From Pseudotamlana haliotis (GTDB lineage: Bacteria; Bacteroidota; Bacteroidia; Flavobacteriales; Flavobacteriaceae): a DNA stretch of 64,000 nt. Below are positions 1-64,000 of this stretch, piece after piece. The stretch is taken from NCBI RefSeq assembly GCF_008806375.1, contig NZ_WAAT01000050.1, positions 314,941 to 378,940 of the forward strand. Reading direction: 5' to 3'. Positions within the stretch are counted from its first letter, which is position 1. The number at the start of each line of letters is the position of its first letter. The notes beneath the pieces are model-generated. The model saw only the letters and a program-made list of their open reading frames with translations, was not told the DNA's origin and ran no database searches. Both the position numbers and the translations under genes were made by a program.

Positions 1-2
1 AC

Positions 3-785
3 TATAATATTGATAATGGTACAGATTACCTTGTAATTTGTGGTACAACCGCTGAAAGCGCTACCTTAACTAAAGAAGAAAAAAAGGAAGTTACAGCGAT
101 TATTTCTGAAGCAAATAACGGACGCTTACCTTTGGTTTTAGGTATTGGAGGAAACAACACCACTACAGTTATCGATGAAATTAAAAATACAGATTTAAGT
201 GGAATCGATGCTATTTTATCTGTTGCACCTTATTATAGCAAACCTACGCAAGAAGGAATTTACCAGCACTTTAAAGCGATTTCAGCAGTTTGCCCTATAA
301 ATATTATTTTATATAATGTTCCAGGAAGAACTTCAAAAAATATTGAAGCCGAAACAACCATTAGACTAGCAAACGATTTTGAAAATATTATTGGTGTTAA
401 AGAGGCTGGAAATAGCATGTCTCAGTATTATGAGTTGATTAAAAATAAACCAGAAGATTTTTTAATTATCTCAGGAGATGATGATTTGGCTCTTGGTGTT
501 GTTTTAGCCGGTGGAGCGGGTGTTATTTCGGTAATCGGACAAGGATTTCCAAAGGAGTTTTCAGAAATGATTCGTTTAGGTTTGAAAGGCGAAGCTAAAG
601 AAGCTTTTAAACTTCACTTTAAATTGATTGACGTTATCGGACTTATCTTTGAAGAGAATAATCCGGCCGGAATTAAAGGTGTTTTTGAAGCTTTAAACTT
701 ATGTAGAGATACTGTGAGATTACCACTTGTTCCTGCATCAAACGCTTTAAAATCGAAGATTGCAACATTTGTTGAGAACCATTAG
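3..785 (+). CDS. dapA: 4-hydroxy-tetrahydrodipicolinate synthase, C-terminal part
   Basis: Condenses pyruvate with aspartate semialdehyde in the lysine/diaminopimelate pathway (cytosolic TIM barrel). The reading frame is open from base 3, so the gene begins before the window and about 260 codons remain. Visible family features are the pyruvate-binding GTTAES segment at the very start (GTTGES in many relatives), the YNVPGRT segment carrying the catalytic Tyr and substrate-binding Arg, and GVKEAGN with the Schiff-base Lys. It ends in a normal stop and is followed by a gap of about 118 bp before bamD. Identification rests on these motifs; the missing N-terminus is a window-edge effect. Confidence 0.95.
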
Positions 786-903
786 TATTGTTAAATATAA
801 CTTAAACCTTATAGTTGCTGAGGTTAAGCAATTACTTTAGCTTTGAAATTATATTTTTAAAATCCATATTAATCACTTAATTTTGCATTCTGTTTAAAAA
901 TTT

Positions 904-1704
904 ATGAACAAGCTTTTTTATTTATTACTAGTAGTCACAGTTTTAACGAGTTGTAGCGAGTATCAAAAGACATTGAAGGCGGAAGATATTTCCGATAAAT
1001 TCAAAATGGGAGAAACGCTATATAATGAGGGCGAATATGGGAAGGCCAATACGCTTTTTGCTCAAATCGTTCCAAATTATAGAGGAAAACCTCAGGCTGA
1101 AAAATTGATGTATTTGTATGCTAAATCGTTTTATGAAATGGGCGATTACTACGTTGCAGGTTATCAGTTAGAACGATTTGCTTCGAGTTACCCTAAAAGT
1201 GAAAAAAAAGAAGAGGCTTCTTATTTAAGTGCAAAAAGCTATTATGAGCTGTCGCCAGTTTATAGTAAGGACCAAAGCCAGACAACTGAGGCTATTGATA
1301 AACTTCAGGAGTTTATCAATTTATTCCCAGAATCGGATTATGTGGAAGAAGCTAATGCGCTAACAAAAGAACTGTCTGTTAAATTAGAAAAGAAAGCATT
1401 TGAAATTGCTAAACAGTATAATACCATTTCAGATTATGAAGCGGCTATAAAGTCGTTTGATAATTTTATATTTGAACATCCAGGGTCTTCCTTTCAAGAA
1501 GAGGCTCATTTTTATAGGTTAGATTCAGCTTATAAATTAGCTATTAATAGTATTGAGAGAAAGAAAAAGATGCGTTTAGAAGCGGCAAAAGATTTTTATA
1601 TCGAGTTTAAAGAAGAATATGCCGATTCAGAACATATCGAGGATGTTGAAGACATTGCTATAGAATTAGAAGAAGAATTACAAAATTACAGCTCACAAAG
1701 TTAA
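904..1704 (+). CDS. bamD: Outer membrane assembly lipoprotein BamD
   Basis: BamD is the lipoprotein partner of BamA in beta-barrel insertion into the outer membrane. The 266-residue product starts with a hydrophobic signal and a lipobox ending LTSC, so Cys17 is the likely lipidated residue. The rest is alpha-helical with tetratricopeptide-like repeats (GETLYNEGEYGKANTLF; YLYAKSFYEMGDYYVAGYQL). Length and repeat pattern fit the YfiO/BamD family. It heads a tight plus-strand run with rpoZ, coaBC, a DUF4835 gene and recN, the usual flavobacterial order. A TAATTTTG box at 878-885 resembles a Bacteroidota -7 element, but no well-spaced TTG precedes it. Confidence 0.88.
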   Translation: MNKLFYLLLVVTVLTSCSEYQKTLKAEDISDKFKMGETLYNEGEYGKANTLFAQIVPNYRGKPQAEKLMYLYAKSFYEMGDYYVAGYQLERFASSYPKSEKKEEASYLSAKSYYELSPVYSKDQSQTTEAIDKLQEFINLFPESDYVEEANALTKELSVKLEKKAFEIAKQYNTISDYEAAIKSFDNFIFEHPGSSFQEEAHFYRLDSAYKLAINSIERKKKMRLEAAKDFYIEFKEEYADSEHIEDVEDIAIELEEELQNYSSQS

Positions 1705-1710
1705 ATACAA

Positions 1711-2046
1711 ATGACAATGGATTTAAAAAAAACCAACGCTCCAGTTAATACAATTACGTACGACAGAAATCAAATAGATGAGCCTACAGAGAACATCTAC
1801 GAATCGATTTCAATTATCGCAAGACGTGCAGAGCAAATTAACACAGAGATTAAAAAAGAACTTATCGATAAGTTAGAAGAATTTGCTACTTACAATGATA
1901 GTCTTGAAGAAATCTTTGAAAACAAAGAGCAAATTGAGGTTTCTAAATTTTACGAAAAATTACCTAAGCCTCATGCGTTAGCTGTTCAAGAATGGTTAAC
2001 TGATAAAATTTATTTTAGAAATACTGAGGAAGACTCTCAGGAATAA
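1711..2046 (+). CDS. rpoZ: DNA-directed RNA polymerase omega subunit (Bacteroidota type)
   Basis: A small (109-111 residue) protein of the Rpb6/omega superfamily that helps assemble RNA polymerase. The segment NIYESISIIARRAEQI matches the conserved omega helix that contacts beta-prime. The long acidic C-terminal half is typical of Bacteroidota omega proteins. Two in-frame starts lie six bases apart (1711 and 1717); the second gives MDLKKTNAP and is the more likely one. It sits 6 bp after bamD and 9 bp before coaBC, implying cotranscription. Confidence 0.85.
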   Translation: MTMDLKKTNAPVNTITYDRNQIDEPTENIYESISIIARRAEQINTEIKKELIDKLEEFATYNDSLEEIFENKEQIEVSKFYEKLPKPHALAVQEWLTDKIYFRNTEEDSQE

Positions 2047-2055
2047 TTTCTTTAT

Positions 2056-3261
2056 ATGAGTATTTTAAGCGGCAAAAACATACTGTTAGGCATTACGGGT
2101 GGTATTGCCGCTTATAAAACAGCTTCACTAGTTAGATTGTTCGTGAAATCTGGTGCCAACGTAAAAGTGGTCATGACTCCGGCATCTAAAGAGTTTATTA
2201 CCCCTCTTACATTATCTACACTATCTAAAAATCCAGTTTATTCGTCTTTTACTAATGAATATGAAGATTCTGAGGTTTGGAATAATCACGTCGATTTAGG
2301 ACTCTGGGCAGACCTGCTGGTCGTTGCACCTGCCACAGCCAATACACTTTCTAAAATGGCCAACGGGGTATGCGATAATTTTTTATTAGCAACCTATTTA
2401 TCAGCTAAATGTCCGGTGTATTATGCGCCTGCGATGGACTTAGATATGTATAAGCACCCTACAACAGCACATTCCTTTGAGCAATTAAATAGTTTTGGGA
2501 ATATTATGATTCCTGCTACTAGTGGCGAGCTTGCTAGTGGTTTAGTAGGCGAGGGCAGAATGGCAGAACCTGAAGATATCATTGCTTTTATTGAACAAGA
2601 TGTTTTAGGGAAATTACCCTTAAGAAATAAAAAAGTACTTATCACAGCTGGCCCAACTTATGAGGCCATTGATCCTGTACGTTTTATTGGAAACCATTCC
2701 AGCGGTAAAATGGGCTTTGAAATTGCTAAAGCCGCAGCAAACCTTGGAGCAGAAGTGATTCTAGTTACGGGTCCAACATCTCAAAAAGTATCACACAGTT
2801 TAATAGATGTTATTCAGGTGGTTAGCGCTCAAGATATGTACGATGCAGTTCATGAGTATTTTGAATCTACTGATATCGCTATTTTATCTGCCGCAGTTGC
2901 CGATTATAAACCTAAAAATGTTGAGCTACAGAAAATAAAAAAGAACACCGCGTCGTTAACATTAGAGCTGGAGAAAACTAAAGATATTTTAGCTTCCTTA
3001 GGTGAGATCAAGAAACAACAGTATTTAGTTGGTTTTGCATTAGAAACTCAAGATGAACTTGAAAATGCAAAAGGAAAACTAAAAAGAAAGAATTTAAATT
3101 TAATTGTTTTAAATTCGTTGAATGATAAAGGCGCTGGATTTAAAGGCGATACCAATAAAGTGACTTTTATTGATGAAGAACAAAATATTACAGCCTTTGA
3201 TTTGAAAACTAAGGCAGAAGTGGCTTCAGATTTATTAAGCAAAATAATATCACACATTTAA
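2056..3261 (+). CDS. coaBC: Bifunctional phosphopantothenoylcysteine decarboxylase / phosphopantothenate-cysteine ligase
   Basis: Carries out two consecutive steps of coenzyme A synthesis. The N-terminal about 180 residues form the FMN-dependent CoaC decarboxylase ([10 protein letters not shown] start; the flavoprotein signature region around [21 protein letters not shown] with the substrate-recognition Met). The C-terminal half is the CoaB ligase ([38 protein letters not shown]). The 401-residue length is normal for the fused enzyme. Its stop overlaps the next gene's ATG by one base. coaE and panB for the same pathway also lie in this window, but in separate transcription units. Confidence 0.96.
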
Positions 3262-4148
3262 TGCGTAACCTATTTATTTTACTATTACTTTTTCTCGGAA
3301 TTCAAGGTTTTTCACAAGAACTTAATTGTAACGTTGTTGTTAATGCACAACAAACAGGAAATGAAAACTTTCCTATTTTTAATACTTTAGAAAAGCAAGT
3401 TACCGAGTTTGTTAATAATACAAAGTGGACAAGCAAGGTTTTTAAACCACAGGAACGTATTAATTGCAGTATGGTGATAAACCTGAGCAATTATGTGGGA
3501 GAATCTTTTCAGGGCACCATTCAAGTACAGTCTTCACGTCCTATTTACGGGTCTTCCTACAGCACACCTGTATATAATTTTAATGACAAAGATTTTAATT
3601 TCACCTATTTAGAATATCAAAACTTAATATACAATCCAACGCAGTATGAATCTAATTTGATTTCTGTAATCGCGTTTCATGTGTATATGATTTTGGCGCT
3701 AGATGCGGATACGTTTTCTATGGAGGGCGGACAAGAATATTACAAACAAGCCCAAGTGATTACCAACTATTCCCAGCAAGGTAACCATAAAGGTTGGAGG
3801 GTTGAAGACGGCTTACAAAGTAGATTTGCGTTAATTGATAATATTTTATCTACTACGTATAAAGAATTTAGATCAGTATTATACGATTACCACAGAAAAG
3901 GTTTAGATGAAATGCATACCAACGTAAGAGCTGGGAAAGAAGCGATTGCTTCTAGTATTCTTGAATTTAATGCGATGAATAACCGTCGCCCGAATTCATT
4001 CTTATTACGTGTGTTCTTCGATGCTAAATCTGATGAAATTGAAGATATATTTACTGAAGGGCCAAATGTAAATATTACCGAACTTAAGGAAACCCTTCAA
4101 AAAGTGGCGCCTATTTACAGTAGCAAATGGCAAAATATTAAGTACTAA
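3261..4148 (+). CDS. DUF4835 family secreted protein (PorD-like)
   Basis: A 295-residue protein with a cleavable signal peptide (hydrophobic stretch ending GFSQE). It matches the DUF4835 family found almost always between coaBC and recN in Flavobacteriia; family members are often annotated as PorD, a putative T9SS-associated periplasmic protein. The family name is recalled from sequence pattern and genome context (for example the motif NCNVVVNAQQTGNENF and the conserved central GWRVEDG). Its biochemical role is not shown by the sequence. Translation is probably coupled to coaBC through the one-base stop/start overlap. Confidence 0.75.
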   Translation: MRNLFILLLLFLGIQGFSQELNCNVVVNAQQTGNENFPIFNTLEKQVTEFVNNTKWTSKVFKPQERINCSMVINLSNYVGESFQGTIQVQSSRPIYGSSYSTPVYNFNDKDFNFTYLEYQNLIYNPTQYESNLISVIAFHVYMILALDADTFSMEGGQEYYKQAQVITNYSQQGNHKGWRVEDGLQSRFALIDNILSTTYKEFRSVLYDYHRKGLDEMHTNVRAGKEAIASSILEFNAMNNRRPNSFLLRVFFDAKSDEIEDIFTEGPNVNITELKETLQKVAPIYSSKWQNIKY

Positions 4149-4213
4149 AACCTAAGGTCGTTCTTAGCTCTATTCACTAGATTTATTTTTTATTTTAAAA
4201 AATTTTATACGCT

Positions 4214-5866
4214 TTGCTGACATCTCTTTCTATAAAAAATTATGCTTTAATCGACACGATGCAAGTCGATTTTAATAACGGATTTTCCATCATAACTGGT
4301 GAAACTGGAGCTGGAAAATCGATACTTTTAGGTGGTTTATCGCTTATTTTAGGTAAACGAGCCGATTTGAGTAGTCTTAAAAATGCTTCAGAAAAATGTG
4401 TTATTGAGGCCGTTTTTGATGTGTCTCAGTATAAACTACAAGCCCTTTTTGAAGCTGAAGATTTTGACTATGATGCGAGTACCATCATCAGAAGAGAAAT
4501 TTTGCCTTCAGGGAAATCTAGAGCTTTCGTGAATGATTCACCAGTAAATTTAGCCGGTCTACAAGTACTTGGTGAGCGTTTAATTGATATTCACTCCCAG
4601 CATCAAACCATGCAATTAACCAGTAACGATTTTCAGTTTCAGGTAATTGATGCGTTGGCAAATAATGAGGAAGATTTACAGCAATATAAAGTAGAGCTAA
4701 AAGCCTATAAAAAGCTTCAAAAAGAAATTGATGAACTCCTAGTTTTTAAAGCGGAAGCCATTAAGGAACACGATTATAATTCATTTTTACTGAATGAATT
4801 GGTAGAAGCGAAGTTGGTTGACGGTGAGTTAGAGACTTTAGAAGAAGAATACGAAACCTTAAACAATGTTGAAGGGGTTAAGGAAAATCTCGCAGAAGCT
4901 TATCAATTATTAGAAGATGAGCAAATAGGCGTGATTTCATCATTAACCGCATTAAAAAATGTATTTCAAAAACTTTCGGGGTTTTCTTCAAAATATAATG
5001 GTTTATTTGAACGTGCCAACAGCAGTTTAATTGAAATGGACGATTTGTTTGCTGAAGTGAATGATTTTCAGGAAAGTTTAGAGGCTGATCCAAACCGATT
5101 AGAAGTTGTAGATGCTAAACTGAAAATGCTTCATAGTTTGATGCAGAAACACGCGTCATCAACGGTTTCAGAGTTAATAGAAATTAGAGATACTCTTGAA
5201 AAAAAGGTTTCAGTGACTGAAAATTTAGATGAAACCATTCAGAAAAAAGAAAAAGAAATTAGCGCACAAGAGGCCATTCTAAATAAAATAGCCAAAAATA
5301 TTCATAAGAAACGTACTGAGGTGATTCCAGAATTGAAATCGCAATTAGAAACGATTTTAACTAGTTTAGGAATGCCTAATGCCCAGTTTAAAATTGAAGC
5401 TAAATCAGGTAACGAATTTTATGCTAATGGGAAGGATGTATTAGACTTTCTGTTTTCAGCCAATAAAGGTGGAAATTTTAATGAATTGAAAAAGGCAGCT
5501 TCCGGTGGTGAGTTATCACGTATTATGTTAGCTATTAAATCGGTTTTAGCCAAGTATATTCAATTACCAACTATGATGTTTGATGAAATTGATACTGGTG
5601 TTTCTGGTGAAATTTCCAATAAAATGGGTGATATCATGCTGCAAATGAGTAAAACCATGCAAGTGTTTTCTATCACGCATTTACCTCAAATTGCAGCCAA
5701 AGGCCATTCACATTTCAAAGTGTATAAAGAGGATGTTGATAACCAAACGCAAACTAATTTGATTCGTTTAAATCACGACGAACGTATTGTTGAAATCGCA
5801 CAAATGTTAGGCGGTAAAGAAATGTCGTCATCAGCCATTGCTCATGCTAAAGAATTACTCAATTAA
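4214..5866 (+). CDS. recN: DNA repair protein RecN
   Basis: RecN is an SMC-like ATPase acting in double-strand-break repair. The 550-residue product has the N-terminal Walker A (GETGAGKS, about residues 29-36), a central coiled-coil region, and a C-terminal ABC signature (ASGGELSRIML) followed by Walker B (MFDEIDTG) and the H-loop (ITHLPQIAA). The start codon appears to be TTG: the family N-terminus LTSLSIKNYALI begins directly after it and no in-frame ATG gives the full Walker domain. It lies 65 bp after the DUF4835 gene. Confidence 0.95.
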   Translation: MLTSLSIKNYALIDTMQVDFNNGFSIITGETGAGKSILLGGLSLILGKRADLSSLKNASEKCVIEAVFDVSQYKLQALFEAEDFDYDASTIIRREILPSGKSRAFVNDSPVNLAGLQVLGERLIDIHSQHQTMQLTSNDFQFQVIDALANNEEDLQQYKVELKAYKKLQKEIDELLVFKAEAIKEHDYNSFLLNELVEAKLVDGELETLEEEYETLNNVEGVKENLAEAYQLLEDEQIGVISSLTALKNVFQKLSGFSSKYNGLFERANSSLIEMDDLFAEVNDFQESLEADPNRLEVVDAKLKMLHSLMQKHASSTVSELIEIRDTLEKKVSVTENLDETIQKKEKEISAQEAILNKIAKNIHKKRTEVIPELKSQLETILTSLGMPNAQFKIEAKSGNEFYANGKDVLDFLFSANKGGNFNELKKAASGGELSRIMLAIKSVLAKYIQLPTMMFDEIDTGVSGEISNKMGDIMLQMSKTMQVFSITHLPQIAAKGHSHFKVYKEDVDNQTQTNLIRLNHDERIVEIAQMLGGKEMSSSAIAHAKELLN

Positions 5867-5926
5867 TTACTATTAATTAGTATCTTTGTCGGCAAAATAA
5901 ATTTATAAAATATAGAAACTAGATAT

Positions 5927-6748
5927 ATGTACAACTTATTAAAAGGAAAGAAAGGAATCATTTTTGGAGCATTAGACTCGAATTCAATTGCTTGGAAAAC
6001 TGCAGAACGCGTTCATGAAGAAGGCGGTGAGTTTGTATTAACCAATGCGCCAGTTGCTATGCGTATGGGGCAAATTAATGAATTAGCTGAAAAAACAGGA
6101 GCTCAAGTTATTCCTGCTGATGCAACCAACCTTGAAGATTTACAAAATCTAGTAGATAAATCTATGGAAATCCTAGGCGGTAAAATAGATTTCGTTTTAC
6201 ACTCTATTGGAATGTCTATTAACGTACGTAAAGGAAATCATTATACCAATCAAAATTATGATTTCACACAAAAGGGAACTGATGTTTCTGCCATGTCCTT
6301 CCATAAAGTAATGCAAACACTTTATAAGTCTGATGCTATGAATGAGTGGGGAAGTATTGTTGCTTTAAGCTATATGGCGGCACAACGTGTGTTTCCTGAT
6401 TATAATGATATGGCTGATAATAAAGCATATTTAGAAAGTATTGCACGTAGTTTTGGGTATTTCTTCGGAAAGGATAAAAATGTAAGAGTAAATACGATTT
6501 CTCAATCACCAACACCTACAACGGCAGGTAGTGGGGTTAAAGGTTTTGATGGTTTTATTTCTTATGCAGATAAAATGTCACCACTAGGTAACGCAACAGC
6601 TTTAGATTGTGCAAACTATACCGTGTCACTTTTTAGTGATTTAACAAAACGAGTGACTTTACAAAACCTTTATAATGATGGAGGTTTTAGTAATATGGGA
6701 GTTAGTACTGCGGTAATGAGTGCTTTTGTTGAAAACGAACAAGAGTAA
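5927..6748 (+). CDS. fabI: Enoyl-[acyl-carrier-protein] reductase (NADH)
   Basis: Last reductive step of the type II fatty acid elongation cycle; short-chain dehydrogenase fold. The N-terminal nucleotide-binding segment (GKKGIIFGALDSNSIAW) is the modified glycine-rich loop of FabI, and the catalytic Tyr and Lys sit in the segment DYNDMADNKAYLES with the Tyr-x6-Lys spacing of this family. The length (273 residues) is normal. A TATCTTTG box at 5881-5888 may be its -7 promoter element. A strong hairpin terminator follows at 6767, so the gene is probably monocistronic. Confidence 0.95.
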   Translation: MYNLLKGKKGIIFGALDSNSIAWKTAERVHEEGGEFVLTNAPVAMRMGQINELAEKTGAQVIPADATNLEDLQNLVDKSMEILGGKIDFVLHSIGMSINVRKGNHYTNQNYDFTQKGTDVSAMSFHKVMQTLYKSDAMNEWGSIVALSYMAAQRVFPDYNDMADNKAYLESIARSFGYFFGKDKNVRVNTISQSPTPTTAGSGVKGFDGFISYADKMSPLGNATALDCANYTVSLFSDLTKRVTLQNLYNDGGFSNMGVSTAVMSAFVENEQE

Positions 6749-6766
6749 CAATATATAATTTTAATT

Positions 6767-6796
6767 AAAAAGCCACCGTTAATGGTGGCTTTTTTG
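6767..6796 (+). terminator. Rho-independent terminator after fabI
   Basis: GCCACC pairs with GGTGGC across a 6-base loop, flanked by A5 on the left and T6 on the right. It sits 20 bp past the fabI stop. The A-tract lets it act in either direction, but only a plus-strand gene ends here. Confidence 0.9.
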
Positions 6797-6894
6797 TTTA
6801 TGAACCTGCCCTGATAGTATTATTTTCTTAAACTTAAGATGAAGTTATCTTGCTATAAATATTTATTTGCTGAAGCTTTCTTTATTTTTGTAAT

Positions 6895-7896
6895 ATGACC
6901 TTAGCCTATTCATTTATTATACCGGTTTATAATCGTCCCGATGAAATTCAAGAGCTTTTAGAAAGTTTTGAAGCCTTAGAAGGAAATATACCTTTTGAAA
7001 TTGTTATTGTTGAAGATGGCTCGACATTATCATCTGAGCCCGTGGTGAAGGCTTTTCAAAGTAAATTGAACATTGCCTATTATTTTAAGCCAAACTCTGG
7101 GCCTGGTGATTCTAGAAATTACGGCATGCAAAAGGCTAAAGGGAATTACTTTATCATTTTGGATTCCGATTGTATTCTGCCTAAACACTATATTATTGAA
7201 GTTGAAAAGAGCTTGAAAACAGAATATGTAGATTGTTTTGGAGGTCCTGATGCCGCTCATGAGTCTTTTTCAAACCTTCAGAAAGCGATAAACTTCTCAA
7301 TGACTTCTTTTATTACAACCGGAGGAATTAGAGGAGGAAAGGGGAGTGTTGATAAATTTCAACCTCGAAGCTTTAATATGGGCTTATCAAAAAAAGCTTT
7401 TGAAAGTTCTAAAGGGTTTGGGAACATCCACCCTGGAGAAGACCCTGATTTGTCTATTCGATTATGGAACCTGGGCTACAAAACAAAACTTATTTCTGAA
7501 GCCTTCGTATATCATAAACGCAGGATTTCTTGGGAAAAATTCTATATTCAGGTGAATAAATTTGGGTTAGTACGGCCTATTTTGAATACCTGGCATCCTG
7601 AAACTAAAAAGTTAACTTATTGGTTTCCGTCAGTGTTTAGTATCGGGTTATTACTAGCACTTTGTTTTTGGATTTTTAATATAAAATTCTTCTTTATAGC
7701 CTATATGTTGTACTTTGTTACAGCCTTCGTTTTAGCACTTGTTAATTCTAAAAGTTTAGTAGTTGCTTTGTTAGCTATCCCCGCAATTTTGATTCAATTC
7801 TTTGGTTATGGCTATGGGTTTCTCAAATCTACTTGGGTGGTTTCAGTTCAGAAAAAAAATCCAAAAACGTATTTTCCTAAATTATTTTTTAAATAA
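6895..7896 (+). CDS. Family 2 glycosyltransferase with C-terminal membrane segments
   Basis: GT-A fold glycosyltransferase, probably transferring a sugar from a nucleotide donor onto a surface glycan or lipid. The N-terminus (YSFIIPVYNRPDEI) and EDGS motif bind the nucleotide. The metal-binding DxD is in IILDSDCILP, and the acceptor-side GEDPDLSIRLW motif provides the catalytic acid/base region. Residues about 240-310 contain two or three hydrophobic helices, anchoring it to the inner membrane. The substrate cannot be told. It is followed by the YbbR-domain gene after 2 bp, and that gene overlaps coaE, forming one operon. Confidence 0.88.
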   Translation: MTLAYSFIIPVYNRPDEIQELLESFEALEGNIPFEIVIVEDGSTLSSEPVVKAFQSKLNIAYYFKPNSGPGDSRNYGMQKAKGNYFIILDSDCILPKHYIIEVEKSLKTEYVDCFGGPDAAHESFSNLQKAINFSMTSFITTGGIRGGKGSVDKFQPRSFNMGLSKKAFESSKGFGNIHPGEDPDLSIRLWNLGYKTKLISEAFVYHKRRISWEKFYIQVNKFGLVRPILNTWHPETKKLTYWFPSVFSIGLLLALCFWIFNIKFFFIAYMLYFVTAFVLALVNSKSLVVALLAIPAILIQFFGYGYGFLKSTWVVSVQKKNPKTYFPKLFFK

Positions 7897-7898
7897 AT

Positions 7899-8858
7899 AT
7901 GCTTGACCAGATAAAATCTAAAATATTAAGCTCCATAAAGAATAAACGAATTAATGTGTTTCTTGTATTCTTATTGTCATCTTTTGTCATCTTAATTATT
8001 TCTAAACTTTCTAAAAGTTACACAGATACCATTCCTTTTAAAATAGAAAAGGTTAATATTCCTCAAGAATATGTGATCTTAGATGATTCGGTGACCATGG
8101 ATATTACTTTAAAAACGCACGGATTTAGATGGATGAAGTACTATTTTACTGAACCTAAAGTCGTGGTAAATTTCACCAATGATGTGCGTAAAGAACCCGA
8201 GGTTTTTGTTTATAATAAAACCAAATCCTACTTAAAGAATACACAATTTGATAAGGAAGTTGAACTTTTAAGCATAGCACCCGAACGCATTGCTTTTAGG
8301 TATGGGGTTAATTTGGTAAAAAAGGTTCCTGTTAAGATAAAAGCAGACATCAATTATAGTTTAGGTTATAATGCTTCTACCGAACTTACTTTAGAACCAG
8401 ACTCTGTGGTTGTGGTTGGAGCTGATATTTTGGTAAATAAAATTAACTTCTTAGAAACAGAGGCTAAAAAAATGAACAATGTGAGGTCTAATTTGAACGA
8501 GCGTTTATCATTAAAGCTTCCGAAAAATGTTTCAGATTTAGATTTTTCTGTGAAAGAAGTTGTTTTAAAAGGAACTGTTGAAAAATTTACAGAAGGGACC
8601 TTAAAAATTCCAGTTCGTGTTATTAATGCGCCTAAAGATATGGCTATTAATTATTTTCCAAAGGAAGTTAACGTGTCATATTATGTTAGTTTATCTGATT
8701 TTGAACGTATTTCTGAAAAAGATTTTGAAGTTATCTGTGATTTTAAAAAATTAAATACTGATCAATCTTTCCTTATTCCAGAGTTGAAAAAAGTGCCAAA
8801 AATCGCTAAACACTCCAAAATTAATCAGCAACGTATAGAATTTATTATAAAAAAATGA
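7899..8858 (+). CDS. YbbR/CdaR-like membrane-anchored protein
   Basis: A 319-residue protein with one N-terminal transmembrane helix (about residues 20-38) and an extracytoplasmic region made of repeated beta-rich YbbR-type modules. In Firmicutes YbbR/CdaR regulates the diadenylate cyclase CdaA; in Bacteroidota the family is commonly found beside coaE, as here, and its role is not established. The stop codon overlaps the coaE start by 4 bases (ATGA), suggesting translational coupling. The assignment is from architecture and neighbourhood more than from single motifs. Confidence 0.7.
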   Translation: MLDQIKSKILSSIKNKRINVFLVFLLSSFVILIISKLSKSYTDTIPFKIEKVNIPQEYVILDDSVTMDITLKTHGFRWMKYYFTEPKVVVNFTNDVRKEPEVFVYNKTKSYLKNTQFDKEVELLSIAPERIAFRYGVNLVKKVPVKIKADINYSLGYNASTELTLEPDSVVVVGADILVNKINFLETEAKKMNNVRSNLNERLSLKLPKNVSDLDFSVKEVVLKGTVEKFTEGTLKIPVRVINAPKDMAINYFPKEVNVSYYVSLSDFERISEKDFEVICDFKKLNTDQSFLIPELKKVPKIAKHSKINQQRIEFIIKK

Positions 8859-9445
8859 TTGTAGTCGGACTTACAGGAGGCATAGGCACAGGGAAAACCA
8901 CCGTGGCAAAAATGTTCAAGGATTTAGACGTTCCAGTCTATATTGCAGATGTAGAGGCTAAAATATTAATGGCCGAATCTACAATCATCAAAGAAGAATT
9001 AATTGAATTATTTGGAGAAAAAGCTTATCTTAATAACGCTCTAAATAAGGCATTTATAGCAGATATCATTTTTAACGACCAGTCTTATCTGGAAAAAATG
9101 AATGCTATTGTACACCCACGAGTTGCTGAACATTTTAAAACCTGGGCTACAAAACAGAATACCGCTTATGTGATTAAAGAAGTGGCTATATTATTTGAAA
9201 ATGGAGGCCATAAGACCTGCGATTATGTGATTAGTGTTACGGCTCCTAAAGCATTGCGTATGGAACGCCTTTTAAAGCGTGATGATACGACCGTTGAAAA
9301 GATAGAGGCTATTATGAAGAATCAATGGCCTGAAGAAAGGAAGTGCGAACTTTCAGATTTTGTAGTTTTTAACACAGTTTTAGAAGAAACTAGAATGAAA
9401 GTCATAAAAATTAATGAAGAAATTTTAGCAAATCTTAAATTTTAA
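8855..9445 (+). CDS. coaE: Dephospho-CoA kinase
   Basis: Final step of coenzyme A synthesis, phosphorylating the 3' hydroxyl of dephospho-CoA. P-loop kinase with Walker A GLTGGIGTGKTT at residues 5-16, the conserved IVHPRV substrate-binding segment, and the LID-region Arg residues near APKALRMERLLKRDD. The 196 residues are normal for the family. It overlaps the preceding gene by 4 bp. The two-component pair starts 63 bp downstream, possibly from its own promoter (TAATTTTG at 9496-9503). Confidence 0.95.
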   Translation: MIVVGLTGGIGTGKTTVAKMFKDLDVPVYIADVEAKILMAESTIIKEELIELFGEKAYLNNALNKAFIADIIFNDQSYLEKMNAIVHPRVAEHFKTWATKQNTAYVIKEVAILFENGGHKTCDYVISVTAPKALRMERLLKRDDTTVEKIEAIMKNQWPEERKCELSDFVVFNTVLEETRMKVIKINEEILANLKF

Positions 9446-9508
9446 CATTTTTGTTAATGTAAGGTTAAATGATAAGATTTTTAATGTTAAAATGTTAATT
9501 TTGACCGA

Positions 9509-11077
9509 ATGAGTAAACGGATATTTATCTTACTAATCATACTGATGAGTTTATCCTTAATTGGTATCATTAGTATTCAGGCTTATTATATTAATGATTC
9601 TGTTAAGAATGAAAGGAATCGTTTTAAATCAAATGTGGTAACTGTTTTAAACAATGTATCCAACACGATTGAAGAAAACGAATTTGAAAAGTACTTTACA
9701 GAATACTTAAGCCTAGATAAAGAAAAGAAAGCAGATGAAGAGGCGGTATCGCAATTGTTAATTTATAGAAAAAATAACACGACCAAAGAAACACTCATTT
9801 ATAAAAGTAATGTATTGCAGGAAGACTTTAAATTGTCTTCATCGCTCTTTGATATTGGCTTAGATAGCCTTGATATAACCAACATCATAGGAAGTTCAAG
9901 TACTGAAATTTATAGTAATAGTGAATCGACAGATCGCGAATTGAAAAGTCCGATTTCAAAAATTATTAGAAGTGGTACCATTGATGAAGCTCAAAAATTA
10001 AGTTTTGAAAAGAATTTTAAGGAAGTCCTAAAAAGAAAACCTGTACATAAAAGAGTTTCAGAGGAAGAGATTAGAGCTTTATTAGCTGAAAAACTTGAGA
10101 AGTATGGTATAGGAATCGATTTTGAATTTGCCATTTATGGTAATGATTTAGCTACCAAGGTACATAGTGATAATTTTGAGTATCACGAAGACGCTACTTT
10201 TGGAGTTCCTATATTTTATGATGAAAATAACCGTAGCCTTTACAGGTTATTAGTGAATTTTCCAGATGATAGAAAGTTTATCCTATCGGGTGTTTTAGGT
10301 ATGATTTCTTTATCGGTCGTGTTTACGCTAATTATAATTTTGGCTTCTGGTCTAGCGCTTTACCAACTCGTGAAACAACGTAAAATTTCGGAAATTAAAA
10401 CCGATTTTATTAATAATATGACGCATGAGTTTAAAACGCCTATAGCAACCATCAATTTAGCATTAGATGCGATTAAGAATCCTAAAATCATAGATGATAA
10501 AGAAAAGGTGGTAAGATACCTTTCTATGATTAAGGAAGAAAACAAACGCATGCATGCTCAGGTTGAAAATGTATTAAGAATTTCGAAATTAGAGAAAAAT
10601 GAGCTTAATATTAATAAAGATAGAGTTGATTTACACGACCTTGTTGAAGATGCGCTTACGCATGTTGAGTTAATTGTTGAAGATAGACAAGGTTATATTA
10701 AAACGTTTTTAAATGCTGAAAAAACCTCGGTTTTAGCCAATGAAACGCATTTTACAAACGTAATAGTCAATATGCTGGATAATGCTATAAAGTATTCTCC
10801 GGAAGCGCCACAAATAGAGGTGTATACTGAAAATGTAGGCACCAACGTATTATTAAAAGTGAAAGATCACGGTAGCGGTATGAGTAAAGCAGCCGCGAAG
10901 AAAGTGTTTGAAAAATTTTATAGAGAACACACCGGAAATATACATAACGTAAAAGGTCATGGCTTAGGTCTGGCTTATGTTAAAAGAATTGTTGAAGACC
11001 ATCAAGGTCATGTATCAGTAGAAAGTGAAAAAGACAAGGGAAGCACATTTACCATTAAGCTTCCGTTAATATCGTAA
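9509..11077 (+). CDS. Sensor histidine kinase (RprX-like)
   Basis: Membrane sensor kinase of a two-component system. A first transmembrane helix lies at about residues 4-27, followed by a periplasmic sensory region of about 220 residues without a recognisable fold, and a second helix at about 252-285. The HisKA phosphoacceptor is His306 in NMTHEFKTPIATI. The ATPase domain shows the N box NMLDNAIKYS, G1 DHGSGMS and G2 GHGLGLAYVKRIV. The response regulator follows after 4 bp. Architecture resembles Bacteroides RprX; the stimulus is unknown. Confidence 0.88.
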   Translation: MSKRIFILLIILMSLSLIGIISIQAYYINDSVKNERNRFKSNVVTVLNNVSNTIEENEFEKYFTEYLSLDKEKKADEEAVSQLLIYRKNNTTKETLIYKSNVLQEDFKLSSSLFDIGLDSLDITNIIGSSSTEIYSNSESTDRELKSPISKIIRSGTIDEAQKLSFEKNFKEVLKRKPVHKRVSEEEIRALLAEKLEKYGIGIDFEFAIYGNDLATKVHSDNFEYHEDATFGVPIFYDENNRSLYRLLVNFPDDRKFILSGVLGMISLSVVFTLIIILASGLALYQLVKQRKISEIKTDFINNMTHEFKTPIATINLALDAIKNPKIIDDKEKVVRYLSMIKEENKRMHAQVENVLRISKLEKNELNINKDRVDLHDLVEDALTHVELIVEDRQGYIKTFLNAEKTSVLANETHFTNVIVNMLDNAIKYSPEAPQIEVYTENVGTNVLLKVKDHGSGMSKAAAKKVFEKFYREHTGNIHNVKGHGLGLAYVKRIVEDHQGHVSVESEKDKGSTFTIKLPLIS

Positions 11078-11081
11078 TATC

Positions 11082-11786
11082 ATGGAAGAGCAAAAAAAGA
11101 GAATATTATTAGTTGAAGACGATCCTAATTTTGGAACAGTTCTTAAAGATTATTTAATGATGAATGATTACGAAGTTACACATGCCAAAAATGGTATGGA
11201 AGGTTTCGAAAAATTCAAAAAAGATGATTTTGATTTGTGTATCTTAGATGTTATGATGCCTTATAAGGATGGCTTTACATTAGCCAAAGAGATAAGAGAA
11301 AAAAACACTGATGTGCCAATCATTTTCTTAACGGCTAAAACCATGAAGGAAGATGTTTTAAAAGGATATAAAGTGGGTGCTGATGATTACCTAAACAAAC
11401 CTTTTGATAGTGAAGTATTGCTTATGAAAATTAAGGCAATCATTCAACGTAAGGCTACAGAAACCATTTCTGATAGTAAACAGTTTGAATTTAAAATTGG
11501 TGATTTCGATTTAAATTCTAAATTACGATTTTTAAAATTTCAAGGAGGTGACCCTGTAAAACTATCACCTAAAGAAAACGAATTGTTACGTTTATTAGCC
11601 TTGCATGAAAACGATCTAATGCCTCGTGAATTGGCACTAACCAAAATATGGCGTGATGACAATTATTTTACATCACGTAGTATGGACGTTTATATTGCAA
11701 AACTACGTAAGTACTTAAAATTAGATGAAAAAGTAGAAATACTTAACATACACGGTGAAGGTTTTAGGTTAGTTGTGAATAGCTAA
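11082..11786 (+). CDS. OmpR-family response regulator (RprY-like)
   Basis: Receiver domain at residues 1-120 with acidic pocket EDD, phosphoacceptor Asp56 in LCILDVMMP, the conserved Thr in FLTAK, and Lys in LNKPF. A winged-helix DNA-binding domain of OmpR type occupies residues about 135-234 (LSPKENELLRLLA; SMDVYIAKLRKYL). It is cotranscribed with the kinase and followed by a clear terminator. Target genes cannot be read from the sequence. Confidence 0.9.
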   Translation: MEEQKKRILLVEDDPNFGTVLKDYLMMNDYEVTHAKNGMEGFEKFKKDDFDLCILDVMMPYKDGFTLAKEIREKNTDVPIIFLTAKTMKEDVLKGYKVGADDYLNKPFDSEVLLMKIKAIIQRKATETISDSKQFEFKIGDFDLNSKLRFLKFQGGDPVKLSPKENELLRLLALHENDLMPRELALTKIWRDDNYFTSRSMDVYIAKLRKYLKLDEKVEILNIHGEGFRLVVNS

Positions 11787-11810
11787 AAATTTGATTCCGT
11801 TTCAATATAA

Positions 11811-11839
11811 AAAATCCAGCTTTATGCTGGATTTTTTTT
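11811..11839 (+). terminator. Rho-independent terminator after the two-component pair
   Basis: AATCCAGC pairs with GCTGGATT over a 5-base loop, followed by a T-run. It lies 24 bp after the response regulator stop. Confidence 0.88.
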
Positions 11840-12258
11840 GCAGAGAGACATAACCTAATATAGGTTTTTCAACACTATTTTTTTAATGATATCTTGGGGT
11901 TAAATAGTGATAATAGACAGTATGTTTTTGTATTAGCCTTGTGTTTTTTTTGTTTTTGACAAAACCAAAAGTAATGAGGTTCTCCAAATGACTTTAGTTT
12001 ATTATATACCGTATATTATTTATTAATTTTGACAGACTTAACAACCTTATTTTTTAATAAGATTTTGAGTTCATATTTACCTTTTCTAAGGTGGTCAATA
12101 CTCATAAAAATAACGACTTCCTTTTCAGATTGCGTGGTATTACTATCCATTGATCTACAAATTGCTCTATTGTAAAATTATTGGATATCACTTGTAAGTG
12201 GTGCTATATATGTTCCAATTGATAGAAGAAATGTTTCAATAGGTTGAAAAATGTAGGT
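11840..12258. other. Intergenic region without a recognised gene
   Basis: About 420 bp of AT-rich sequence between the convergent response-regulator operon and the hybrid sensor gene. No ORF with recognisable coding character, no tRNA fold and no strong hairpin near the end of the minus-strand gene was seen. Confidence 0.6.
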
Positions 12259-15200
12259 TTATTGCTGTTTTGAAATAAATTCGTTTGGTGTACAATTATA
12301 AAGCTCTTTAAAGCATTTTATGAAGTATGAGGGGGTGTTAAAACCAATTTGATAACCAACTTCTGAAATAGTAGCATCTGATTGACTCAATAAGTTTTTC
12401 GCTAGTTTTAGGCGCTGCAATCTAATAAGCTCACTTGTAGTACAATTTGTAATGGCTTTTAACTTCCTATGTAGTTGAGTTCGACTCATATTCATGTGCT
12501 CAGCAAACTGTTCACTATTAAAATTGGAATCGGTTAAATGGGTGTCGACAGTTTCCTGCAGTTGTTTTAAAAACTTGGACTCTGTTGAAGAAGTTGCTAT
12601 TTTCGGACTCACGCTTAGGCTATTACTAAAGTGTTTTTGAACTTGTTTTCGGTTTTTAATTAAATTTTCAACAATTATTTTAAGCTTATCAGCATTAAAT
12701 GGTTTGGTTATGTAGGCGTCGGCTCCAGTTTTTAAACCTTCAATTTCATGTTGCTCAGCTGATCTTGCAGTTAATAAAATAACTGGGATATGGCTTGTTA
12801 TGGGGTTGGTTTTGATCGCATGACATAAATCAATTCCAGAGCTAATAGGCATCATAATATCGCTAATTACTATGTCTGGGCTATTTTTTAAAGCGTTTTC
12901 CAATCCTTCTTTTCCGTTTGTAGCTTGGGTTATTTCATAAGTATTAATAAAGATTGTCTTAATGAAATCTAATATGTCAGGCTCATCTTCAACGATGAGA
13001 ATTTGAGTTTTTTCGGTTTCAGATACTTCTTGGTCTACAAGTGTTATTTGTTGGTTTTTGTTAGTTTCAATGAAAGAATTAAGAATTTCATCATCATGAA
13101 ACGATTCTCTGTCTATAGGAATAGAAACTGAAAATTGAATATTGTTGTCACCCATATTATTTGCAACAATACTACCTCTAGTTAAGCTAACGAGGTCTCG
13201 TACTAAAGCGAGCCCGACGCCAACACCATCAGACATTTTATTGTCCTGATAAAAGCGTTGAAATAATTTACTTAGGTCTTTACCTTCAATGTGGTCACTC
13301 GTATTTATTATGGATAAAACCAAAAATTCACCTTGCTTACTAGCTTCAAAAATAATATCACTTTTATTGGTGGTATATTTAATGGCATTGGTGAATAAGT
13401 TAGCACAGATTTTTTCTATCACGTCGTTATCATACCAAGCTTCATTCAGGTTTTCAATCTTTGACTTTATTTTTAAATCCTTTTTAAGTGCACTATACTT
13501 AAAGGCATTTACAATCTGTTTTAGGAGCAGTCCTAAATTCCCTTTACAGACTTTTAATTTGGTTTGCCCAGAATCAATCATGGAAAGGTTTAGCATTTGG
13601 TCAACAAGATTTAATAGCCTATCGGCATTTTGCTTGACCAAAGTGAGTTCTTTTTTGTCTTTAGCAGAGAGGTCTACTTTATTTAATTGATTGGTTACAG
13701 GGCCTAAAATGAGTGTTAATGGGGTTCTAATTTCATGTGATATATTCGTGTAGAGCTTCGTTTTATATTCGTCTAGTTTTTTTAAACGGTTGGTTTCGGC
13801 ATTTTCTAATTGAAGTTGCATTTTCATATGCCAACGTAATTTTGCGTAATAATACACGATGTAGCTTAATAGGATAAATATTAAATTATATACAATAATA
13901 GCATATACATTGGCATACCAGGGGTCTTTAATTTCAAAAGTGTATTGCGCGGGTGTTTCGTTCCAAACCCCATCATAATTACTAGACATTACTTCAAATG
14001 TATAGGTGTCTGGTGGTAAATTGGTGTAGTGTGCTAAGTTGTTATGTTTAGAATCAATCCAGTCTTTATCGTGGTTATTTAATTTATATTTAAAAGAACT
14101 TCGTTCAGGTATTGAGAAATGGAGGCTTGAGAAGGTAAAGGTTATGGTGTTCTCATTATATTTTAATTGTTGGTTTTCAGTCATTTCTCGATTTTCAGAA
14201 AAGATTTCAAAAGAAGAAATGATGGTTTTTGGTTTTACAGGATTGTAATTAATTTGATGGGGCTTAAACCAATTTATGCCTTCAAGTCCTCCAAAAATCA
14301 AGGTGCCGTCTTCAGTTTTATGGTAAGCTCCAGAATTAAATTCCGTGCCTTGTAAACCATCATCAGCACTAAAGTTTTCAAAAGCATTTGTTTTTTTTGA
14401 TGGGGTGAATTTCGAAATGCCATTATTTGTGCTTAACCATAAATTCTGCTTAGTATCTGGTAAAACACCATATACTACTTGATTAGGTAAGCCGTCTTTT
14501 TGCGTGTACACATTAGTCTCATCGTTTGAAGTATTATATTTTATTAACCCCGAACCATTGGTGCCTACCCAAAGAGTATCCCCTTGAATTAATAGGGACT
14601 TTATCTTGTAATTTAATTTTGAAATTTTCTTGGTTTGATTGGTTTTATAATTTAACCGGTAAACGCCAACATTATCTGCGCCTAACCAAATTATGCTATC
14701 ATTTTGCTTGGCCAAGGCTCTAATGTTATTTGTAGGTAAGTTGGTATTACTTTTATTGAAAGCTTTAAGAATGCCTTTGTTTTTTTCGTACAATATAACA
14801 CCATGCTGCTCAGTACTAAACCACCGTTTATCACCGGTTTCAGCAACAATATTCCAAATGGTATAGTTTTGTAATTCAGGATGTTTAACGAATTCACCTG
14901 AAGGATTTAGAGTATTGAGTCCATGTACTTGATGTCCAACCCAAAGTTCATTATCAAAATAATTCAGGCTGATAATTCTGTTGGTTGAAAGTGATGAGTT
15001 TTTTGTTGTAAAGGTTTTACAGGTTTTATCTTTTAAATTAAAACGCGTAAGTCCTGTGCTGTATGTCCCAATCCAAATATTATTTTTGTCATCAGCACTG
15101 AGTGATCTTACCATATCCACATTAATATGTTGTGGTACTTGTTTATTGGTGAGGATATTAAATTTTATAAGGTATTCATCGTAATAACTCGCTCCTGTAC

Positions 15201-16197
15201 CATCTGAGCCACACCAAATAACTCCAGTGTTGTCTTCAAACAAGCTTAGCATGTCGTTGTATTGTAAGGCAAAAGGGTTGCTTTTATTGGCTTTATAATT
15301 TTTAACCTCTTGAGTTTCTTTGTTTATAACAAAAATACCATCGCCATAGGTGGCTATCCATAAACGATTTTTACGGTCAACTAGTAAATCTTCAATATTT
15401 AGGTTTTCTGGAAGTTTAGGATGTGTAAACTTTTGAAATGTATGAGAACCTGGTGGTTTAAAAAATAAGCCAGCGCCATAAGACCCTAACCAAACCGTTC
15501 CATCCTTTGAGCTTTTTAAAGCACTGTAATTTGTAGTATTTATATGGTCAACAGCTATGGTGTTTAATGCTGTTGTTTCAGAATAACTAAAGACTGCTCC
15601 TGAGCTTGCCATGATAATACCTTCTGTGGTTTCTAAAAAATCATAAATGGTTCGGTTTTTTATTTCAGGCTGATTCAGGTGAATAGTGTCTTTTGTTTCT
15701 GAATCTATTTTTAAAACGCCCTGATTGTAGGTGCCTAAATAAATATTAAATGCTTCATCTTGAAAAAGGGAACAGATGGGGTAAGGTGTTTTAATAGGGG
15801 AGAAGTCATCTGTTTTTTGATTGTAACGTTCTAATTGGCCATTGTAAGTAATAATCCATAAGTTATTTTGTTTATCAATATGTACTTTTCCTAACTTGCT
15901 AAAAGTAGTTCGGGTAATGTTTTCAAATTGTTTGTCGTAATGTGTAAACTTTCGGCCGTCATATTTATTTAGTCCATCTTGAGTCGCTAACCACAAGTAA
16001 CCAATACTGTCTTGTGCTATGCTTAAAACACAGTTTTGTGACAAGCCTTCTTCTATGGTAAGGGCTCTAAAAGCAAATTCTTTTTGAAGTGTATTATTGA
16101 AGGTTTCTTTTTGACAGATGCCCACAGTAGAATACAGCATCACTAGAATGATGATGTTGTATGTTTTTATGGTACGAGCACGTAATATTTTCAACAA
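12259..16197 (-). CDS. Hybrid two-component system sensor/regulator with beta-propeller, HisKA, receiver and AraC-type domains
   Basis: A single 1312-residue protein combining sensor and transcription factor. In order: N-terminal signal/anchor (about 10-28); about 14 two-component-regulator propeller repeats (IYLWLATQDGLNKYDG-like units, about 45-690) forming the periplasmic sensor; a Y_Y_Y domain (about 700-765); a transmembrane helix (about 772-795); HisKA (NISHEIRTPLTLILGP); HATPase with GVGVGLALVRDLV; a receiver (VEDEPD, ISDIMMP, ITKPF); and a C-terminal AraC helix-turn-helix pair (MSRTQLHRKLKAIT; GFNTPSYFIKCFKEL). Such proteins usually sense glycan fragments and sit beside a polysaccharide utilisation locus. 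No SusC/SusD pair or glycoside hydrolase adjoins it, so its target is unclear. Confidence 0.93.
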   Translation of the reverse strand: MLKILRARTIKTYNIIILVMLYSTVGICQKETFNNTLQKEFAFRALTIEEGLSQNCVLSIAQDSIGYLWLATQDGLNKYDGRKFTHYDKQFENITRTTFSKLGKVHIDKQNNLWIITYNGQLERYNQKTDDFSPIKTPYPICSLFQDEAFNIYLGTYNQGVLKIDSETKDTIHLNQPEIKNRTIYDFLETTEGIIMASSGAVFSYSETTALNTIAVDHINTTNYSALKSSKDGTVWLGSYGAGLFFKPPGSHTFQKFTHPKLPENLNIEDLLVDRKNRLWIATYGDGIFVINKETQEVKNYKANKSNPFALQYNDMLSLFEDNTGVIWCGSDGTGASYYDEYLIKFNILTNKQVPQHINVDMVRSLSADDKNNIWIGTYSTGLTRFNLKDKTCKTFTTKNSSLSTNRIISLNYFDNELWVGHQVHGLNTLNPSGEFVKHPELQNYTIWNIVAETGDKRWFSTEQHGVILYEKNKGILKAFNKSNTNLPTNNIRALAKQNDSIIWLGADNVGVYRLNYKTNQTKKISKLNYKIKSLLIQGDTLWVGTNGSGLIKYNTSNDETNVYTQKDGLPNQVVYGVLPDTKQNLWLSTNNGISKFTPSKKTNAFENFSADDGLQGTEFNSGAYHKTEDGTLIFGGLEGINWFKPHQINYNPVKPKTIISSFEIFSENREMTENQQLKYNENTITFTFSSLHFSIPERSSFKYKLNNHDKDWIDSKHNNLAHYTNLPPDTYTFEVMSSNYDGVWNETPAQYTFEIKDPWYANVYAIIVYNLIFILLSYIVYYYAKLRWHMKMQLQLENAETNRLKKLDEYKTKLYTNISHEIRTPLTLILGPVTNQLNKVDLSAKDKKELTLVKQNADRLLNLVDQMLNLSMIDSGQTKLKVCKGNLGLLLKQIVNAFKYSALKKDLKIKSKIENLNEAWYDNDVIEKICANLFTNAIKYTTNKSDIIFEASKQGEFLVLSIINTSDHIEGKDLSKLFQRFYQDNKMSDGVGVGLALVRDLVSLTRGSIVANNMGDNNIQFSVSIPIDRESFHDDEILNSFIETNKNQQITLVDQEVSETEKTQILIVEDEPDILDFIKTIFINTYEITQATNGKEGLENALKNSPDIVISDIMMPISSGIDLCHAIKTNPITSHIPVILLTARSAEQHEIEGLKTGADAYITKPFNADKLKIIVENLIKNRKQVQKHFSNSLSVSPKIATSSTESKFLKQLQETVDTHLTDSNFNSEQFAEHMNMSRTQLHRKLKAITNCTTSELIRLQRLKLAKNLLSQSDATISEVGYQIGFNTPSYFIKCFKELYNCTPNEFISKQQ

Positions 16198-16344
16198 TAT
16201 TTATGTTTTACATAGGTACGGCTTTGATATGTAGTGTTTTTGGGGAATAGTATAATGAAATTAATAATTTTTTATGACTTAATTGATTTATTTTAAACCT
16301 GATATTTTATTATCTTCAAATCTGAATTTTTTTTACAACACTTA

Positions 16345-18789
16345 ATGGCATTAAATAAAGAGCTAGAATTGGCATGGTCGTTCGTTAATAATACAAACCG
16401 ATCAATATTTTTAACAGGAAAGGCAGGAACAGGAAAAACCACATTTTTACATCGTTTAAAAAAGGAAAGTTTAAAGCGTTTGGTGGTGGTGGCGCCAACA
16501 GGTGTTGCAGCTATTAACGCTAAAGGTGTTACCATTCACTCGTTCTTTCAAATGCCATTTGGGCCTATTTTACCAGAAACCGATTTGAATAAACCTCAAG
16601 GGTTTAATAGAAGATTTACTAAAACGAAAATCAACATTATTAAGTCGATGGACTTATTAGTGATTGATGAAATTAGTATGGTACGTGCCGATTTACTTGA
16701 CGGCATTGATAAAACCCTACGCCGTTTTAGAAATAGAGAAAAAGTTTTTGGTGGCGTTCAGGTGTTAATGATTGGTGATTTGCAGCAGCTTTCTCCAGTA
16801 GTAAAGGAACAAGAATGGGAACTGTTAAAACCTCATTACAGAAACGCTTTCTTTTTCAGTAGTCATGCTTATGCGCAATGCCAGGCGATTTGTGTTGAAC
16901 TGAAACATATTTACCGACAAGAGAACCCTAAGTTTATTCAGATTTTAAATGAAATAAGAAACAATGCCTTAACGGAAGCTTCGGCGTCAGAGCTCAATAA
17001 ACGTTACATTGCCGATTTTACGCCTAAACCAGATGCAGGCTATATTTCACTTACTACGCATAACAATAAAGCTGAAGCTACAAATAAAGCAGAACTCGAT
17101 AAATTAACCACCAAAACATTTACCTATCAGGCAGAAGTAGAAGGGAAGTTTCCTGAGTATGCTTACCCCAATAACGAATCATTAGATTTAAAAGTAGGAG
17201 CACAGGTCATGTTCGTGAAAAATGATAGCGACCCTGCAAAACGTTATTTTAACGGCAAAATAGGAAAAGTAGTGTTTTTAGACAAAGATGAGGTCGTGGT
17301 GCACTGTCCAGATGATGATTTTAATATTGAAGTCAAAACAGAAACCTGGGAAAACATCAATTATACAGTTGATAAAGACACTAAAGCCATTTCAGAAGAA
17401 CGCATAGGGGCTTACAAGCAAATGCCTTTACGTTTAGCTTGGTCGATAACCATTCATAAAAGTCAGGGTTTAACCTTTGAAAAAGCCATTATTGATGCAC
17501 AAGGGGCTTTTGCCCACGGACAAACCTATGTGGCTTTAAGTCGCTGTAAATCTTTAGAAGGCTTGGTGTTGAAAAGTAAAATTCATTCCAATCAAATTAT
17601 TAGCGATAGTAATGTGATTACTTTTAATGAAAACGCCGAACAAAATGCGCCTGATGATGCCGAATTAGAAGCTTCAAAAAAACGATTTCAGCTGGATTTA
17701 ATTCATGAGATTTTCGATTTCTATGCCTTTTTATATCCTATAAACCGAATTCTAGATATTTATTATAAAAACAGAACCATTGTTGAAGGTAAAGTTGAAG
17801 AGACTTTTCGACCAATAAAAGACCAGTTGGCTAACTTTTTAAAAGTGAGTAATGGTTTTAAAATTCAGCTTAAACAATTAGCGGAAGAAGAAGGCTTGCC
17901 AGAATCCAGTGCCATGGTTCAAGAACGTTTTAAAAAGGCAATCAGCTATTTTAAAACCGAAACAGCAAACACGATCATCACACCTTTAAAAACGTTTGGT
18001 TTTACTACCGATAATCAAGCGGTTGTAAGTGATATCACTAAAAATCTAGATGCTTTTGAAGAGTTGCTAGCTGTAAAACAATTGTATTTTAATAACTCAG
18101 AAAAGGGATTTAATACCTTAAGTTTTCTAGAATTACGAGCTAAAGCTGTTTTTCAAGCGAAGGATAAACCTAAAAAATCAAGAAAAGCGGTTGCAGAAGG
18201 GACGAGTCATGTCGAATTGTTTGAAACATTACGATTACTTAGAAATGATATTGCTGAAGACAAAGGCTTAGTCCATTTTCAAGTGTTTACTCAAAAAGCA
18301 CTTTATGAGATGTGTGAAACCCTGCCTACCAATAAGCAAGAATTACTTGAAGTCAATGGTATGGGGAAAACCCGTGTTGAAAAATATGGAACTGCCATAT
18401 TAAAAGTCATTCGCGAATACTGTGAAGAAAACGATTTGGAGGTCGCTGAAGATCTAGCAATAGAATTTTCAGAAAAGAAGCCTACAAAGAAAGGGGATAC
18501 CAAAAAGGAATCGCTTCAATTGTACCAATCGGGTAAAACGGTTAAACAAATAGCAGATTACCGTGAGTTAAATGAAAATACTATACTTGGGCATTTAGCG
18601 AGTTTTGTGTCTACCGGAGAAGTGCAATTATTTGATATCATTTCCGAAGCACATTATAAAGAACTTAAGAAAATCATTCCGAAGAAAACATTTGAAAACC
18701 TATCAGATTTAAAACATCAATTGGATGATAAATATTCTTACTTTGAATTGCGTTTGGTGCTGGAGGAGTTAGATTTAGTCAAAAATTAA
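16345..18789 (+). CDS. PIF1-like helicase with C-terminal HRDC/helix-turn-helix region
   Basis: Superfamily 1B helicase related to PIF1/RecD2. Walker A GKAGTGKTT is at residues 25-33, followed by APTGVAAINAKGVTIHSFF, Walker B LLVIDEISMVRADLL, GDLQQLSPV, and the C-terminal motifs AWSITIHKSQGLTFE and YVALSRCKSLEGL (motifs V/VI). Residues about 610-700 look like an HRDC domain (LRLLRNDIAED, followed by a helix-hairpin-like VNGMGKTRVEKYG). The last 100 residues hold a helix-turn-helix of the type seen at RecQ C-termini. Expected role: unwinding of structured DNA in replication or repair. The 814-residue length is usual for the Bacteroidota form. The upstream gene is divergent. Confidence 0.9.
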   Translation: MALNKELELAWSFVNNTNRSIFLTGKAGTGKTTFLHRLKKESLKRLVVVAPTGVAAINAKGVTIHSFFQMPFGPILPETDLNKPQGFNRRFTKTKINIIKSMDLLVIDEISMVRADLLDGIDKTLRRFRNREKVFGGVQVLMIGDLQQLSPVVKEQEWELLKPHYRNAFFFSSHAYAQCQAICVELKHIYRQENPKFIQILNEIRNNALTEASASELNKRYIADFTPKPDAGYISLTTHNNKAEATNKAELDKLTTKTFTYQAEVEGKFPEYAYPNNESLDLKVGAQVMFVKNDSDPAKRYFNGKIGKVVFLDKDEVVVHCPDDDFNIEVKTETWENINYTVDKDTKAISEERIGAYKQMPLRLAWSITIHKSQGLTFEKAIIDAQGAFAHGQTYVALSRCKSLEGLVLKSKIHSNQIISDSNVITFNENAEQNAPDDAELEASKKRFQLDLIHEIFDFYAFLYPINRILDIYYKNRTIVEGKVEETFRPIKDQLANFLKVSNGFKIQLKQLAEEEGLPESSAMVQERFKKAISYFKTETANTIITPLKTFGFTTDNQAVVSDITKNLDAFEELLAVKQLYFNNSEKGFNTLSFLELRAKAVFQAKDKPKKSRKAVAEGTSHVELFETLRLLRNDIAEDKGLVHFQVFTQKALYEMCETLPTNKQELLEVNGMGKTRVEKYGTAILKVIREYCEENDLEVAEDLAIEFSEKKPTKKGDTKKESLQLYQSGKTVKQIADYRELNENTILGHLASFVSTGEVQLFDIISEAHYKELKKIIPKKTFENLSDLKHQLDDKYSYFELRLVLEELDLVKN

Positions 18790-18854
18790 AAAGTCTTGAA
18801 AGTTAAAGAGAGGAACAAAGTTTTGTTTGTTCAAATAATAATTTATCTAAATTA

Positions 18855-19361
18855 ATGATCATGGATATAATCATGAAATCGGTAATAAAAACCTTAGAAA
18901 ATGTTGAGGTTGTATTAACGAATCTTACCAATGAACATTACTCAAACGCCTCAATTGGACCTTACCATACTTCAGTAGGAGCACATATTCGGCATATTTT
19001 AGATTATTATATGTGTATTTTGTCTAAAAATGAAGCCGGAATGGTCGATTTAACAGCTAGACGACGTCAAGTTGCTGTAGAAGAAAATTGTGTGATTGCA
19101 TTAGATTATTATGAAACTATAAAAGAATTGTTAGTTTCAAGTAGATTACCACTAAATGACCGAGTGGTTGTTATAGATGATTTAGGTTTAGGTAAAATAG
19201 AATTGGATTATACTTATGCTGCTTTGTTATCGCAAGCTAATAGCCACACTGTTCATCATTTTGCTATTATCAATTATATACTAACACAGCTGAACGTTCA
19301 AATAACAGATGCTAATTTTGGATATAACCCATCTACTCCAAAATATAAAAAGGCTGAATAG
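18855..19361 (+). CDS. DinB-like superfamily protein
   Basis: A 160-168 residue helical protein with the spaced His pattern of the DinB/YfiT four-helix bundle (VGAHIRHILDYY near residue 46 and SHTVHHFAIINYIL near residue 135), which usually binds a divalent metal. Members include thiol-dependent transferases, but the substrate here is unknown. Start codon is uncertain: ATGs at 18855, 18861 and 18873 are in frame, and the second or third fits the family N-terminus better. Its stop directly abuts the stop of the convergent gene at 19362, with no spacer. Confidence 0.7.
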   Translation: MIMDIIMKSVIKTLENVEVVLTNLTNEHYSNASIGPYHTSVGAHIRHILDYYMCILSKNEAGMVDLTARRRQVAVEENCVIALDYYETIKELLVSSRLPLNDRVVVIDDLGLGKIELDYTYAALLSQANSHTVHHFAIINYILTQLNVQITDANFGYNPSTPKYKKAE

Positions 19362-19598
19362 TTATTTCTTAAACATGCTACTCATTATCGTTTTCAGGCC
19401 TTTAAAGATCATAAAAACAGCCATAGCACAAACAGCACAACCAATAATTAGAAGCGGTAAATAGTACGGAGATTCGGGTTTACTAAAAGCAAAACTTAGT
19501 AGTATGGGGCCCATAAAAAGACTTAATACTGAAAAGATTAATATTTTAATTCCCTTAAATAATACAGCTTTGTCTGTTCTATTTTCTTCCATCTGCAT
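19362..19598 (-). CDS. DUF6095-like small membrane protein
   Basis: A 76-78 residue protein with two predicted transmembrane helices (about 15-37 and 45-66) joined by a short loop, and a charged N-terminus. It overlaps the 3' end of murQ by about 14-20 bp depending on the start chosen (MEENRTDK gives 19592) and is probably cotranscribed with it. Resembles the DUF6095 family found next to murQ in Flavobacteriaceae. Function unknown. Confidence 0.65.
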   Translation of the reverse strand: MQMEENRTDKAVLFKGIKILIFSVLSLFMGPILLSFAFSKPESPYYLPLLIIGCAVCAMAVFMIFKGLKTIMSSMFKK

Positions 19599-20400
19599 AA
19601 TTTTTAATAGCGTTTCTAACGCTTTTGTGTTCGGTTAATAAGGCTAAAGCGGTGTCTTTTGAAACATCAATTTCATTCATAATCATTCGAACACCACGAT
19701 CAACGAGCTTGTTATTGCTTAGTTGCATATCAACCATTTTATTTCCCTTTACGTGACCCAATTGAATCATGCTGGTTGTAGAAATCATATTAAGTACAAG
19801 TTTTTGGGCGGTACCAGCTTTCATTCTGGAACTTCCTGTAACAAATTCCGGACCTACAACGACATCTATAGGGAATTGTGCAGTTTGCGATAACGGACTA
19901 CCTTGGTTGCATGAAATACTACCAGTAATAATGTTATTAGCATTACAAGCTTTTAAAGCAGAAATCACATAAGGTGTGGTTCCTGAGGCTGCAATACCTA
20001 CTACAACATCTTTTTCGGTAATATTATAATCTTGTAAATCCTTCCAACCTTGATTTTCAGAATCTTCAGCAAACTCTACAGCTTTTCTTATGGCCGAATC
20101 ACCTCCAGCAATAATACCAATAACCAGGTCATAAGGGACTCCAAAAGTAGGAGGGCATTCCGAAGCATCAACAATACCTAAGCGTCCACTTGTACCTGCA
20201 CCCATGTAAAATAAACGCCCTCCAATTTTTAGTTTTTCAACAATTTGAAACACTAAAGCTTCAATTTGAGGTAAGACTTTTTCAACAGCCTTAGGAACAC
20301 TTTGATCTTCTTTATTGATATTCTGTAGTAATTCTGCAACCGACATCTTTTCCAAGTGGTTGTAGTTAGAATCTTGCTCGGTGGTTTTTGTGAAACTCAT
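19579..20400 (-). CDS. murQ: N-acetylmuramic acid 6-phosphate etherase
   Basis: Cleaves the lactyl ether of MurNAc-6-phosphate to give GlcNAc-6-phosphate and lactate in peptidoglycan recycling. The SIS sugar-isomerase fold is visible from GGRLFYMGAGTSGRLGIVDASECPPT, with the characteristic GIIAGGDSAIRKAVE, GIAASGTTPYV and TGSSRMKAGTAQKLVLNM segments containing the catalytic Glu region. The length (273 residues) is slightly short of the usual 300 because the C-terminal helical tail is reduced. No MurNAc transporter or kinase adjoins it. Confidence 0.93.
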   Translation of the reverse strand: MSFTKTTEQDSNYNHLEKMSVAELLQNINKEDQSVPKAVEKVLPQIEALVFQIVEKLKIGGRLFYMGAGTSGRLGIVDASECPPTFGVPYDLVIGIIAGGDSAIRKAVEFAEDSENQGWKDLQDYNITEKDVVVGIAASGTTPYVISALKACNANNIITGSISCNQGSPLSQTAQFPIDVVVGPEFVTGSSRMKAGTAQKLVLNMISTTSMIQLGHVKGNKMVDMQLSNNKLVDRGVRMIMNEIDVSKDTALALLTEHKSVRNAIKNYADGRK

Positions 20401-20512
20401 GGTTCAAAAATACGGCTTTTTAGTTTGAAGCAGAAAACTCAAGACTACTTTATTGAGGTCAGCTTCGTTGAGGTATTGAATTTATCTGATGATTTCTTTT
20501 TCTGTTTAAACA

Positions 20513-20543
20513 TAAAAAAAGCCCCTAAAAAGGAGCTTTTTTA
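20513..20543 (-). terminator. Rho-independent terminator of icd
   Basis: On the minus strand a short stem (GC-x-CCT type, one internal mismatch, AAAA loop) at 20521-20536 is followed by seven T residues (20514-20520). It lies about 20 bp past the icd stop. Confidence 0.8.
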
Positions 20544-20564
20544 TATATGTGAGACCAATGTTTA

Positions 20565-22790
<2,226 letters not shown>

Positions 22791-22856
22791 TTAATGAATT
22801 ATTAAGATGCTAAAAATGAGTAGTTACATTGGTTCTTTTTTAGCGTTGCGAATATA

Positions 22857-22884
22857 CAAAAATAGATATGTATTTTACCGCCAA
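22857..22884 (-). promoter_or_regulatory. Candidate Bacteroidota promoter of icd
   Basis: Minus strand reads TTG (22884-22882), a 17-base spacer, then TATTTTTG (22864-22857), matching the TTG / TAnnTTTG consensus of the primary sigma factor of Flavobacteriia. It would give a leader of about 75 nt. Confidence 0.55.
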
Positions 22885-22982
22885 TAAACAAGTGAATATT
22901 TTTTTGCGTGAATTTTTTATAATAATGATAATAATGCCATTCAAAAGTATGAATTTGGCAATATAATTGTGAAGAAGTTGTT

Positions 22983-23034
22983 AAAAAACAAAAGCCATAT
23001 CCCGGCAGAATTTAATCTACTTTGACATGGCTTT
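22983..23034 (-). terminator. Orphan terminator-like hairpin
   Basis: On the minus strand an 11-bp stem with one mismatch (23034-23024 pairing with 23001-22991, about 22-base loop) is followed by a run close to TTTTGTTTTTT. It has the form of an intrinsic terminator, yet the only upstream minus-strand gene (rplS) already has its own terminator at 23513-23546. It may end an unrecognised transcript. Confidence 0.5.
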
Positions 23035-23512
23035 CCTGAAATAACGCAACGTGACTTAATTTTAGTAAAACACTAAAAACGCTTAAAATTTTCAATTAAA
23101 CATTCAGTTCAAGTGTTGTTATTTCAATGAAACATTTCTTTAATTTTCAAAATGTATTGACTTATTAATTAAATGCTTCAGTTAATTGTTTTTTTATACT
23201 AATAAATCCTTACACGCTTACACGATGATTTATCTAGTAATACTCTTATCAGCATCTGTATGTCGTACTGTTTAAAAGCCTCATGATTTTAATCCTTATC
23301 TGCTACAAAAAAAATATCTGTAACGATTAAAAACATGCAATGGGTTTTATGTATTCACTATTCATGAAGTACTAAACCTAAAAAAACAACTATTTAATAT
23401 GTATGAACGTTTATTTCTGTTACTAAATTACAAAAAATAACCCTGTATAGCAAATATTTTAACATATTATATATCAACGGGTTATAAACAGAGGTTATTA
23501 ACGATTGTTCAT
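23035..23512. other. Intergenic stretch, possible unannotated minus-strand transcript
   Basis: About 480 bp between the orphan terminator and the rplS terminator. Very AT-rich. No ORF longer than about 30 codons with coding character was seen on the minus strand outside rplS, and no known RNA family was recognised. The flanking terminators on the same strand are the only hint of a short transcript. Confidence 0.35.
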
Positions 23513-23546
23513 AAAAAAAGCCTTGATAAAAATCAAGGCCTTTTAA
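23513..23546 (-). terminator. Rho-independent terminator of rplS
   Basis: Minus strand GCCTTGAT pairs perfectly with ATCAAGGC over a 4-base loop (23539-23520) and is followed by T7 (23519-23513). About 26 bp past the rplS stop. Confidence 0.9.
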
Positions 23547-23571
23547 ATCTGCTAATGCAGTTGTATTGTTC

Positions 23572-23922
23572 TTAGTGTCTACGCTCAGTAATTCTGGCTT
23601 TTTTACCAGTAAGACCTCTAAAGTAGTAGATTCTTGCTCTACGCACTTTACCACGTTTGTTAACTTCAATTTTCTGTAATGCAGGTAAATTGATTGGGAA
23701 GATACGCTCTACACCAACAGTTCCTGACATTTTTCTAATTGTAAAAGTTTCTGAAGATCCAGATCCTCTTCTTTGAATAACAACACCTCTAAAAAACTGT
23801 GTTCTAACTTTTTCTCCCTCTCTAATTTCGTAGTATACTGTAATAGTATCACCAGCTGCAAATTCTGGGAATTCCTTTTTTGTTACAAATTCGTCTTGTA
23901 CAAATTTTACTAAAGATTCCAT
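23572..23922 (-). CDS. rplS: Large-subunit ribosomal protein L19
   Basis: A 116-residue ribosomal protein at the 30S/50S interface. Recognised from FAAGDTITVYYEIREGEK, RTQFFRGVVIQRRGSG, TFTIRKMSGTVGVERIFP and the basic tail RARIYYFRGLTGKKARI. The frame extends 29 codons upstream to 24009, but that extension has no L19 similarity and is rich in residues atypical for the protein. The ATG at 23922 gives the conserved MESLVKFVQDEF start. It is not next to trmD or rpsP as in many other bacteria; it appears to stand alone with its own terminator. Confidence 0.95.
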   Translation of the reverse strand: MESLVKFVQDEFVTKKEFPEFAAGDTITVYYEIREGEKVRTQFFRGVVIQRRGSGSSETFTIRKMSGTVGVERIFPINLPALQKIEVNKRGKVRRARIYYFRGLTGKKARITERRH

Positions 23923-24046
23923 ATCTTTAAATTTTATATTGATTAATTCAGAACAACATTCACGATTCTCGCCAGAGGTTAACCCGAAATTGGCTGCAAA
24001 ATTAATCATTAATTACTTATTCGCAATCTTTTTATTGATTTATTTT

Positions 24047-24193
24047 GGTGTTCCTTCCAGGCCAGGCTATCCGCTATATCTTTTTTGTTAGAAGTGTAAT
24101 GCGTTTTTACGAAACCTCTACTAAACTTAATGTTTCCTATGATATAGCAATTTCAAGATGACAAAAAAGGATGCCGCTGCTATCCTTAACACG
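24047..24193 (-). ncRNA. Structured RNA-like element, copy 1 (Flavo-1-like)
   Basis: Read on the minus strand: an outer arm GTGTT (24192-24188), GGATAGCAGCGGCAT (24185-24171), a 9-bp stem CTTTTTTGT/ACAAAAAAG (24169-24161 with 24088-24080) enclosing a variable loop, AGCGGATAGCCTGGCC (24075-24060), and a closing AACAC (24052-24048). The same order of paired GGATAGC boxes around a variable hairpin recurs at 26582-26662, so it is a family, not chance. It resembles my memory of the Flavo-1 RNA motif of Bacteroidota, but that match is unverified. It lies about 125 bp upstream of rplS on the same strand. Confidence 0.5.
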
Positions 24194-24309
24194 GGGTTTT
24201 CGTTTCTTTAAAAAGTGTTATATTAAATTGACTATTGACTACTTGTTGAAATGTTTATTTGTTTAATCGTTTATGCGTTGAATTAAAAACCTTGACGGAA
24301 GACAGAAGT

Positions 24310-24508
24310 CAGAAGACCAGGGATGACGTTGAAAGGTTTATGCGTTTATTTGTTTATTCGTGTAACCGGTATTAAATGGGTGAAAGATTCTTGTTAGCGT
24401 CGCAATATCAACTTGAAACGCTGTAAAATTTTTCACTTTTCATTATTCATTATTAATTGAAATGCTTTGTCATGCAGAAGGAGGCATGACTGAAGCATCC
24501 CTTGGTTT
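24310..24508. repeat. Direct repeat, copy 1
   Basis: About 200 bp repeated with high identity at 24528-24726. Shared landmarks are CAGAAGACCAGG, GTGTAACCGGTA, TAAATGGGTGAAAGATTC, GCTGTAAAATTTTTCACTT and GCTTTGTCATGCAGAAGGAG. Copy 1 carries an extra 8 bases inside a TTTATTTG-type run near 24348 and lacks about 7 bases present in copy 2 near 24625. No open reading frame spans it. The GTCATGC-AGGAG-GAAGCATC core is like short interspersed repeats of Bacteroidota intergenic regions. Confidence 0.85.
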
Positions 24509-24527
24509 GTAGTATTGATAAGTTTGA

Positions 24528-24726
24528 CAGAAGACCAGGTATGACGTTGAAAGGTTTATGCGTTTATTCGTGTAACCGGTACTAAATGGGTGAAAGATTC
24601 CTGCGAGCATCGGAATATCAACTGGAAAACTGAAACGCTGTAAAATTTTTCACTTTTCATTATTCATTATTAATTGAAATGCTTTGTCATGCAGAAGGAG
24701 GTACGACTGAAGCATCTCTTGGTTGG
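24528..24726. repeat. Direct repeat, copy 2
   Basis: Second copy of the unit at 24310-24508, offset about 218 bp, separated by about 20 bp of unrelated sequence. Differences are scattered single substitutions plus two small indels, indicating an old duplication and not an assembly artefact. Confidence 0.85.
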
Positions 24727-24788
24727 TATAATTGAAAACGATTCTGTCTTTCAGAGCAACGAATTAACCTGAAACCTAAAACCAACAA

Positions 24789-25493
24789 CTAACTATCACA
24801 TGCCCTCCAAATCACATCATCAGTCAGTGGTGCATCGATAGCAAGTGGTTCTTTTTTTACGGGGTGAATGAACTCTATGTGCTTGGCGTGTAAATGAATA
24901 CTAGCATCTTTATTACTACGGTCGAAACCGTATTTTAAATCGCCTTTTATGGCGCAGCCAATGGCTGCTAATTGCGAACGGATTTGATGATGCCTGCCGG
25001 TTTCTAAATTGATTTCTAAAAGATAATAACGGTCTAGTTTTTTGAGGACTTTATAATGAAGAATGGCCTTTTTACTACCGGTAACCTCTCGATTGTGTGC
25101 TTTTGACTTGTTGTTTTTAGGGTTCTTTACCAACCAATGGGTTAAGGTATCGGCCGTTTTTGGAGGCTCATTTTTTACTACGGCCCAATAGGTTTTTTGA
25201 ATGTCTTTTGAGAGGAATAATTTATTAAGCCTAGGCAATACCTTACTCGTTTTAGCGAAAATAACCAGGCCTGTTGTCGGTCGGTCTAAACGGTGAACCG
25301 TACCTAAATACACATTACCTGGTTTGTTGTATTTGTCTTTTATGTATTCTTTAACGACATCACTTAAAGGTTTGTCGCCCGTTTTATCACCTTGAACAAT
25401 ATCACCAGCTCGTTTGTTAACGATAATGATGTGGTTGTCTTCGTAAAGTACTTGAAGATTGGACCTGTTGGAAAGTATTTTTTCGGTTTTCAA
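24789..25493 (-). CDS. RluA-family RNA pseudouridine synthase
   Basis: Isomerises uridine to pseudouridine in rRNA or tRNA. The catalytic Asp is in the diagnostic HRLDRPTTGLVIFAKT motif (about residues 67-82); further family segments are IIIVNKRAGDIVQGD near the N-terminus and LLEINLETGRHHQIRSQLAAIG. At 234 residues it lacks an N-terminal S4 RNA-binding domain, like RluA/RluC-short forms. Which RNA site is modified cannot be told. It is downstream of panB on the same strand, separated by a 154-bp gap holding a palindrome. Confidence 0.92.
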   Translation of the reverse strand: MKTEKILSNRSNLQVLYEDNHIIIVNKRAGDIVQGDKTGDKPLSDVVKEYIKDKYNKPGNVYLGTVHRLDRPTTGLVIFAKTSKVLPRLNKLFLSKDIQKTYWAVVKNEPPKTADTLTHWLVKNPKNNKSKAHNREVTGSKKAILHYKVLKKLDRYYLLEINLETGRHHQIRSQLAAIGCAIKGDLKYGFDRSNKDASIHLHAKHIEFIHPVKKEPLAIDAPLTDDVIWRACDS

Positions 25494-25522
25494 GGGTAGA
25501 GCGTTTTTAAGGCTAAATTTGC

Positions 25523-25555
25523 AGACCCTTCAGGTTTCATAAACCTGAAGGGTCT
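25523..25555. repeat. Perfect 15-bp inverted repeat (REP-like)
   Basis: Arms AGACCCTTCAGGTTT and AAACCTGAAGGGTCT flank a 3-base CAT loop. No T-run follows on either strand, so it is a poor intrinsic terminator. A nearby AGCGCAGTCGAGA (about 25571-25583) resembles another common flavobacterial intergenic repeat fragment. It sits between panB and the pseudouridine synthase gene. Confidence 0.8.
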
Positions 25556-25647
25556 CATTATATCAATGATAGCGCAGTCGAGATTATTTTTTAGATATTA
25601 ATTTCAATATAATATGTGCTTGAAAATATTAACCTCTAAGTCAATAT

Positions 25648-26466
25648 TTAATATTTCTCTTCTTCGTTTGGAAAATCTTGTTTTTTGACATCATCAACAT
25701 ATTGACCGATTGCCGAAGTCATATCGTCATATAAATTCAAATAGCGGCGTAAAAATCTTGGGTGAAATTCATGAGTCATGCCTAGCATATCGTGTAAGAC
25801 TAACACTTGGCCGTCAACATCTGGTCCAGCACCAATACCAATAATTGGGATGCTTACACTTTCAGCTACTTCTTTGGCTAGAGCCGCAGGGATTTTTTCT
25901 AAAACAATGGCATAGCAACCAATGCGTTCTAGCATTTTAGCATCGGCGATGAGGCGTTTGGCTTCTTCTTCTTCTTTAGCACGAACCGTGTATGTACCAA
26001 ATTTGTAAATAGATTGTGGTGTAAGGCCTAAATGCCCCATAACAGGAATTCCAGCGTTTAGAATTCGCTTTATAGATTCTTTAATTTCTTTACCACCTTC
26101 AAGCTTTACGGAATGCGCACGACTTTCTTTCATGATTCTAATGGCAGAACGCAGAGCTTCTTTGGGGTCACTTTGGTAGCTACCAAAGGGTAAATCGACC
26201 ACAATTAGAGCACGATTTGCTGCGCGTACCACAGAAGAAGCGTGGTAAATCATTTGGTCTAAAGTAATGGGTAGGGTGGTTTCATAACCAGCCATCACAT
26301 TACTTGCAGAATCGCCAACAAGAATGACATCAACGCCAGCGCCGTCAACAATTTTTGCCATGGTAAAATCGTATGCGGTAAGCATCGATATTTTTTCGCC
26401 ACGGGCTTTCATATCTACTAATGTTTTTACGGTAACGCGTTTGTATTCTTTTTTTGCTGTAGACAT
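25648..26466 (-). CDS. panB: 3-methyl-2-oxobutanoate hydroxymethyltransferase
   Basis: First committed step of pantothenate synthesis, adding a hydroxymethyl group from methylene-tetrahydrofolate to ketoisovalerate. TIM-barrel segments typical of PanB are present: [37 protein letters not shown] with metal-binding Asp, [30 protein letters not shown] and [20 protein letters not shown]. Length (272 residues) is standard. It feeds the CoA pathway whose later genes coaBC and coaE are elsewhere in the window. Confidence 0.96.
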
Positions 26467-26581
26467 TGTTCTATTTTAATTTTATGAGGTGTAAAAATAC
26501 TAAATTAAGCAGATATGGCTAAACTTTTCTTGGTTGAAGGGACTGGTATTTACCGTTTGGCTAAAATAATGGCAGATAGTC

Positions 26582-26662
26582 GCGCAAGGGATAGCAGTGG
26601 AAAGCCCACAGGGAAGCATGACCGCGGACTTGCAACGGATAGCCCGACCCTTGTGGTTGCGC
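26582..26662 (+). ncRNA. Structured RNA-like element, copy 2 (Flavo-1-like)
   Basis: GC-rich island in AT-rich surroundings. Outer arms GCGCAA (26582-26587) and TTGCGC (26657-26662) enclose GGATAGCAGTGG (26589-26600), a variable middle part, and CGGATAGCCCGACCC (26636-26650); CAAGGG/CCCTTG offers a further pairing. The order and sequence of the two GGATAGC boxes match copy 1 at 24047-24193 (opposite strand) while the middle differs, the signature of a conserved RNA fold. Located between panB and sdaA with no obvious partner gene. Confidence 0.5.
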
Positions 26663-26672
26663 CCTTATTATA

Positions 26673-28094
26673 CTAACAATCGGTGAGATTAACACCCACG
26701 GCTAGGCCGCCTTCACTGGTTTCTTTGTATTTGCTACTCATGTCCTTGGCGGTTTCCCACATGGTAGAAACGACTTTGTCAAGGGGTACTTTAACGTTTT
26801 CGGGGTTGGTGTCTAGGGCTAACTCAGCCGCATTAATGGCTTTGATAGCACCCATGGCATTACGCTCGATACACGGAATTTGAACGAGTCCGCCAATAGG
26901 ATCGCAGGTGAGACCGAGGTGATGTTCCATAGCAATTTCGGAAGCCACTAAAACTTGTTCGGGAGTCCCGCCTAGCAGTTCGCATAAAGCGCCGGCTGCC
27001 ATGGCTGATGATACGCCAATTTCGGCTTGACAACCGCCCATAGCCGCACTAATGGTGGCGCCTTTTTTAAAGATGCTCCCTATTTCGCCAGCAACGAGTA
27101 AAAAACGCTTGATATCTTCAAAATTACCATCGTGGTTTTCTATAACCAAATAGTACATGAGTACCGATGGAATCACGCCTGCGCTTCCGTTGGTGGGTGC
27201 CGTAACCACACGACCTAAGGCTGCATTAACTTCGTTAACGGCCAAGGCGAAACAGCTGACCCATTTTAGGATTTGGCGGAATTTCACTTCGGTTTGCCTG
27301 ATGGAATAAATCCACTCCACCGGTGTATTGTAAGGGGTGGTGCCTTTAATGTTTTCATGCATATCGAATGCGCGACGTTGCACGTTTAAACCTCCAGGTA
27401 GTTTACCTTGGGTATGGCAGCCCAGGTACATACTTTCTAGCATGGTGTCCCAAATGCGTTTTAATTCGAAATCAATGTCGTCTTCGCTACGAATGGATTT
27501 TTCGTTTTCTAGAACGATTTCTGAAATGGATTTGTTCCATGTTTTACAAAACTCAAGCAGCTCGGTTCCTTTATCGACAGGATAAGGAAAACTGCATTTT
27601 ATTTCGAAATTCTTTTTACTGTTGTTTTTAGTTTCTTTAACCACAAAGCCACCGCCAATCGAGTAGAAGGTAGACCTGTGTTTTTTACCATTAATAACGG
27701 TTGAAAATGTGAGTCCGTTAGCATGAAAGGGTAGAAATTTTTTATTGAAAACAATAGCGGTACTTGGGTTGAAATCTATCGTTTTTTCATCATTTAAAGC
27801 TAGGGTATTACTGCTTTTAATATCGGCTATAATTTGATTGATGTTTTCGGTAGGAATGGTTTCTGGGTTGGCACCGGTAAGCCCTAACATAACCGCAAAA
27901 TCGGTAGCATGCCCTTTTCCTGTAAGGGATAAGGAACCGTATAAATCAACCTGAATGCTTTCAACTTGATTGAATAAATTAGCTTTTTTTAATTCGGCTA
28001 ACCATTGTTCGGCTGCACGCCAGGGCCCTAAAGTATGGGAGCTTGACGGGCCAATACCAATTTTAAGCATGTCGAAAACAGAGATACATTCCAT
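26673..28094 (-). CDS. sdaA: L-serine ammonia-lyase, single-chain iron-sulfur type
   Basis: Deaminates L-serine to pyruvate and ammonia using a labile 4Fe-4S cluster. The fused form has a beta domain at the N-terminus ([20 protein letters not shown]; about 1-160) and the alpha catalytic domain at about 190-473, with [40 protein letters not shown] and the cluster-binding Cys region [20 protein letters not shown]. The length of 473 residues is normal. The 5' end is followed upstream by the terminator of the neighbouring gene, so it has its own transcription unit. Confidence 0.95.
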
Positions 28095-28171
28095 AGGGCA
28101 AAAGTTTTTGTAAATATATTGTTTTTTGCAGTGGTTGTGAGCTGCAGGAGACTTTTGTATTTTGAAATGCT

Positions 28172-28223
28172 TGAAAATAGAAAGAGACTGTCTAGGAGGG
28201 GTACTCCTTAGACAGTCTCTTTT
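28172..28223 (-). terminator. Long-stem terminator of the lamin-tail protein gene
   Basis: Arms of about 18 bp with a single bulged base (28181-28198 with 28204-28223; AAAGAGACTGTCTA type) and a 5-base loop, followed on the minus strand by a T-rich CTATTTTC. It sits about 22 bp past the stop of the 28245-32099 gene. Confidence 0.75.
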
Positions 28224-28244
28224 AATTAAAATCTATTAAGTTGC

Positions 28245-31200
28245 TTATTTCTTTACAATCTTAATGGCTTTATTTAAAGCTGCAATACGTAAAACATAGA
28301 TTCCTGAAGGTAGGTTTGAAACAAAATCAAGTGTTGTTTTTCCACTTGAAAGTTCCATAGTTTGGTTATAAACCGAAGTTCCTAAAAGATCTATAATTTG
28401 AACGTTTGATGTTACAGGCGCTTGTAAGTTTAACTGAAGGTGTAAAGCATCATTAAACGGTACAGGGAATACTTTTACGGTATTCACTTCTGCAATGTTT
28501 TCTTGATTGCTTAAAAGCGGTCCTTGGTTTCCTGGGGATCCTACAGCAGCTTCGTTTGCATCATTAACATCGGTGGCTACAGGTTTGTACATGGTTTCGT
28601 CAATTACACTAAACGCTCCTTTTTCTACATCATAAGAATGTCCTGGAGCAGCAGCCGTATCAGGGAAAGCTTGCACATCAACAATATTACCTACGGTAGT
28701 TGGCTCACCTATCCATAGGGTTACCATGTCACCACCGCCACTTAAACCAGCACCGGCATAAGTACCAATTTGTACATCGGTAAGGTTGTAGTAAGCACCC
28801 CAAACGGCGATAAACTCATCGGCATTAGCATCATCAATTGCAATTACTGATTCACCTGGTTGGATAGACGTAATACCACTAATTAACACGGCTGAAGCAG
28901 GGTCTTGAGAATCATCGTCAAAATATAAACCACCAGAAGCTGGTGTCCATGCTAGAGGTCCGTTATTTGTGATTTCAAACCAATCTGCTGTTAAGTTACT
29001 GCCTTGGTCGTTTCCAGCCCAGATTTCGGTAATACTTAATACAGGTCCAACAAGTTTGTTATTGGCTAGAGGTGTATTTAAAGCTTCACCATCAACAGGA
29101 GTTCCTGTCATACCTGAGAATCCTTCACCATCAAAATCATTTCTAACCCAGTCGTTAGGGGTATCTGTATCTAAACCATTTGGTATACGAGAGGCTCCAC
29201 CATAAGTTGTTGAACCGCCATCAAAATTAGGTACTAAAGACACAACATATGCAAAGTCATTTAGCCCACCATCTATAATTCCAATACCATCAACAATAGT
29301 ACTCCAGTATACGGTATCAATAGAGCCATCATCAGCGGTATCAACATCGTTTCCTATAGTTCCAGTGTAGTTTTCAACAAGTAATAGAGAGATGCTTCCG
29401 TTTCCGATCACATCATTAAGGAAACCTGTACTCCAAAAACCATTTTCGTCTGTAGTTCCTAGGTTGTGGGAAGATGTAATTTCACCAGTATGGCCTTCAT
29501 CAGCTTGAACAACAACTACCGTAAAAGCTGAGTAATCAGTGAAAGGAGCTCCAAAAATTTCAATAAATTCATTGGTATTGCTATCGGCATGGTTTGCTAC
29601 AAATTCATTTATAACAGGTGTTTGAATTACTGGTTGCGCTATTGGACCTAAAGTCACGACATCAGTTCTAAATTTTTTCCACTGTACACGTTGGTCTTTG
29701 TTTTCGTTACCATCGTTGTAAATTACTGTGGCTCCGAGGTCAACTAATAATTTAATTGTATCAGTATCACCATCAGTACCTAAAAATGTGCTGTTTGGTA
29801 AGTCTGCAATACCTTCAAAAGAACCATTAGAGTTTAGCGCAGTTAAATCAGCACTACGCATTTCAGGCGCATCGGTCGCAAGACCTGTCCACGTGTATAA
29901 TTTAAAATCATTTTGGATGTTAAACGGTCCGCCGATTAAAACACAACCACCGTCGTTACACTCCATACTTCTTAAAGATCTTCCGTTAAGGTCTAAAAAT
30001 ATTGGCGTTCCAAAAGTTGCAGAGCCTGCAGCCATTCCAGGTAAGCTAGTGAAATTAGTAACAGGAATTACAATGGCTTTATTTTCTGAAGTAGAACTTC
30101 TTAAACCTAAATAAGCTGTAGTTGTACTGCTAGGTGCTAAAGCTAAAGCTTCAATTTCGATAACGTTAGCTAATCCGAAATAATGAGCACCTAAACCGTG
30201 ATCGTTATTAGTGTCCCAAGCCACTAAATCGTCGTGTAAGCTGTTGTATTTATCACCGTAAGTTAAGGTTGAATTTGCTCCTGAACCAGAAACTTCGGTA
30301 GTAAAGATTACCGATCTATCTGCTTCTGAAGTAGAACCTGTCCAATAAATCGTGTTATTTAATCTGAAAGAACCTTCTAAGTCAGCTTCTTCGGTAGAAC
30401 CTAAATCCGCATTAAAATCGATAGCTTTTACAGGTAAACCAGATTGGTTACCGTTGTATAATCTAATGGTTTGGTCTTCATCATCACCAATCCAGATGTA
30501 GTCATCTTCAACGGTGATTGCAGTAGAACCATCTGAAGCCCCGGTATAAAAGTGACTTGTTGTAGGCGACACAGAAGCACCAGAAGCTGCATAATTGATG
30601 GTGTAAGTGGCTGTGTTTAAATCGGTGTCTTGCACCGTTACCGAGATGGTTGTAAAACCTAAAGCAACTGGAGTGATTTTTAATAAACGGTTGGCATCAG
30701 CACCTGTTAAAACTAAGTTCGCATTAGGCACCACAGATTCGTCGCTACTAGAAACAGATACTTGTAAATCAGCTACAGGCGTTTCAACATCTGAAACAAT
30801 GAATGGAATTCCGTAGATGCTAGCAGGGTCAGTAGGGTCGTGAACCACACCACTCGCAGAACCTATATTTTGTTCTGGTAAATCTAAGAAGTTGGAAAGG
30901 TTAGCCGTATCAACGGTAATTGTTAATGTAGGGCTAGTAAATGCTAAAGGCCCTTGATTTCCAGGGGAAGCGATTGCCGCTTGGCCTTCATCATTAATTG
31001 TTGTGTTGGTTGCTCCAGCCTGAGAAGCATTACCAACAGTGCTATAGGCACCAAATTCAACGTCGAATGATTGTCCGCCAAAACCATTAGTGTCTGGGTA
31101 AGTCGCATAATCAATAATATTTGCAGTTGCTAAAGGATCACCTAAGAATAGGGTCACTCCATCACCACCTTTACCAAGACCGGAACCGTCATTATACCCC

Positions 31201-32099
31201 ACTTGAATATCGGTCATATCGTAGTCTAAGGTCCAAAGGTTTTTAAAATCGTTGGCTTCAGTAGCGTCACCTAAAATCACGATAACACGTTCGCCAGGTT
31301 GAATTGATGTAATCCCTTCAATAATAGCCGCATTTGCAGGATCTTGAGAATCGTCGTCGTAGTATAGGTTACCATCGGTACTAGCTGTCCATGCGGTTAA
31401 ACCGTTGTTTTTAATTTCAAACCAATCTGCAGTTAAATTATCACCAGGATCATTTCCTGGCCAAATTTCAGTTACGATTAAATCAAAATCAGCAGCTAAA
31501 GGTCCTTGATTACCAGGAGACCCGATAGCTGATTGGCCCTCGTCGTTTACCGTTTTTGCGGTAGTTGCAGCATTGTTAGCGTTTGCCGCTGTACTAAAAG
31601 CAGCTAGGGCTACATCATACGGTTGTCCGCCATTTGCATCAGCATCAGGGTAAGCTTGAAAGTCAATAATCTTACTTATTACTGTAGGGTCACCTAAGAA
31701 TAAAGTCACACCATCACCGCCTCCACCAAGACCAGGGCCATCGGTATAACCGATTTCAATACCTGTCATGTTATAATCTTGAGCCCATACGTGGTTAAAT
31801 TCATCAATATCTGCGGTTTCTCCAATGATTACAATAACATGGGCACCAGGTTGAATTTCTGTAATCCCTTCAATGATTACAGCTTTAGTAGGATCTTGAG
31901 AGTCGTCATCATAGTATAAATCGGCATCAACACCAGATACCCAAGCAGATGTTCCTTCGTTGGTAATTTCAAACCAATCGGATGTTAAATTATTGCCAGG
32001 TTCGTTACCGGGCCAGATTTCGGTTACTTTTAAAGACGCTTGGGAGCTCCCAATAAAGTATGTCAGTAAAAGTGCGCTAAATAGCGTAATTTTTTTCAT
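28245..32099 (-). CDS. Large secreted lamin-tail domain protein with T9SS type A sorting signal
   Basis: A 1284-residue exported protein. An N-terminal signal peptide (ending GSSQA) is followed by two tandem lamin-tail modules (about 22-195 and 205-385; shared TEIWPGN, DWFEI, YYDDDSQDP, GDGVTLFLGDP, GSPGNQGP). Then come an Ig-like stretch, a DUF3616-like beta-propeller region (about 510-830; IWIGDDEDQTIRLYNG, SFEGIADLP), a divergent lamin-tail module (about 850-1020), a fourth module like the first two (about 1025-1190), and a C-terminal T9SS sorting domain (VKVFPVPFNDALHL ... GIYVLRI). No catalytic domain is evident; it may bind surfaces or calcium through its Asp-rich loops. A long-stem terminator follows. 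Confidence 0.82.
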   Translation of the reverse strand: MKKITLFSALLLTYFIGSSQASLKVTEIWPGNEPGNNLTSDWFEITNEGTSAWVSGVDADLYYDDDSQDPTKAVIIEGITEIQPGAHVIVIIGETADIDEFNHVWAQDYNMTGIEIGYTDGPGLGGGGDGVTLFLGDPTVISKIIDFQAYPDADANGGQPYDVALAAFSTAANANNAATTAKTVNDEGQSAIGSPGNQGPLAADFDLIVTEIWPGNDPGDNLTADWFEIKNNGLTAWTASTDGNLYYDDDSQDPANAAIIEGITSIQPGERVIVILGDATEANDFKNLWTLDYDMTDIQVGYNDGSGLGKGGDGVTLFLGDPLATANIIDYATYPDTNGFGGQSFDVEFGAYSTVGNASQAGATNTTINDEGQAAIASPGNQGPLAFTSPTLTITVDTANLSNFLDLPEQNIGSASGVVHDPTDPASIYGIPFIVSDVETPVADLQVSVSSSDESVVPNANLVLTGADANRLLKITPVALGFTTISVTVQDTDLNTATYTINYAASGASVSPTTSHFYTGASDGSTAITVEDDYIWIGDDEDQTIRLYNGNQSGLPVKAIDFNADLGSTEEADLEGSFRLNNTIYWTGSTSEADRSVIFTTEVSGSGANSTLTYGDKYNSLHDDLVAWDTNNDHGLGAHYFGLANVIEIEALALAPSSTTTAYLGLRSSTSENKAIVIPVTNFTSLPGMAAGSATFGTPIFLDLNGRSLRSMECNDGGCVLIGGPFNIQNDFKLYTWTGLATDAPEMRSADLTALNSNGSFEGIADLPNSTFLGTDGDTDTIKLLVDLGATVIYNDGNENKDQRVQWKKFRTDVVTLGPIAQPVIQTPVINEFVANHADSNTNEFIEIFGAPFTDYSAFTVVVVQADEGHTGEITSSHNLGTTDENGFWSTGFLNDVIGNGSISLLLVENYTGTIGNDVDTADDGSIDTVYWSTIVDGIGIIDGGLNDFAYVVSLVPNFDGGSTTYGGASRIPNGLDTDTPNDWVRNDFDGEGFSGMTGTPVDGEALNTPLANNKLVGPVLSITEIWAGNDQGSNLTADWFEITNNGPLAWTPASGGLYFDDDSQDPASAVLISGITSIQPGESVIAIDDANADEFIAVWGAYYNLTDVQIGTYAGAGLSGGGDMVTLWIGEPTTVGNIVDVQAFPDTAAAPGHSYDVEKGAFSVIDETMYKPVATDVNDANEAAVGSPGNQGPLLSNQENIAEVNTVKVFPVPFNDALHLQLNLQAPVTSNVQIIDLLGTSVYNQTMELSSGKTTLDFVSNLPSGIYVLRIAALNKAIKIVKK

Positions 32100-32339
32100 G
32101 TTTATATAAAATGGTTAAGGGCGCAAAGTACTCTTCCAAGTTTATGAACATAAAAACTAAAGATTACAAAACTGTTACCAAGAGTTGTTTAATATTAACG
32201 CTATGTTTTGTGATTAATATCTATTTAGAGTAGATAACAACATTAATTTAATACTTAAAAGTTGGATTGCAAAAAGTAGGAAAATATCTCTTTTTTTGAT
32301 TGTAAAATGATATATTTAAAGTTTTAAAACCAAGAATAT

Positions 32340-33881
32340 ATGGCTACAGGATATCGTTTAGATGGGCGAAGTAAATCTCAAGAAGGCGTTCAAGAACTCC
32401 CAACAAATAGAACACTTTTAGTATATCAGTTTACGGATATCGCTCCTTTACTTCCTGAAATCGTAGAAGGTTTACAAACGCCTCAGGCTATTTTTGAACA
32501 TTTTAAACCGCAAATTCATGTGGTTTTAGAAGGTTTAGGTGGTGAGCAGGTGAATGAAACCATGGTTTTTAGAAGCCTGTCAGATTTTGATGTGTCGCGT
32601 TTGGCTTTAAGAAGTTCTTTTTTGAAAGAGTTACGACATAAAATCAATAGTTATTTTGATGTGTTAAAAACCCTGCAGTCAGGTAGGACTTTTAATGTCG
32701 CTAATCAAGAGGATACTTCGGAAGAACCTTTTTCAAAAACAATTGAACTGTGTGGTGGTTTAAAAGAAAATTTTAATGATCTCACAGAAATGGTTGCAGA
32801 GATAACGCGGAAGATGAATCGGGCTCAAAATATCTATCAAAGCAGCTTAAAGCATCTGGTGAATAAAGCTAAAACTTTAGAAGCTACTTATCAGGGAATC
32901 ACTTTGTTTTTTGATAACGCTGAAGCGGAAGTAATTAGCAACTTGAGTCTCATGAATGCCGAGATAAACCAGCTTAAAGATTTAGATAATCCTATTTTTA
33001 TTGATACGGTGGCAAAAACCTTTAACGAAGCCTATGATCGTTTGGATTTGAGCGAGCATTATGCGCTTTTAGTGATTCCTGAATATTTGGGGAGTTCGAT
33101 TGTATTAGATCAGTGGGCAAAAATCGCACATGTTAACAAAGTATTGTTGCTTACTGATTTTGCTCATTTGGATGGTCCAGATGATGTGGTAGAGCTTTTT
33201 GAAACCTCTAGCCATGTGCGTCCGGAAACTTATTTGTCTAATGTAATCATGACCTGTAATTGGTTGGTAGGTCGAGGAAAATGTGATACAATTGCTGAGG
33301 TAGATGATTTGTTTATTCCGCCGTCATTAGCCTTAGCAGGGAAAATTTACCGTAATACCATATCGCAGTCTAGTGCGGGAGCAAAATTTGGTGTCTTGAA
33401 TCAAGTAGGTGGGGTGCGTTTTCAGCTCAAAAAAAATGATTTAGCGGTTATAGAAGGTCTTGGTTTGATACCAATGTATTTTAAAAACGGCGAAGTGATG
33501 GCATTTTCGGCCAAAACCTTGTTTAATGGTGAGAATTTAGGCTTGCAAACGTATTCTGTTGTCCGAGTTTTCGATTATGTGAGTAAGGTGCTCATCGATT
33601 ATTTTAACAGGAAAACCTTCGAGAATTTTAATGTCCGCACCCGGAAAACCCTCATGCAAGACATTGTAGATTTCTTAGATCGTCATACCGGACCAAAAAA
33701 ACTCATAGAAAGCTTTGCTATAAAACGCTTAGAACAAGATATGCAGCAAAAGGATCGTGTGCACCTTGAATTGCATATGGAACCTTACTTTCCAGCTAAA
33801 AACTTCTTAATTCGTATGGATGGGAAAATAGGAGATTCAGGAAAAGCAAACACCTGGGAAGCGGCTTATGAGCAAGGGTAA
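32340..33881 (+). CDS. TssB-TssC fusion: single-chain T6SS sheath-like protein
   Basis: A 513-residue protein whose first about 140 residues align with the whole TssB encoded at 44160 (ELPTNRTLL vs EIPQNRTLI; VEGLQTPQAIFEHFKPQ vs VQGLRTVESVFEHFQPE). The rest aligns with TssC encoded at 44625 from about residue 65 to the end (MAFSAKTLFNG, GLQTYSVVRVFDY, PYFPAKNFLI). The TssC part lacks the N-terminal about 65 residues, the zone that in Vibrio VipB contains the ClpV-recognised helix. The frame is open through the junction with no sign of frameshift. It stands alone at the edge of the T6SS locus, 10 kb from the canonical sheath genes. Role inferred: an alternative or accessory sheath subunit; not demonstrated. 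Confidence 0.85.
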   Translation: MATGYRLDGRSKSQEGVQELPTNRTLLVYQFTDIAPLLPEIVEGLQTPQAIFEHFKPQIHVVLEGLGGEQVNETMVFRSLSDFDVSRLALRSSFLKELRHKINSYFDVLKTLQSGRTFNVANQEDTSEEPFSKTIELCGGLKENFNDLTEMVAEITRKMNRAQNIYQSSLKHLVNKAKTLEATYQGITLFFDNAEAEVISNLSLMNAEINQLKDLDNPIFIDTVAKTFNEAYDRLDLSEHYALLVIPEYLGSSIVLDQWAKIAHVNKVLLLTDFAHLDGPDDVVELFETSSHVRPETYLSNVIMTCNWLVGRGKCDTIAEVDDLFIPPSLALAGKIYRNTISQSSAGAKFGVLNQVGGVRFQLKKNDLAVIEGLGLIPMYFKNGEVMAFSAKTLFNGENLGLQTYSVVRVFDYVSKVLIDYFNRKTFENFNVRTRKTLMQDIVDFLDRHTGPKKLIESFAIKRLEQDMQQKDRVHLELHMEPYFPAKNFLIRMDGKIGDSGKANTWEAAYEQG

Positions 33882-34127
33882 TATTACTATATAGCCTAAA
33901 ACAAAATAAATCCTGAGTTTTATGATATTAGTTAAGTTAAATGGTCACTTTAATTTTTGAAAAATAAATTTTATGAATTATGCGGTTAAAATATTTTTCA
34001 GGGCTTTACAATGTTAAAAGAATCAAAAAATAGCGTTAAAACTTGGGTTTACCCGGTGTAGTTTTCTGTTTAATTTAAATTAAGGTCGTAAATTTATACG
34101 AAACTGGTTTAAATAAACTTACATGAT

Positions 34128-34775
34128 ATGGCAAAAAAGAAAACACTTACCGAAGAACAACTTATCAAGACGTACATGGATTATGTTTTAGAGCATGATA
34201 AACAGCCTAAAACAGTATATGCTTTTGCAAAACACTATAATTTTGAAGAGCAGAAATTCTATTCCTTTTTTGGATCATTTCAGGCACTTGAATCACATAT
34301 ATTTAAAGTGTTTTTTGATAATACATTAAGCTTGCTTCATGAAAGTGAAAACTATCAATCTTTTGGTGCGCGAGAAAAATTATTGAGTTTTTACTTCACG
34401 TTTTTCGAAAACTTAACAGCCAATAGAAGTTTTGTTTTGTTTGCATTGACTAAGCACGAAAACAAGTTGAAAAATCTAAAATGCTTGTCTAAATTAAGAC
34501 AAGTTTTTAAAGAATATATTAGTGGTTTAGAGATTGAAACCATTGAAACCAAGCAAGAAAAAATAGATAAATTTCAGCAACAAAGTTTACAGGAAAGTGC
34601 TTGGCTACAACTTTTAGTCACTTTAAAATTTTGGATGGACGACAGCTCTCCTGCTTTTGAAAAAACAGATGTTTTTATTGAAAAGGCGGTGAATACAAGT
34701 TTCGACTTTTTAGATACGGCACCACTTAAAAGTTTGATGGATTTAGGGAAGTTTTTATTTAAGGAAAAAGTTTAA
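34128..34775 (+). CDS. TetR-like transcriptional regulator
   Basis: A 215-residue helical protein. The N-terminal about 60 residues resemble a TetR helix-turn-helix (TLTEEQLIKTYMDYVLEH; KTVYAFAKHYNFEEQKFYSFFGS: helices followed by the conserved F-Y-x-x-F turn). The C-terminal region is an all-helical ligand domain typical of the family. It precedes the ABC1 kinase gene by 17 bp, a pairing common in Bacteroidota, so it probably controls that operon. The helix-turn-helix is divergent and the ligand is unknown. Confidence 0.7.
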   Translation: MAKKKTLTEEQLIKTYMDYVLEHDKQPKTVYAFAKHYNFEEQKFYSFFGSFQALESHIFKVFFDNTLSLLHESENYQSFGAREKLLSFYFTFFENLTANRSFVLFALTKHENKLKNLKCLSKLRQVFKEYISGLEIETIETKQEKIDKFQQQSLQESAWLQLLVTLKFWMDDSSPAFEKTDVFIEKAVNTSFDFLDTAPLKSLMDLGKFLFKEKV

Positions 34776-34792
34776 ATGGAATAAAAAATGAT

Positions 34793-36097
34793 ATGAAATC
34801 AATTAATAAAATTCCTGTGTCTAAAATAGAGCGTGCTTCAAAATTAGTGTCCACAGGTGCTAAAATTGGCATGAATTACATAAAATATTATGGCGATAAA
34901 ATCACGAAATCCGAACTTGAAGCAAAAGATAAATTAAATGAAAACAATGCTTCAGATATCTATGATGGATTAAAGCAACTTAAAGGAAGCGCCTTAAAGG
35001 TGGCTCAAATGTTAAGTATGGAAAAAAGCATTATGCCTCAGGCTTATGTAGAAAAATTTTCATTAGCTCAATTTTCTGTACCGCCATTGTCACCACCGTT
35101 AGTCTTAAAAACTTTTAAAAAATACTTTGGTAAATTACCAGAAGATTTATTTGATACATTTCAATTAAATTCCGTTAACGCGGCAAGTATAGGTCAAGTT
35201 CATATTGCTGAAAAAGATGGTAAAAAGTTAGCTGTTAAAATTCAATATCCTGGAGTTTCAGATAGTATAGCATCGGATTTGGCGATGGTTAAGCCGATCG
35301 CTATGAGTATGTTTAATATTAAGGGAGAAGGTTCTGAAAAATATTTTAAGGAGGTAGAAGATAAGCTTCTAGAAGAAACAGATTATATTTTAGAAGTAAA
35401 GCAAAGTATCGAAATCTCTGAAGCATGTCAACACATTCCACATTTAAAATTTCCTAAATATTACGAGCAATGGTCTTCTGAGCGCGTTATCACTATGGAT
35501 TACATGGAAGGCGAACATTTGTCTGAATTTACAGCCCATAACACCAATCAAAAGTTGGCAAATCAATTAGGGCAGGCGCTTTGGGATTTTTATATGTTTC
35601 AAATTCATAAATTAAAAAAGGTTCATGCAGATCCACATCCTGGGAATTTTTTAGTGTCTAAGACTGGAGATTTAATTGCGTTAGATTTTGGTTGTATGAA
35701 ACAAATTCCTGAAGATTTCTATGGGCCTTATTTTGAATTGGCAGATAAAGAAAACATGAGTAATCCGGAGAATTTTAAAACGAAGCTTTACGAACTTGAA
35801 ATTTTAAGAGCAGATGATAAAGCTGAGGAAGTTGTCTTTTTTACAGGTATGTTTCATGAGATGTTAAGCTTATTTACACAGCCACTACATGAAGATCATT
35901 TTGACTTTTCTGATGACAAGTTTTTTGGGAAGATAGCAGATTTGGGTGAGAAGTATTCTAAAAATACTCAATTGCGAAAATTAAATGCAAATAGAGGTTC
36001 GAAGCATTTTATTTACATGAATCGTACATTTTTCGGTCTTTATAACTTAATGTTTGATTTAAAAGCAAAAGATATAGAAATTAACAAATGGATTTAA
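34793..36097 (+). CDS. ABC1/AarF/UbiB-family atypical kinase-like protein
   Basis: A 434-residue protein of the UbiB/ADCK superfamily, whose members support quinone synthesis or lipid homeostasis. Visible: the family N-terminal KxGQ region, here ALKVAQMLS, with Ala in place of the usual Gly; the Ala-rich nucleotide loop NAASIGQVHIAE; ion-pair Lys in LAVKIQYPG; catalytic loop KVHADPHPGNFLV; and metal-binding DFG-equivalent ALDFGCMK. No C-terminal membrane helices are evident, unlike proteobacterial UbiB. Cotranscribed with the TetR-like gene. A bidirectional terminator follows. Confidence 0.88.
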   Translation: MKSINKIPVSKIERASKLVSTGAKIGMNYIKYYGDKITKSELEAKDKLNENNASDIYDGLKQLKGSALKVAQMLSMEKSIMPQAYVEKFSLAQFSVPPLSPPLVLKTFKKYFGKLPEDLFDTFQLNSVNAASIGQVHIAEKDGKKLAVKIQYPGVSDSIASDLAMVKPIAMSMFNIKGEGSEKYFKEVEDKLLEETDYILEVKQSIEISEACQHIPHLKFPKYYEQWSSERVITMDYMEGEHLSEFTAHNTNQKLANQLGQALWDFYMFQIHKLKKVHADPHPGNFLVSKTGDLIALDFGCMKQIPEDFYGPYFELADKENMSNPENFKTKLYELEILRADDKAEEVVFFTGMFHEMLSLFTQPLHEDHFDFSDDKFFGKIADLGEKYSKNTQLRKLNANRGSKHFIYMNRTFFGLYNLMFDLKAKDIEINKWI

Positions 36098-36225
36098 AGA
36101 GAATTCCTGGGTTAAATTTTACTAAAAGATGTATCTCATTAAGAGATATATCATTTGTCTATTCAAGTTCATATTTCAACAAAAAAACAAAGCTATTTTG
36201 ATGATTTTGTTGGATTCTGAAAAGT

Positions 36226-36260
36226 AAAAAACCTTTATCCATTTCGATAAAGGTTTTTTT
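36226..36260. terminator. Bidirectional terminator between convergent genes
   Basis: AAAAAACCTTTATC pairs with GATAAAGGTTTTTT over a 6-base loop, with T-runs in both directions. It serves the ABC1 kinase gene (plus) and the DUF5689 gene (minus). Confidence 0.92.
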
Positions 36261-36267
36261 ATTTTTG

Positions 36268-37710
36268 TTATTCTGTTTCAGTAATTTCAATATTATCAAT
36301 TTGATACTCTGTTGTCGCAGCAGTACTGCCTTTTTGATATCTAAAACCGATTCTGAAATGTTCTAATTCTTCAGGAATCGTTATTATTGTTTCTGTTGTA
36401 GTAAAGCCTTCTGTTTCGTTTAAAGGTACTAAACCTTCAATTTCGTTATTCTCTTCATCAAAATCAATGGTTTCTCCTGTTACTTCGTTAATGATAAATA
36501 TTTTGAGGCTATTACTATTGTGTTTATTAACATTTATATCTAATGCTACTTTTAATGTACGAATATCCCCGATTTCTATGGTTTCAGTAATTAGCCAGGC
36601 ATCATAAGTTGAGCTAGAGCCTCCTTGTTCTATTTCGGCATATATATTAGAATCAGATATTTTTGCTTTCCAAAAAAGTAGAAGTTCTGGATTTGAGATG
36701 TTAATGTTTTCCCAACCAGTCATTGCAATTATATCGTTGATTTTAGAAATGTTTTGAAAATCTTCAGAAAGCAACTCGCCGTCATTCAGAACATCTTCCT
36801 GAATTGTGCAACGCGTTTCTTCAAACACAATATCATAAACATCTCTTATAATTAGAGCGTTTGAAGATAGAATAGCGGTAATCGTACCTTGTCCTTTAGG
36901 GAAGGGTCTAAAGTTAAATTTTGAATTGGTGTTGTTTTGTAGCTCAATTGTTAATGAATCCTCACAATTCATTAAGGTTTTATTGACTTTAGAGTCCTCT
37001 GTATTTGAGTTACCCTCATCAGCAAAAGTAGCACCTAATTGGACTTCATTTAGTTGTACCTTTTCTATAGCCACTAAAATTGTTGGAATTGTTTCTTCTT
37101 GAATTTGTTTAATGGTTAGAAGTTTTGGGATAATGTCCTGAACGTTATCTGTTGCAATAATAAAGGTTTCAAAGCTTTCTTTAGAAATCGGACTAATAGA
37201 TTGATCGGTTTCGTTATAGAGGCCAATATGATAGGTGTTGTCTATTTTTTGCATGCCAAGTCCATCTAGTTTCACTTGAATTTCTTGACCTATACTTAGT
37301 GTTCGGTAAATATCATCAACGGCTACGTCGATAACAAGACCGGATGTAGCGTTTTCAGCTTGATCTTGAATGTAGATTTGATGGTTGATGTTCTTATCGT
37401 AATCACTAGAAATTACAAATCCAGAGGTCATTAATTCATAGGCTAGAAGTGGGGTGTCAGCAAAAGCGATGACTTCATCTTCATATAAGCTTATTAGTTG
37501 CGTAAGGTTTGTGGTGCTAAATTCAGTAATTTCTTCGCCCCCGTCTTCCTGGGTGTCATCCTCTATTTTGTCAGGCTCATCCTCTATGATGTCTTCATTT
37601 TCAAAATTTAGATCTTCATTAGATAATTCGTCATCAGCACAAGAGTATGCTGTTACCATGATTAGGCAAAGGGTAATTGTTTTAATAATTGATTTAAAGG
37701 TGTTTTTCAT
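36268..37710 (-). CDS. DUF5689-containing surface lipoprotein
   Basis: A 480-residue lipoprotein. The signal ends in a lipobox (TAYSCADDE), so Cys24 is the probable lipidation site, followed by an acidic linker (about 28-60) that may direct surface exposure in Bacteroidota. Residues about 60-300 resemble DUF5689, and about 310-478 resemble a jelly-roll choice-of-anchor module. It begins 12 bp after the TonB receptor gene; such pairs replace the SusC/SusD arrangement in many Flavobacteriia. The ligand is unknown. Confidence 0.75.
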   Translation of the reverse strand: MKNTFKSIIKTITLCLIMVTAYSCADDELSNEDLNFENEDIIEDEPDKIEDDTQEDGGEEITEFSTTNLTQLISLYEDEVIAFADTPLLAYELMTSGFVISSDYDKNINHQIYIQDQAENATSGLVIDVAVDDIYRTLSIGQEIQVKLDGLGMQKIDNTYHIGLYNETDQSISPISKESFETFIIATDNVQDIIPKLLTIKQIQEETIPTILVAIEKVQLNEVQLGATFADEGNSNTEDSKVNKTLMNCEDSLTIELQNNTNSKFNFRPFPKGQGTITAILSSNALIIRDVYDIVFEETRCTIQEDVLNDGELLSEDFQNISKINDIIAMTGWENINISNPELLLFWKAKISDSNIYAEIEQGGSSSTYDAWLITETIEIGDIRTLKVALDINVNKHNSNSLKIFIINEVTGETIDFDEENNEIEGLVPLNETEGFTTTETIITIPEELEHFRIGFRYQKGSTAATTEYQIDNIEITETE

Positions 37711-37722
37711 GTTAAAGGGTAT

Positions 37723-40700
37723 TTAAAATCTATAATAAATATTTACAAAAGAAGTAGCACCATAGCCTTTCCAGTAACGGTTACCGTAAATCGGGTGTTG
37801 GCGTTTAGCGTCTTCTAGCAGGCTGTCGTATTTTAACTGACCCGGTGTTTCAAAACTTGCGATATCGTGATTTTGACCAAGCGCATTATTAATTCCTGCT
37901 TTAAAACCAATATGGTTTGTTTTAATTCTCCAATACTTACCACCAAAAAGATTAAGACTGAAGTAGTTTTCTAAGCGGTCTTGTTTTAGCAGTATGGCTG
38001 CATTTTTAGGGTTATAGTTTGAAAAAAGATCACCATTTGAGTCTAATGTAAAATCACGAGTTCTGAAATACGGATTGATGTCAATGTAATGGTTAGCAAA
38101 AAAGTTACCTGTGGCTTCAAACCACCAATCGTCTTCATCTCTGTATTCAAAACCCAATGCAAAGGCTTGAGATGGAGTGTTTGAAACGCGGTAGTCTTTT
38201 AAGTGAACTTCCCCAAGGCTAAGGACTTCACTTTCAGAAATAACATAGGCTAATTCTGGGTTGTCCGTGTACCTGAAATCACCCATAGCTACAGCTGTTT
38301 TTAAGCGAATTGATTTTAGAACTTGGTAAGAAGCACCAAACTCTAAGCCCATGTAACGCTTGTCAATGTTACTAAGCACTTCTTGAATGGTTGATGCACT
38401 ATAATTGTTGATTTGATTGCTTACAAATGGACGGTTAGACATGCCATCGGTATGTGTGTTGTAATAACCTGTAATCTCAGCTTTAAACAAGGTGCTCTCA
38501 TAATTGTATTTTAATTCAGCAGAAAAACTTTTTACTGAATTAATGGCTATAAGTTCAGGTGATTGGTTTAGTTCAGAAATTGTTGAAATTCCTTGAAAAT
38601 CTACAGGGTTGTCACTCTCTTTCGCGTTTAAAAACATGTGGTTGAGTACAGGTGCGTTCTTGCCATAAAACGCACGGACACCAAACTTGTGTTTAGGGTT
38701 TATTTGAAGGTCTAATCCGCCTTTAAAATTATAATCTAAAAAAGTGTAGTTGCGACCTGTTCCGTACGATAAGTATGGTGAGTGTCCGTTTTGATAGTAA
38801 CCCACTCTGTGATTGCTGGCATGTGTGATATCGGCTCCTAAAAAGGCATCTAAATTATTTTTATGAAATTGTACTTGTACAAATCCGTTATAGGCCGTAT
38901 GTTTTAAATCGTAGTTATATCTAAATGTATCACCATCTTGAACGAAACGATTCGGGTGAAGCAAGTCAGATTGTACGGCATCACCTGTGCCATCTGCGGT
39001 ATTGACATCGAGGTATGCAGCCCCTGCTAGCGTACTATTCATTTGGGCGTAATGGTGTGTTGTGTTGTTAGAATATCGGAAGGCAGCGTTTAAACTGAGC
39101 TTTTTGTTTAAGTATATATCGGCTATGATATTTGCTCTAAAATTAGAGTGGTCAACAACATGATCATAAAGGGTGTAGGTCGCCGTTTTAAAGCCACTAT
39201 TAAAATTATACTGCATGAGGTCTCTCCAGTCTATTTGTCCGTTTTGTTGAAAAGATTCTTGAGCCAAAACAGCGCCTTCATAATCTGGATTGTTTGCATC
39301 AGCTAAAAAGTAACTCGGCAGTTTGGTGTAATAGCTGGGGTTTGGGTTTTCAGCGGTTGAAGGTATGATTTGATTTGATCCATCAATACTAGCGCCATGA
39401 TAATCGATGCGACTTCTAGAACTAGAACCGAAATTATAGGCCAGATTGGTTTGTAATTTTACACGAGCACCAAGGTTCAGGTAGTAGTTAAGCATTAAAA
39501 AAGGCTGATAGCTATTTTGTTCTTTTGAATTTTTAATGTCATCCTTGATATCGCCCCAGTAACTATTGTACTTATGATCTTTCAGGTTAAAAACCTCATT
39601 GGTGTTTGCTGCGCGTTCAGCGCGGTTGGTGTTATTAAAAAAACCAGTAAAATTAAGGATACTACTACTGTTAATACGCGTTTCAGCACTAATATAAAAC
39701 GAGTTTGAATCGTAAGGCGTACCATCAAAATAGCCTTCTGTAAAAGCCGTTCGTTTTGAAGCTGAAACCGCTAAGGAAAAACCTTTAGGGGATACCCCCG
39801 TAGCATAAGTGGCTTGAAGTCCATGGGCATAGCGTCTGTTTGAAGATAAATAGGTTATTTTACCGCCTTCTCGTTGCGAAGAAGCTCTGGTATTCATGTT
39901 TAGGCTTCCTAAATGCCCACCTAAGCTATATTTTGAGGCTGTTAAACCATAGCTCAAATCGCTGTCTTGAAAAACGTCATCTAAGCCACCAATAGCATTC
40001 CAATCGGCTTCACCGTTTAATGGACTATTATAACGCACCCCATTAATCATGACATCACCTTCTATGGCATCTTGACCTCTAGCTTTGAAAAAAGCAGGAC
40101 TAAATTGATAGGCCGCCGTGTTTAAAAAAGTATTGTTAGACCCTTGGTAAAAAGCAGAATTGTTGGTCAGCGTTTCATGGTCAGTGTATAACTGGTCTTC
40201 AGCATAAGTGTTTATTTGTTGGTTTTCTATGTCGTAAAGATCATTTCCAAGGGTAATACCGTCAATATTGGCAATTTTTCCTGGACTAATAAATACATTA
40301 TATGTTTTAGTACTGTAATTGTCTTTTGATACCTTTAGTACAATAGGGCCCTCAGGAACATTATTATTAAAAACAAAACGCCCCGTGTCATCGGTTAAGG
40401 TGGTCATATAAGCATCAACGATATTCACTCGTGCCCCGGCTATAGCTGTTTTTTTCTGTTTATGAGTGACAATACCGGTTAAAGAAGTGCCGTGAAGCTG
40501 GAGTTCAGCTTCAGTAGAATCTGGTGATTTTCTAGGGTATAAGATGATATTTTTAATGGTGGCACGCTTGCCCTCTAGAATATCGACATCAAATTTTCTA
40601 GAAGAATAGCCTTTCATCTCAATAAACACGGTTATTTTGCCGAGTGGAATATGATGTTCTATTAAAAATTCACCAGCCTCATTGGATTGCTGGGCAATCT

Positions 40701-40842
40701 CGGAGTCTTTAATAAGAATACGTGCACCAGCTACGGGTTCTTTTGTATTGTGATTGATGATATTACCTTGTATGGAAGCTTCTTGAGACCAAACAGAACT
40801 GCATAGGCTCATAAATAAAAGGGTATAAAGAATTCTTGTCAT
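37723..40842 (-). CDS. TonB-dependent outer membrane receptor
   Basis: A 1039-residue receptor. After a signal peptide (ending VWSQE) it has two successive carboxypeptidase-regulatory-like beta-sandwich domains (about 22-100 and 112-195; both with GARI/GARV and FxxxxxPxGxI patterns), where one is usual. A plug domain follows (about 220-330; FKARGQDAIEGDVMINGVRY) and then a 22-strand barrel ending YYRF, a proper C-terminal aromatic residue. It lies 42 bp after clpV on the same strand with no terminator between, so clpV, this gene and the DUF5689 lipoprotein may be cotranscribed. Confidence 0.9.
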   Translation of the reverse strand: MTRILYTLLFMSLCSSVWSQEASIQGNIINHNTKEPVAGARILIKDSEIAQQSNEAGEFLIEHHIPLGKITVFIEMKGYSSRKFDVDILEGKRATIKNIILYPRKSPDSTEAELQLHGTSLTGIVTHKQKKTAIAGARVNIVDAYMTTLTDDTGRFVFNNNVPEGPIVLKVSKDNYSTKTYNVFISPGKIANIDGITLGNDLYDIENQQINTYAEDQLYTDHETLTNNSAFYQGSNNTFLNTAAYQFSPAFFKARGQDAIEGDVMINGVRYNSPLNGEADWNAIGGLDDVFQDSDLSYGLTASKYSLGGHLGSLNMNTRASSQREGGKITYLSSNRRYAHGLQATYATGVSPKGFSLAVSASKRTAFTEGYFDGTPYDSNSFYISAETRINSSSILNFTGFFNNTNRAERAANTNEVFNLKDHKYNSYWGDIKDDIKNSKEQNSYQPFLMLNYYLNLGARVKLQTNLAYNFGSSSRSRIDYHGASIDGSNQIIPSTAENPNPSYYTKLPSYFLADANNPDYEGAVLAQESFQQNGQIDWRDLMQYNFNSGFKTATYTLYDHVVDHSNFRANIIADIYLNKKLSLNAAFRYSNNTTHHYAQMNSTLAGAAYLDVNTADGTGDAVQSDLLHPNRFVQDGDTFRYNYDLKHTAYNGFVQVQFHKNNLDAFLGADITHASNHRVGYYQNGHSPYLSYGTGRNYTFLDYNFKGGLDLQINPKHKFGVRAFYGKNAPVLNHMFLNAKESDNPVDFQGISTISELNQSPELIAINSVKSFSAELKYNYESTLFKAEITGYYNTHTDGMSNRPFVSNQINNYSASTIQEVLSNIDKRYMGLEFGASYQVLKSIRLKTAVAMGDFRYTDNPELAYVISESEVLSLGEVHLKDYRVSNTPSQAFALGFEYRDEDDWWFEATGNFFANHYIDINPYFRTRDFTLDSNGDLFSNYNPKNAAILLKQDRLENYFSLNLFGGKYWRIKTNHIGFKAGINNALGQNHDIASFETPGQLKYDSLLEDAKRQHPIYGNRYWKGYGATSFVNIYYRF

Positions 40843-40884
40843 GCGTTGGGGATCGGTACTATTTAGGTTGGTTAGTTATATGGG

Positions 40885-43365
40885 TTATGTTTCAGGTGTA
40901 AAAGCCACTTGGTTGTTCTCTAGAGTTACCTGAACTACCTGTGGTGGATTAATGCGGTTAGAAATAATCATTTTGGCCAATGGCCTTTTCAATTGATTGC
41001 GTATAACCCCTTTTAAAGGGCGCACACCATAAACCGGAGAAAATCCGTTTAAAGCGAGGTGCTTTTTCGTGTTCTCATCAATCTGTAGTGTGATGCCTAG
41101 CTGCTCCGCTGTATTTAGTAGCTCTTTTTGTAGGTGTAAATTGAAAATTGAAACCGCTATGTTTTCAGAAATAGGAGCGAAGGGAACGATTTCGGTAAGT
41201 CTTCCTAAAAATTCTGGACGAAAATATGAACTCATAATTTCGTTAAGCTCATGAGTTGTTGGTAGTTCATCCTTTTCCATGGTTTTAGAAATGTAATCAG
41301 ATCCAATATTAGAAGTGAATAAAATGACGGCATTAGAAAAATCACCTACTTTACCTAAACGGTCATGGAGTTTACCTTCATCTAAAATTTGTAAAAAAAC
41401 ATCAAAAACCGAAGGATGGGCTTTTTCAATTTCATCAAATAAGACAATAGCGTAAGGCTTCTGTCTGATTTTATTCACCAAAACACCACCTTCTTCATAA
41501 CCAACATAACCTGGAGGGACACCGTATAAAAGCGCTGCCGAATGGGCTTCTTTAAACTCAGACATGTCAAAACGGATGATGGCATTTTCATCATTAAATA
41601 AAAAGGATGCTAAGGACTTGGCGAGTTCGGTTTTTCCAGTTCCTGTTGGTCCAGAAAAGAAAAATGATCCTATGGGTTGCCCCGGTTTTGACAATCCAGA
41701 ACGGGATTCTACAATGGCATCAGCAATGGTTTTTATAGCGTAGTCTTGACCAATGACCCGTTTTTTTAGAGTGTTTTCTAGCTCTAATAATCGTCCTTTT
41801 TCTTGAGCTTGTACTTTCCCAGCAGGAATACCCGTGATTAATGACACTGTAGCCGCTAGATCACGTGCCGTAATTTCGGTGATTACTTTTTCAGCATGAA
41901 CTTTTATTTTTTCTAATACAGAAATAATATGAGCTTTTTTGATTTCAACGCTATGCTGGGGTTTAAGGTCTTCTTCTAGATATTGATCAACTATAATGGG
42001 ACTCAACTTGTAGGTCATGGTCTTATAAAATTGATCAAGAGCTTCTAGTACTTCTGTTTGACTTAGGTCAGTGGCTGCCGTTTCGGTTTCTAAAGTTTTA
42101 AATTCTAGTGTTAAAGTCTTAATGTCTTTAGGAAGGGATTGTGTAGATACTTTTACGGCCGACATGCTGCGGTCGATGAGGTCAATGGCAGAATCGGGGA
42201 GGCTCTTTTCTTTTAAATAGCGTTTCGCTAGTCGGATGTTTTCTTTTATCGCTTCGTCTGAAATATTAAGTTCATGGTGTTTGGTGTAAATTTGAGCGTG
42301 GGTTTTTACAATGTCAAAAGCCATAACATCATCAGGAGCCTCAATGTAAACGGGTTCCATGCGTCGTGCTAAGGCCTCATTGGTAGCAATATGTTTTCTG
42401 TAATTTTCAGAAGTTGTAGCAGAAATTAAAATAACACCTCCAGTGTTTAATTCAGATTTTAGGGTGTTTGCAATACTTTTACTTGTTGCTTTATCTTCTA
42501 AAAGACAATGCATATCATCGATGAAGATAATAGCTTTTTCTTGCTGTCTTGCTGCTTTAAATATGTTAGTTAAGCGGTCTTCAACTTCACCTTTATATGA
42601 TACTGTAGCTAGTAATTTAGCCGTGTTTAATTCAAAAATTTGAACAGCTTTTAAACTATCCACAATAGTTTGATTCTGTACGGCAGATGCAAAGTATTTC
42701 ACGAAAGCGGTTTTTCCAACACCAGACTCGCCTAAAAGAATCAAATGAGGTTTTGACCTTCGGTTTAATATTTCAGAAACCTGTATCATTTCCCGATTAC
42801 GCGCAATAATAAAATCATAAGTACCTGTTGCTGCTTCTGAAATCATAGCGCTTGTGTAGCTGCTAAGTAGGTTGTTTGTTATTGGTGATTCTAATTGAGA
42901 ATTGGTTTTAACCGCTGTAGACTCTTGTTGATTAAAAAGGGCAAGGACCTGAGTATGTGTAACCGGTAAAGATTTTAGTTGATCAAAACTAAAGCCTACG
43001 CCAGGTGTTATGGCTGAAATAAAAAGTTTGAGTAGGTTGGCGTAGTCATGCGTTAAGTTTAATTCTGAATTTTCGGCTTCTTCCAGAATCGTTTGCGCTT
43101 GATCATCAGCAGAAACCTTAAGCTGTTGCCTAGAACGTTTGGGGTAGTTTTCTAAATGGACTTGTGCCCATTCTTCAATAAAAAATACATCAATATCCTG
43201 ATTAAAAAGAATCCGGTTTAAGTTGAAATCTTTATGCAATAAAGCTTTAACTAAGTGACTTGCACCGTAGTTGGCATGTTGATATTCCTGAGCAATTTGG
43301 CTTGCGATGTGCATGACTTTGTTGAGGTCGGTCATCTGATTATTCTGAATTAATTGGTCTAACAT
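40885..43365 (-). CDS. clpV: T6SS sheath-disassembly ATPase ClpV (TssH)
   Basis: AAA+ unfoldase of the Clp/Hsp100 family that recycles contracted T6SS sheath. An N-terminal Clp-N repeat domain occupies about 1-150. First ATPase module: Walker A GESGVGKTAF and Walker B IIFIDDMHC. Second module: Walker A GPTGTGKTELAKS and Walker B IVLFDEIEKAHP, with sensor and C-terminal D2-small domain. The 826-residue length and T6SS context favour ClpV over ClpB; the middle-domain coiled coil is short. It diverges from hcp across about 250 bp holding promoters for both directions. Confidence 0.9.
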   Translation of the reverse strand: MLDQLIQNNQMTDLNKVMHIASQIAQEYQHANYGASHLVKALLHKDFNLNRILFNQDIDVFFIEEWAQVHLENYPKRSRQQLKVSADDQAQTILEEAENSELNLTHDYANLLKLFISAITPGVGFSFDQLKSLPVTHTQVLALFNQQESTAVKTNSQLESPITNNLLSSYTSAMISEAATGTYDFIIARNREMIQVSEILNRRSKPHLILLGESGVGKTAFVKYFASAVQNQTIVDSLKAVQIFELNTAKLLATVSYKGEVEDRLTNIFKAARQQEKAIIFIDDMHCLLEDKATSKSIANTLKSELNTGGVILISATTSENYRKHIATNEALARRMEPVYIEAPDDVMAFDIVKTHAQIYTKHHELNISDEAIKENIRLAKRYLKEKSLPDSAIDLIDRSMSAVKVSTQSLPKDIKTLTLEFKTLETETAATDLSQTEVLEALDQFYKTMTYKLSPIIVDQYLEEDLKPQHSVEIKKAHIISVLEKIKVHAEKVITEITARDLAATVSLITGIPAGKVQAQEKGRLLELENTLKKRVIGQDYAIKTIADAIVESRSGLSKPGQPIGSFFFSGPTGTGKTELAKSLASFLFNDENAIIRFDMSEFKEAHSAALLYGVPPGYVGYEEGGVLVNKIRQKPYAIVLFDEIEKAHPSVFDVFLQILDEGKLHDRLGKVGDFSNAVILFTSNIGSDYISKTMEKDELPTTHELNEIMSSYFRPEFLGRLTEIVPFAPISENIAVSIFNLHLQKELLNTAEQLGITLQIDENTKKHLALNGFSPVYGVRPLKGVIRNQLKRPLAKMIISNRINPPQVVQVTLENNQVAFTPET

Positions 43366-43391
43366 CTACAAAATTTATTCTTAAAAGATGC

Positions 43392-43399
43392 CAAATGTA
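43392..43399 (-). promoter_or_regulatory. Candidate -7 element for clpV
   Basis: Minus strand TACATTTG matches TAnnTTTG, 27 bp upstream of the clpV start. The expected -33 TTG is replaced by ATG (43423-43421, 21-base spacer), so support is partial. Confidence 0.35.
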
Positions 43400-43522
43400 T
43401 GATAAAATTGTAAGAAATATCATATTTGTTTTATGATAAATTATGATAGTTGTGAATTATTATTCTTACGTATTGATACTCTTAAAGTTAGGATTTGGAT
43501 TACATTTTATGAAATAAAATTC

Positions 43523-43552
43523 TTGCAAAATTTAGGATTTTTTATAGCTTTG
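43523..43552 (+). promoter_or_regulatory. Promoter of hcp-tssB-tssC
   Basis: TTG (43523-43525), 19-base spacer, TAGCTTTG (43545-43552): a full match to the Flavobacteriia primary promoter consensus. Predicted leader is close to 60 nt before the hcp ATG at 43617. Confidence 0.7.
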
Positions 43553-43616
43553 TCCGTGGCTTTTATGCCGTTATATATATTTAATCAGGTATTATTTACC
43601 ACAAAAACAAGTTATT

Positions 43617-44006
43617 ATGGCTTTTAAAACCAAATTAAAAGTAGGCGGAAACGAGTACAACGTATTAAGTTGTAGTTATGCGCTAAAGCAAGAAACAGAT
43701 GCCACTGGAAGACCTTCTTCTGTAACTAGAGGAGGTGAAGTAAAAGTTGTTATCGAATCAACCGGGGGTACTGAGTTATTCGAATGGCAATGCAGTAGTT
43801 TCGAACGTAGGGATGGATCAATTGAATTCACAAAAAGAGACACCGATGCGAAACTAAAAGAAATCACATTTGAAGAAGGTTACTTAACCTACTACAGAGA
43901 AGATTTTGATGCTTCAGGAAGCAATCCTCTAACACAAACTTTCACTATTTCGGCTAAGGTGCTTTCTAGTGGAGGTGGGATTCATGAGAATGAATGGCCT
44001 GTTTAA
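43617..44006 (+). CDS. tssD: T6SS tube protein Hcp (TssD)
   Basis: A 129-residue subunit forming the hexameric rings of the inner T6SS tube. It matches the Bacteroidota-type Hcp: KTKLKVGGNEYNVLSCSYAL at the N-terminus, a central GGTELFEWQCSS region and SGGGIHENEW near the C-terminus. No signal peptide, as expected for a cytosolic tube subunit. It has the best promoter in the locus and is followed by 153 bp before tssB; the gap shows no clear terminator, so read-through into tssBC is likely. Confidence 0.92.
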   Translation: MAFKTKLKVGGNEYNVLSCSYALKQETDATGRPSSVTRGGEVKVVIESTGGTELFEWQCSSFERRDGSIEFTKRDTDAKLKEITFEEGYLTYYREDFDASGSNPLTQTFTISAKVLSSGGGIHENEWPV

Positions 44007-44159
44007 TGCAGAAAATTAGTCGTTTTTAAAGCGCTAATACAATGTTTCTACAAAAAGGGGGTGTTTATGATTTTTTAGACATGCTCTTTTTGTTCTTTTT
44101 AAATTAAAACAAAAAGCCGTTGTGGCAAGGTGAAAATTAAACTTTTAAATATATAAATT

Positions 44160-44612
44160 ATGGCATCCAATACCGTAGGACTTGGTGGAAATGTAACCGA
44201 CATTGATGCAGGAGAGGCATTAAATGAAATTCCACAAAATAGAACACTCATAGCAGGAAAACTCACTCCCAATACACCAATTAAACCTGAAGCTGTTCAA
44301 GGCTTAAGAACTGTTGAGTCTGTTTTTGAACATTTTCAACCTGAGTTAAATATAGCCTATGAAGACAAAGACGGTGGTACGGTTAATGAGGTCACAAAAT
44401 TTGAAAACTTAGGTGATTTTGGTAAAAAAGGCATCACAGAAAATAGCGATTTTCTAAAAGGTCTTGAAATTGAAAGCGCACAATATCAAAAAATTATCAA
44501 GCAACTCAAAACCAATAAGGTTTTAAAGCAAGCCTTACAAGACGAGACATCAAAAGCAGGGTTGATTGCAACTTTAGAATTGTTAATTGAAGAGTTAAGC
44601 GCTTCCAAATAA
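44160..44612 (+). CDS. tssB: T6SS sheath small subunit TssB
   Basis: A 150-residue sheath subunit that pairs with TssC to build the contractile sheath. Key region: EIPQNRTLIAGKLTP, VQGLRTVESVFEHFQPE, then a helical C-terminus. It starts a tight pair with tssC (12 bp gap). Its whole length is mirrored by the N-terminal part of the fusion at 32340-33881. Confidence 0.9.
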   Translation: MASNTVGLGGNVTDIDAGEALNEIPQNRTLIAGKLTPNTPIKPEAVQGLRTVESVFEHFQPELNIAYEDKDGGTVNEVTKFENLGDFGKKGITENSDFLKGLEIESAQYQKIIKQLKTNKVLKQALQDETSKAGLIATLELLIEELSASK

Positions 44613-44624
44613 AAATAATGAGTT

Positions 44625-45977
44625 ATGGCACAATTAGAAAATAGTCAGCAAGGGGTTTTAGAAAAACCGTATGGACAGCAGGTTTTAGAACAGGCTGATG
44701 CATTAGCGAAATTTGGCGGATTTGATCTTTTAGAATCTGCTATTGATGATATCCAAAATTTAAATCCGCAGCGTAAAGCAAGACGAAAAATATTTCTGAC
44801 CGAAACCAATAAGAAACAAGAACGCAACGATTTACTGAAAGTATTAAAGCTTTGGAAGGAAACTTTAAGTTCTGACGGGGATTTAATGGATGTTATTGAA
44901 GAAACTAGTGAAAAGGAGGTGCATGCGCAAAACGTTTTAAAGAAGAATTTAAAAATAGCTTTAGATGAAACTCGTGAACTTGAGGCTTCTTATCGTTCTG
45001 TAGCTTTATTTTATAAAAACACCGATGAAGCTGCTGTTAAAAATGTTTCTATAGTCAATGCAGAACTAGAGCAATTAGCAGATCTGGATAATACTCGTTT
45101 TTTTGATTATATCCGTGAAGAAATTGTTTCGAGCTACGATCGTTTAGATTTACGAGATAATTATGGATTATTAGTGTTGCCAGGGTACTTAGGAAGTAAA
45201 TCTGTTGTAGACAAATGGGCTAAAATGGCGCATGGTAATAAAGTGACTATGGTCACTGATTTTATGCATTTGGATGAGTCAGATGATGTTATGGAACTGT
45301 TTGAATCTGCTAATTTAGCTAGTGGAGACACTTATTTGTCTAATACGATAATGACTTGTAATTGGTTGGTAGGACGCCAAAAAGAAGTTGATTTAGGTGA
45401 AGATGAAGATCTTTTTGTGCCACCTTCTGGAGCGCTTGCGGGTACCATGTATAAAACCCTAATGTCACAAGTGACGGCAGGTAAAAAACATGGTGGACTT
45501 AGCGAAGTTGAAGCGGTAACTTTCGATTTAAAAAAGAGTGAAATTGCTATTTTAGAAAACCTAGGCTTAGTGCCTATGGTGAATGAATATGGTAAGGTGA
45601 TGGCCTTTTCGGCTAAAACTTTATTTAATGGCGATAATATTGGCCTACAAACCTATTCAGTGGTACGTGTGTTTGATTATATCTCCAAAGTTTTAATGGA
45701 TTTCTTAAACCGTCGCGCTTTTGAAAATTTCAATACCAAAACAAGAAATGAAATCTTAAAGCAAATCGTGAAATTTTTAGATGGTGTTACGGGGCCAGAT
45801 AAGCTTATTGAAAATTTTGATATTAAACGTTTTGAACAAGATCAGGTTCAGAAAGATAAAATTCACGTTGATATTCGCTTAAAACCTTATTTTCCAGCTA
45901 AGAACTTCCTGATTTCTATGGACGGACAAAAAGGAGATGAAGGTGCTGAATGGGATACCGATTATGCTGAACAATAA
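44625..45977 (+). CDS. tssC: T6SS sheath large subunit TssC
   Basis: A 450-residue major sheath subunit. Conserved blocks: SYDRLDLRDNYGLLVLPGYL, SNTIMTCNWLVGRQ, MAFSAKTLFNGDNIGLQTYS, RVFDYISKVLMDFLNRRAFE and PYFPAKNFLI. Residues 1-65 include an amphipathic helix-rich leader (QQVLEQADALAKFGGFDLLE) that could be the ClpV-recognised part by analogy with VipB. A hairpin terminator follows 20 bp after the stop. Confidence 0.92.
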   Translation: MAQLENSQQGVLEKPYGQQVLEQADALAKFGGFDLLESAIDDIQNLNPQRKARRKIFLTETNKKQERNDLLKVLKLWKETLSSDGDLMDVIEETSEKEVHAQNVLKKNLKIALDETRELEASYRSVALFYKNTDEAAVKNVSIVNAELEQLADLDNTRFFDYIREEIVSSYDRLDLRDNYGLLVLPGYLGSKSVVDKWAKMAHGNKVTMVTDFMHLDESDDVMELFESANLASGDTYLSNTIMTCNWLVGRQKEVDLGEDEDLFVPPSGALAGTMYKTLMSQVTAGKKHGGLSEVEAVTFDLKKSEIAILENLGLVPMVNEYGKVMAFSAKTLFNGDNIGLQTYSVVRVFDYISKVLMDFLNRRAFENFNTKTRNEILKQIVKFLDGVTGPDKLIENFDIKRFEQDQVQKDKIHVDIRLKPYFPAKNFLISMDGQKGDEGAEWDTDYAEQ

Positions 45978-45996
45978 AATAGAATAATAGATGATT

Positions 45997-46031
45997 AAAA
46001 GCTGCCTAGTCACACCTAGGGAGCTTTTTTT
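45997..46031 (+). terminator. Intra-operon terminator between tssC and tssE
   Basis: GCTGCCTAG pairs with CTAGGGAGC (one central G/G mismatch) over a 6-base loop, with A4 before and T7 after. Flanking T6SS genes are all on the plus strand, and no consensus promoter is visible between it and tssE at 46086. Confidence 0.8.
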
Positions 46032-46085
46032 AGTCTGAAAATGAAATTTATACGGTTTTAATCACCCATTTCACTTTAAATAATC

Positions 46086-46517
46086 ATGCAGCACACTTAT
46101 TACAAGCTCCCATTAAATACAAGCGCTTTAATTTCAAACAAACCAGTAGAGAAGATTCAAATAGAGGCTTCCATAGCAAATTATCTGCACTTGATCATGA
46201 CAACACGTTTTGGTGAATGTCACTTTGATCCCACTTTTGGAACGGCAGTTTGGGACGTTGATTTTAATAACATTGCTTCCGATAATAAGCTTCGTGGTAT
46301 TTTGATAGATTCTCTGGTGAAATCATTAAAAACCTATGAAATTCGACTGTCAAATCTTGAGTTTGAAGTACACATCGAGCAGGAGGAAATAAATAGTAAA
46401 GGTCAAAAGAGCAAAATTAAAAAAGGTGTTTACATTCTGGTAAAAGGTGTGATTAAAAAAATAAATGAAAATTTCAGTTACAAGGAGCACTTTTATATCG
46501 CCCCATTATCGTATTAA
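46086..46517 (+). CDS. tssE: T6SS baseplate subunit TssE (gp25-like)
   Basis: A 143-residue gp25-like baseplate wedge component that initiates sheath assembly. The family core is seen as IANYLHLIMTTRFGECHFDPTFGT, with the RFGE...DP-FG pattern of GPW/gp25 proteins, and RGILIDSLVKSLKTYEIRL for the conserved helix. tssF follows after 2 bp. Confidence 0.85.
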   Translation: MQHTYYKLPLNTSALISNKPVEKIQIEASIANYLHLIMTTRFGECHFDPTFGTAVWDVDFNNIASDNKLRGILIDSLVKSLKTYEIRLSNLEFEVHIEQEEINSKGQKSKIKKGVYILVKGVIKKINENFSYKEHFYIAPLSY

Positions 46518-46519
46518 TA

Positions 46520-48361
46520 ATGATGAGTTATAATACCCAATCGGAGATAAAAAATCGCATGATGAAAAAGGCAGCCAGCCTTTGGAATATTCCTGTTAGT
46601 GAGGTTGCTGATTCTATTGATCCACTCGTTTCTTTATTGCTTTCGGCTTGTGCTTCAGAATTTGAAAAGATTTCAGGTGATGTTAACGATGCTCAAAACC
46701 GAATTACTGAGCGGCTAATTCAGCTCATGACACCACAATCAGCTTGTGAAGTGAAACCTGCACATGCCATGGCGTATTGCGAACCTGTAGAACCAAAAAC
46801 GACTATCACAGCTGAGCATCAATTTTACTGTAAATTGAAGCCTAGTAAGCAGGATATTGATGGCGATTCGAAAACAGCTTTTTTTACACCTACTAAAAAA
46901 ACAAACCTCATTGGGGCTAGAATTAAGCATATGCTAGCTGGAAATAAATTGTTTAGTTTTTCAGAAGGAAAATCTAAAGATCTTACCAAGATTATTGCTA
47001 ACCCAGTTGATTCAGAGGCAACCCACCTTTTTTTGGGGATTGAAACAAATCATAGTCAATTAAATCTGCAAGATGTTTCTTTTTATTTTGAACATCTTGG
47101 TTTGTCAAATTCAGAACTTTTCTATCACCATCTACAACAGGCTTCATGGTATATCGGAGATAAAAAAATAAATACAGTTCATGGTTTTAGTCAACAAAAA
47201 AGCATAGATAATAAAACGCTTGAACAAATCATTGAAGGTGAGTTTAGTGTGTCAGATAGCTTGTGTGCTGATATAAACAATTATTATAAGAAGCATTTTG
47301 TGACCGTAAAGTTGGAAGATAGCGTATCTGATTTTCCGAAATATTCAGAATTTGAAAACTTAAACATTGAAGATCAAGAGCTCTTTTTAGGGTCTAATAT
47401 TTTATGGATTAAAGTTCAATTTTCTAGCGTCATCAGTTCAAAAACTTTAGAGCAGTTGTACTGTGCAGTTAATGCTTTTCCGATATTAAATAGAAAACAG
47501 CATCAGTTTACGTATCAATTAAAAAATTTCATTGATATCATTCCCGTACTTTCGGAAGCTCCTTTTTTTGATATTCAATCCATTGAAAATTCAAACGGAC
47601 AACCCTATAAACCAGATAATATTAATGCTGCATCAAGTGCTGAAGGACGTTATTTTCTTAAGAATGCTAATGTGGCCAAGTTGGACTCTAGAAAAGCGTG
47701 GCGTTATATTGTGCATTTATTGGAGCTGTTAAAAGATGAGAGTGCGGCTTTCAATTTTTTTAATCGGGAATTTTTACAACATAATTTGAACAGCTTAAAC
47801 CAGACTATGGCTTCCATTGAAAAAAAACTAGGAGAGGTTTATAATCATGGAATTTACAGCAATTATGTGTATTTGAATCCGTATGCCAATAACGAAAATG
47901 TAAAGGTTCGTTATTGGACAACAGATGGTGAAATTGTAAATCATATCAATTCAGGACAAAACCTAGAGGTTTACAAAGGTGGGCAGCTAAAGTCTAAAAG
48001 TTGCTATTTATTACGCCCCGTTTTTGGTGGAACAAATAGCCTTTCTATGGAACAACGGCTTCAGGCTTATCGCCGACAAAGTTTATCAAAAAATAGAATT
48101 GTTACCGAAGAAGATGTAAAGGCCTTGTGTTATGAATTATACACGAATAATATCCAAACCATTGAAATAAAAAAAGGGTTTGCGACCGATTTGTCTGTAA
48201 ATAAAGGCTTGATTCAGTGTATTGAAATCATCTTGACACCAAGTGATGACTCCGAGTTAAAACCTTATGAATGGGACTATCTAAACGATAATTTATTGGC
48301 TGTTTTAGAGAAACAGTCCGTTAATATTTTTCCATATAAAATCATTAAAAGAGCATCCTAA
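46520..48361 (+). CDS. tssF: T6SS baseplate subunit TssF
   Basis: A 613-residue wedge protein homologous to phage T4 gp6. The N-terminus (IKNRMMKKAASLWNIPVSEV, DSIDPLVSLLLSACASEFEKI) and the segment RLIQLMTPQSACEVKPAHAM match the VasA/TssF family; the C-terminal region EEDVKALCYELYTNNIQTIE is also typical. TssF normally pairs with TssG, which is not seen adjacent; a PKD-domain gene follows instead after 13 bp. Confidence 0.85.
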   Translation: MMSYNTQSEIKNRMMKKAASLWNIPVSEVADSIDPLVSLLLSACASEFEKISGDVNDAQNRITERLIQLMTPQSACEVKPAHAMAYCEPVEPKTTITAEHQFYCKLKPSKQDIDGDSKTAFFTPTKKTNLIGARIKHMLAGNKLFSFSEGKSKDLTKIIANPVDSEATHLFLGIETNHSQLNLQDVSFYFEHLGLSNSELFYHHLQQASWYIGDKKINTVHGFSQQKSIDNKTLEQIIEGEFSVSDSLCADINNYYKKHFVTVKLEDSVSDFPKYSEFENLNIEDQELFLGSNILWIKVQFSSVISSKTLEQLYCAVNAFPILNRKQHQFTYQLKNFIDIIPVLSEAPFFDIQSIENSNGQPYKPDNINAASSAEGRYFLKNANVAKLDSRKAWRYIVHLLELLKDESAAFNFFNREFLQHNLNSLNQTMASIEKKLGEVYNHGIYSNYVYLNPYANNENVKVRYWTTDGEIVNHINSGQNLEVYKGGQLKSKSCYLLRPVFGGTNSLSMEQRLQAYRRQSLSKNRIVTEEDVKALCYELYTNNIQTIEIKKGFATDLSVNKGLIQCIEIILTPSDDSELKPYEWDYLNDNLLAVLEKQSVNIFPYKIIKRAS

Positions 48362-48374
48362 AATTACCACGAAT

Positions 48375-49367
48375 ATGAGTAAGAATAAAAATATAAACGA
48401 AACAAAATATCTAGATAAAAATGTGATACACCTGTTTCTTTTAGTACTATTTGCTTCAGGAACGGCTTTGGGTTATAAAGTTTATACCGATGTGCCATGT
48501 GAACAAATAACTATGGATATTCATGCAAAATCATATCGGGTAGGCGAATTAATAAAATTTACGGACCTCACTGAACAAGGCGAACACTGGGCGTGGGATT
48601 TTGGAGATCATTCAGCAATTTCTAATAAAAGGAATGCCTTGCATATCTATGCTAAACCGGGAACATATGAAGTGAACCTTAAAGTGAATCATACCTGTGA
48701 AAGCACAAGGTCTATAGTGATTAAAGAGAAAGCGTTCGTTTTAGACCCAAGTAAAATCCCTAATTTGGTGGTGCCTGATAGCATTACTGCTGGTCAGAAG
48801 TTTATAGTATCTGATAGTACTAGTGGAGCCTATAGTTGGGAATGGCGTTTTGGTGAAACTGCCAAGGCAAATGCTATAACACAAAGCGCTGAATATACTT
48901 ATACTGAATACGGTTTAAAAACGATTACTCTAGTGGTTAATGGTGATACAAAACATATGGCTAAAAAACGTATTCGAGTTTTTCCTAAACCAGACGAAGA
49001 AGAAACCCCTGTAGAGCGTATTACAGCAAAACCGCGGGAAATAGGTTGGGACATTCCTTATGAACCTGTTGTTGATGAAGAAGAAGAAACTCCAGAGAAA
49101 GTCATTCCTTATATAAGTGATATGGATTTTACAGAAGCCCTTTTAAAACTTGCCGATAAAGAGATTACTGAAAAGAATTTTGAGGTGTATTTCTGTGGAA
49201 ACATCAATAAAACCATTGTTGTAGATGGTAAAAACACCAGTTTTTTAGCCTTTTGTCAGAAAATTAGAGGAAAGAATATAAAAATAAAACGATTAGCCAT
49301 TTTTAGAATTGAAGGTTCTAATTGTATTGAGAATATAAACCTAGAATATAACAGAAAGATCTTTTAA
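48375..49367 (+). CDS. Membrane-anchored PKD-domain T6SS component (TssP candidate)
   Basis: A 330-residue protein with one N-terminal transmembrane helix (about 17-35) and a periplasmic part of two PKD-type Ig modules (about 55-120, with WAWDFGDHSAISN and YAKPGTYEVNL; about 135-200, with WEWRFGETA and YTEYGLKTITLVV). A Pro/Glu-rich linker (about 205-240) and a compact C-terminal domain of about 90 residues follow. Position between tssF and tssK, with 2-13 bp spacers, ties it to the T6SS. In subtype iii systems TssN-TssR replace the TssJLM membrane complex; this could be TssP, but I assign that only by position and topology. Confidence 0.6.
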   Translation: MSKNKNINETKYLDKNVIHLFLLVLFASGTALGYKVYTDVPCEQITMDIHAKSYRVGELIKFTDLTEQGEHWAWDFGDHSAISNKRNALHIYAKPGTYEVNLKVNHTCESTRSIVIKEKAFVLDPSKIPNLVVPDSITAGQKFIVSDSTSGAYSWEWRFGETAKANAITQSAEYTYTEYGLKTITLVVNGDTKHMAKKRIRVFPKPDEEETPVERITAKPREIGWDIPYEPVVDEEEETPEKVIPYISDMDFTEALLKLADKEITEKNFEVYFCGNINKTIVVDGKNTSFLAFCQKIRGKNIKIKRLAIFRIEGSNCIENINLEYNRKIF

Positions 49368-49369
49368 AT

Positions 49370-50518
49370 ATGAACTATAAACACAGGGTAAATTGGGTTG
49401 ATGGTATGAAAATCAATAAAGATCACTTTATAGGTTTTGAGGATGCCATGATGCAGCAATTTGCAAGCATACAAAGCTCTTATGTCCATCATAACAATTA
49501 TGGTTTAATACCTGGTATTGAAAATCAAGATAAGTCTGTTGATCTAACTGTCTCAATCGACGGGCAAGAAAGTATTCACGTCGTGATAAATAGATGTATG
49601 GCAGTTACTTTAGGCGGGTATCAAATAACAATCAATGATAAGGTTAATGACTATTTAAGTCAGTCGGGACAACTTATTAAAAACGAATTCGATTTTCTTA
49701 AAACAGAGGGTGCTTATTACGTAGTCGTGTCTGTTAATCCGTATAATCGTGTGTCTATTGGTTATGCCGACCCAAATGAAACGCCTGCAAGAAAACCTTA
49801 TGTAATTAGCGGCTATCAAATTTCATTACAGCCAGAAAGTCAAGTGCAAAATCATGAAATAGGGGAAAATAGTATGGTTCTGGCTAAAGTGATTTCAGAT
49901 GGCAGTCATGTGGATCTTGTGGATGATTTTATACCACCTTGTACTTCCATGCAAAGTCATCCTGATTTGAATCACGCCTATAATGAAATAGGAAGTTTTT
50001 TCAATAGCATAGAATTTTATTGTACATCAGTTATTCAAAAAATACATCAGAAGAAGCAAACCAATGAACTCGCTAAAATGGTACGCGTCTTAGCGCTTGA
50101 TATACTCACTTATTTAAGAGGTGCAATACCTACCTATAGAATTAATGATAAATATGGTTCGCCAGTTGAAATGATTATTAAACTCATGAGCTTGGCACGA
50201 ACCATCAAAGGGAGCTTAGATTTACACGCAGGAACGGGTAAAGAAAATCTACTCAATTATTTAACAAATTGGTGTGATGTGAATCAAGGTGCTTTTGAAA
50301 ATGTACTCGATGAGATGATTCATTTGGAGTATGTGCATCATGATGTTAATGAAGCCCTTCAAAAAGTAACTTCTTTTACGGCGCTTATGAATGCCTTATT
50401 TAAAAAGCTGAATGAATTGGAATATATAGGGAAGAAATCAGACTCTAATATTTTTGTAAAAGAAGATGTCGTTACTCAAGAACCAGTGAAAAAACGACGT
50501 CGTTTCTTCATGGAATAA
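49370..50518 (+). CDS. tssK: T6SS baseplate-membrane linker TssK
   Basis: A 382-residue cytosolic protein that connects the baseplate to the membrane complex. The N-terminus VNWVDGMKINKDHFIGFEDA has the W-x-x-GM-x(4)-HF pattern conserved in TssK (receptor-binding-protein-like shoulder domain). The middle and C-terminal parts are helical. It starts 2 bp after the PKD gene. Ends with a basic tail (KKRRRF). Confidence 0.85.
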   Translation: MNYKHRVNWVDGMKINKDHFIGFEDAMMQQFASIQSSYVHHNNYGLIPGIENQDKSVDLTVSIDGQESIHVVINRCMAVTLGGYQITINDKVNDYLSQSGQLIKNEFDFLKTEGAYYVVVSVNPYNRVSIGYADPNETPARKPYVISGYQISLQPESQVQNHEIGENSMVLAKVISDGSHVDLVDDFIPPCTSMQSHPDLNHAYNEIGSFFNSIEFYCTSVIQKIHQKKQTNELAKMVRVLALDILTYLRGAIPTYRINDKYGSPVEMIIKLMSLARTIKGSLDLHAGTGKENLLNYLTNWCDVNQGAFENVLDEMIHLEYVHHDVNEALQKVTSFTALMNALFKKLNELEYIGKKSDSNIFVKEDVVTQEPVKKRRRFFME

Positions 50519-50549
50519 ACTCAAAATAATTACTTTAAAATCACCTACA

Positions 50550-51059
50550 ATGAAACCCGAAAATATCAAAGCACGCCGTTCTAGTTTTATTAAATTTTTG
50601 CTCTTATTTATCTTAACCACGACCATTATCGTTGTGGCTGTATTTTTCAACTTTAGAGTCCCTCAAAAGGAAAACGCCTTATTAAAAGAACGGGCCAAAA
50701 ACGTAGAGCGCGAAATGGCTTATCAAAAAGAATTTGCAACGGAAGTTATGGGCTTACAGGCTATGATAGACTCCTTGGATACACCAGGGCAAAATCTACC
50801 ATTTACTAATACTTTAATACATAGTAAATTGGCCGATTTGCAAAGTTCGATTCCTCGGAAAGACTCGACGTATCGCTACAACATGTATACAGGCATTATT
50901 GAAACTTTAGTGGATTTACAAGCCACAAAAAACGAGCTCCATAGTTTGGATGATGCTAAAGCCCGTATCGCTGAGTACAAGGCTGTTTTAGCCCAAACAA
51001 GAAATGAACTAGAACAAACTAAACGCGACCTTGATATTTTGAGAATTTCAAGAAACTAA
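50550..51059 (+). CDS. tssO: T6SS transmembrane protein TssO
   Basis: A 169-residue protein with one N-terminal transmembrane helix (about 13-33) followed by an entirely helical, coiled-coil periplasmic part (residues about 38-165, with a Pro/Gly break near 80-85). Size, topology and location between tssK and vgrG match TssO of subtype iii systems, part of the Bacteroidota-specific TssNOPQR membrane complex. The family name is assigned from topology and context. Confidence 0.65.
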   Translation: MKPENIKARRSSFIKFLLLFILTTTIIVVAVFFNFRVPQKENALLKERAKNVEREMAYQKEFATEVMGLQAMIDSLDTPGQNLPFTNTLIHSKLADLQSSIPRKDSTYRYNMYTGIIETLVDLQATKNELHSLDDAKARIAEYKAVLAQTRNELEQTKRDLDILRISRN

Positions 51060-51088
51060 AAGAACCTTTAATCAAACGTGAATATATT

Positions 51089-52915
51089 ATGGCACTACAA
51101 TCAGTTACAGAGATTTATATTGGCGATACAGCCATAAATGCTTTTAAGAGTTTTAATTTAATTCAAAATATAAACGCTCATCATGAATTAAGACTGGAAT
51201 GCAGAACCGATGTATTGGAAACGATTAGTGGTGAAATTGCCAATACCTCAAAAAAATATTTAGGAGAGGTTTTAACTTTGAAAGTGTCTTCCTTAACAGC
51301 ATATTCAGCTTATAAAGTTTTAGAGTTTAAAGGTGTTGTCACTTCGGTGTCCAATAAAAGAGGGCGAAATAGCGAACATATTGTCCTGATAAAGGCTCAA
51401 AGTCCGACGATTTTATGTGATGATGGTCCGCATTATAATTCATATTTAAATCAGAGTTTATCTGATGTGTTGTCTGATACATTAGATGGTTACGATACGG
51501 CTAAATTGAGTGCTAAAATCAATCCGAGAAATGCTGCACCAATACCTTATACCGTACAGCATCATGAAAGCAATTGGGGGTATATGAGTCGATTGGCGAT
51601 GCAATATAGTGAGTGGTTGTTTTATAACGGAAAGCAGCTCGTTTTTGGAACGCCAGAAAACGGTGAGGATATCGTGCTTACTTATGGTCATGACCTACAA
51701 GGCTTCTCATTAGATTTAGTACCGCTACCAAATAAATTCAATTATTTTACTCAAGATTATCTTACGGACGAAAAACACGAGGTTAAAACAGATGACATTA
51801 ACACCGGAGCTAGTGGTTACCACGGTTTTGTTAGCGAGCGCAGTGCTGTTTTGTATGCCAAAGAAACTCAGGTTTTAGTGAATGATTTAGATGTTACTGA
51901 TTTGAAGCAACGTATGGATACCCAAACTGAGCTTCAGAAAAAAGCTGTAGAAAGCCAACAGGTATGGTTGAGAGGTGAAAGTGATAACCCTGGTGTAGGA
52001 ATAGGTGAAATTATTGAAATCAAAGATGAGCATGGAAGTCATGGTAGGTTTCGTGTCATTAGCGTAGGGCACTCTAATAATGAAAATGGCCAGTATCGAA
52101 ATACTTTTGAAGGGTTAAGTGCAGATATAGATGTCTTTCCAGATACCAATTTTGAAGCGACTCCAAGAAGTAGCACACAAACCGCTGTAGTGGTTGAAAA
52201 TGTAGACCCAGATGCCTTGTCACGTATTAAAGTGCAGTTTCCTTGGCAACAAATAACAGGAGAAAGCACACCCTGGATTCGCATGGTAAAGCCTCATGCT
52301 GGTAGTGAAAAAGGTTTTCATTTTATCCCTGAAATAGGCGAGGAGGTTTTAGTAGGCTTTCAAGGTGGTAATGCTGAACGTCCTTATGTTTTGGGAAGCT
52401 TGTACCATGGCAGCATGAAAGCAGAATCATGGAAAACAGATGCCAATGATATTAAAGCCATTCGTACCCGTAGCGGACATACCATTGAATTGAATGATAC
52501 TGATGGTGCTGAAAAAATTAATATTTACGATAACAAAGGCAGTATCATTACTTTTGATACTCAGGAGAAATCGCTGTACATTACGGCGACTGAAAATTTA
52601 GAATTTCAGGCTAAAAATATTAAAATAACTGCGGAAGAAAACATCGCTTTGGAAGCGAAAGGTGATATCATAACAGCTTCAGAAGGTGATACATCAATAG
52701 TGGCTCAAGGAGATGCTAATCTTCAATCTGAAGGAGACGCCACAATAAGTAGTCAAGCTAGTATTACCCTTGAATCCACTAAAGATACTAGTGTAAAAGC
52801 ACAAAACATAACCACTGAAGCTCATGTATCTAACAAAACTAAAGGCCAACAAACTCAGATTCAAGGGCAGATTACGGCAGTTCAAGGGGCGTCAGGGAAA
52901 ATCGAAGTAATGTAG
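51089..52915 (+). CDS. vgrG: T6SS spike protein VgrG (TssI)
   Basis: A 608-residue trimeric spike. The N-terminal gp27-like region covers about 1-345 (including YTVQHHESNWGYMSRLAMQY), followed by a gp5 OB-fold (VDPDALSRIKVQFPWQQ; PWIRMVKPHAG; IPEIGEEVLVGFQGGN; PYVLGSLYHG). A beta-helix C-terminus of alternating short repeats (AEENIALEAKGD, STKDTSVKAQN) ends GKIEVM. No extra C-terminal effector domain, and no PAAR or effector/immunity gene follows; an unrelated nitrite reductase operon starts 255 bp later. Confidence 0.92.
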   Translation: MALQSVTEIYIGDTAINAFKSFNLIQNINAHHELRLECRTDVLETISGEIANTSKKYLGEVLTLKVSSLTAYSAYKVLEFKGVVTSVSNKRGRNSEHIVLIKAQSPTILCDDGPHYNSYLNQSLSDVLSDTLDGYDTAKLSAKINPRNAAPIPYTVQHHESNWGYMSRLAMQYSEWLFYNGKQLVFGTPENGEDIVLTYGHDLQGFSLDLVPLPNKFNYFTQDYLTDEKHEVKTDDINTGASGYHGFVSERSAVLYAKETQVLVNDLDVTDLKQRMDTQTELQKKAVESQQVWLRGESDNPGVGIGEIIEIKDEHGSHGRFRVISVGHSNNENGQYRNTFEGLSADIDVFPDTNFEATPRSSTQTAVVVENVDPDALSRIKVQFPWQQITGESTPWIRMVKPHAGSEKGFHFIPEIGEEVLVGFQGGNAERPYVLGSLYHGSMKAESWKTDANDIKAIRTRSGHTIELNDTDGAEKINIYDNKGSIITFDTQEKSLYITATENLEFQAKNIKITAEENIALEAKGDIITASEGDTSIVAQGDANLQSEGDATISSQASITLESTKDTSVKAQNITTEAHVSNKTKGQQTQIQGQITAVQGASGKIEVM

Positions 52916-53170
52916 TTGGTTAGGTATTTTTTGAAGTTGAGAATTTTTGTTTTAACGTACTTTATAAGTAAGTAATTAAAAACGATTCTTGATTAGCTTA
53001 ATTTTGAAGATTTTTACCTCCTTAAGGTTTGAGTACATATAGAAATTAGTTAAATTTAACATAAATTAACAAGAGTGATTTTAGACACCTCCTTAATTCT
53101 TTAGTTAGAACGGTTGATGTTTGTAAAAATTAAAGTGCTTGTTTAAGTTAATTTCTAGTCAACGAAAGAG

Positions 53171-53767
53171 ATGCTTAATAAGAATATTTTTCCTCCTAAA
53201 AACTCCAAATGGCGCACCACGGCAGTGTTCTTGATTGCCGTGCTTATTGGTTTAGGGCTTTTTATGGCTAGGGAATCCAAAATAGTTTCTTATATGTCTG
53301 ATGATCCTCAGGCTTGTGTAAATTGTCATGTAATGACTCCAGTTTACAACAGTTGGATGCATAGCTCACATCGCGAGTGGGCCAACTGTAATGATTGTCA
53401 TGTTCCTCACGATAACGTTTTTAATAAATATTATTTTAAAGCTAAAGATGGTTTGTATCATGCTTCGGTATTTACCATGCGTGCCGAACCTGATGTGATT
53501 GAAATGAAAGAAGCTTCTCAAGAAGTGGTTCAAAGCAATTGTATTCGTTGTCATGTTCAGCAGGTCACTCAGGTAAAATATGATGGCTGGATTGAAGGAC
53601 ACCGTGAAAATAGAACCGGCCGTCAATGTTGGAGTTGTCATAAACAGGTACCACACGGTAAAGTTCATGGCTTGTCAACTATAAAATTTAATATAGCACC
53701 TATACCTACAGATCGCGAAGATGAACTTGTTATTCCTGAGTGGATGCAAGAGCAGATTAAAGAATAA
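53171..53767 (+). CDS. nrfH: Cytochrome c nitrite reductase small subunit NrfH
   Basis: Membrane-anchored tetraheme quinol dehydrogenase that passes electrons from menaquinol to NrfA. One N-terminal transmembrane helix (about 17-34) precedes four heme-binding motifs: CVNCH (residues 49-53), CNDCH, CIRCH and CWSCH. The 198-residue length fits the NapC/NrfH family. nrfA follows after 14 bp. Confidence 0.95.
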   Translation: MLNKNIFPPKNSKWRTTAVFLIAVLIGLGLFMARESKIVSYMSDDPQACVNCHVMTPVYNSWMHSSHREWANCNDCHVPHDNVFNKYYFKAKDGLYHASVFTMRAEPDVIEMKEASQEVVQSNCIRCHVQQVTQVKYDGWIEGHRENRTGRQCWSCHKQVPHGKVHGLSTIKFNIAPIPTDREDELVIPEWMQEQIKE

Positions 53768-53781
53768 TAAAATTACAGCAG

Positions 53782-55278
53782 ATGAAAAACAAAGTCTTAT
53801 TTATCGTAACCATTATTGTCGTTTTTCTTTTGGGGCTTTTGGCCTCAAGTATTGTGAATAGAAAATCTGAAGCCAGGTATAAATATGTACCTCAGGTTAA
53901 TATCGCTGAAAACGAACCGAGAAATGAAGTCTGGGGAGAGAATTTTCCTTTAGAGTACCAGTCTTACATGCAAACTTTAGATACTACTTTTGCTTCTATG
54001 CAAGGTGGTTCGGTCATGCGTGATGTACTTGAAGAAGACCCTAACCTTGTGATATTATTTGCTGGATATGCTTTTTCTAAGGAGTATAACCAAGGTCGTG
54101 GTCATGCTTATGCCATTGAAGATGTTCGTAATATTTTAAGAACAGGTGGGCCTAAGGGTGAAGGTGACGGGCCAATGCCTTCTACATGTTGGACCTGTAA
54201 AAGTCCAGATGTACCGCGTTTAATGAATGAAATTGGTGTGGCTGAATTTTATAGCGGAAAATGGGCAGATAAAGGTGCCGAAATTGTAAACCCTATTGGT
54301 TGTGCCGATTGTCATAATCCAGAAACCATGAAACTACGCATTACCAGACCAGCGCTTGTTGAAGCTTTTGATGCTATGGGTAAAGATATCAACCAGGCTA
54401 CTCATAATGAAATGCGTTCCTTAGTTTGTGCCCAGTGTCACGTAGAGTATTATTTTAATAAAAATTTACCAGGAAAAGAAGGGGTGCCTTATTTAGTGTT
54501 CCCATGGGAAAATGGTACAACCGTGGAAGACATGGAAGATTACTATGACAATATTGAGTTTTCAGATTGGACACACCAGTTAAGTAAAACACCAATGTTG
54601 AAAGCACAACATCCAGGCTACGAAACCTTCACAACAGGGGTTCATGCCGATCGTGGCGTATCTTGTGCCGATTGTCATATGCCATATAAAAGTGAAGGCG
54701 GACAAAAATTTACAGACCACCATATCCAGTCACCTTTAAATAATACTTCAAATGCATGTCAGGTTTGTCATAGAGAGGAATCTAGCAAGCTTATCGCGAA
54801 TGTGTATGACCGTCAAAGAAAAGCGACTGAAAATCGTTTGAAATTAGAAGCACTATTAGTTAAGGCACACGTTGAAGCTAAAAAATGCTGGGATTTAGGG
54901 GCTACCGAAGAACAAATGAAGCCTATCTTAATCGATATTCGTCACGGACAATGGCGTTGGGATTATTCGGCAGCAGCTCATGGTGCTTCATTCCACTCGC
55001 CAGTTGAAACGGCAAGAGTTATTGGTGGTGGTTTAGTGATTGCTCAAGAAGCTCGTGTTAAATTAGCACGATTATTAGCTGAATTGGGTCATAATAGTCC
55101 TGTAGAAATGCCTGATATTTCAACCAAGGAAAAAGCCCAAGAATATATTGGTTTAGATATGGATAAATTAAGAGCTGAAAAAGAAGCCTTTAAAAAGAAC
55201 TTGTTACCTAAATGGCTTGAGGAGGCTAAAGAACGTGAATCAAAAATGCCAATAAATGCGGTTTCTACAGCCAATTAA
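53782..55278 (+). CDS. nrfA: Cytochrome c nitrite reductase catalytic subunit NrfA
   Basis: Periplasmic pentaheme ammonia-forming nitrite reductase. The diagnostic active-site heme motif CWTCK, with Lys as axial ligand, is at residues 136-140. Four further motifs are CADCH, CAQCH, CADCH and CQVCH. An uncleaved or cleavable N-terminal hydrophobic helix (about 5-22) targets it to the periplasm. The length of 498 residues is normal. Forms an operon with nrfH and, after about 257 bp, a cytochrome maturation gene. Confidence 0.96.
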   Translation: MKNKVLFIVTIIVVFLLGLLASSIVNRKSEARYKYVPQVNIAENEPRNEVWGENFPLEYQSYMQTLDTTFASMQGGSVMRDVLEEDPNLVILFAGYAFSKEYNQGRGHAYAIEDVRNILRTGGPKGEGDGPMPSTCWTCKSPDVPRLMNEIGVAEFYSGKWADKGAEIVNPIGCADCHNPETMKLRITRPALVEAFDAMGKDINQATHNEMRSLVCAQCHVEYYFNKNLPGKEGVPYLVFPWENGTTVEDMEDYYDNIEFSDWTHQLSKTPMLKAQHPGYETFTTGVHADRGVSCADCHMPYKSEGGQKFTDHHIQSPLNNTSNACQVCHREESSKLIANVYDRQRKATENRLKLEALLVKAHVEAKKCWDLGATEEQMKPILIDIRHGQWRWDYSAAAHGASFHSPVETARVIGGGLVIAQEARVKLARLLAELGHNSPVEMPDISTKEKAQEYIGLDMDKLRAEKEAFKKNLLPKWLEEAKERESKMPINAVSTAN

Positions 55279-55310
55279 AAATCAATATTAATTTCGTAAA
55301 ATATATTAGA

Positions 55311-55343
55311 AAAGATATCTTGTTTTTATAATAAGGTATCTTT
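55311..55343 (+). terminator. Possible weak terminator after nrfA
   Basis: An 11-bp stem with one G/U-type pair (AAAGATATCTT with AAGGTATCTTT) and an 11-base loop, 33 bp past the nrfA stop. Only a short T-poor tail follows, so termination would be partial, allowing some read-through into the maturation gene. Confidence 0.4.
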
Positions 55344-55535
55344 CCCTTTAATAACACCCATTTAATTGTATAAGTCGTATTTTTAATTTGAATTATATTT
55401 TTGTTCAGATGACATAGTAAAATTCAAGCATAGCAATAGCTACGGTTTTATTTTATATTGAAATATGAGCGAAACAGAAACAAATTATATGCGATATTAC
55501 ATGGTTAAAATGGCTTAAGCCGACCCTAAATTTAT

Positions 55536-58500
55536 ATGAATAAAATTTATCGCCTATTTGCTTCACCTGTATTAGCCGTAATACTTTTATTTGTTTTTGC
55601 AATATCTATGGCTACAGCCACTTTTGTAGAAAATGACTTCGGAACAGCTACGGCATGGAAAATGATTTATGATACTTGGTGGTTTGAAGTGGTCATGCTT
55701 GGTTTAGGACTTTGCTTTGTGATGAATATTTATAAGTATAAGTTGTGGCGATTGGAAAAATGGCCCTTGCTTATGTTTCATCTCGCCTTTATCATAATTC
55801 TATTAGGGGCAGGGATAACACGATATGCTTCTTATGGTGGAATCATGCGAATTAGAGAAGGTGCAAGTTCTAATATGATTATTTCTTCAGATAATTATTT
55901 GCATGTACATTTATCTAGCGGAAGCGAAAACAAAACACTTCGAAAGAAAATAAATTTTTCGCCACTAAGTAATAATAATTTTGAGTTGAATACCGATTTC
56001 ATCGGCAAAAAAGTTTCTGTGTCATATAATGAGTTTATCGCTGATGCCGTTCCCGAAATTGTTGATGGTGATCCCGACGGTAAACCATTCATTCAAATGG
56101 TCGTTTCTGCAGGAAATGGGCGAGAAACGGTTTTCTTAGAAAAAGGAGAAGTTGAGGCTATTGGTCAACATCAGCATAAAATTGGCTTTGAGGTCGAACA
56201 AGAGGGGGTTATTAATATAGAGGAAGAGGGTGGTGCTTTTCAAATCATTTCACCTAGAAATCTGAGCACTTTTGTTATGGCTACCGAAACTGCTGGTACT
56301 ATTGTGAAAGATAGTTTGTATACCATGAGTTTACGCACCTTGTACCGTGATGGTGATGCTTCTTTTGTGCCCTTGTCATACCACCCTAAAGCAAAAATTG
56401 GATTAGTAAGTGTTTCTGAAAAACCAAAAGATAACGATGAACAAAAAGATGATGCCTTGCTTGTTGATGTCCAAGTTGCCGAAAACACAGAAACCGCTAC
56501 CTTATTATATAGAGAAGGTTTTTTACCAACAACTCATGATGTTGAGGTAGGTAGTGTGAAAGTAACCCTGTCTTATGGTGCTGAACCTATAACTACACCA
56601 TTCTCCATAAAATTGAATGATTTTCAATTGGAGCGCTATCCAGGTTCTACGAGTCCGTCGGCTTACGCCAGTGAAGTTTCTGTAATTGACGGTGAAGATG
56701 TTATTCCATATCGTATTTATATGAATAATGTATTGGATTATGAAGGCTATCGATTTTTTCAAGCGAGCTATGATACCGATGAACTCGGAACGGTTTTAGC
56801 CGTAAATCACGATGCGCTCGGAACGAATATTACCTATTTAGGCTACTTTTTGATGACTATTGGCATGTTCTTCACCTTGTTTAGTAAAAATTCACGCTTC
56901 ACCTTAATAAATAGGAAACTGAAAAAACTGAAGTTAAAAACAGCAGCGGTTATTATTACTTTTCTGTGTAGTTCAATGTTTAGTTTTTCGCAGAATATAG
57001 CGCCTGAAATTACCATTCAAAGAATAGAACAGTTACGTGTTGATGAACAGCACGCTGAAATGTTTGGTAGATTAATGGTTCAAGATTTAGACGGACGCAT
57101 AAAACCAATGAATACTTTGGCCTCCGAGTTTCTTAGAAAACTAACACGCAAACCTTATTTTCTATTTACTCAAAATGACGAGCAAGTCAAATTCAATGCG
57201 AATCAAGCTTTTTTAGCCATGCAATCAGCTTCTAATATTTGGCAGTTTGTACCATTAATTAAAGTAGACGATGAAAAAGGGGGAAAGCTTTTTAGCAATT
57301 TAGAAATTAGTGAGGATGGTTTAGTGTCTTTTGTGGGCTTACTAGATGAAAATGGAAAATATCTTTTGGGTGAAGTTGTTGAAGAAGCCAATAAAAAGAA
57401 ACCTGCTGAACGCAATGAATTTGATAAAGAAGTTATAAAAGTTGATGAGCGCTTTAATATATTATATAATGTTTTTGCAGGAAACTATTTGAAAGTGTTT
57501 CCTAATAGTAATGATGATAATAACAAATGGCACAGTCAAACGCATGACTTTTCAGATTTCCCTGAGGAAGATGGGCAATTTGCTCAAAAAATAATTCCTA
57601 CCTATTATAATAATGTCAATAAAAAAGATTGGGTCGCGGCCAGTGAGAATTTGGAATACATCAAAACCTTTCAAGATATTCTAGGTAAAGAGATCATTCC
57701 ATCTCGAAAAAGGGTAGAAGCTGAGTTGTGGTATAATGAGCTCAATTTAAACTTTTGGCTTTTTCAAGTTTACTTTACTTTAGGCTTGGTGCTTTTAGTT
57801 TTAGCTTTATTTAAAATCTTTACTAAGAAGAGGCTAATTGATGTATTATGGGATATTAGTGTATTGCTAACGCTGGTAAGTTTTTTAGCTTTTACAGGAA
57901 ACATTATATTAAGATCGTATGTGGCACAGCATGCCCCTTGGAGCAACGGTTATGAAATGCTCGTTTTCGTGTCATGGGTATTATTATTGTGTGGTCTTTT
58001 ATCTTTTAGAAAATCTGATTTTGCTTTACCGTTGGCAACCTTGTTTTCTGGAGCTTTGTTATTTGTAAGTTATTTAGATTGGTTGAGTCCGGAAATCACC
58101 AATTTAATGCCGGTATTAAAATCGTATTGGTTAAAAATTCACGTAGCCACCATAGTAAGTAGTTATGCCCCTTTAGCTTTATCTGCAGTTTTAGGGTTTA
58201 TGGCTTTGATTTTAATGATTTTTAAAACGGAAAAAACGAAAAAAGCCATTGATATTAGAATCAAGGAACTGACTTATATAAATGAGATATCTATGACTAT
58301 AGGCTTGTTTGTTTTAGCCGTAGGAACTTTTTTAGGTGGCATTTGGGCTAATGAGTCTTGGGGCCGCTATTGGGCCTGGGATCCTAAGGAAACTTGGGCC
58401 CTTATTAGTATTATTGTTTATACGATTGTATTGCACTTACGTTTAATTCCTGTTTTGAAAAGCAACTATATACTAAATACAGCTAGCGTTTTTGCATTTG

Positions 58501-58667
58501 GCTCTATTATAATGACGTCTTTTGGTGTGAACTATTATTTGTCAGGATTACATAGTTACGCCGCTGGAGATCCATTGCCTATTCCTAATTTTATTTATGT
58601 ATTAGTCGTTGTGGTGGTTCTGGTTTCAGTTTGGGCTTATTTTAGGTATAATAAATTTAAGAATTAG
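55536..58667 (+). CDS. Fused ResB-CcsA cytochrome c maturation protein (CcsBA/NrfI-like)
   Basis: A 1043-residue polytopic membrane protein that exports heme and attaches it to apocytochrome c (system II). The N-terminal part is ResB-like (TM helices at about 10-30, 45-65, 75-95, a long periplasmic domain, and another helix near 435-455). The C-terminal about 320 residues are CcsA-like, with the tryptophan-rich WWD-type heme-binding segment WGRYWAWDPKETWAL around residue 942 and flanking His-bearing helices. Gene order nrfH-nrfA-fused CcsBA parallels the nrfHAI arrangement known from Wolinella, where NrfI is needed for the CxxCK heme. Confidence 0.9.
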   Translation: MNKIYRLFASPVLAVILLFVFAISMATATFVENDFGTATAWKMIYDTWWFEVVMLGLGLCFVMNIYKYKLWRLEKWPLLMFHLAFIIILLGAGITRYASYGGIMRIREGASSNMIISSDNYLHVHLSSGSENKTLRKKINFSPLSNNNFELNTDFIGKKVSVSYNEFIADAVPEIVDGDPDGKPFIQMVVSAGNGRETVFLEKGEVEAIGQHQHKIGFEVEQEGVINIEEEGGAFQIISPRNLSTFVMATETAGTIVKDSLYTMSLRTLYRDGDASFVPLSYHPKAKIGLVSVSEKPKDNDEQKDDALLVDVQVAENTETATLLYREGFLPTTHDVEVGSVKVTLSYGAEPITTPFSIKLNDFQLERYPGSTSPSAYASEVSVIDGEDVIPYRIYMNNVLDYEGYRFFQASYDTDELGTVLAVNHDALGTNITYLGYFLMTIGMFFTLFSKNSRFTLINRKLKKLKLKTAAVIITFLCSSMFSFSQNIAPEITIQRIEQLRVDEQHAEMFGRLMVQDLDGRIKPMNTLASEFLRKLTRKPYFLFTQNDEQVKFNANQAFLAMQSASNIWQFVPLIKVDDEKGGKLFSNLEISEDGLVSFVGLLDENGKYLLGEVVEEANKKKPAERNEFDKEVIKVDERFNILYNVFAGNYLKVFPNSNDDNNKWHSQTHDFSDFPEEDGQFAQKIIPTYYNNVNKKDWVAASENLEYIKTFQDILGKEIIPSRKRVEAELWYNELNLNFWLFQVYFTLGLVLLVLALFKIFTKKRLIDVLWDISVLLTLVSFLAFTGNIILRSYVAQHAPWSNGYEMLVFVSWVLLLCGLLSFRKSDFALPLATLFSGALLFVSYLDWLSPEITNLMPVLKSYWLKIHVATIVSSYAPLALSAVLGFMALILMIFKTEKTKKAIDIRIKELTYINEISMTIGLFVLAVGTFLGGIWANESWGRYWAWDPKETWALISIIVYTIVLHLRLIPVLKSNYILNTASVFAFGSIIMTSFGVNYYLSGLHSYAAGDPLPIPNFIYVLVVVVVLVSVWAYFRYNKFKN

Positions 58668-58778
58668 AAATAGAACATTTATAAACGTTGTTCGTCTGTA
58701 ATTATTGTGATTTAATCGAAAATATTTAATTAAAGGCACAAAATTCGCAAAAAAGCGTAAAAAAAATCGACAAAACGC

Positions 58779-58808
58779 TTGTTAATTTCGGTTAATTACA
58801 TAAATTTG
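58779..58808 (+). promoter_or_regulatory. Promoter of the small secreted protein gene
   Basis: TTG (58779-58781), 19-base spacer, TAAATTTG (58801-58808), close to the start codon at 58834. Full consensus match. Confidence 0.65.
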
Positions 58809-58833
58809 TCGAACTAACCCTAAAATCTTACAC

Positions 58834-59277
58834 ATGAAAATAAAATTATTTTTATTAGTTTTTTGTCTCTCACTTGTTTCAAGCATAGGTTTCGCACAGA
58901 AAGATGGTGCAAAAAGTATCATTAGTGATAAAGTTAAGATAAAGAAATATCATACTATTGATGAGCTTGAGCGTATGCCGAAGGGTGAGGTTTTAGCACT
59001 TTATAGAGAAAGAAATACGGTGTTGACTAGAATATTACCATATATTGCTTTAGCAACTAAACCAGGAGTTACAATGGTTACTATAGGTATTCCTACAAAC
59101 AGTGATAATATTAAGGCCTTAGATACTCAACATGAAGCTGCGGATGAATATGTAAATAGTACTACTTTTTTCTTGAATGAATATTTACCATATGCAGATA
59201 CAAGAAATATTATATCAGGTATCTTATTTTACGAGGAAATTATGAAGTCACTACATACATTTAATGAATATCGTTAA
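58834..59277 (+). CDS. Small secreted protein of unknown function
   Basis: A 147-residue product with a clear signal peptide (hydrophobic stretch then GFAQK). The mature 125-residue region is mostly helical and lacks Cys; it contains a conserved-looking HTIDELERMPKGEVLALYRERN segment and a C-terminal helical pair. I do not recognise a family. It has its own promoter and terminator, indicating an independent expressed unit. Confidence 0.75.
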   Translation: MKIKLFLLVFCLSLVSSIGFAQKDGAKSIISDKVKIKKYHTIDELERMPKGEVLALYRERNTVLTRILPYIALATKPGVTMVTIGIPTNSDNIKALDTQHEAADEYVNSTTFFLNEYLPYADTRNIISGILFYEEIMKSLHTFNEYR

Positions 59278-59315
59278 CGTGATGTAGTACTTATATATTA
59301 TAAATGCAAAATTTG

Positions 59316-59371
59316 ATGCTAACAAAATGTTTTAAACAGTAAGTGTTTATAATGTTTGTTAGCATTTTTTT
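59316..59371 (+). terminator. Terminator after the small secreted protein gene
   Basis: ATGCTAACAAA (59316-59326) pairs perfectly with TTTGTTAGCAT (59355-59365), followed by T7. The 28-base loop contains a further TGTTT/AAACA mini-stem. Confidence 0.85.
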
Positions 59372-59562
59372 TATTAAAAATTACTTCTTGAGCTTGTTAA
59401 TCGAATTGTAATAATTTAACTAAGTTCGATTAGTAATTCTGATTTTTTTTATAAGATTGAGCTTTTGAATGAGTTATTAAGAAAATCTCAATTTTTATTT
59501 GTGTATTTCATCGATAGAATATCTGTACAAAAGCCCTTATTTTGTGTATTTAGTCGAAATAA

Positions 59563-59593
59563 TTGGTATTTCGTGGATTTTTTGTTAAATTTG
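59563..59593 (+). promoter_or_regulatory. Promoter upstream of the beta-helix protein gene
   Basis: TTG (59563-59565), 20-base spacer, TAAATTTG (59586-59593), 56 bp before the start at 59650. The remainder of the 372-bp intergenic region (59278-59649) holds only the preceding terminator and AT-rich sequence. Confidence 0.55.
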
Positions 59594-59649
59594 ATTAATA
59601 AATCATTTGAAAGCTTTACTTTAGGTTCTAACCCCCAAATCGATTAACT

Positions 59650-60966
59650 ATGAAGAAAATTACACTTACTGTTTTCATATTCCTATTTGCGCTAGCAAAT
59701 GTTGTTGCTCAACAAGAGAAAGGAATTATAGGAAAGGATAACTGGCTTAATAATTGGACAGATTTCCAATCAAATAGTCAATCTGAACATATTGAACCGA
59801 CACAAATCTTAACTGGAAATATTACTGAAGATACTCGATTGGTAAAGAGACATGTGTATTTATTAGTAGGGAGTATTTTTGTAACTAATAATGCAGTTTT
59901 AACTATTGAACCAGGAACAGTGATTATTGGAGATTACGAGAGTAAGGCTTCTTTAACTATTGCTAAAGGTGCTAGCATTGTTGCTAATGGGTTAGAAACG
60001 GATCCTATTATATTTACTTCTAACAGACGCGTTAAGAAAGCAGGTGACTGGGGAGGAATTATTGTTCTTGGTGACGCTGCAACTAATAGATTTGGAAACG
60101 GATCAGTTTCTCCATTTTATACGCGACTGGCTTCAGAAAATTATGCTTTTACTAATTTTGGAGGGGAAAATCCAAATTCTAATTCTGGTTTGTTAAAGTA
60201 TGTGCGTATTGAATATGCTGGGAGTCGAGTGAGTTCAGGTTTATATTTTAATGGTTTGTTATTAGCTGGTGTTGGCCGTGAAACTGTTTTAGAGAATGTA
60301 ATGGTTAGTAATTCTGGTGGGAATTCAATTGAAGTATGGGGTGGAAAGGTTAACTTAAACAAGTTTGTTTCGTACAAATCAAGTAAAAGCGATTATAAAT
60401 TTAATTATGGTGCGCAAGCTGAATTGATTAATTCATTAGCTGTAAGATCTCCATATGTATCAAGTAGTAGTGGAGCCAGAAGTTTAGAGGTTGTTGCTTA
60501 TAGTCAGAGAGAAGATATTGATTTTTCAAAACCATCAACGTCTGTAAAAGCTCAAAACATTACGGTTCTTAATGCTTCTAAAGATTTAAGAGAAGACATT
60601 AGAATGGGGCTTGTTAAAGAAGGTGTTTATGTTGGGGAACATGCATCACTTGCTATGAATAAAAGTGTGATCTCTGGATTTAATCCAGCAGTTATTTTTG
60701 AAAGTAAAATTCGAATTAACCAAGAGAGCTTAGATAAAATTAAATTTACAAATATGTATTTCAATAACTGTAATGGAAACATTTTTGTTGAAAATAGCTC
60801 GAATAATGAGGACTTAGAAAATTGGTATGGAAACCATGCTTTCTTTAATGTTTATTCTAAAGGGCATGATGCAGAAACATTTATTGAAATAAATAATCCA
60901 AGAAGACCAGATTATAGATTGCGTATCAATAAAATTATTGCGTCAAACGAAGCTGATTCAAATTAA
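59650..60966 (+). CDS. Secreted beta-helix-like protein
   Basis: A 438-residue protein with a signal peptide (ending VVAQQ). From about residue 50 it shows short hydrophobic repeats with Asn and Gly turns (ILTGNITEDTRLV, VTNNAVLTIEPGTVIIGDYES, GDWGGIIVLGDAATNRFGNG, LLKYVRIEYAG, VLENVMVSNSGGNSIEV), the pattern of a right-handed beta-helix. The parts GDWGGIIVLG and KYVRIEYAG are typical of a family of Bacteroidota exported proteins of unknown role. No C-terminal T9SS sorting domain was seen. Confidence 0.7.
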   Translation: MKKITLTVFIFLFALANVVAQQEKGIIGKDNWLNNWTDFQSNSQSEHIEPTQILTGNITEDTRLVKRHVYLLVGSIFVTNNAVLTIEPGTVIIGDYESKASLTIAKGASIVANGLETDPIIFTSNRRVKKAGDWGGIIVLGDAATNRFGNGSVSPFYTRLASENYAFTNFGGENPNSNSGLLKYVRIEYAGSRVSSGLYFNGLLLAGVGRETVLENVMVSNSGGNSIEVWGGKVNLNKFVSYKSSKSDYKFNYGAQAELINSLAVRSPYVSSSSGARSLEVVAYSQREDIDFSKPSTSVKAQNITVLNASKDLREDIRMGLVKEGVYVGEHASLAMNKSVISGFNPAVIFESKIRINQESLDKIKFTNMYFNNCNGNIFVENSSNNEDLENWYGNHAFFNVYSKGHDAETFIEINNPRRPDYRLRINKIIASNEADSN

Positions 60967-61069
60967 AAAAAAGAAATACTTTATATTTATTCATATATTA
61001 AGGTAATAATAGATTACAAACTAACTAACCCCAAATCATTCTACATATTTATCTGAAACTTATACTTTT

Positions 61070-61113
61070 CATTATATAATTTGTTACTGTTAGCGGTGAC
61101 GAATTATATAATG
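61070..61113 (+). promoter_or_regulatory. Long RNA-type hairpin upstream of the gliding-type protein gene
   Basis: Arms CATTATATAATT (61070-61081) and AATTATATAATG (61102-61113) are perfectly complementary. The interior GTTACTG/CGGTGAC continues the stem with G-U wobbles, giving about 20 bp around a TTAG loop. The wobbles suggest selection on RNA, not DNA. No T-run follows, so it is not a normal terminator. It lies 73 bp before the start codon at 61187. Confidence 0.55.
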
Positions 61114-61186
61114 TTTAGGTTATTATTATTCCTCCTCAAATAATAACTATAAGATGCTTAGGACTTCGAATGTGGGAAATTTTCAG

Positions 61187-62656
61187 ATGAAAAACTTTAC
61201 GCTTATACATATTATTGCTTTTTTTCTCTTTATTTTTTCGAATACAGTACAGGGGCAAATAGTTATAACAAAACCTAATTTAGTCAGATTTACTCAAGCC
61301 TGTGCTAGTGATAGTTTTAATTCTTATAGTGTAACTTTTTCTTTCTCGCCTGATACTGGTATCAGTGCTTCCAATCAATTTATTTTAGAACTTTCTGATG
61401 CAGATGGTAGTTTTGCTAATGCCGAAGTAGTCTATACTTCAGGGGAAGGTGAAATTGTGACCACGCCTGCAACGATAACCTTTGCCGTTCCAGAAACAGT
61501 TTCTGGAGAGTCTTATAAAGTAAGAGTAAAGAGTACCTCGCCTTCAGCAACAAGCTCAGGATCTAATGCGTTTCCTGCATATTATAAACTTCAAGATAGT
61601 CCATTTACTATTAATAATTTGGTGGAAACGGCTAATTTTTGTTCAGGAGGAAGCTACCTTTTAACTATTGATGATCCAGGAGATGAAAATAATGATTCAC
61701 CATTACAATACCCTTCTTTAACCTATAATTGGTTTCGCGAAACAAGTGCTACAACTAAAGAGTTTGTTGCTAATGGTGCTAGTTTAGCAGTATCTACTCC
61801 AGGGAAATATTTTGTAGAAACGAATTATGGCACTTGTACATCAAATTCTTATTCAAATAGAGTTACCGTATATGAAATATCAACTGGTGTCGTGGTGACT
61901 GTAAATTCTAGTTTGGGAAATCCATATTGCATGAGTGATGGACCAACGACCTTGACATCTACAGAAGGAGATGCATACCAATGGAGTAAAGACGGGGAAC
62001 TGATTGACGGTGCTACCGAGCAAACATATACAACAAACGATTCTGGTGAATATTCAGTAAATGTTGATTTAGGAAGTTGTACGACTTCAGCTTCTATTCT
62101 TTTAGATAATTCTGGGTTTTCAAGCAGTATTGATGGCGTAGATTTAGATGAAGATAATGTTTTGGAAGATGACGATTCTTTATTGGCAACGATAACGACA
62201 GACGCTACAAACCCTTCTTACGCTTGGTATAGAAATGATGTTCAACTTTCAGATGAAACTAGTAATAGTTTAGAGATTGATGAATTTGGAAGTTATAGAG
62301 CAGTGGTGTCTCAGCCGTCTTCTACAGGAGGTTGTATCGCTTCAAATGAGTTTGTTTTTACCGTTTCTGGTGGGGATGATTACTTTCCAGATGTTGCTGA
62401 AATACCAAATATTGTAAGTCCTAATGGTGATGGTATAAACGATACATGGATTATTCCTAAAGAATATGTTGCAGGTACTAATACAGAAGTGCTTATTATT
62501 AGCGCTCAGGGTAAAACAGTTTTGCAAACAACAGATTATTTGAATAATTGGCCAGAAGATGCTATTAATTTTGAAAATGTGAACCCAGTATATTACTATA
62601 TAATAACCCCTTCTCAAGGGAGTGTTCGAAAAGGGTCAATAACAGTAATAAAATAA
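61187..62656 (+). CDS. T9SS-exported protein with gliding-type (type B) C-terminal domain
   Basis: A 489-residue secreted protein. The start at 61187 gives a standard signal peptide (MKNFTLIHIIAFFLF ... VQGQ); an upstream in-frame ATG at 61154 would add 11 non-signal residues. The body contains Ig-like modules with Cys pairs (YNWFRETSAT; YQWSKDGELIDGATEQTYT; YAWYRNDVQLSDE). The last about 85 residues form the gliding-motility/CHU_C-type sorting domain (IPNIVSPNGDGINDTWIIP), which directs type B substrates through the T9SS. The PorP/SprF-like gene starts 1 bp later, the standard partner for such substrates. Confidence 0.88.
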   Translation: MKNFTLIHIIAFFLFIFSNTVQGQIVITKPNLVRFTQACASDSFNSYSVTFSFSPDTGISASNQFILELSDADGSFANAEVVYTSGEGEIVTTPATITFAVPETVSGESYKVRVKSTSPSATSSGSNAFPAYYKLQDSPFTINNLVETANFCSGGSYLLTIDDPGDENNDSPLQYPSLTYNWFRETSATTKEFVANGASLAVSTPGKYFVETNYGTCTSNSYSNRVTVYEISTGVVVTVNSSLGNPYCMSDGPTTLTSTEGDAYQWSKDGELIDGATEQTYTTNDSGEYSVNVDLGSCTTSASILLDNSGFSSSIDGVDLDEDNVLEDDDSLLATITTDATNPSYAWYRNDVQLSDETSNSLEIDEFGSYRAVVSQPSSTGGCIASNEFVFTVSGGDDYFPDVAEIPNIVSPNGDGINDTWIIPKEYVAGTNTEVLIISAQGKTVLQTTDYLNNWPEDAINFENVNPVYYYIITPSQGSVRKGSITVIK

Positions 62657-62657
62657 C

Positions 62658-64000
62658 ATGAAAAAATATTTACTTTATATTCTGTTGTTTTTAAGTGTTA
62701 GCTATCAGTCTGTTGCTCAGGATGATGGTGTTGTTGCATTGAATATTCCTGTTAGGAATTCATTAAAATTTAATAGAACATTTATAAACCCTACTTTCAG
62801 TTTTGTGAGGGAAGGACATCGTTATATTTCTTTCAACAATAAAAGAGAGTGGACACAATTTGAAAATGCGCCTCAAACGTATTTATTTGGCTATTCTGGG
62901 CGTTTTAGAGAAAGTATTGGGGCTGGTGTTAGTTTATTTCAGCAAAATTACGGTGCTTTAACAACGTTTGGAGGAATGGCCAACTTCGCCTATAATGTCG
63001 TTGTTAACCGTTCTGGCAACTTAACTTTTGGTATGAATCTTGGTTTTTATAGAAGCGGGGTTAATGATGGAGCCATTATTAGTAATACTCCAGACCCAGC
63101 TTTAGATAACATACCTTCTAATTCTATTATTACAATTAACCCAGGTATTAATTACGGTACTGAGTTTTTTGATTTTGGAGTCTCATTAAATAATATTGTA
63201 GCTTATAATTTAACTTCTACAGCTATGGTTGCTGATAATGCAGAACAAGGCATTCAAGTACATGGTATGTACACCGGCTATATAAGTTCTTTTGGATATT
63301 TTAGAGATAGTAGATTTTCTGCTCTAGTACGTTCAGAGTTTAAAAAAGAACAAACTATATTTTCAGGTTTGGTGATGCTTACTGTGCCTAAAGGTTTTTG
63401 GGGGCAGGCGGGTTACAATTCTTTTTACGGTTTTTCTGTAGGAGCAGGTTTAAACATTACGCCTCAAATTGCACTTGAATATAATTATGAAATGGCTATG
63501 GGGGATATTTCTCCTTTAGGAAATTCACACGATTTCACTATAGCTTATAGGTTTAAATCTAAAGAACGTTACGATTATTTTGGAGATGAAGAAGAAGATG
63601 GTCTGTTTATTTCTGATTCTAAAAAGAATAAGTCAAGGAAAGTTACCGTTAGTGAAACACCTAAAGATCTGCCAAGAAAATCTGATACTTTAGAAAAGCA
63701 ACGAGCAGCCGAAGCCGCGGCCGCCGCAGCTCGAGCTGAAGAAAAGCGTGCATCGGAAGCAGCAGCGCTAAACGGAGTAACTGAAGCAGAACGTTTAGCA
63801 GAAAAACAGGAAGCCGATCGTATAGCTCATGAAGCTGAGGCAGAGGCCGAACGCCTTAGAAAAGAGCAAGAAGCTATTGTTGCAGCAGAATCAGAACGCT
63901 TAAGACAGGAAGAAGAAGCGCGTCAAGCAGAAGCTGCTAGAGTACAGGCTGAACAGGATGCCGCAGCAGCTTTAGCAGAATCAGAACGTTTAAGACAAGA
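62658..64000 (+). CDS. PorP/SprF-like T9SS membrane protein with long coiled tail, 3' truncated by window
   Basis: The frame is open from the ATG at 62658 to the window edge. A signal peptide (ending SVAQD) precedes a beta-barrel region of about 290 residues of PorP/SprF type (NPTFSFVREG, FGYSGRFRESIGAGVSLFQQNYG, KGFWGQAGYNSFYGFSVGAG, IALEYNYEMAMGD). SprF-like proteins are needed for export of the paired type B substrate, here the preceding gene. After residue about 340 the protein changes to a highly charged Ala/Glu/Arg repeat (AESERLRQE recurs), a long coiled-coil not usual for PorP/SprF; an OmpA-type domain may follow beyond the window. Confidence 0.85.
   Translation, partial: MKKYLLYILLFLSVSYQSVAQDDGVVALNIPVRNSLKFNRTFINPTFSFVREGHRYISFNNKREWTQFENAPQTYLFGYSGRFRESIGAGVSLFQQNYGALTTFGGMANFAYNVVVNRSGNLTFGMNLGFYRSGVNDGAIISNTPDPALDNIPSNSIITINPGINYGTEFFDFGVSLNNIVAYNLTSTAMVADNAEQGIQVHGMYTGYISSFGYFRDSRFSALVRSEFKKEQTIFSGLVMLTVPKGFWGQAGYNSFYGFSVGAGLNITPQIALEYNYEMAMGDISPLGNSHDFTIAYRFKSKERYDYFGDEEEDGLFISDSKKNKSRKVTVSETPKDLPRKSDTLEKQRAAEAAAAAARAEEKRASEAAALNGVTEAERLAEKQEADRIAHEAEAEAERLRKEQEAIVAAESERLRQEEEARQAEAARVQAEQDAAAALAESERLRQ

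Follow-up and report, generated by a model that had tools for sequence, protein, structure and literature searches.

A one-chain tssB-tssC gene beside a T6SS-iii locus

We analyzed a window of 64,000 nucleotides of Pseudotamlana haliotis (contig NZ_WAAT01000050.1), by which we mean the whole stretch of DNA and not the gene under study. One uninterrupted open reading frame (ORF) of 513 amino acids runs on its forward strand from an ATG at 32340 to a stop codon at 33881. An earlier note on this window had read the ORF as TssB joined to TssC, and the pairwise matches bear this out: residues 15 to 137 match the TssB of the window (44 of 123 residues identical, 36%, E 5e-25) and residues 147 to 512 match its TssC (197 of 366, 54%, E 1e-148). 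The protein belongs to the TssC family PF17541 (559.3 bits, above the cutoff of 25), whose profile covers residues 118 to 512 and is entered at position 38 of 430. Because K133 of the fusion aligns to K72 of the canonical TssC, residues 1 to 71 of TssC are absent; the loss noted earlier stands, and its size is about 71 residues rather than about 65. At the other end, PYFPAKNFLI (residues 482 to 491) is identical to the canonical TssC.

The TssB half is readily overlooked, perhaps because Pfam offers no TssB match and the public protein entry for the locus is short. A Pfam scan of the fusion returned TssC only, with no TssB family found, a PF05591 (T6SS VipA) search of the genome of the window strain found no TssB, and the canonical TssB has no Pfam match. 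We therefore traced TssB with our own profile, whose 113 rows are distinct TssB-like ORFs taken from the fetched loci, tssB2 genes among them, and which scores residues 10 to 136 of the fusion (protein E 4e-35). The protein entry, P0002, has 439 amino acids and would omit the first 74 residues. By their substitution pattern these residues look coding: compared with a second fusion in genome G001, they show 12, 12, and 23 changes at codon positions 1, 2, and 3, and 52 of the 74 residues are equal. Where public entries of such proteins are named, they are called TssC or DUF5458.

Both canonical subunits are encoded intact in the same window, as had been noted, and the fusion is thus a paralogue. 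The canonical pair belongs to an operon of T6SS-iii type, whose other genes include hcp, tssE, tssF, vgrG, and one like tssK; tssH is divergent (Table 1). When we searched the fusion against its own genome, three places matched, namely itself, the canonical tssC, and the canonical tssB. A TssK search of the whole genome returned one copy, a count that shows a single T6SS baseplate set and led us to reject a second T6SS in the genome. Between the fusion and genes of the DUF5689/TonB type, positions 34128 to 36097 encode a regulator of the TetR_C_23 family and, in another ORF, what looks like an ABC1-type kinase; in G001, the gap from the fusion to the DUF5689 gene is only 150 bases.

Table 1. 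Positions of the fusion gene, its parts, and T6SS-iii features in the window
Feature	Positions	Strand	Basis
GTAGGAA element, 64 bases upstream of the fusion start codon	32276..32282	+	Motif count
tssB2-tssC2 fusion gene, 513 aa	32340..33881	+	ORF, Pfam, pairwise matches; same fusion in G001, P0003
TssB half, residues 1-132, including N-terminal handshake strand (model strand 25-29)	32340..32735	+	Alignment, TssB profile, model
Junction, residues 115-147	32682..32780	+	TssB and TssC profiles both reach into it; model
TssC half, residues 133-513	32736..33878	+	PF17541, alignment, model
tssH (ClpV-type AAA+ ATPase) of the resident T6SS	40885..43365	-	Below NCBIfam ClpV1 cutoff; named by place and class
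GTAAGAA element, tssH/hcp intergenic region	43410..43416	+	Motif count
GTAAGAA element, tssH/hcp intergenic region	43463..43469	-	Motif count
hcp (TssD)	43617..44006	+	PF17642
Canonical tssB, 150 aa	44160..44612	+	Match to fusion; no Pfam match
Canonical tssC, 450 aa	44625..45977	+	PF17541
FDLLE motif, canonical TssC residues 33-37, in segment missing from fusion	44721..44735	+	Alignment
tssE (gp25-like)	46086..46517	+	PF04965
tssF	46520..48361	+	PF05947
tssK-like, sole copy found in genome	49370..50518	+	Weak, E 4.2e-6, below cutoff
vgrG	51089..52915	+	Family match

Origin of the fusion and its relatives

All six genomes sampled from the genus contain matches to the fusion. Genome G001, taken as Tamlana agarivorans JW-26, carries the same fusion (514 amino acids, 71% identity), flanked upstream by the same neighbor (91% identical) and downstream by the same T6SS genes, so that TssB and TssC here are not separate polypeptides in either the window genome (G000) or G001, each of which has one ORF. 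A third copy, P0003, comes from Tamlana sp. s12 and differs from that of G001 at 19 of 514 residues. Because the independently assembled G001 has the same fusion, and P0003 again, we exclude the collapsed assembly or frameshift at the junction against which the earlier note had warned; as DNA, both Tamlana fusions are free of stops and frameshifts. At the syntenic site, G002 and G005 encode a separate tssB2 (152 amino acids) and tssC2 (431 amino acids) one base apart. In G004, tssB2 (145 amino acids) and tssC2 (442 amino acids) have the same upstream genes and lie about 344 kb from the T6SS operon of that genome, and G003 has the canonical pair only. Given that three of the four other Tamlana species sampled carry a separate second pair, the gene in the window is a fused tssB2-tssC2. 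As these sequences compare, the fusion event joined an existing second pair and deleted the end of TssB2 together with the beginning of TssC2.

The trees place both halves with the second pair. The Tamlana fusions form one clade (100/99) when TssB halves are compared, nested in a larger clade that includes tssB2 (96/98). In a TssC-half tree of 33 rows, which held five fusions and left out G001, P0003, P0127, P0148, and other long-branched fusions, a branch with support of 100/100 separates the fusions and tssC2 from canonical TssC. An 89-row TssC tree keeps 18 rows (tssC2, Tamlana, and the P0015 group) together at 100/97; P0127 joins this second clade at 99/90 and P0148 at only 78/93. The partners of G001 and P0003 there are P0011 and P0010, the latter an unfused tssC2 from G004, because the 3' part of the gene tracks G004. 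In 25-residue identity windows up to residue 225, the fusions of G000 and G001 are the most alike pair in eight of nine (at residues 176 to 200 they are tied with G000-G005), and beyond residue 225, G001 tracks G004 at 82 to 95% of bases. We read this as recombination between the fusion and a resident tssC2 in which the fused front part was retained, with a breakpoint placed by the identity windows only.

Both halves of the protein are conserved, and the junction region is common to the two Tamlana fusions. Between G000 and G001, dN/dS is 0.129 over 513 codons (0.305 in the TssB half and 0.078 in the TssC half), a rough value because synonymous change is near saturation (dS 1.5); for the canonical tssC1 of the same pair it is 0.055. 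A 580-amino-acid fusion shared by G171 and G415 gives 0.072 at a dS of 2.3. By these ratios the fusion is under purifying selection, and the coding constraint whose decay had been considered in advance is kept. Identity between G000 and G001 is 70.8% for the fusion, 84.2% for tssC1, and 80.0% for tssB1. Among the five Tamlana genomes with a second pair or fusion, hcp identity is 96.9 to 100% (six pairs compared); the hcp of G003, which has neither, shows only 41%. The tssE, tssF, and tssH genes of the window are 57 to 62% identical to those of G001 and G004 but hcp is 97% identical, and whole T6SS types therefore seem to have been exchanged in the genus while Hcp stayed conserved. A stretch of G002 (G002:C4:26237-26323, about 11238 to 11324 of L033) resembles the final 29 residues of the window fusion at 93% identity; the block around it, which separates tssC2 from the DUF5689/TonB genes, consists of genes that match no family and one for an Hcp-like protein.

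To look beyond the genus, we searched for long proteins with a lengthened query, which yielded at least 40 proteins among at least 7995 scored candidates. A TssB half is present in 18 of 41 long proteins, that of the window included, and P0132 and P0136 begin inside it. In 8 of these 18 (P0001, P0003, P0015, P0123, P0124, P0085, P0148, and P0151), TssC is short of its N terminus, with a profile start at 56 to 85; in the other 10, TssC starts at profile position 4 to 29. A second lengthened search, with P0151 as the query, returned 22 proteins, all already in the first set. P0151 also shows plain loss of the TssC N terminus, and it is placed among canonical TssC (99/93) on a long branch (1.32). 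P0125 and P0126 resemble near-canonical pairs, each joined in a single contig, and may be sequence errors. The fusions of the Maribacter and Cellulophaga type (P0015, P0123, P0124, and P0085; 576 to 608 amino acids) belong to the same second-sheath clade, and in this P0015 group the TssC N-terminal segment is eroded, not cut. A single clade of eight fusions is rejected (p-AU 1.3e-8, in a set that includes the recombined G001 and P0003 and the long-branched P0127), whereas a clade of the window fusion and the P0015 group only is not (p-AU 0.571), nor is one of the TssB halves of seven fusions (p-AU 0.166). On these tests, the Maribacter-type and Tamlana fusions could have either one origin or two.

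The canonical tssB and tssC lie in one reading frame, so that frame sharing is no criterion for fusion, and we claim fusions only where the ORF itself was read, which was so for part of the genomes sampled. In the family sample, 45 of 397 genomes match (G353 only weakly); the ORFs read show fusions in G000 and G171 and separate second pairs in G002 and G005. In the order sample, searched with P0124, 61 of 395 match, with G000 the only known carrier and four others having two TssC places. Among eight genomes of the genus of G171, two have the fusion, one has the canonical pair only, and five are without a match. The canonical pair accompanies the second-clade gene in all seven genomes read (G000, G001, G002, G004, G005, G171, and G415), so that the co-occurrence raised in the earlier note holds in each of them. 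In G171, taken as an uncultured Maribacter and the source of P0123, the gene order is hcp, tssH, tssB, tssC, fusion, tssE, tssF; G415 has the same order, but with a 230-amino-acid Hcp-like gene and a 526-amino-acid gene between the fusion and tssE.

Predicted structure and expression

The AlphaFold model of the fusion (pLDDT 79.9, pTM 0.72) has a helix at residues 93 to 114, a low-confidence stretch at about 115 to 127, a helix at 128 to 144, and a 47-residue helix at 148 to 194, with strands at 25 to 29 near the N terminus and at 489 to 496 and 505 to 512 near the C terminus. The model of canonical TssC is poor (pLDDT 61.9) and was used for helix limits only, which it sets at 16 to 29, 33 to 39, 48 to 59, 61 to 81, and 87 to 136. 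In the pairwise alignment, the fusion has nothing that corresponds to the first three of these helices or to part of the fourth. Identity to canonical TssC is 63% over the C-terminal 125 residues, 51 to 54% in the middle, and 31% in the outer helix; in the N-terminal arm (residues 15 to 35), 8 of 21 residues are identical to TssB. The donor strands of the handshake sheet of the Pseudomonas sheath are described as the TssC C terminus and the TssB N terminus (PMC5807055), and by alignment and model the fusion keeps both of these arms.

The segment that is gone had been taken to hold both the ClpV-recognition helix and the N-terminal linker strand of Vibrio VipB; the assignment of the helix stands, but the segment is not a handshake linker. 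The Vibrio ClpV site is given as LLDEIM, VipB residues 19 to 24 (PMC5924787), and by analogy with VipB the N-terminal helical part with this helix is absent from the fusion. The start of canonical T6SS-iii TssC is well conserved (consensus KLAKxGGFDLLEAxIxGVQNMNPxRKARKKIFLTE), and its FDLLE recalls, by eye, the Vibrio motif. In unfused second-clade TssC, whose bearers include Algibacter (P0007 and P0008), the regions around the helix are eroded (5 rows aligned of 11); in the fusion, the conserved start is wholly gone. In the Pseudomonas sheath, domain 3 forms the outer layer and contains the N-terminal helix of TssC, and the authors of that account tie domain 3 to ClpV recycling (PMC5807055).

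The resemblance to single-chain sheaths that had been suggested is seen in the model: the predicted fold aligns over residues 20 to 486 to those of phages, pyocins, and extracellular injection systems, with the common sheath core spanning both halves of one chain. R2 pyocin, described as lacking domain 3 and as not recycled (PMC5807055), is likewise a single chain, as are contractile phage sheaths. The ancestry of the fusion differs from theirs, since its halves fall with T6SS-iii TssB2 and TssC2, and no sequence match was found among 50,697 phage records. We rejected a prophage origin, there being no phage record, while P0001 gave just three weak matches in PHROGs, their function unknown and no sheath family among them; the canonical TssC matches a PHROGs tail-sheath family (E 3.6e-12). 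Plasmid carriage was likewise rejected, because the 11 plasmid records are read as canonical pairs, six of the eight listed showing two annotated features beneath the match and seven of the eight being joined from two pieces. Among solved structures, searching with the single sequence gave no T6SS sheath, and a profile gave only a weak match to 9n4v (E 0.43).

Both halves descend from the TssB and TssC (PF17541) of Bacteroidota T6SS-iii, from which the fusion differs in being one chain and not two, and in being a second copy and not the main sheath. The sheaths of T6SS-iv are also one-chain. The extracellular injection systems PVC and AFP are described as having several sheath proteins per machine, accessory ones among them, and AlgoCIS one (PMC8894135). 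Those of PVC and AFP are single chains and not ClpV-recycled; as extra sheath proteins they set a precedent for an accessory subunit. The Maribacter and Cellulophaga fusions, which in G171 and G415 stand beside a canonical pair, differ in the eroded stretch between their halves (about 150 to 235 of the 580-amino-acid protein) and in their place inside the core operon of those two genomes. A literature search, with most subscription journals outside its scope, found no natural TssB-TssC fusion, single-chain T6SS sheath, or second tssC; a fluorescent-protein fusion of TssB is described (PMC10781749).

Two features of the DNA bear on expression. GTAGGA[AG] occurs once upstream of the fusion or tssB2 in each of five Tamlana genomes, at nearly the same distance (in one as GTAGGAG); shuffles of this stretch, counted with a slightly wider pattern, gave a mean of 0.54 and a maximum of 4. 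Across the five tssH/hcp intergenic regions, GTA[AG]GAA was counted nine times, against a mean of 0.35 and a maximum of 4 over 1000 shuffles. Both counts have to be read knowing that GTARGAA was spotted by eye before counting, that the shuffles preserve base content only, and that the five genomes are related. The whole 64-kb window has 13 occurrences, three of them within the tssH/hcp and fusion-upstream stretches. The shared element weakly suggests that the fusion may be coregulated with the T6SS. Codons of a rare set, picked from general knowledge, are more frequent in the fusion or tssC2 than in tssC1 in six of six genomes (6.6 versus 3.3% in the window), and C-ending codons are less frequent in five of six and equal in one. 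The codon bias of hcp is far stronger, and the codon usage of the fusion is nearer to that of the baseplate genes than to that of hcp, a faint hint that the fusion may be expressed at a lower level.

Candidate roles of the fused subunit

Contractile sheaths are built either from one chain, as in phages, pyocins, and extracellular systems, and are not recycled, or from two, as in the ClpV-recycled T6SS. We consider it likely that the fusion serves the resident T6SS-iii as an accessory sheath subunit: with both arms kept, it could enter the canonical sheath and would co-assemble with TssB-TssC through them. There is about an even chance that this subunit is also minor and ClpV-resistant. With the TssC N-terminal helices gone, ClpV (TssH) would probably find no grip on it, and the codon usage would fit the entry of few copies. 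Of the positions it might take in the sheath, the baseplate end is the most probable, though doubtful; the low codon bias, together with the place beside tssE, suggests few copies near the baseplate. In the published T6SS description, the two linkers, the TssB N terminus and the TssC C terminus, extend from each subunit to the ring nearer the baseplate, and TssE is proposed as the acceptor of those from the first ring (PMC5813253). The fusion might then occupy the first rings on TssE and remain when ClpV strips the rest. That T6SS-iii has in this way re-evolved a phage-like one-chain sheath as a permanent, ClpV-proof basal collar, leaving the same baseplate reloadable, strikes us as rather unlikely. 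A natural one-chain T6SS protein without the ClpV zone offers a way to learn why the T6SS sheath is split and what the TssC N terminus does, and, if the accessory reading is true, a T6SS sheath of mixed composition would be possible.

Other readings share parts of this evidence. The conserved arms and C-terminal domain would suit a protein that, in certain conditions, replaces or dilutes canonical TssB-TssC in a bulk or mosaic sheath on the same Hcp tube and baseplate, and the near-identical Hcp of the Tamlana genomes with a second pair or fusion, the separate upstream region, and the complete second pair kept by three of four other species sampled also favor it. We hold it to be unlikely, given a codon usage closer to baseplate genes than to hcp, the lost domain 3 contacts, and a regulatory element common to the main operon and not its own. 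Without the outer-layer contacts of the TssC N-terminal helices, the fusion might instead act as a brake or terminator that joins growing sheaths or caps the distal end and so limits length or blocks contraction; an insertion after the VipA N-terminal linker is described as stopping contraction (PMC5924787). The TssB arm of the fusion, however, is not longer in the alignment, and the G171 order beside tssE points to the opposite end, which makes such a role quite improbable.

Decay of a second copy, with fusion and N-terminal loss as its early steps, would account for the faster evolution of the fusion than of the canonical pair and for its not having been seen in most T6SS-bearing relatives sampled. 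The intact frames of both Tamlana fusions, the low dN/dS in both pairs compared, the retention of the fused 5' part in a gene whose 3' part follows a resident tssC2, and the conserved upstream element leave decay very improbable.

Single chains of other kinds also appeared in the searches. P0130 (1058 amino acids), P0131 (917), P0153 (1055), and P0147 (844) are metagenomic single chains in which an N-terminal part of about 250 to 450 residues, with leucine-rich repeats in three, is followed by TssB and a near-full TssC; the matches listed, best first, for 395 genomes sampled from the phylum include no such chain. P0137, P0138, P0139, P0144, and P0149 join near-same canonical TssC, and P0157 another, to unrelated metagenome sequence, and they are probably assembly chimeras. 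Two loci encode Hcp-like proteins with a C-terminal extension of about 100 residues (230 amino acids, L166 11428-13702; 231 amino acids, L033 11940-14048; 29% mutual identity). The genes that follow them are unrelated, one of 526 amino acids with a weak alpha/beta-hydrolase match in L166 and one of 469 amino acids without a match in L033, and these pairs look like exchangeable cargo cassettes beside second sheath genes. Finally, TssB-like ORFs of L089, L095, L105, L106, L112, and L115 (190 to 221 amino acids in total) have N-terminal extensions of about 40 to 70 residues, as counted from the first possible start.
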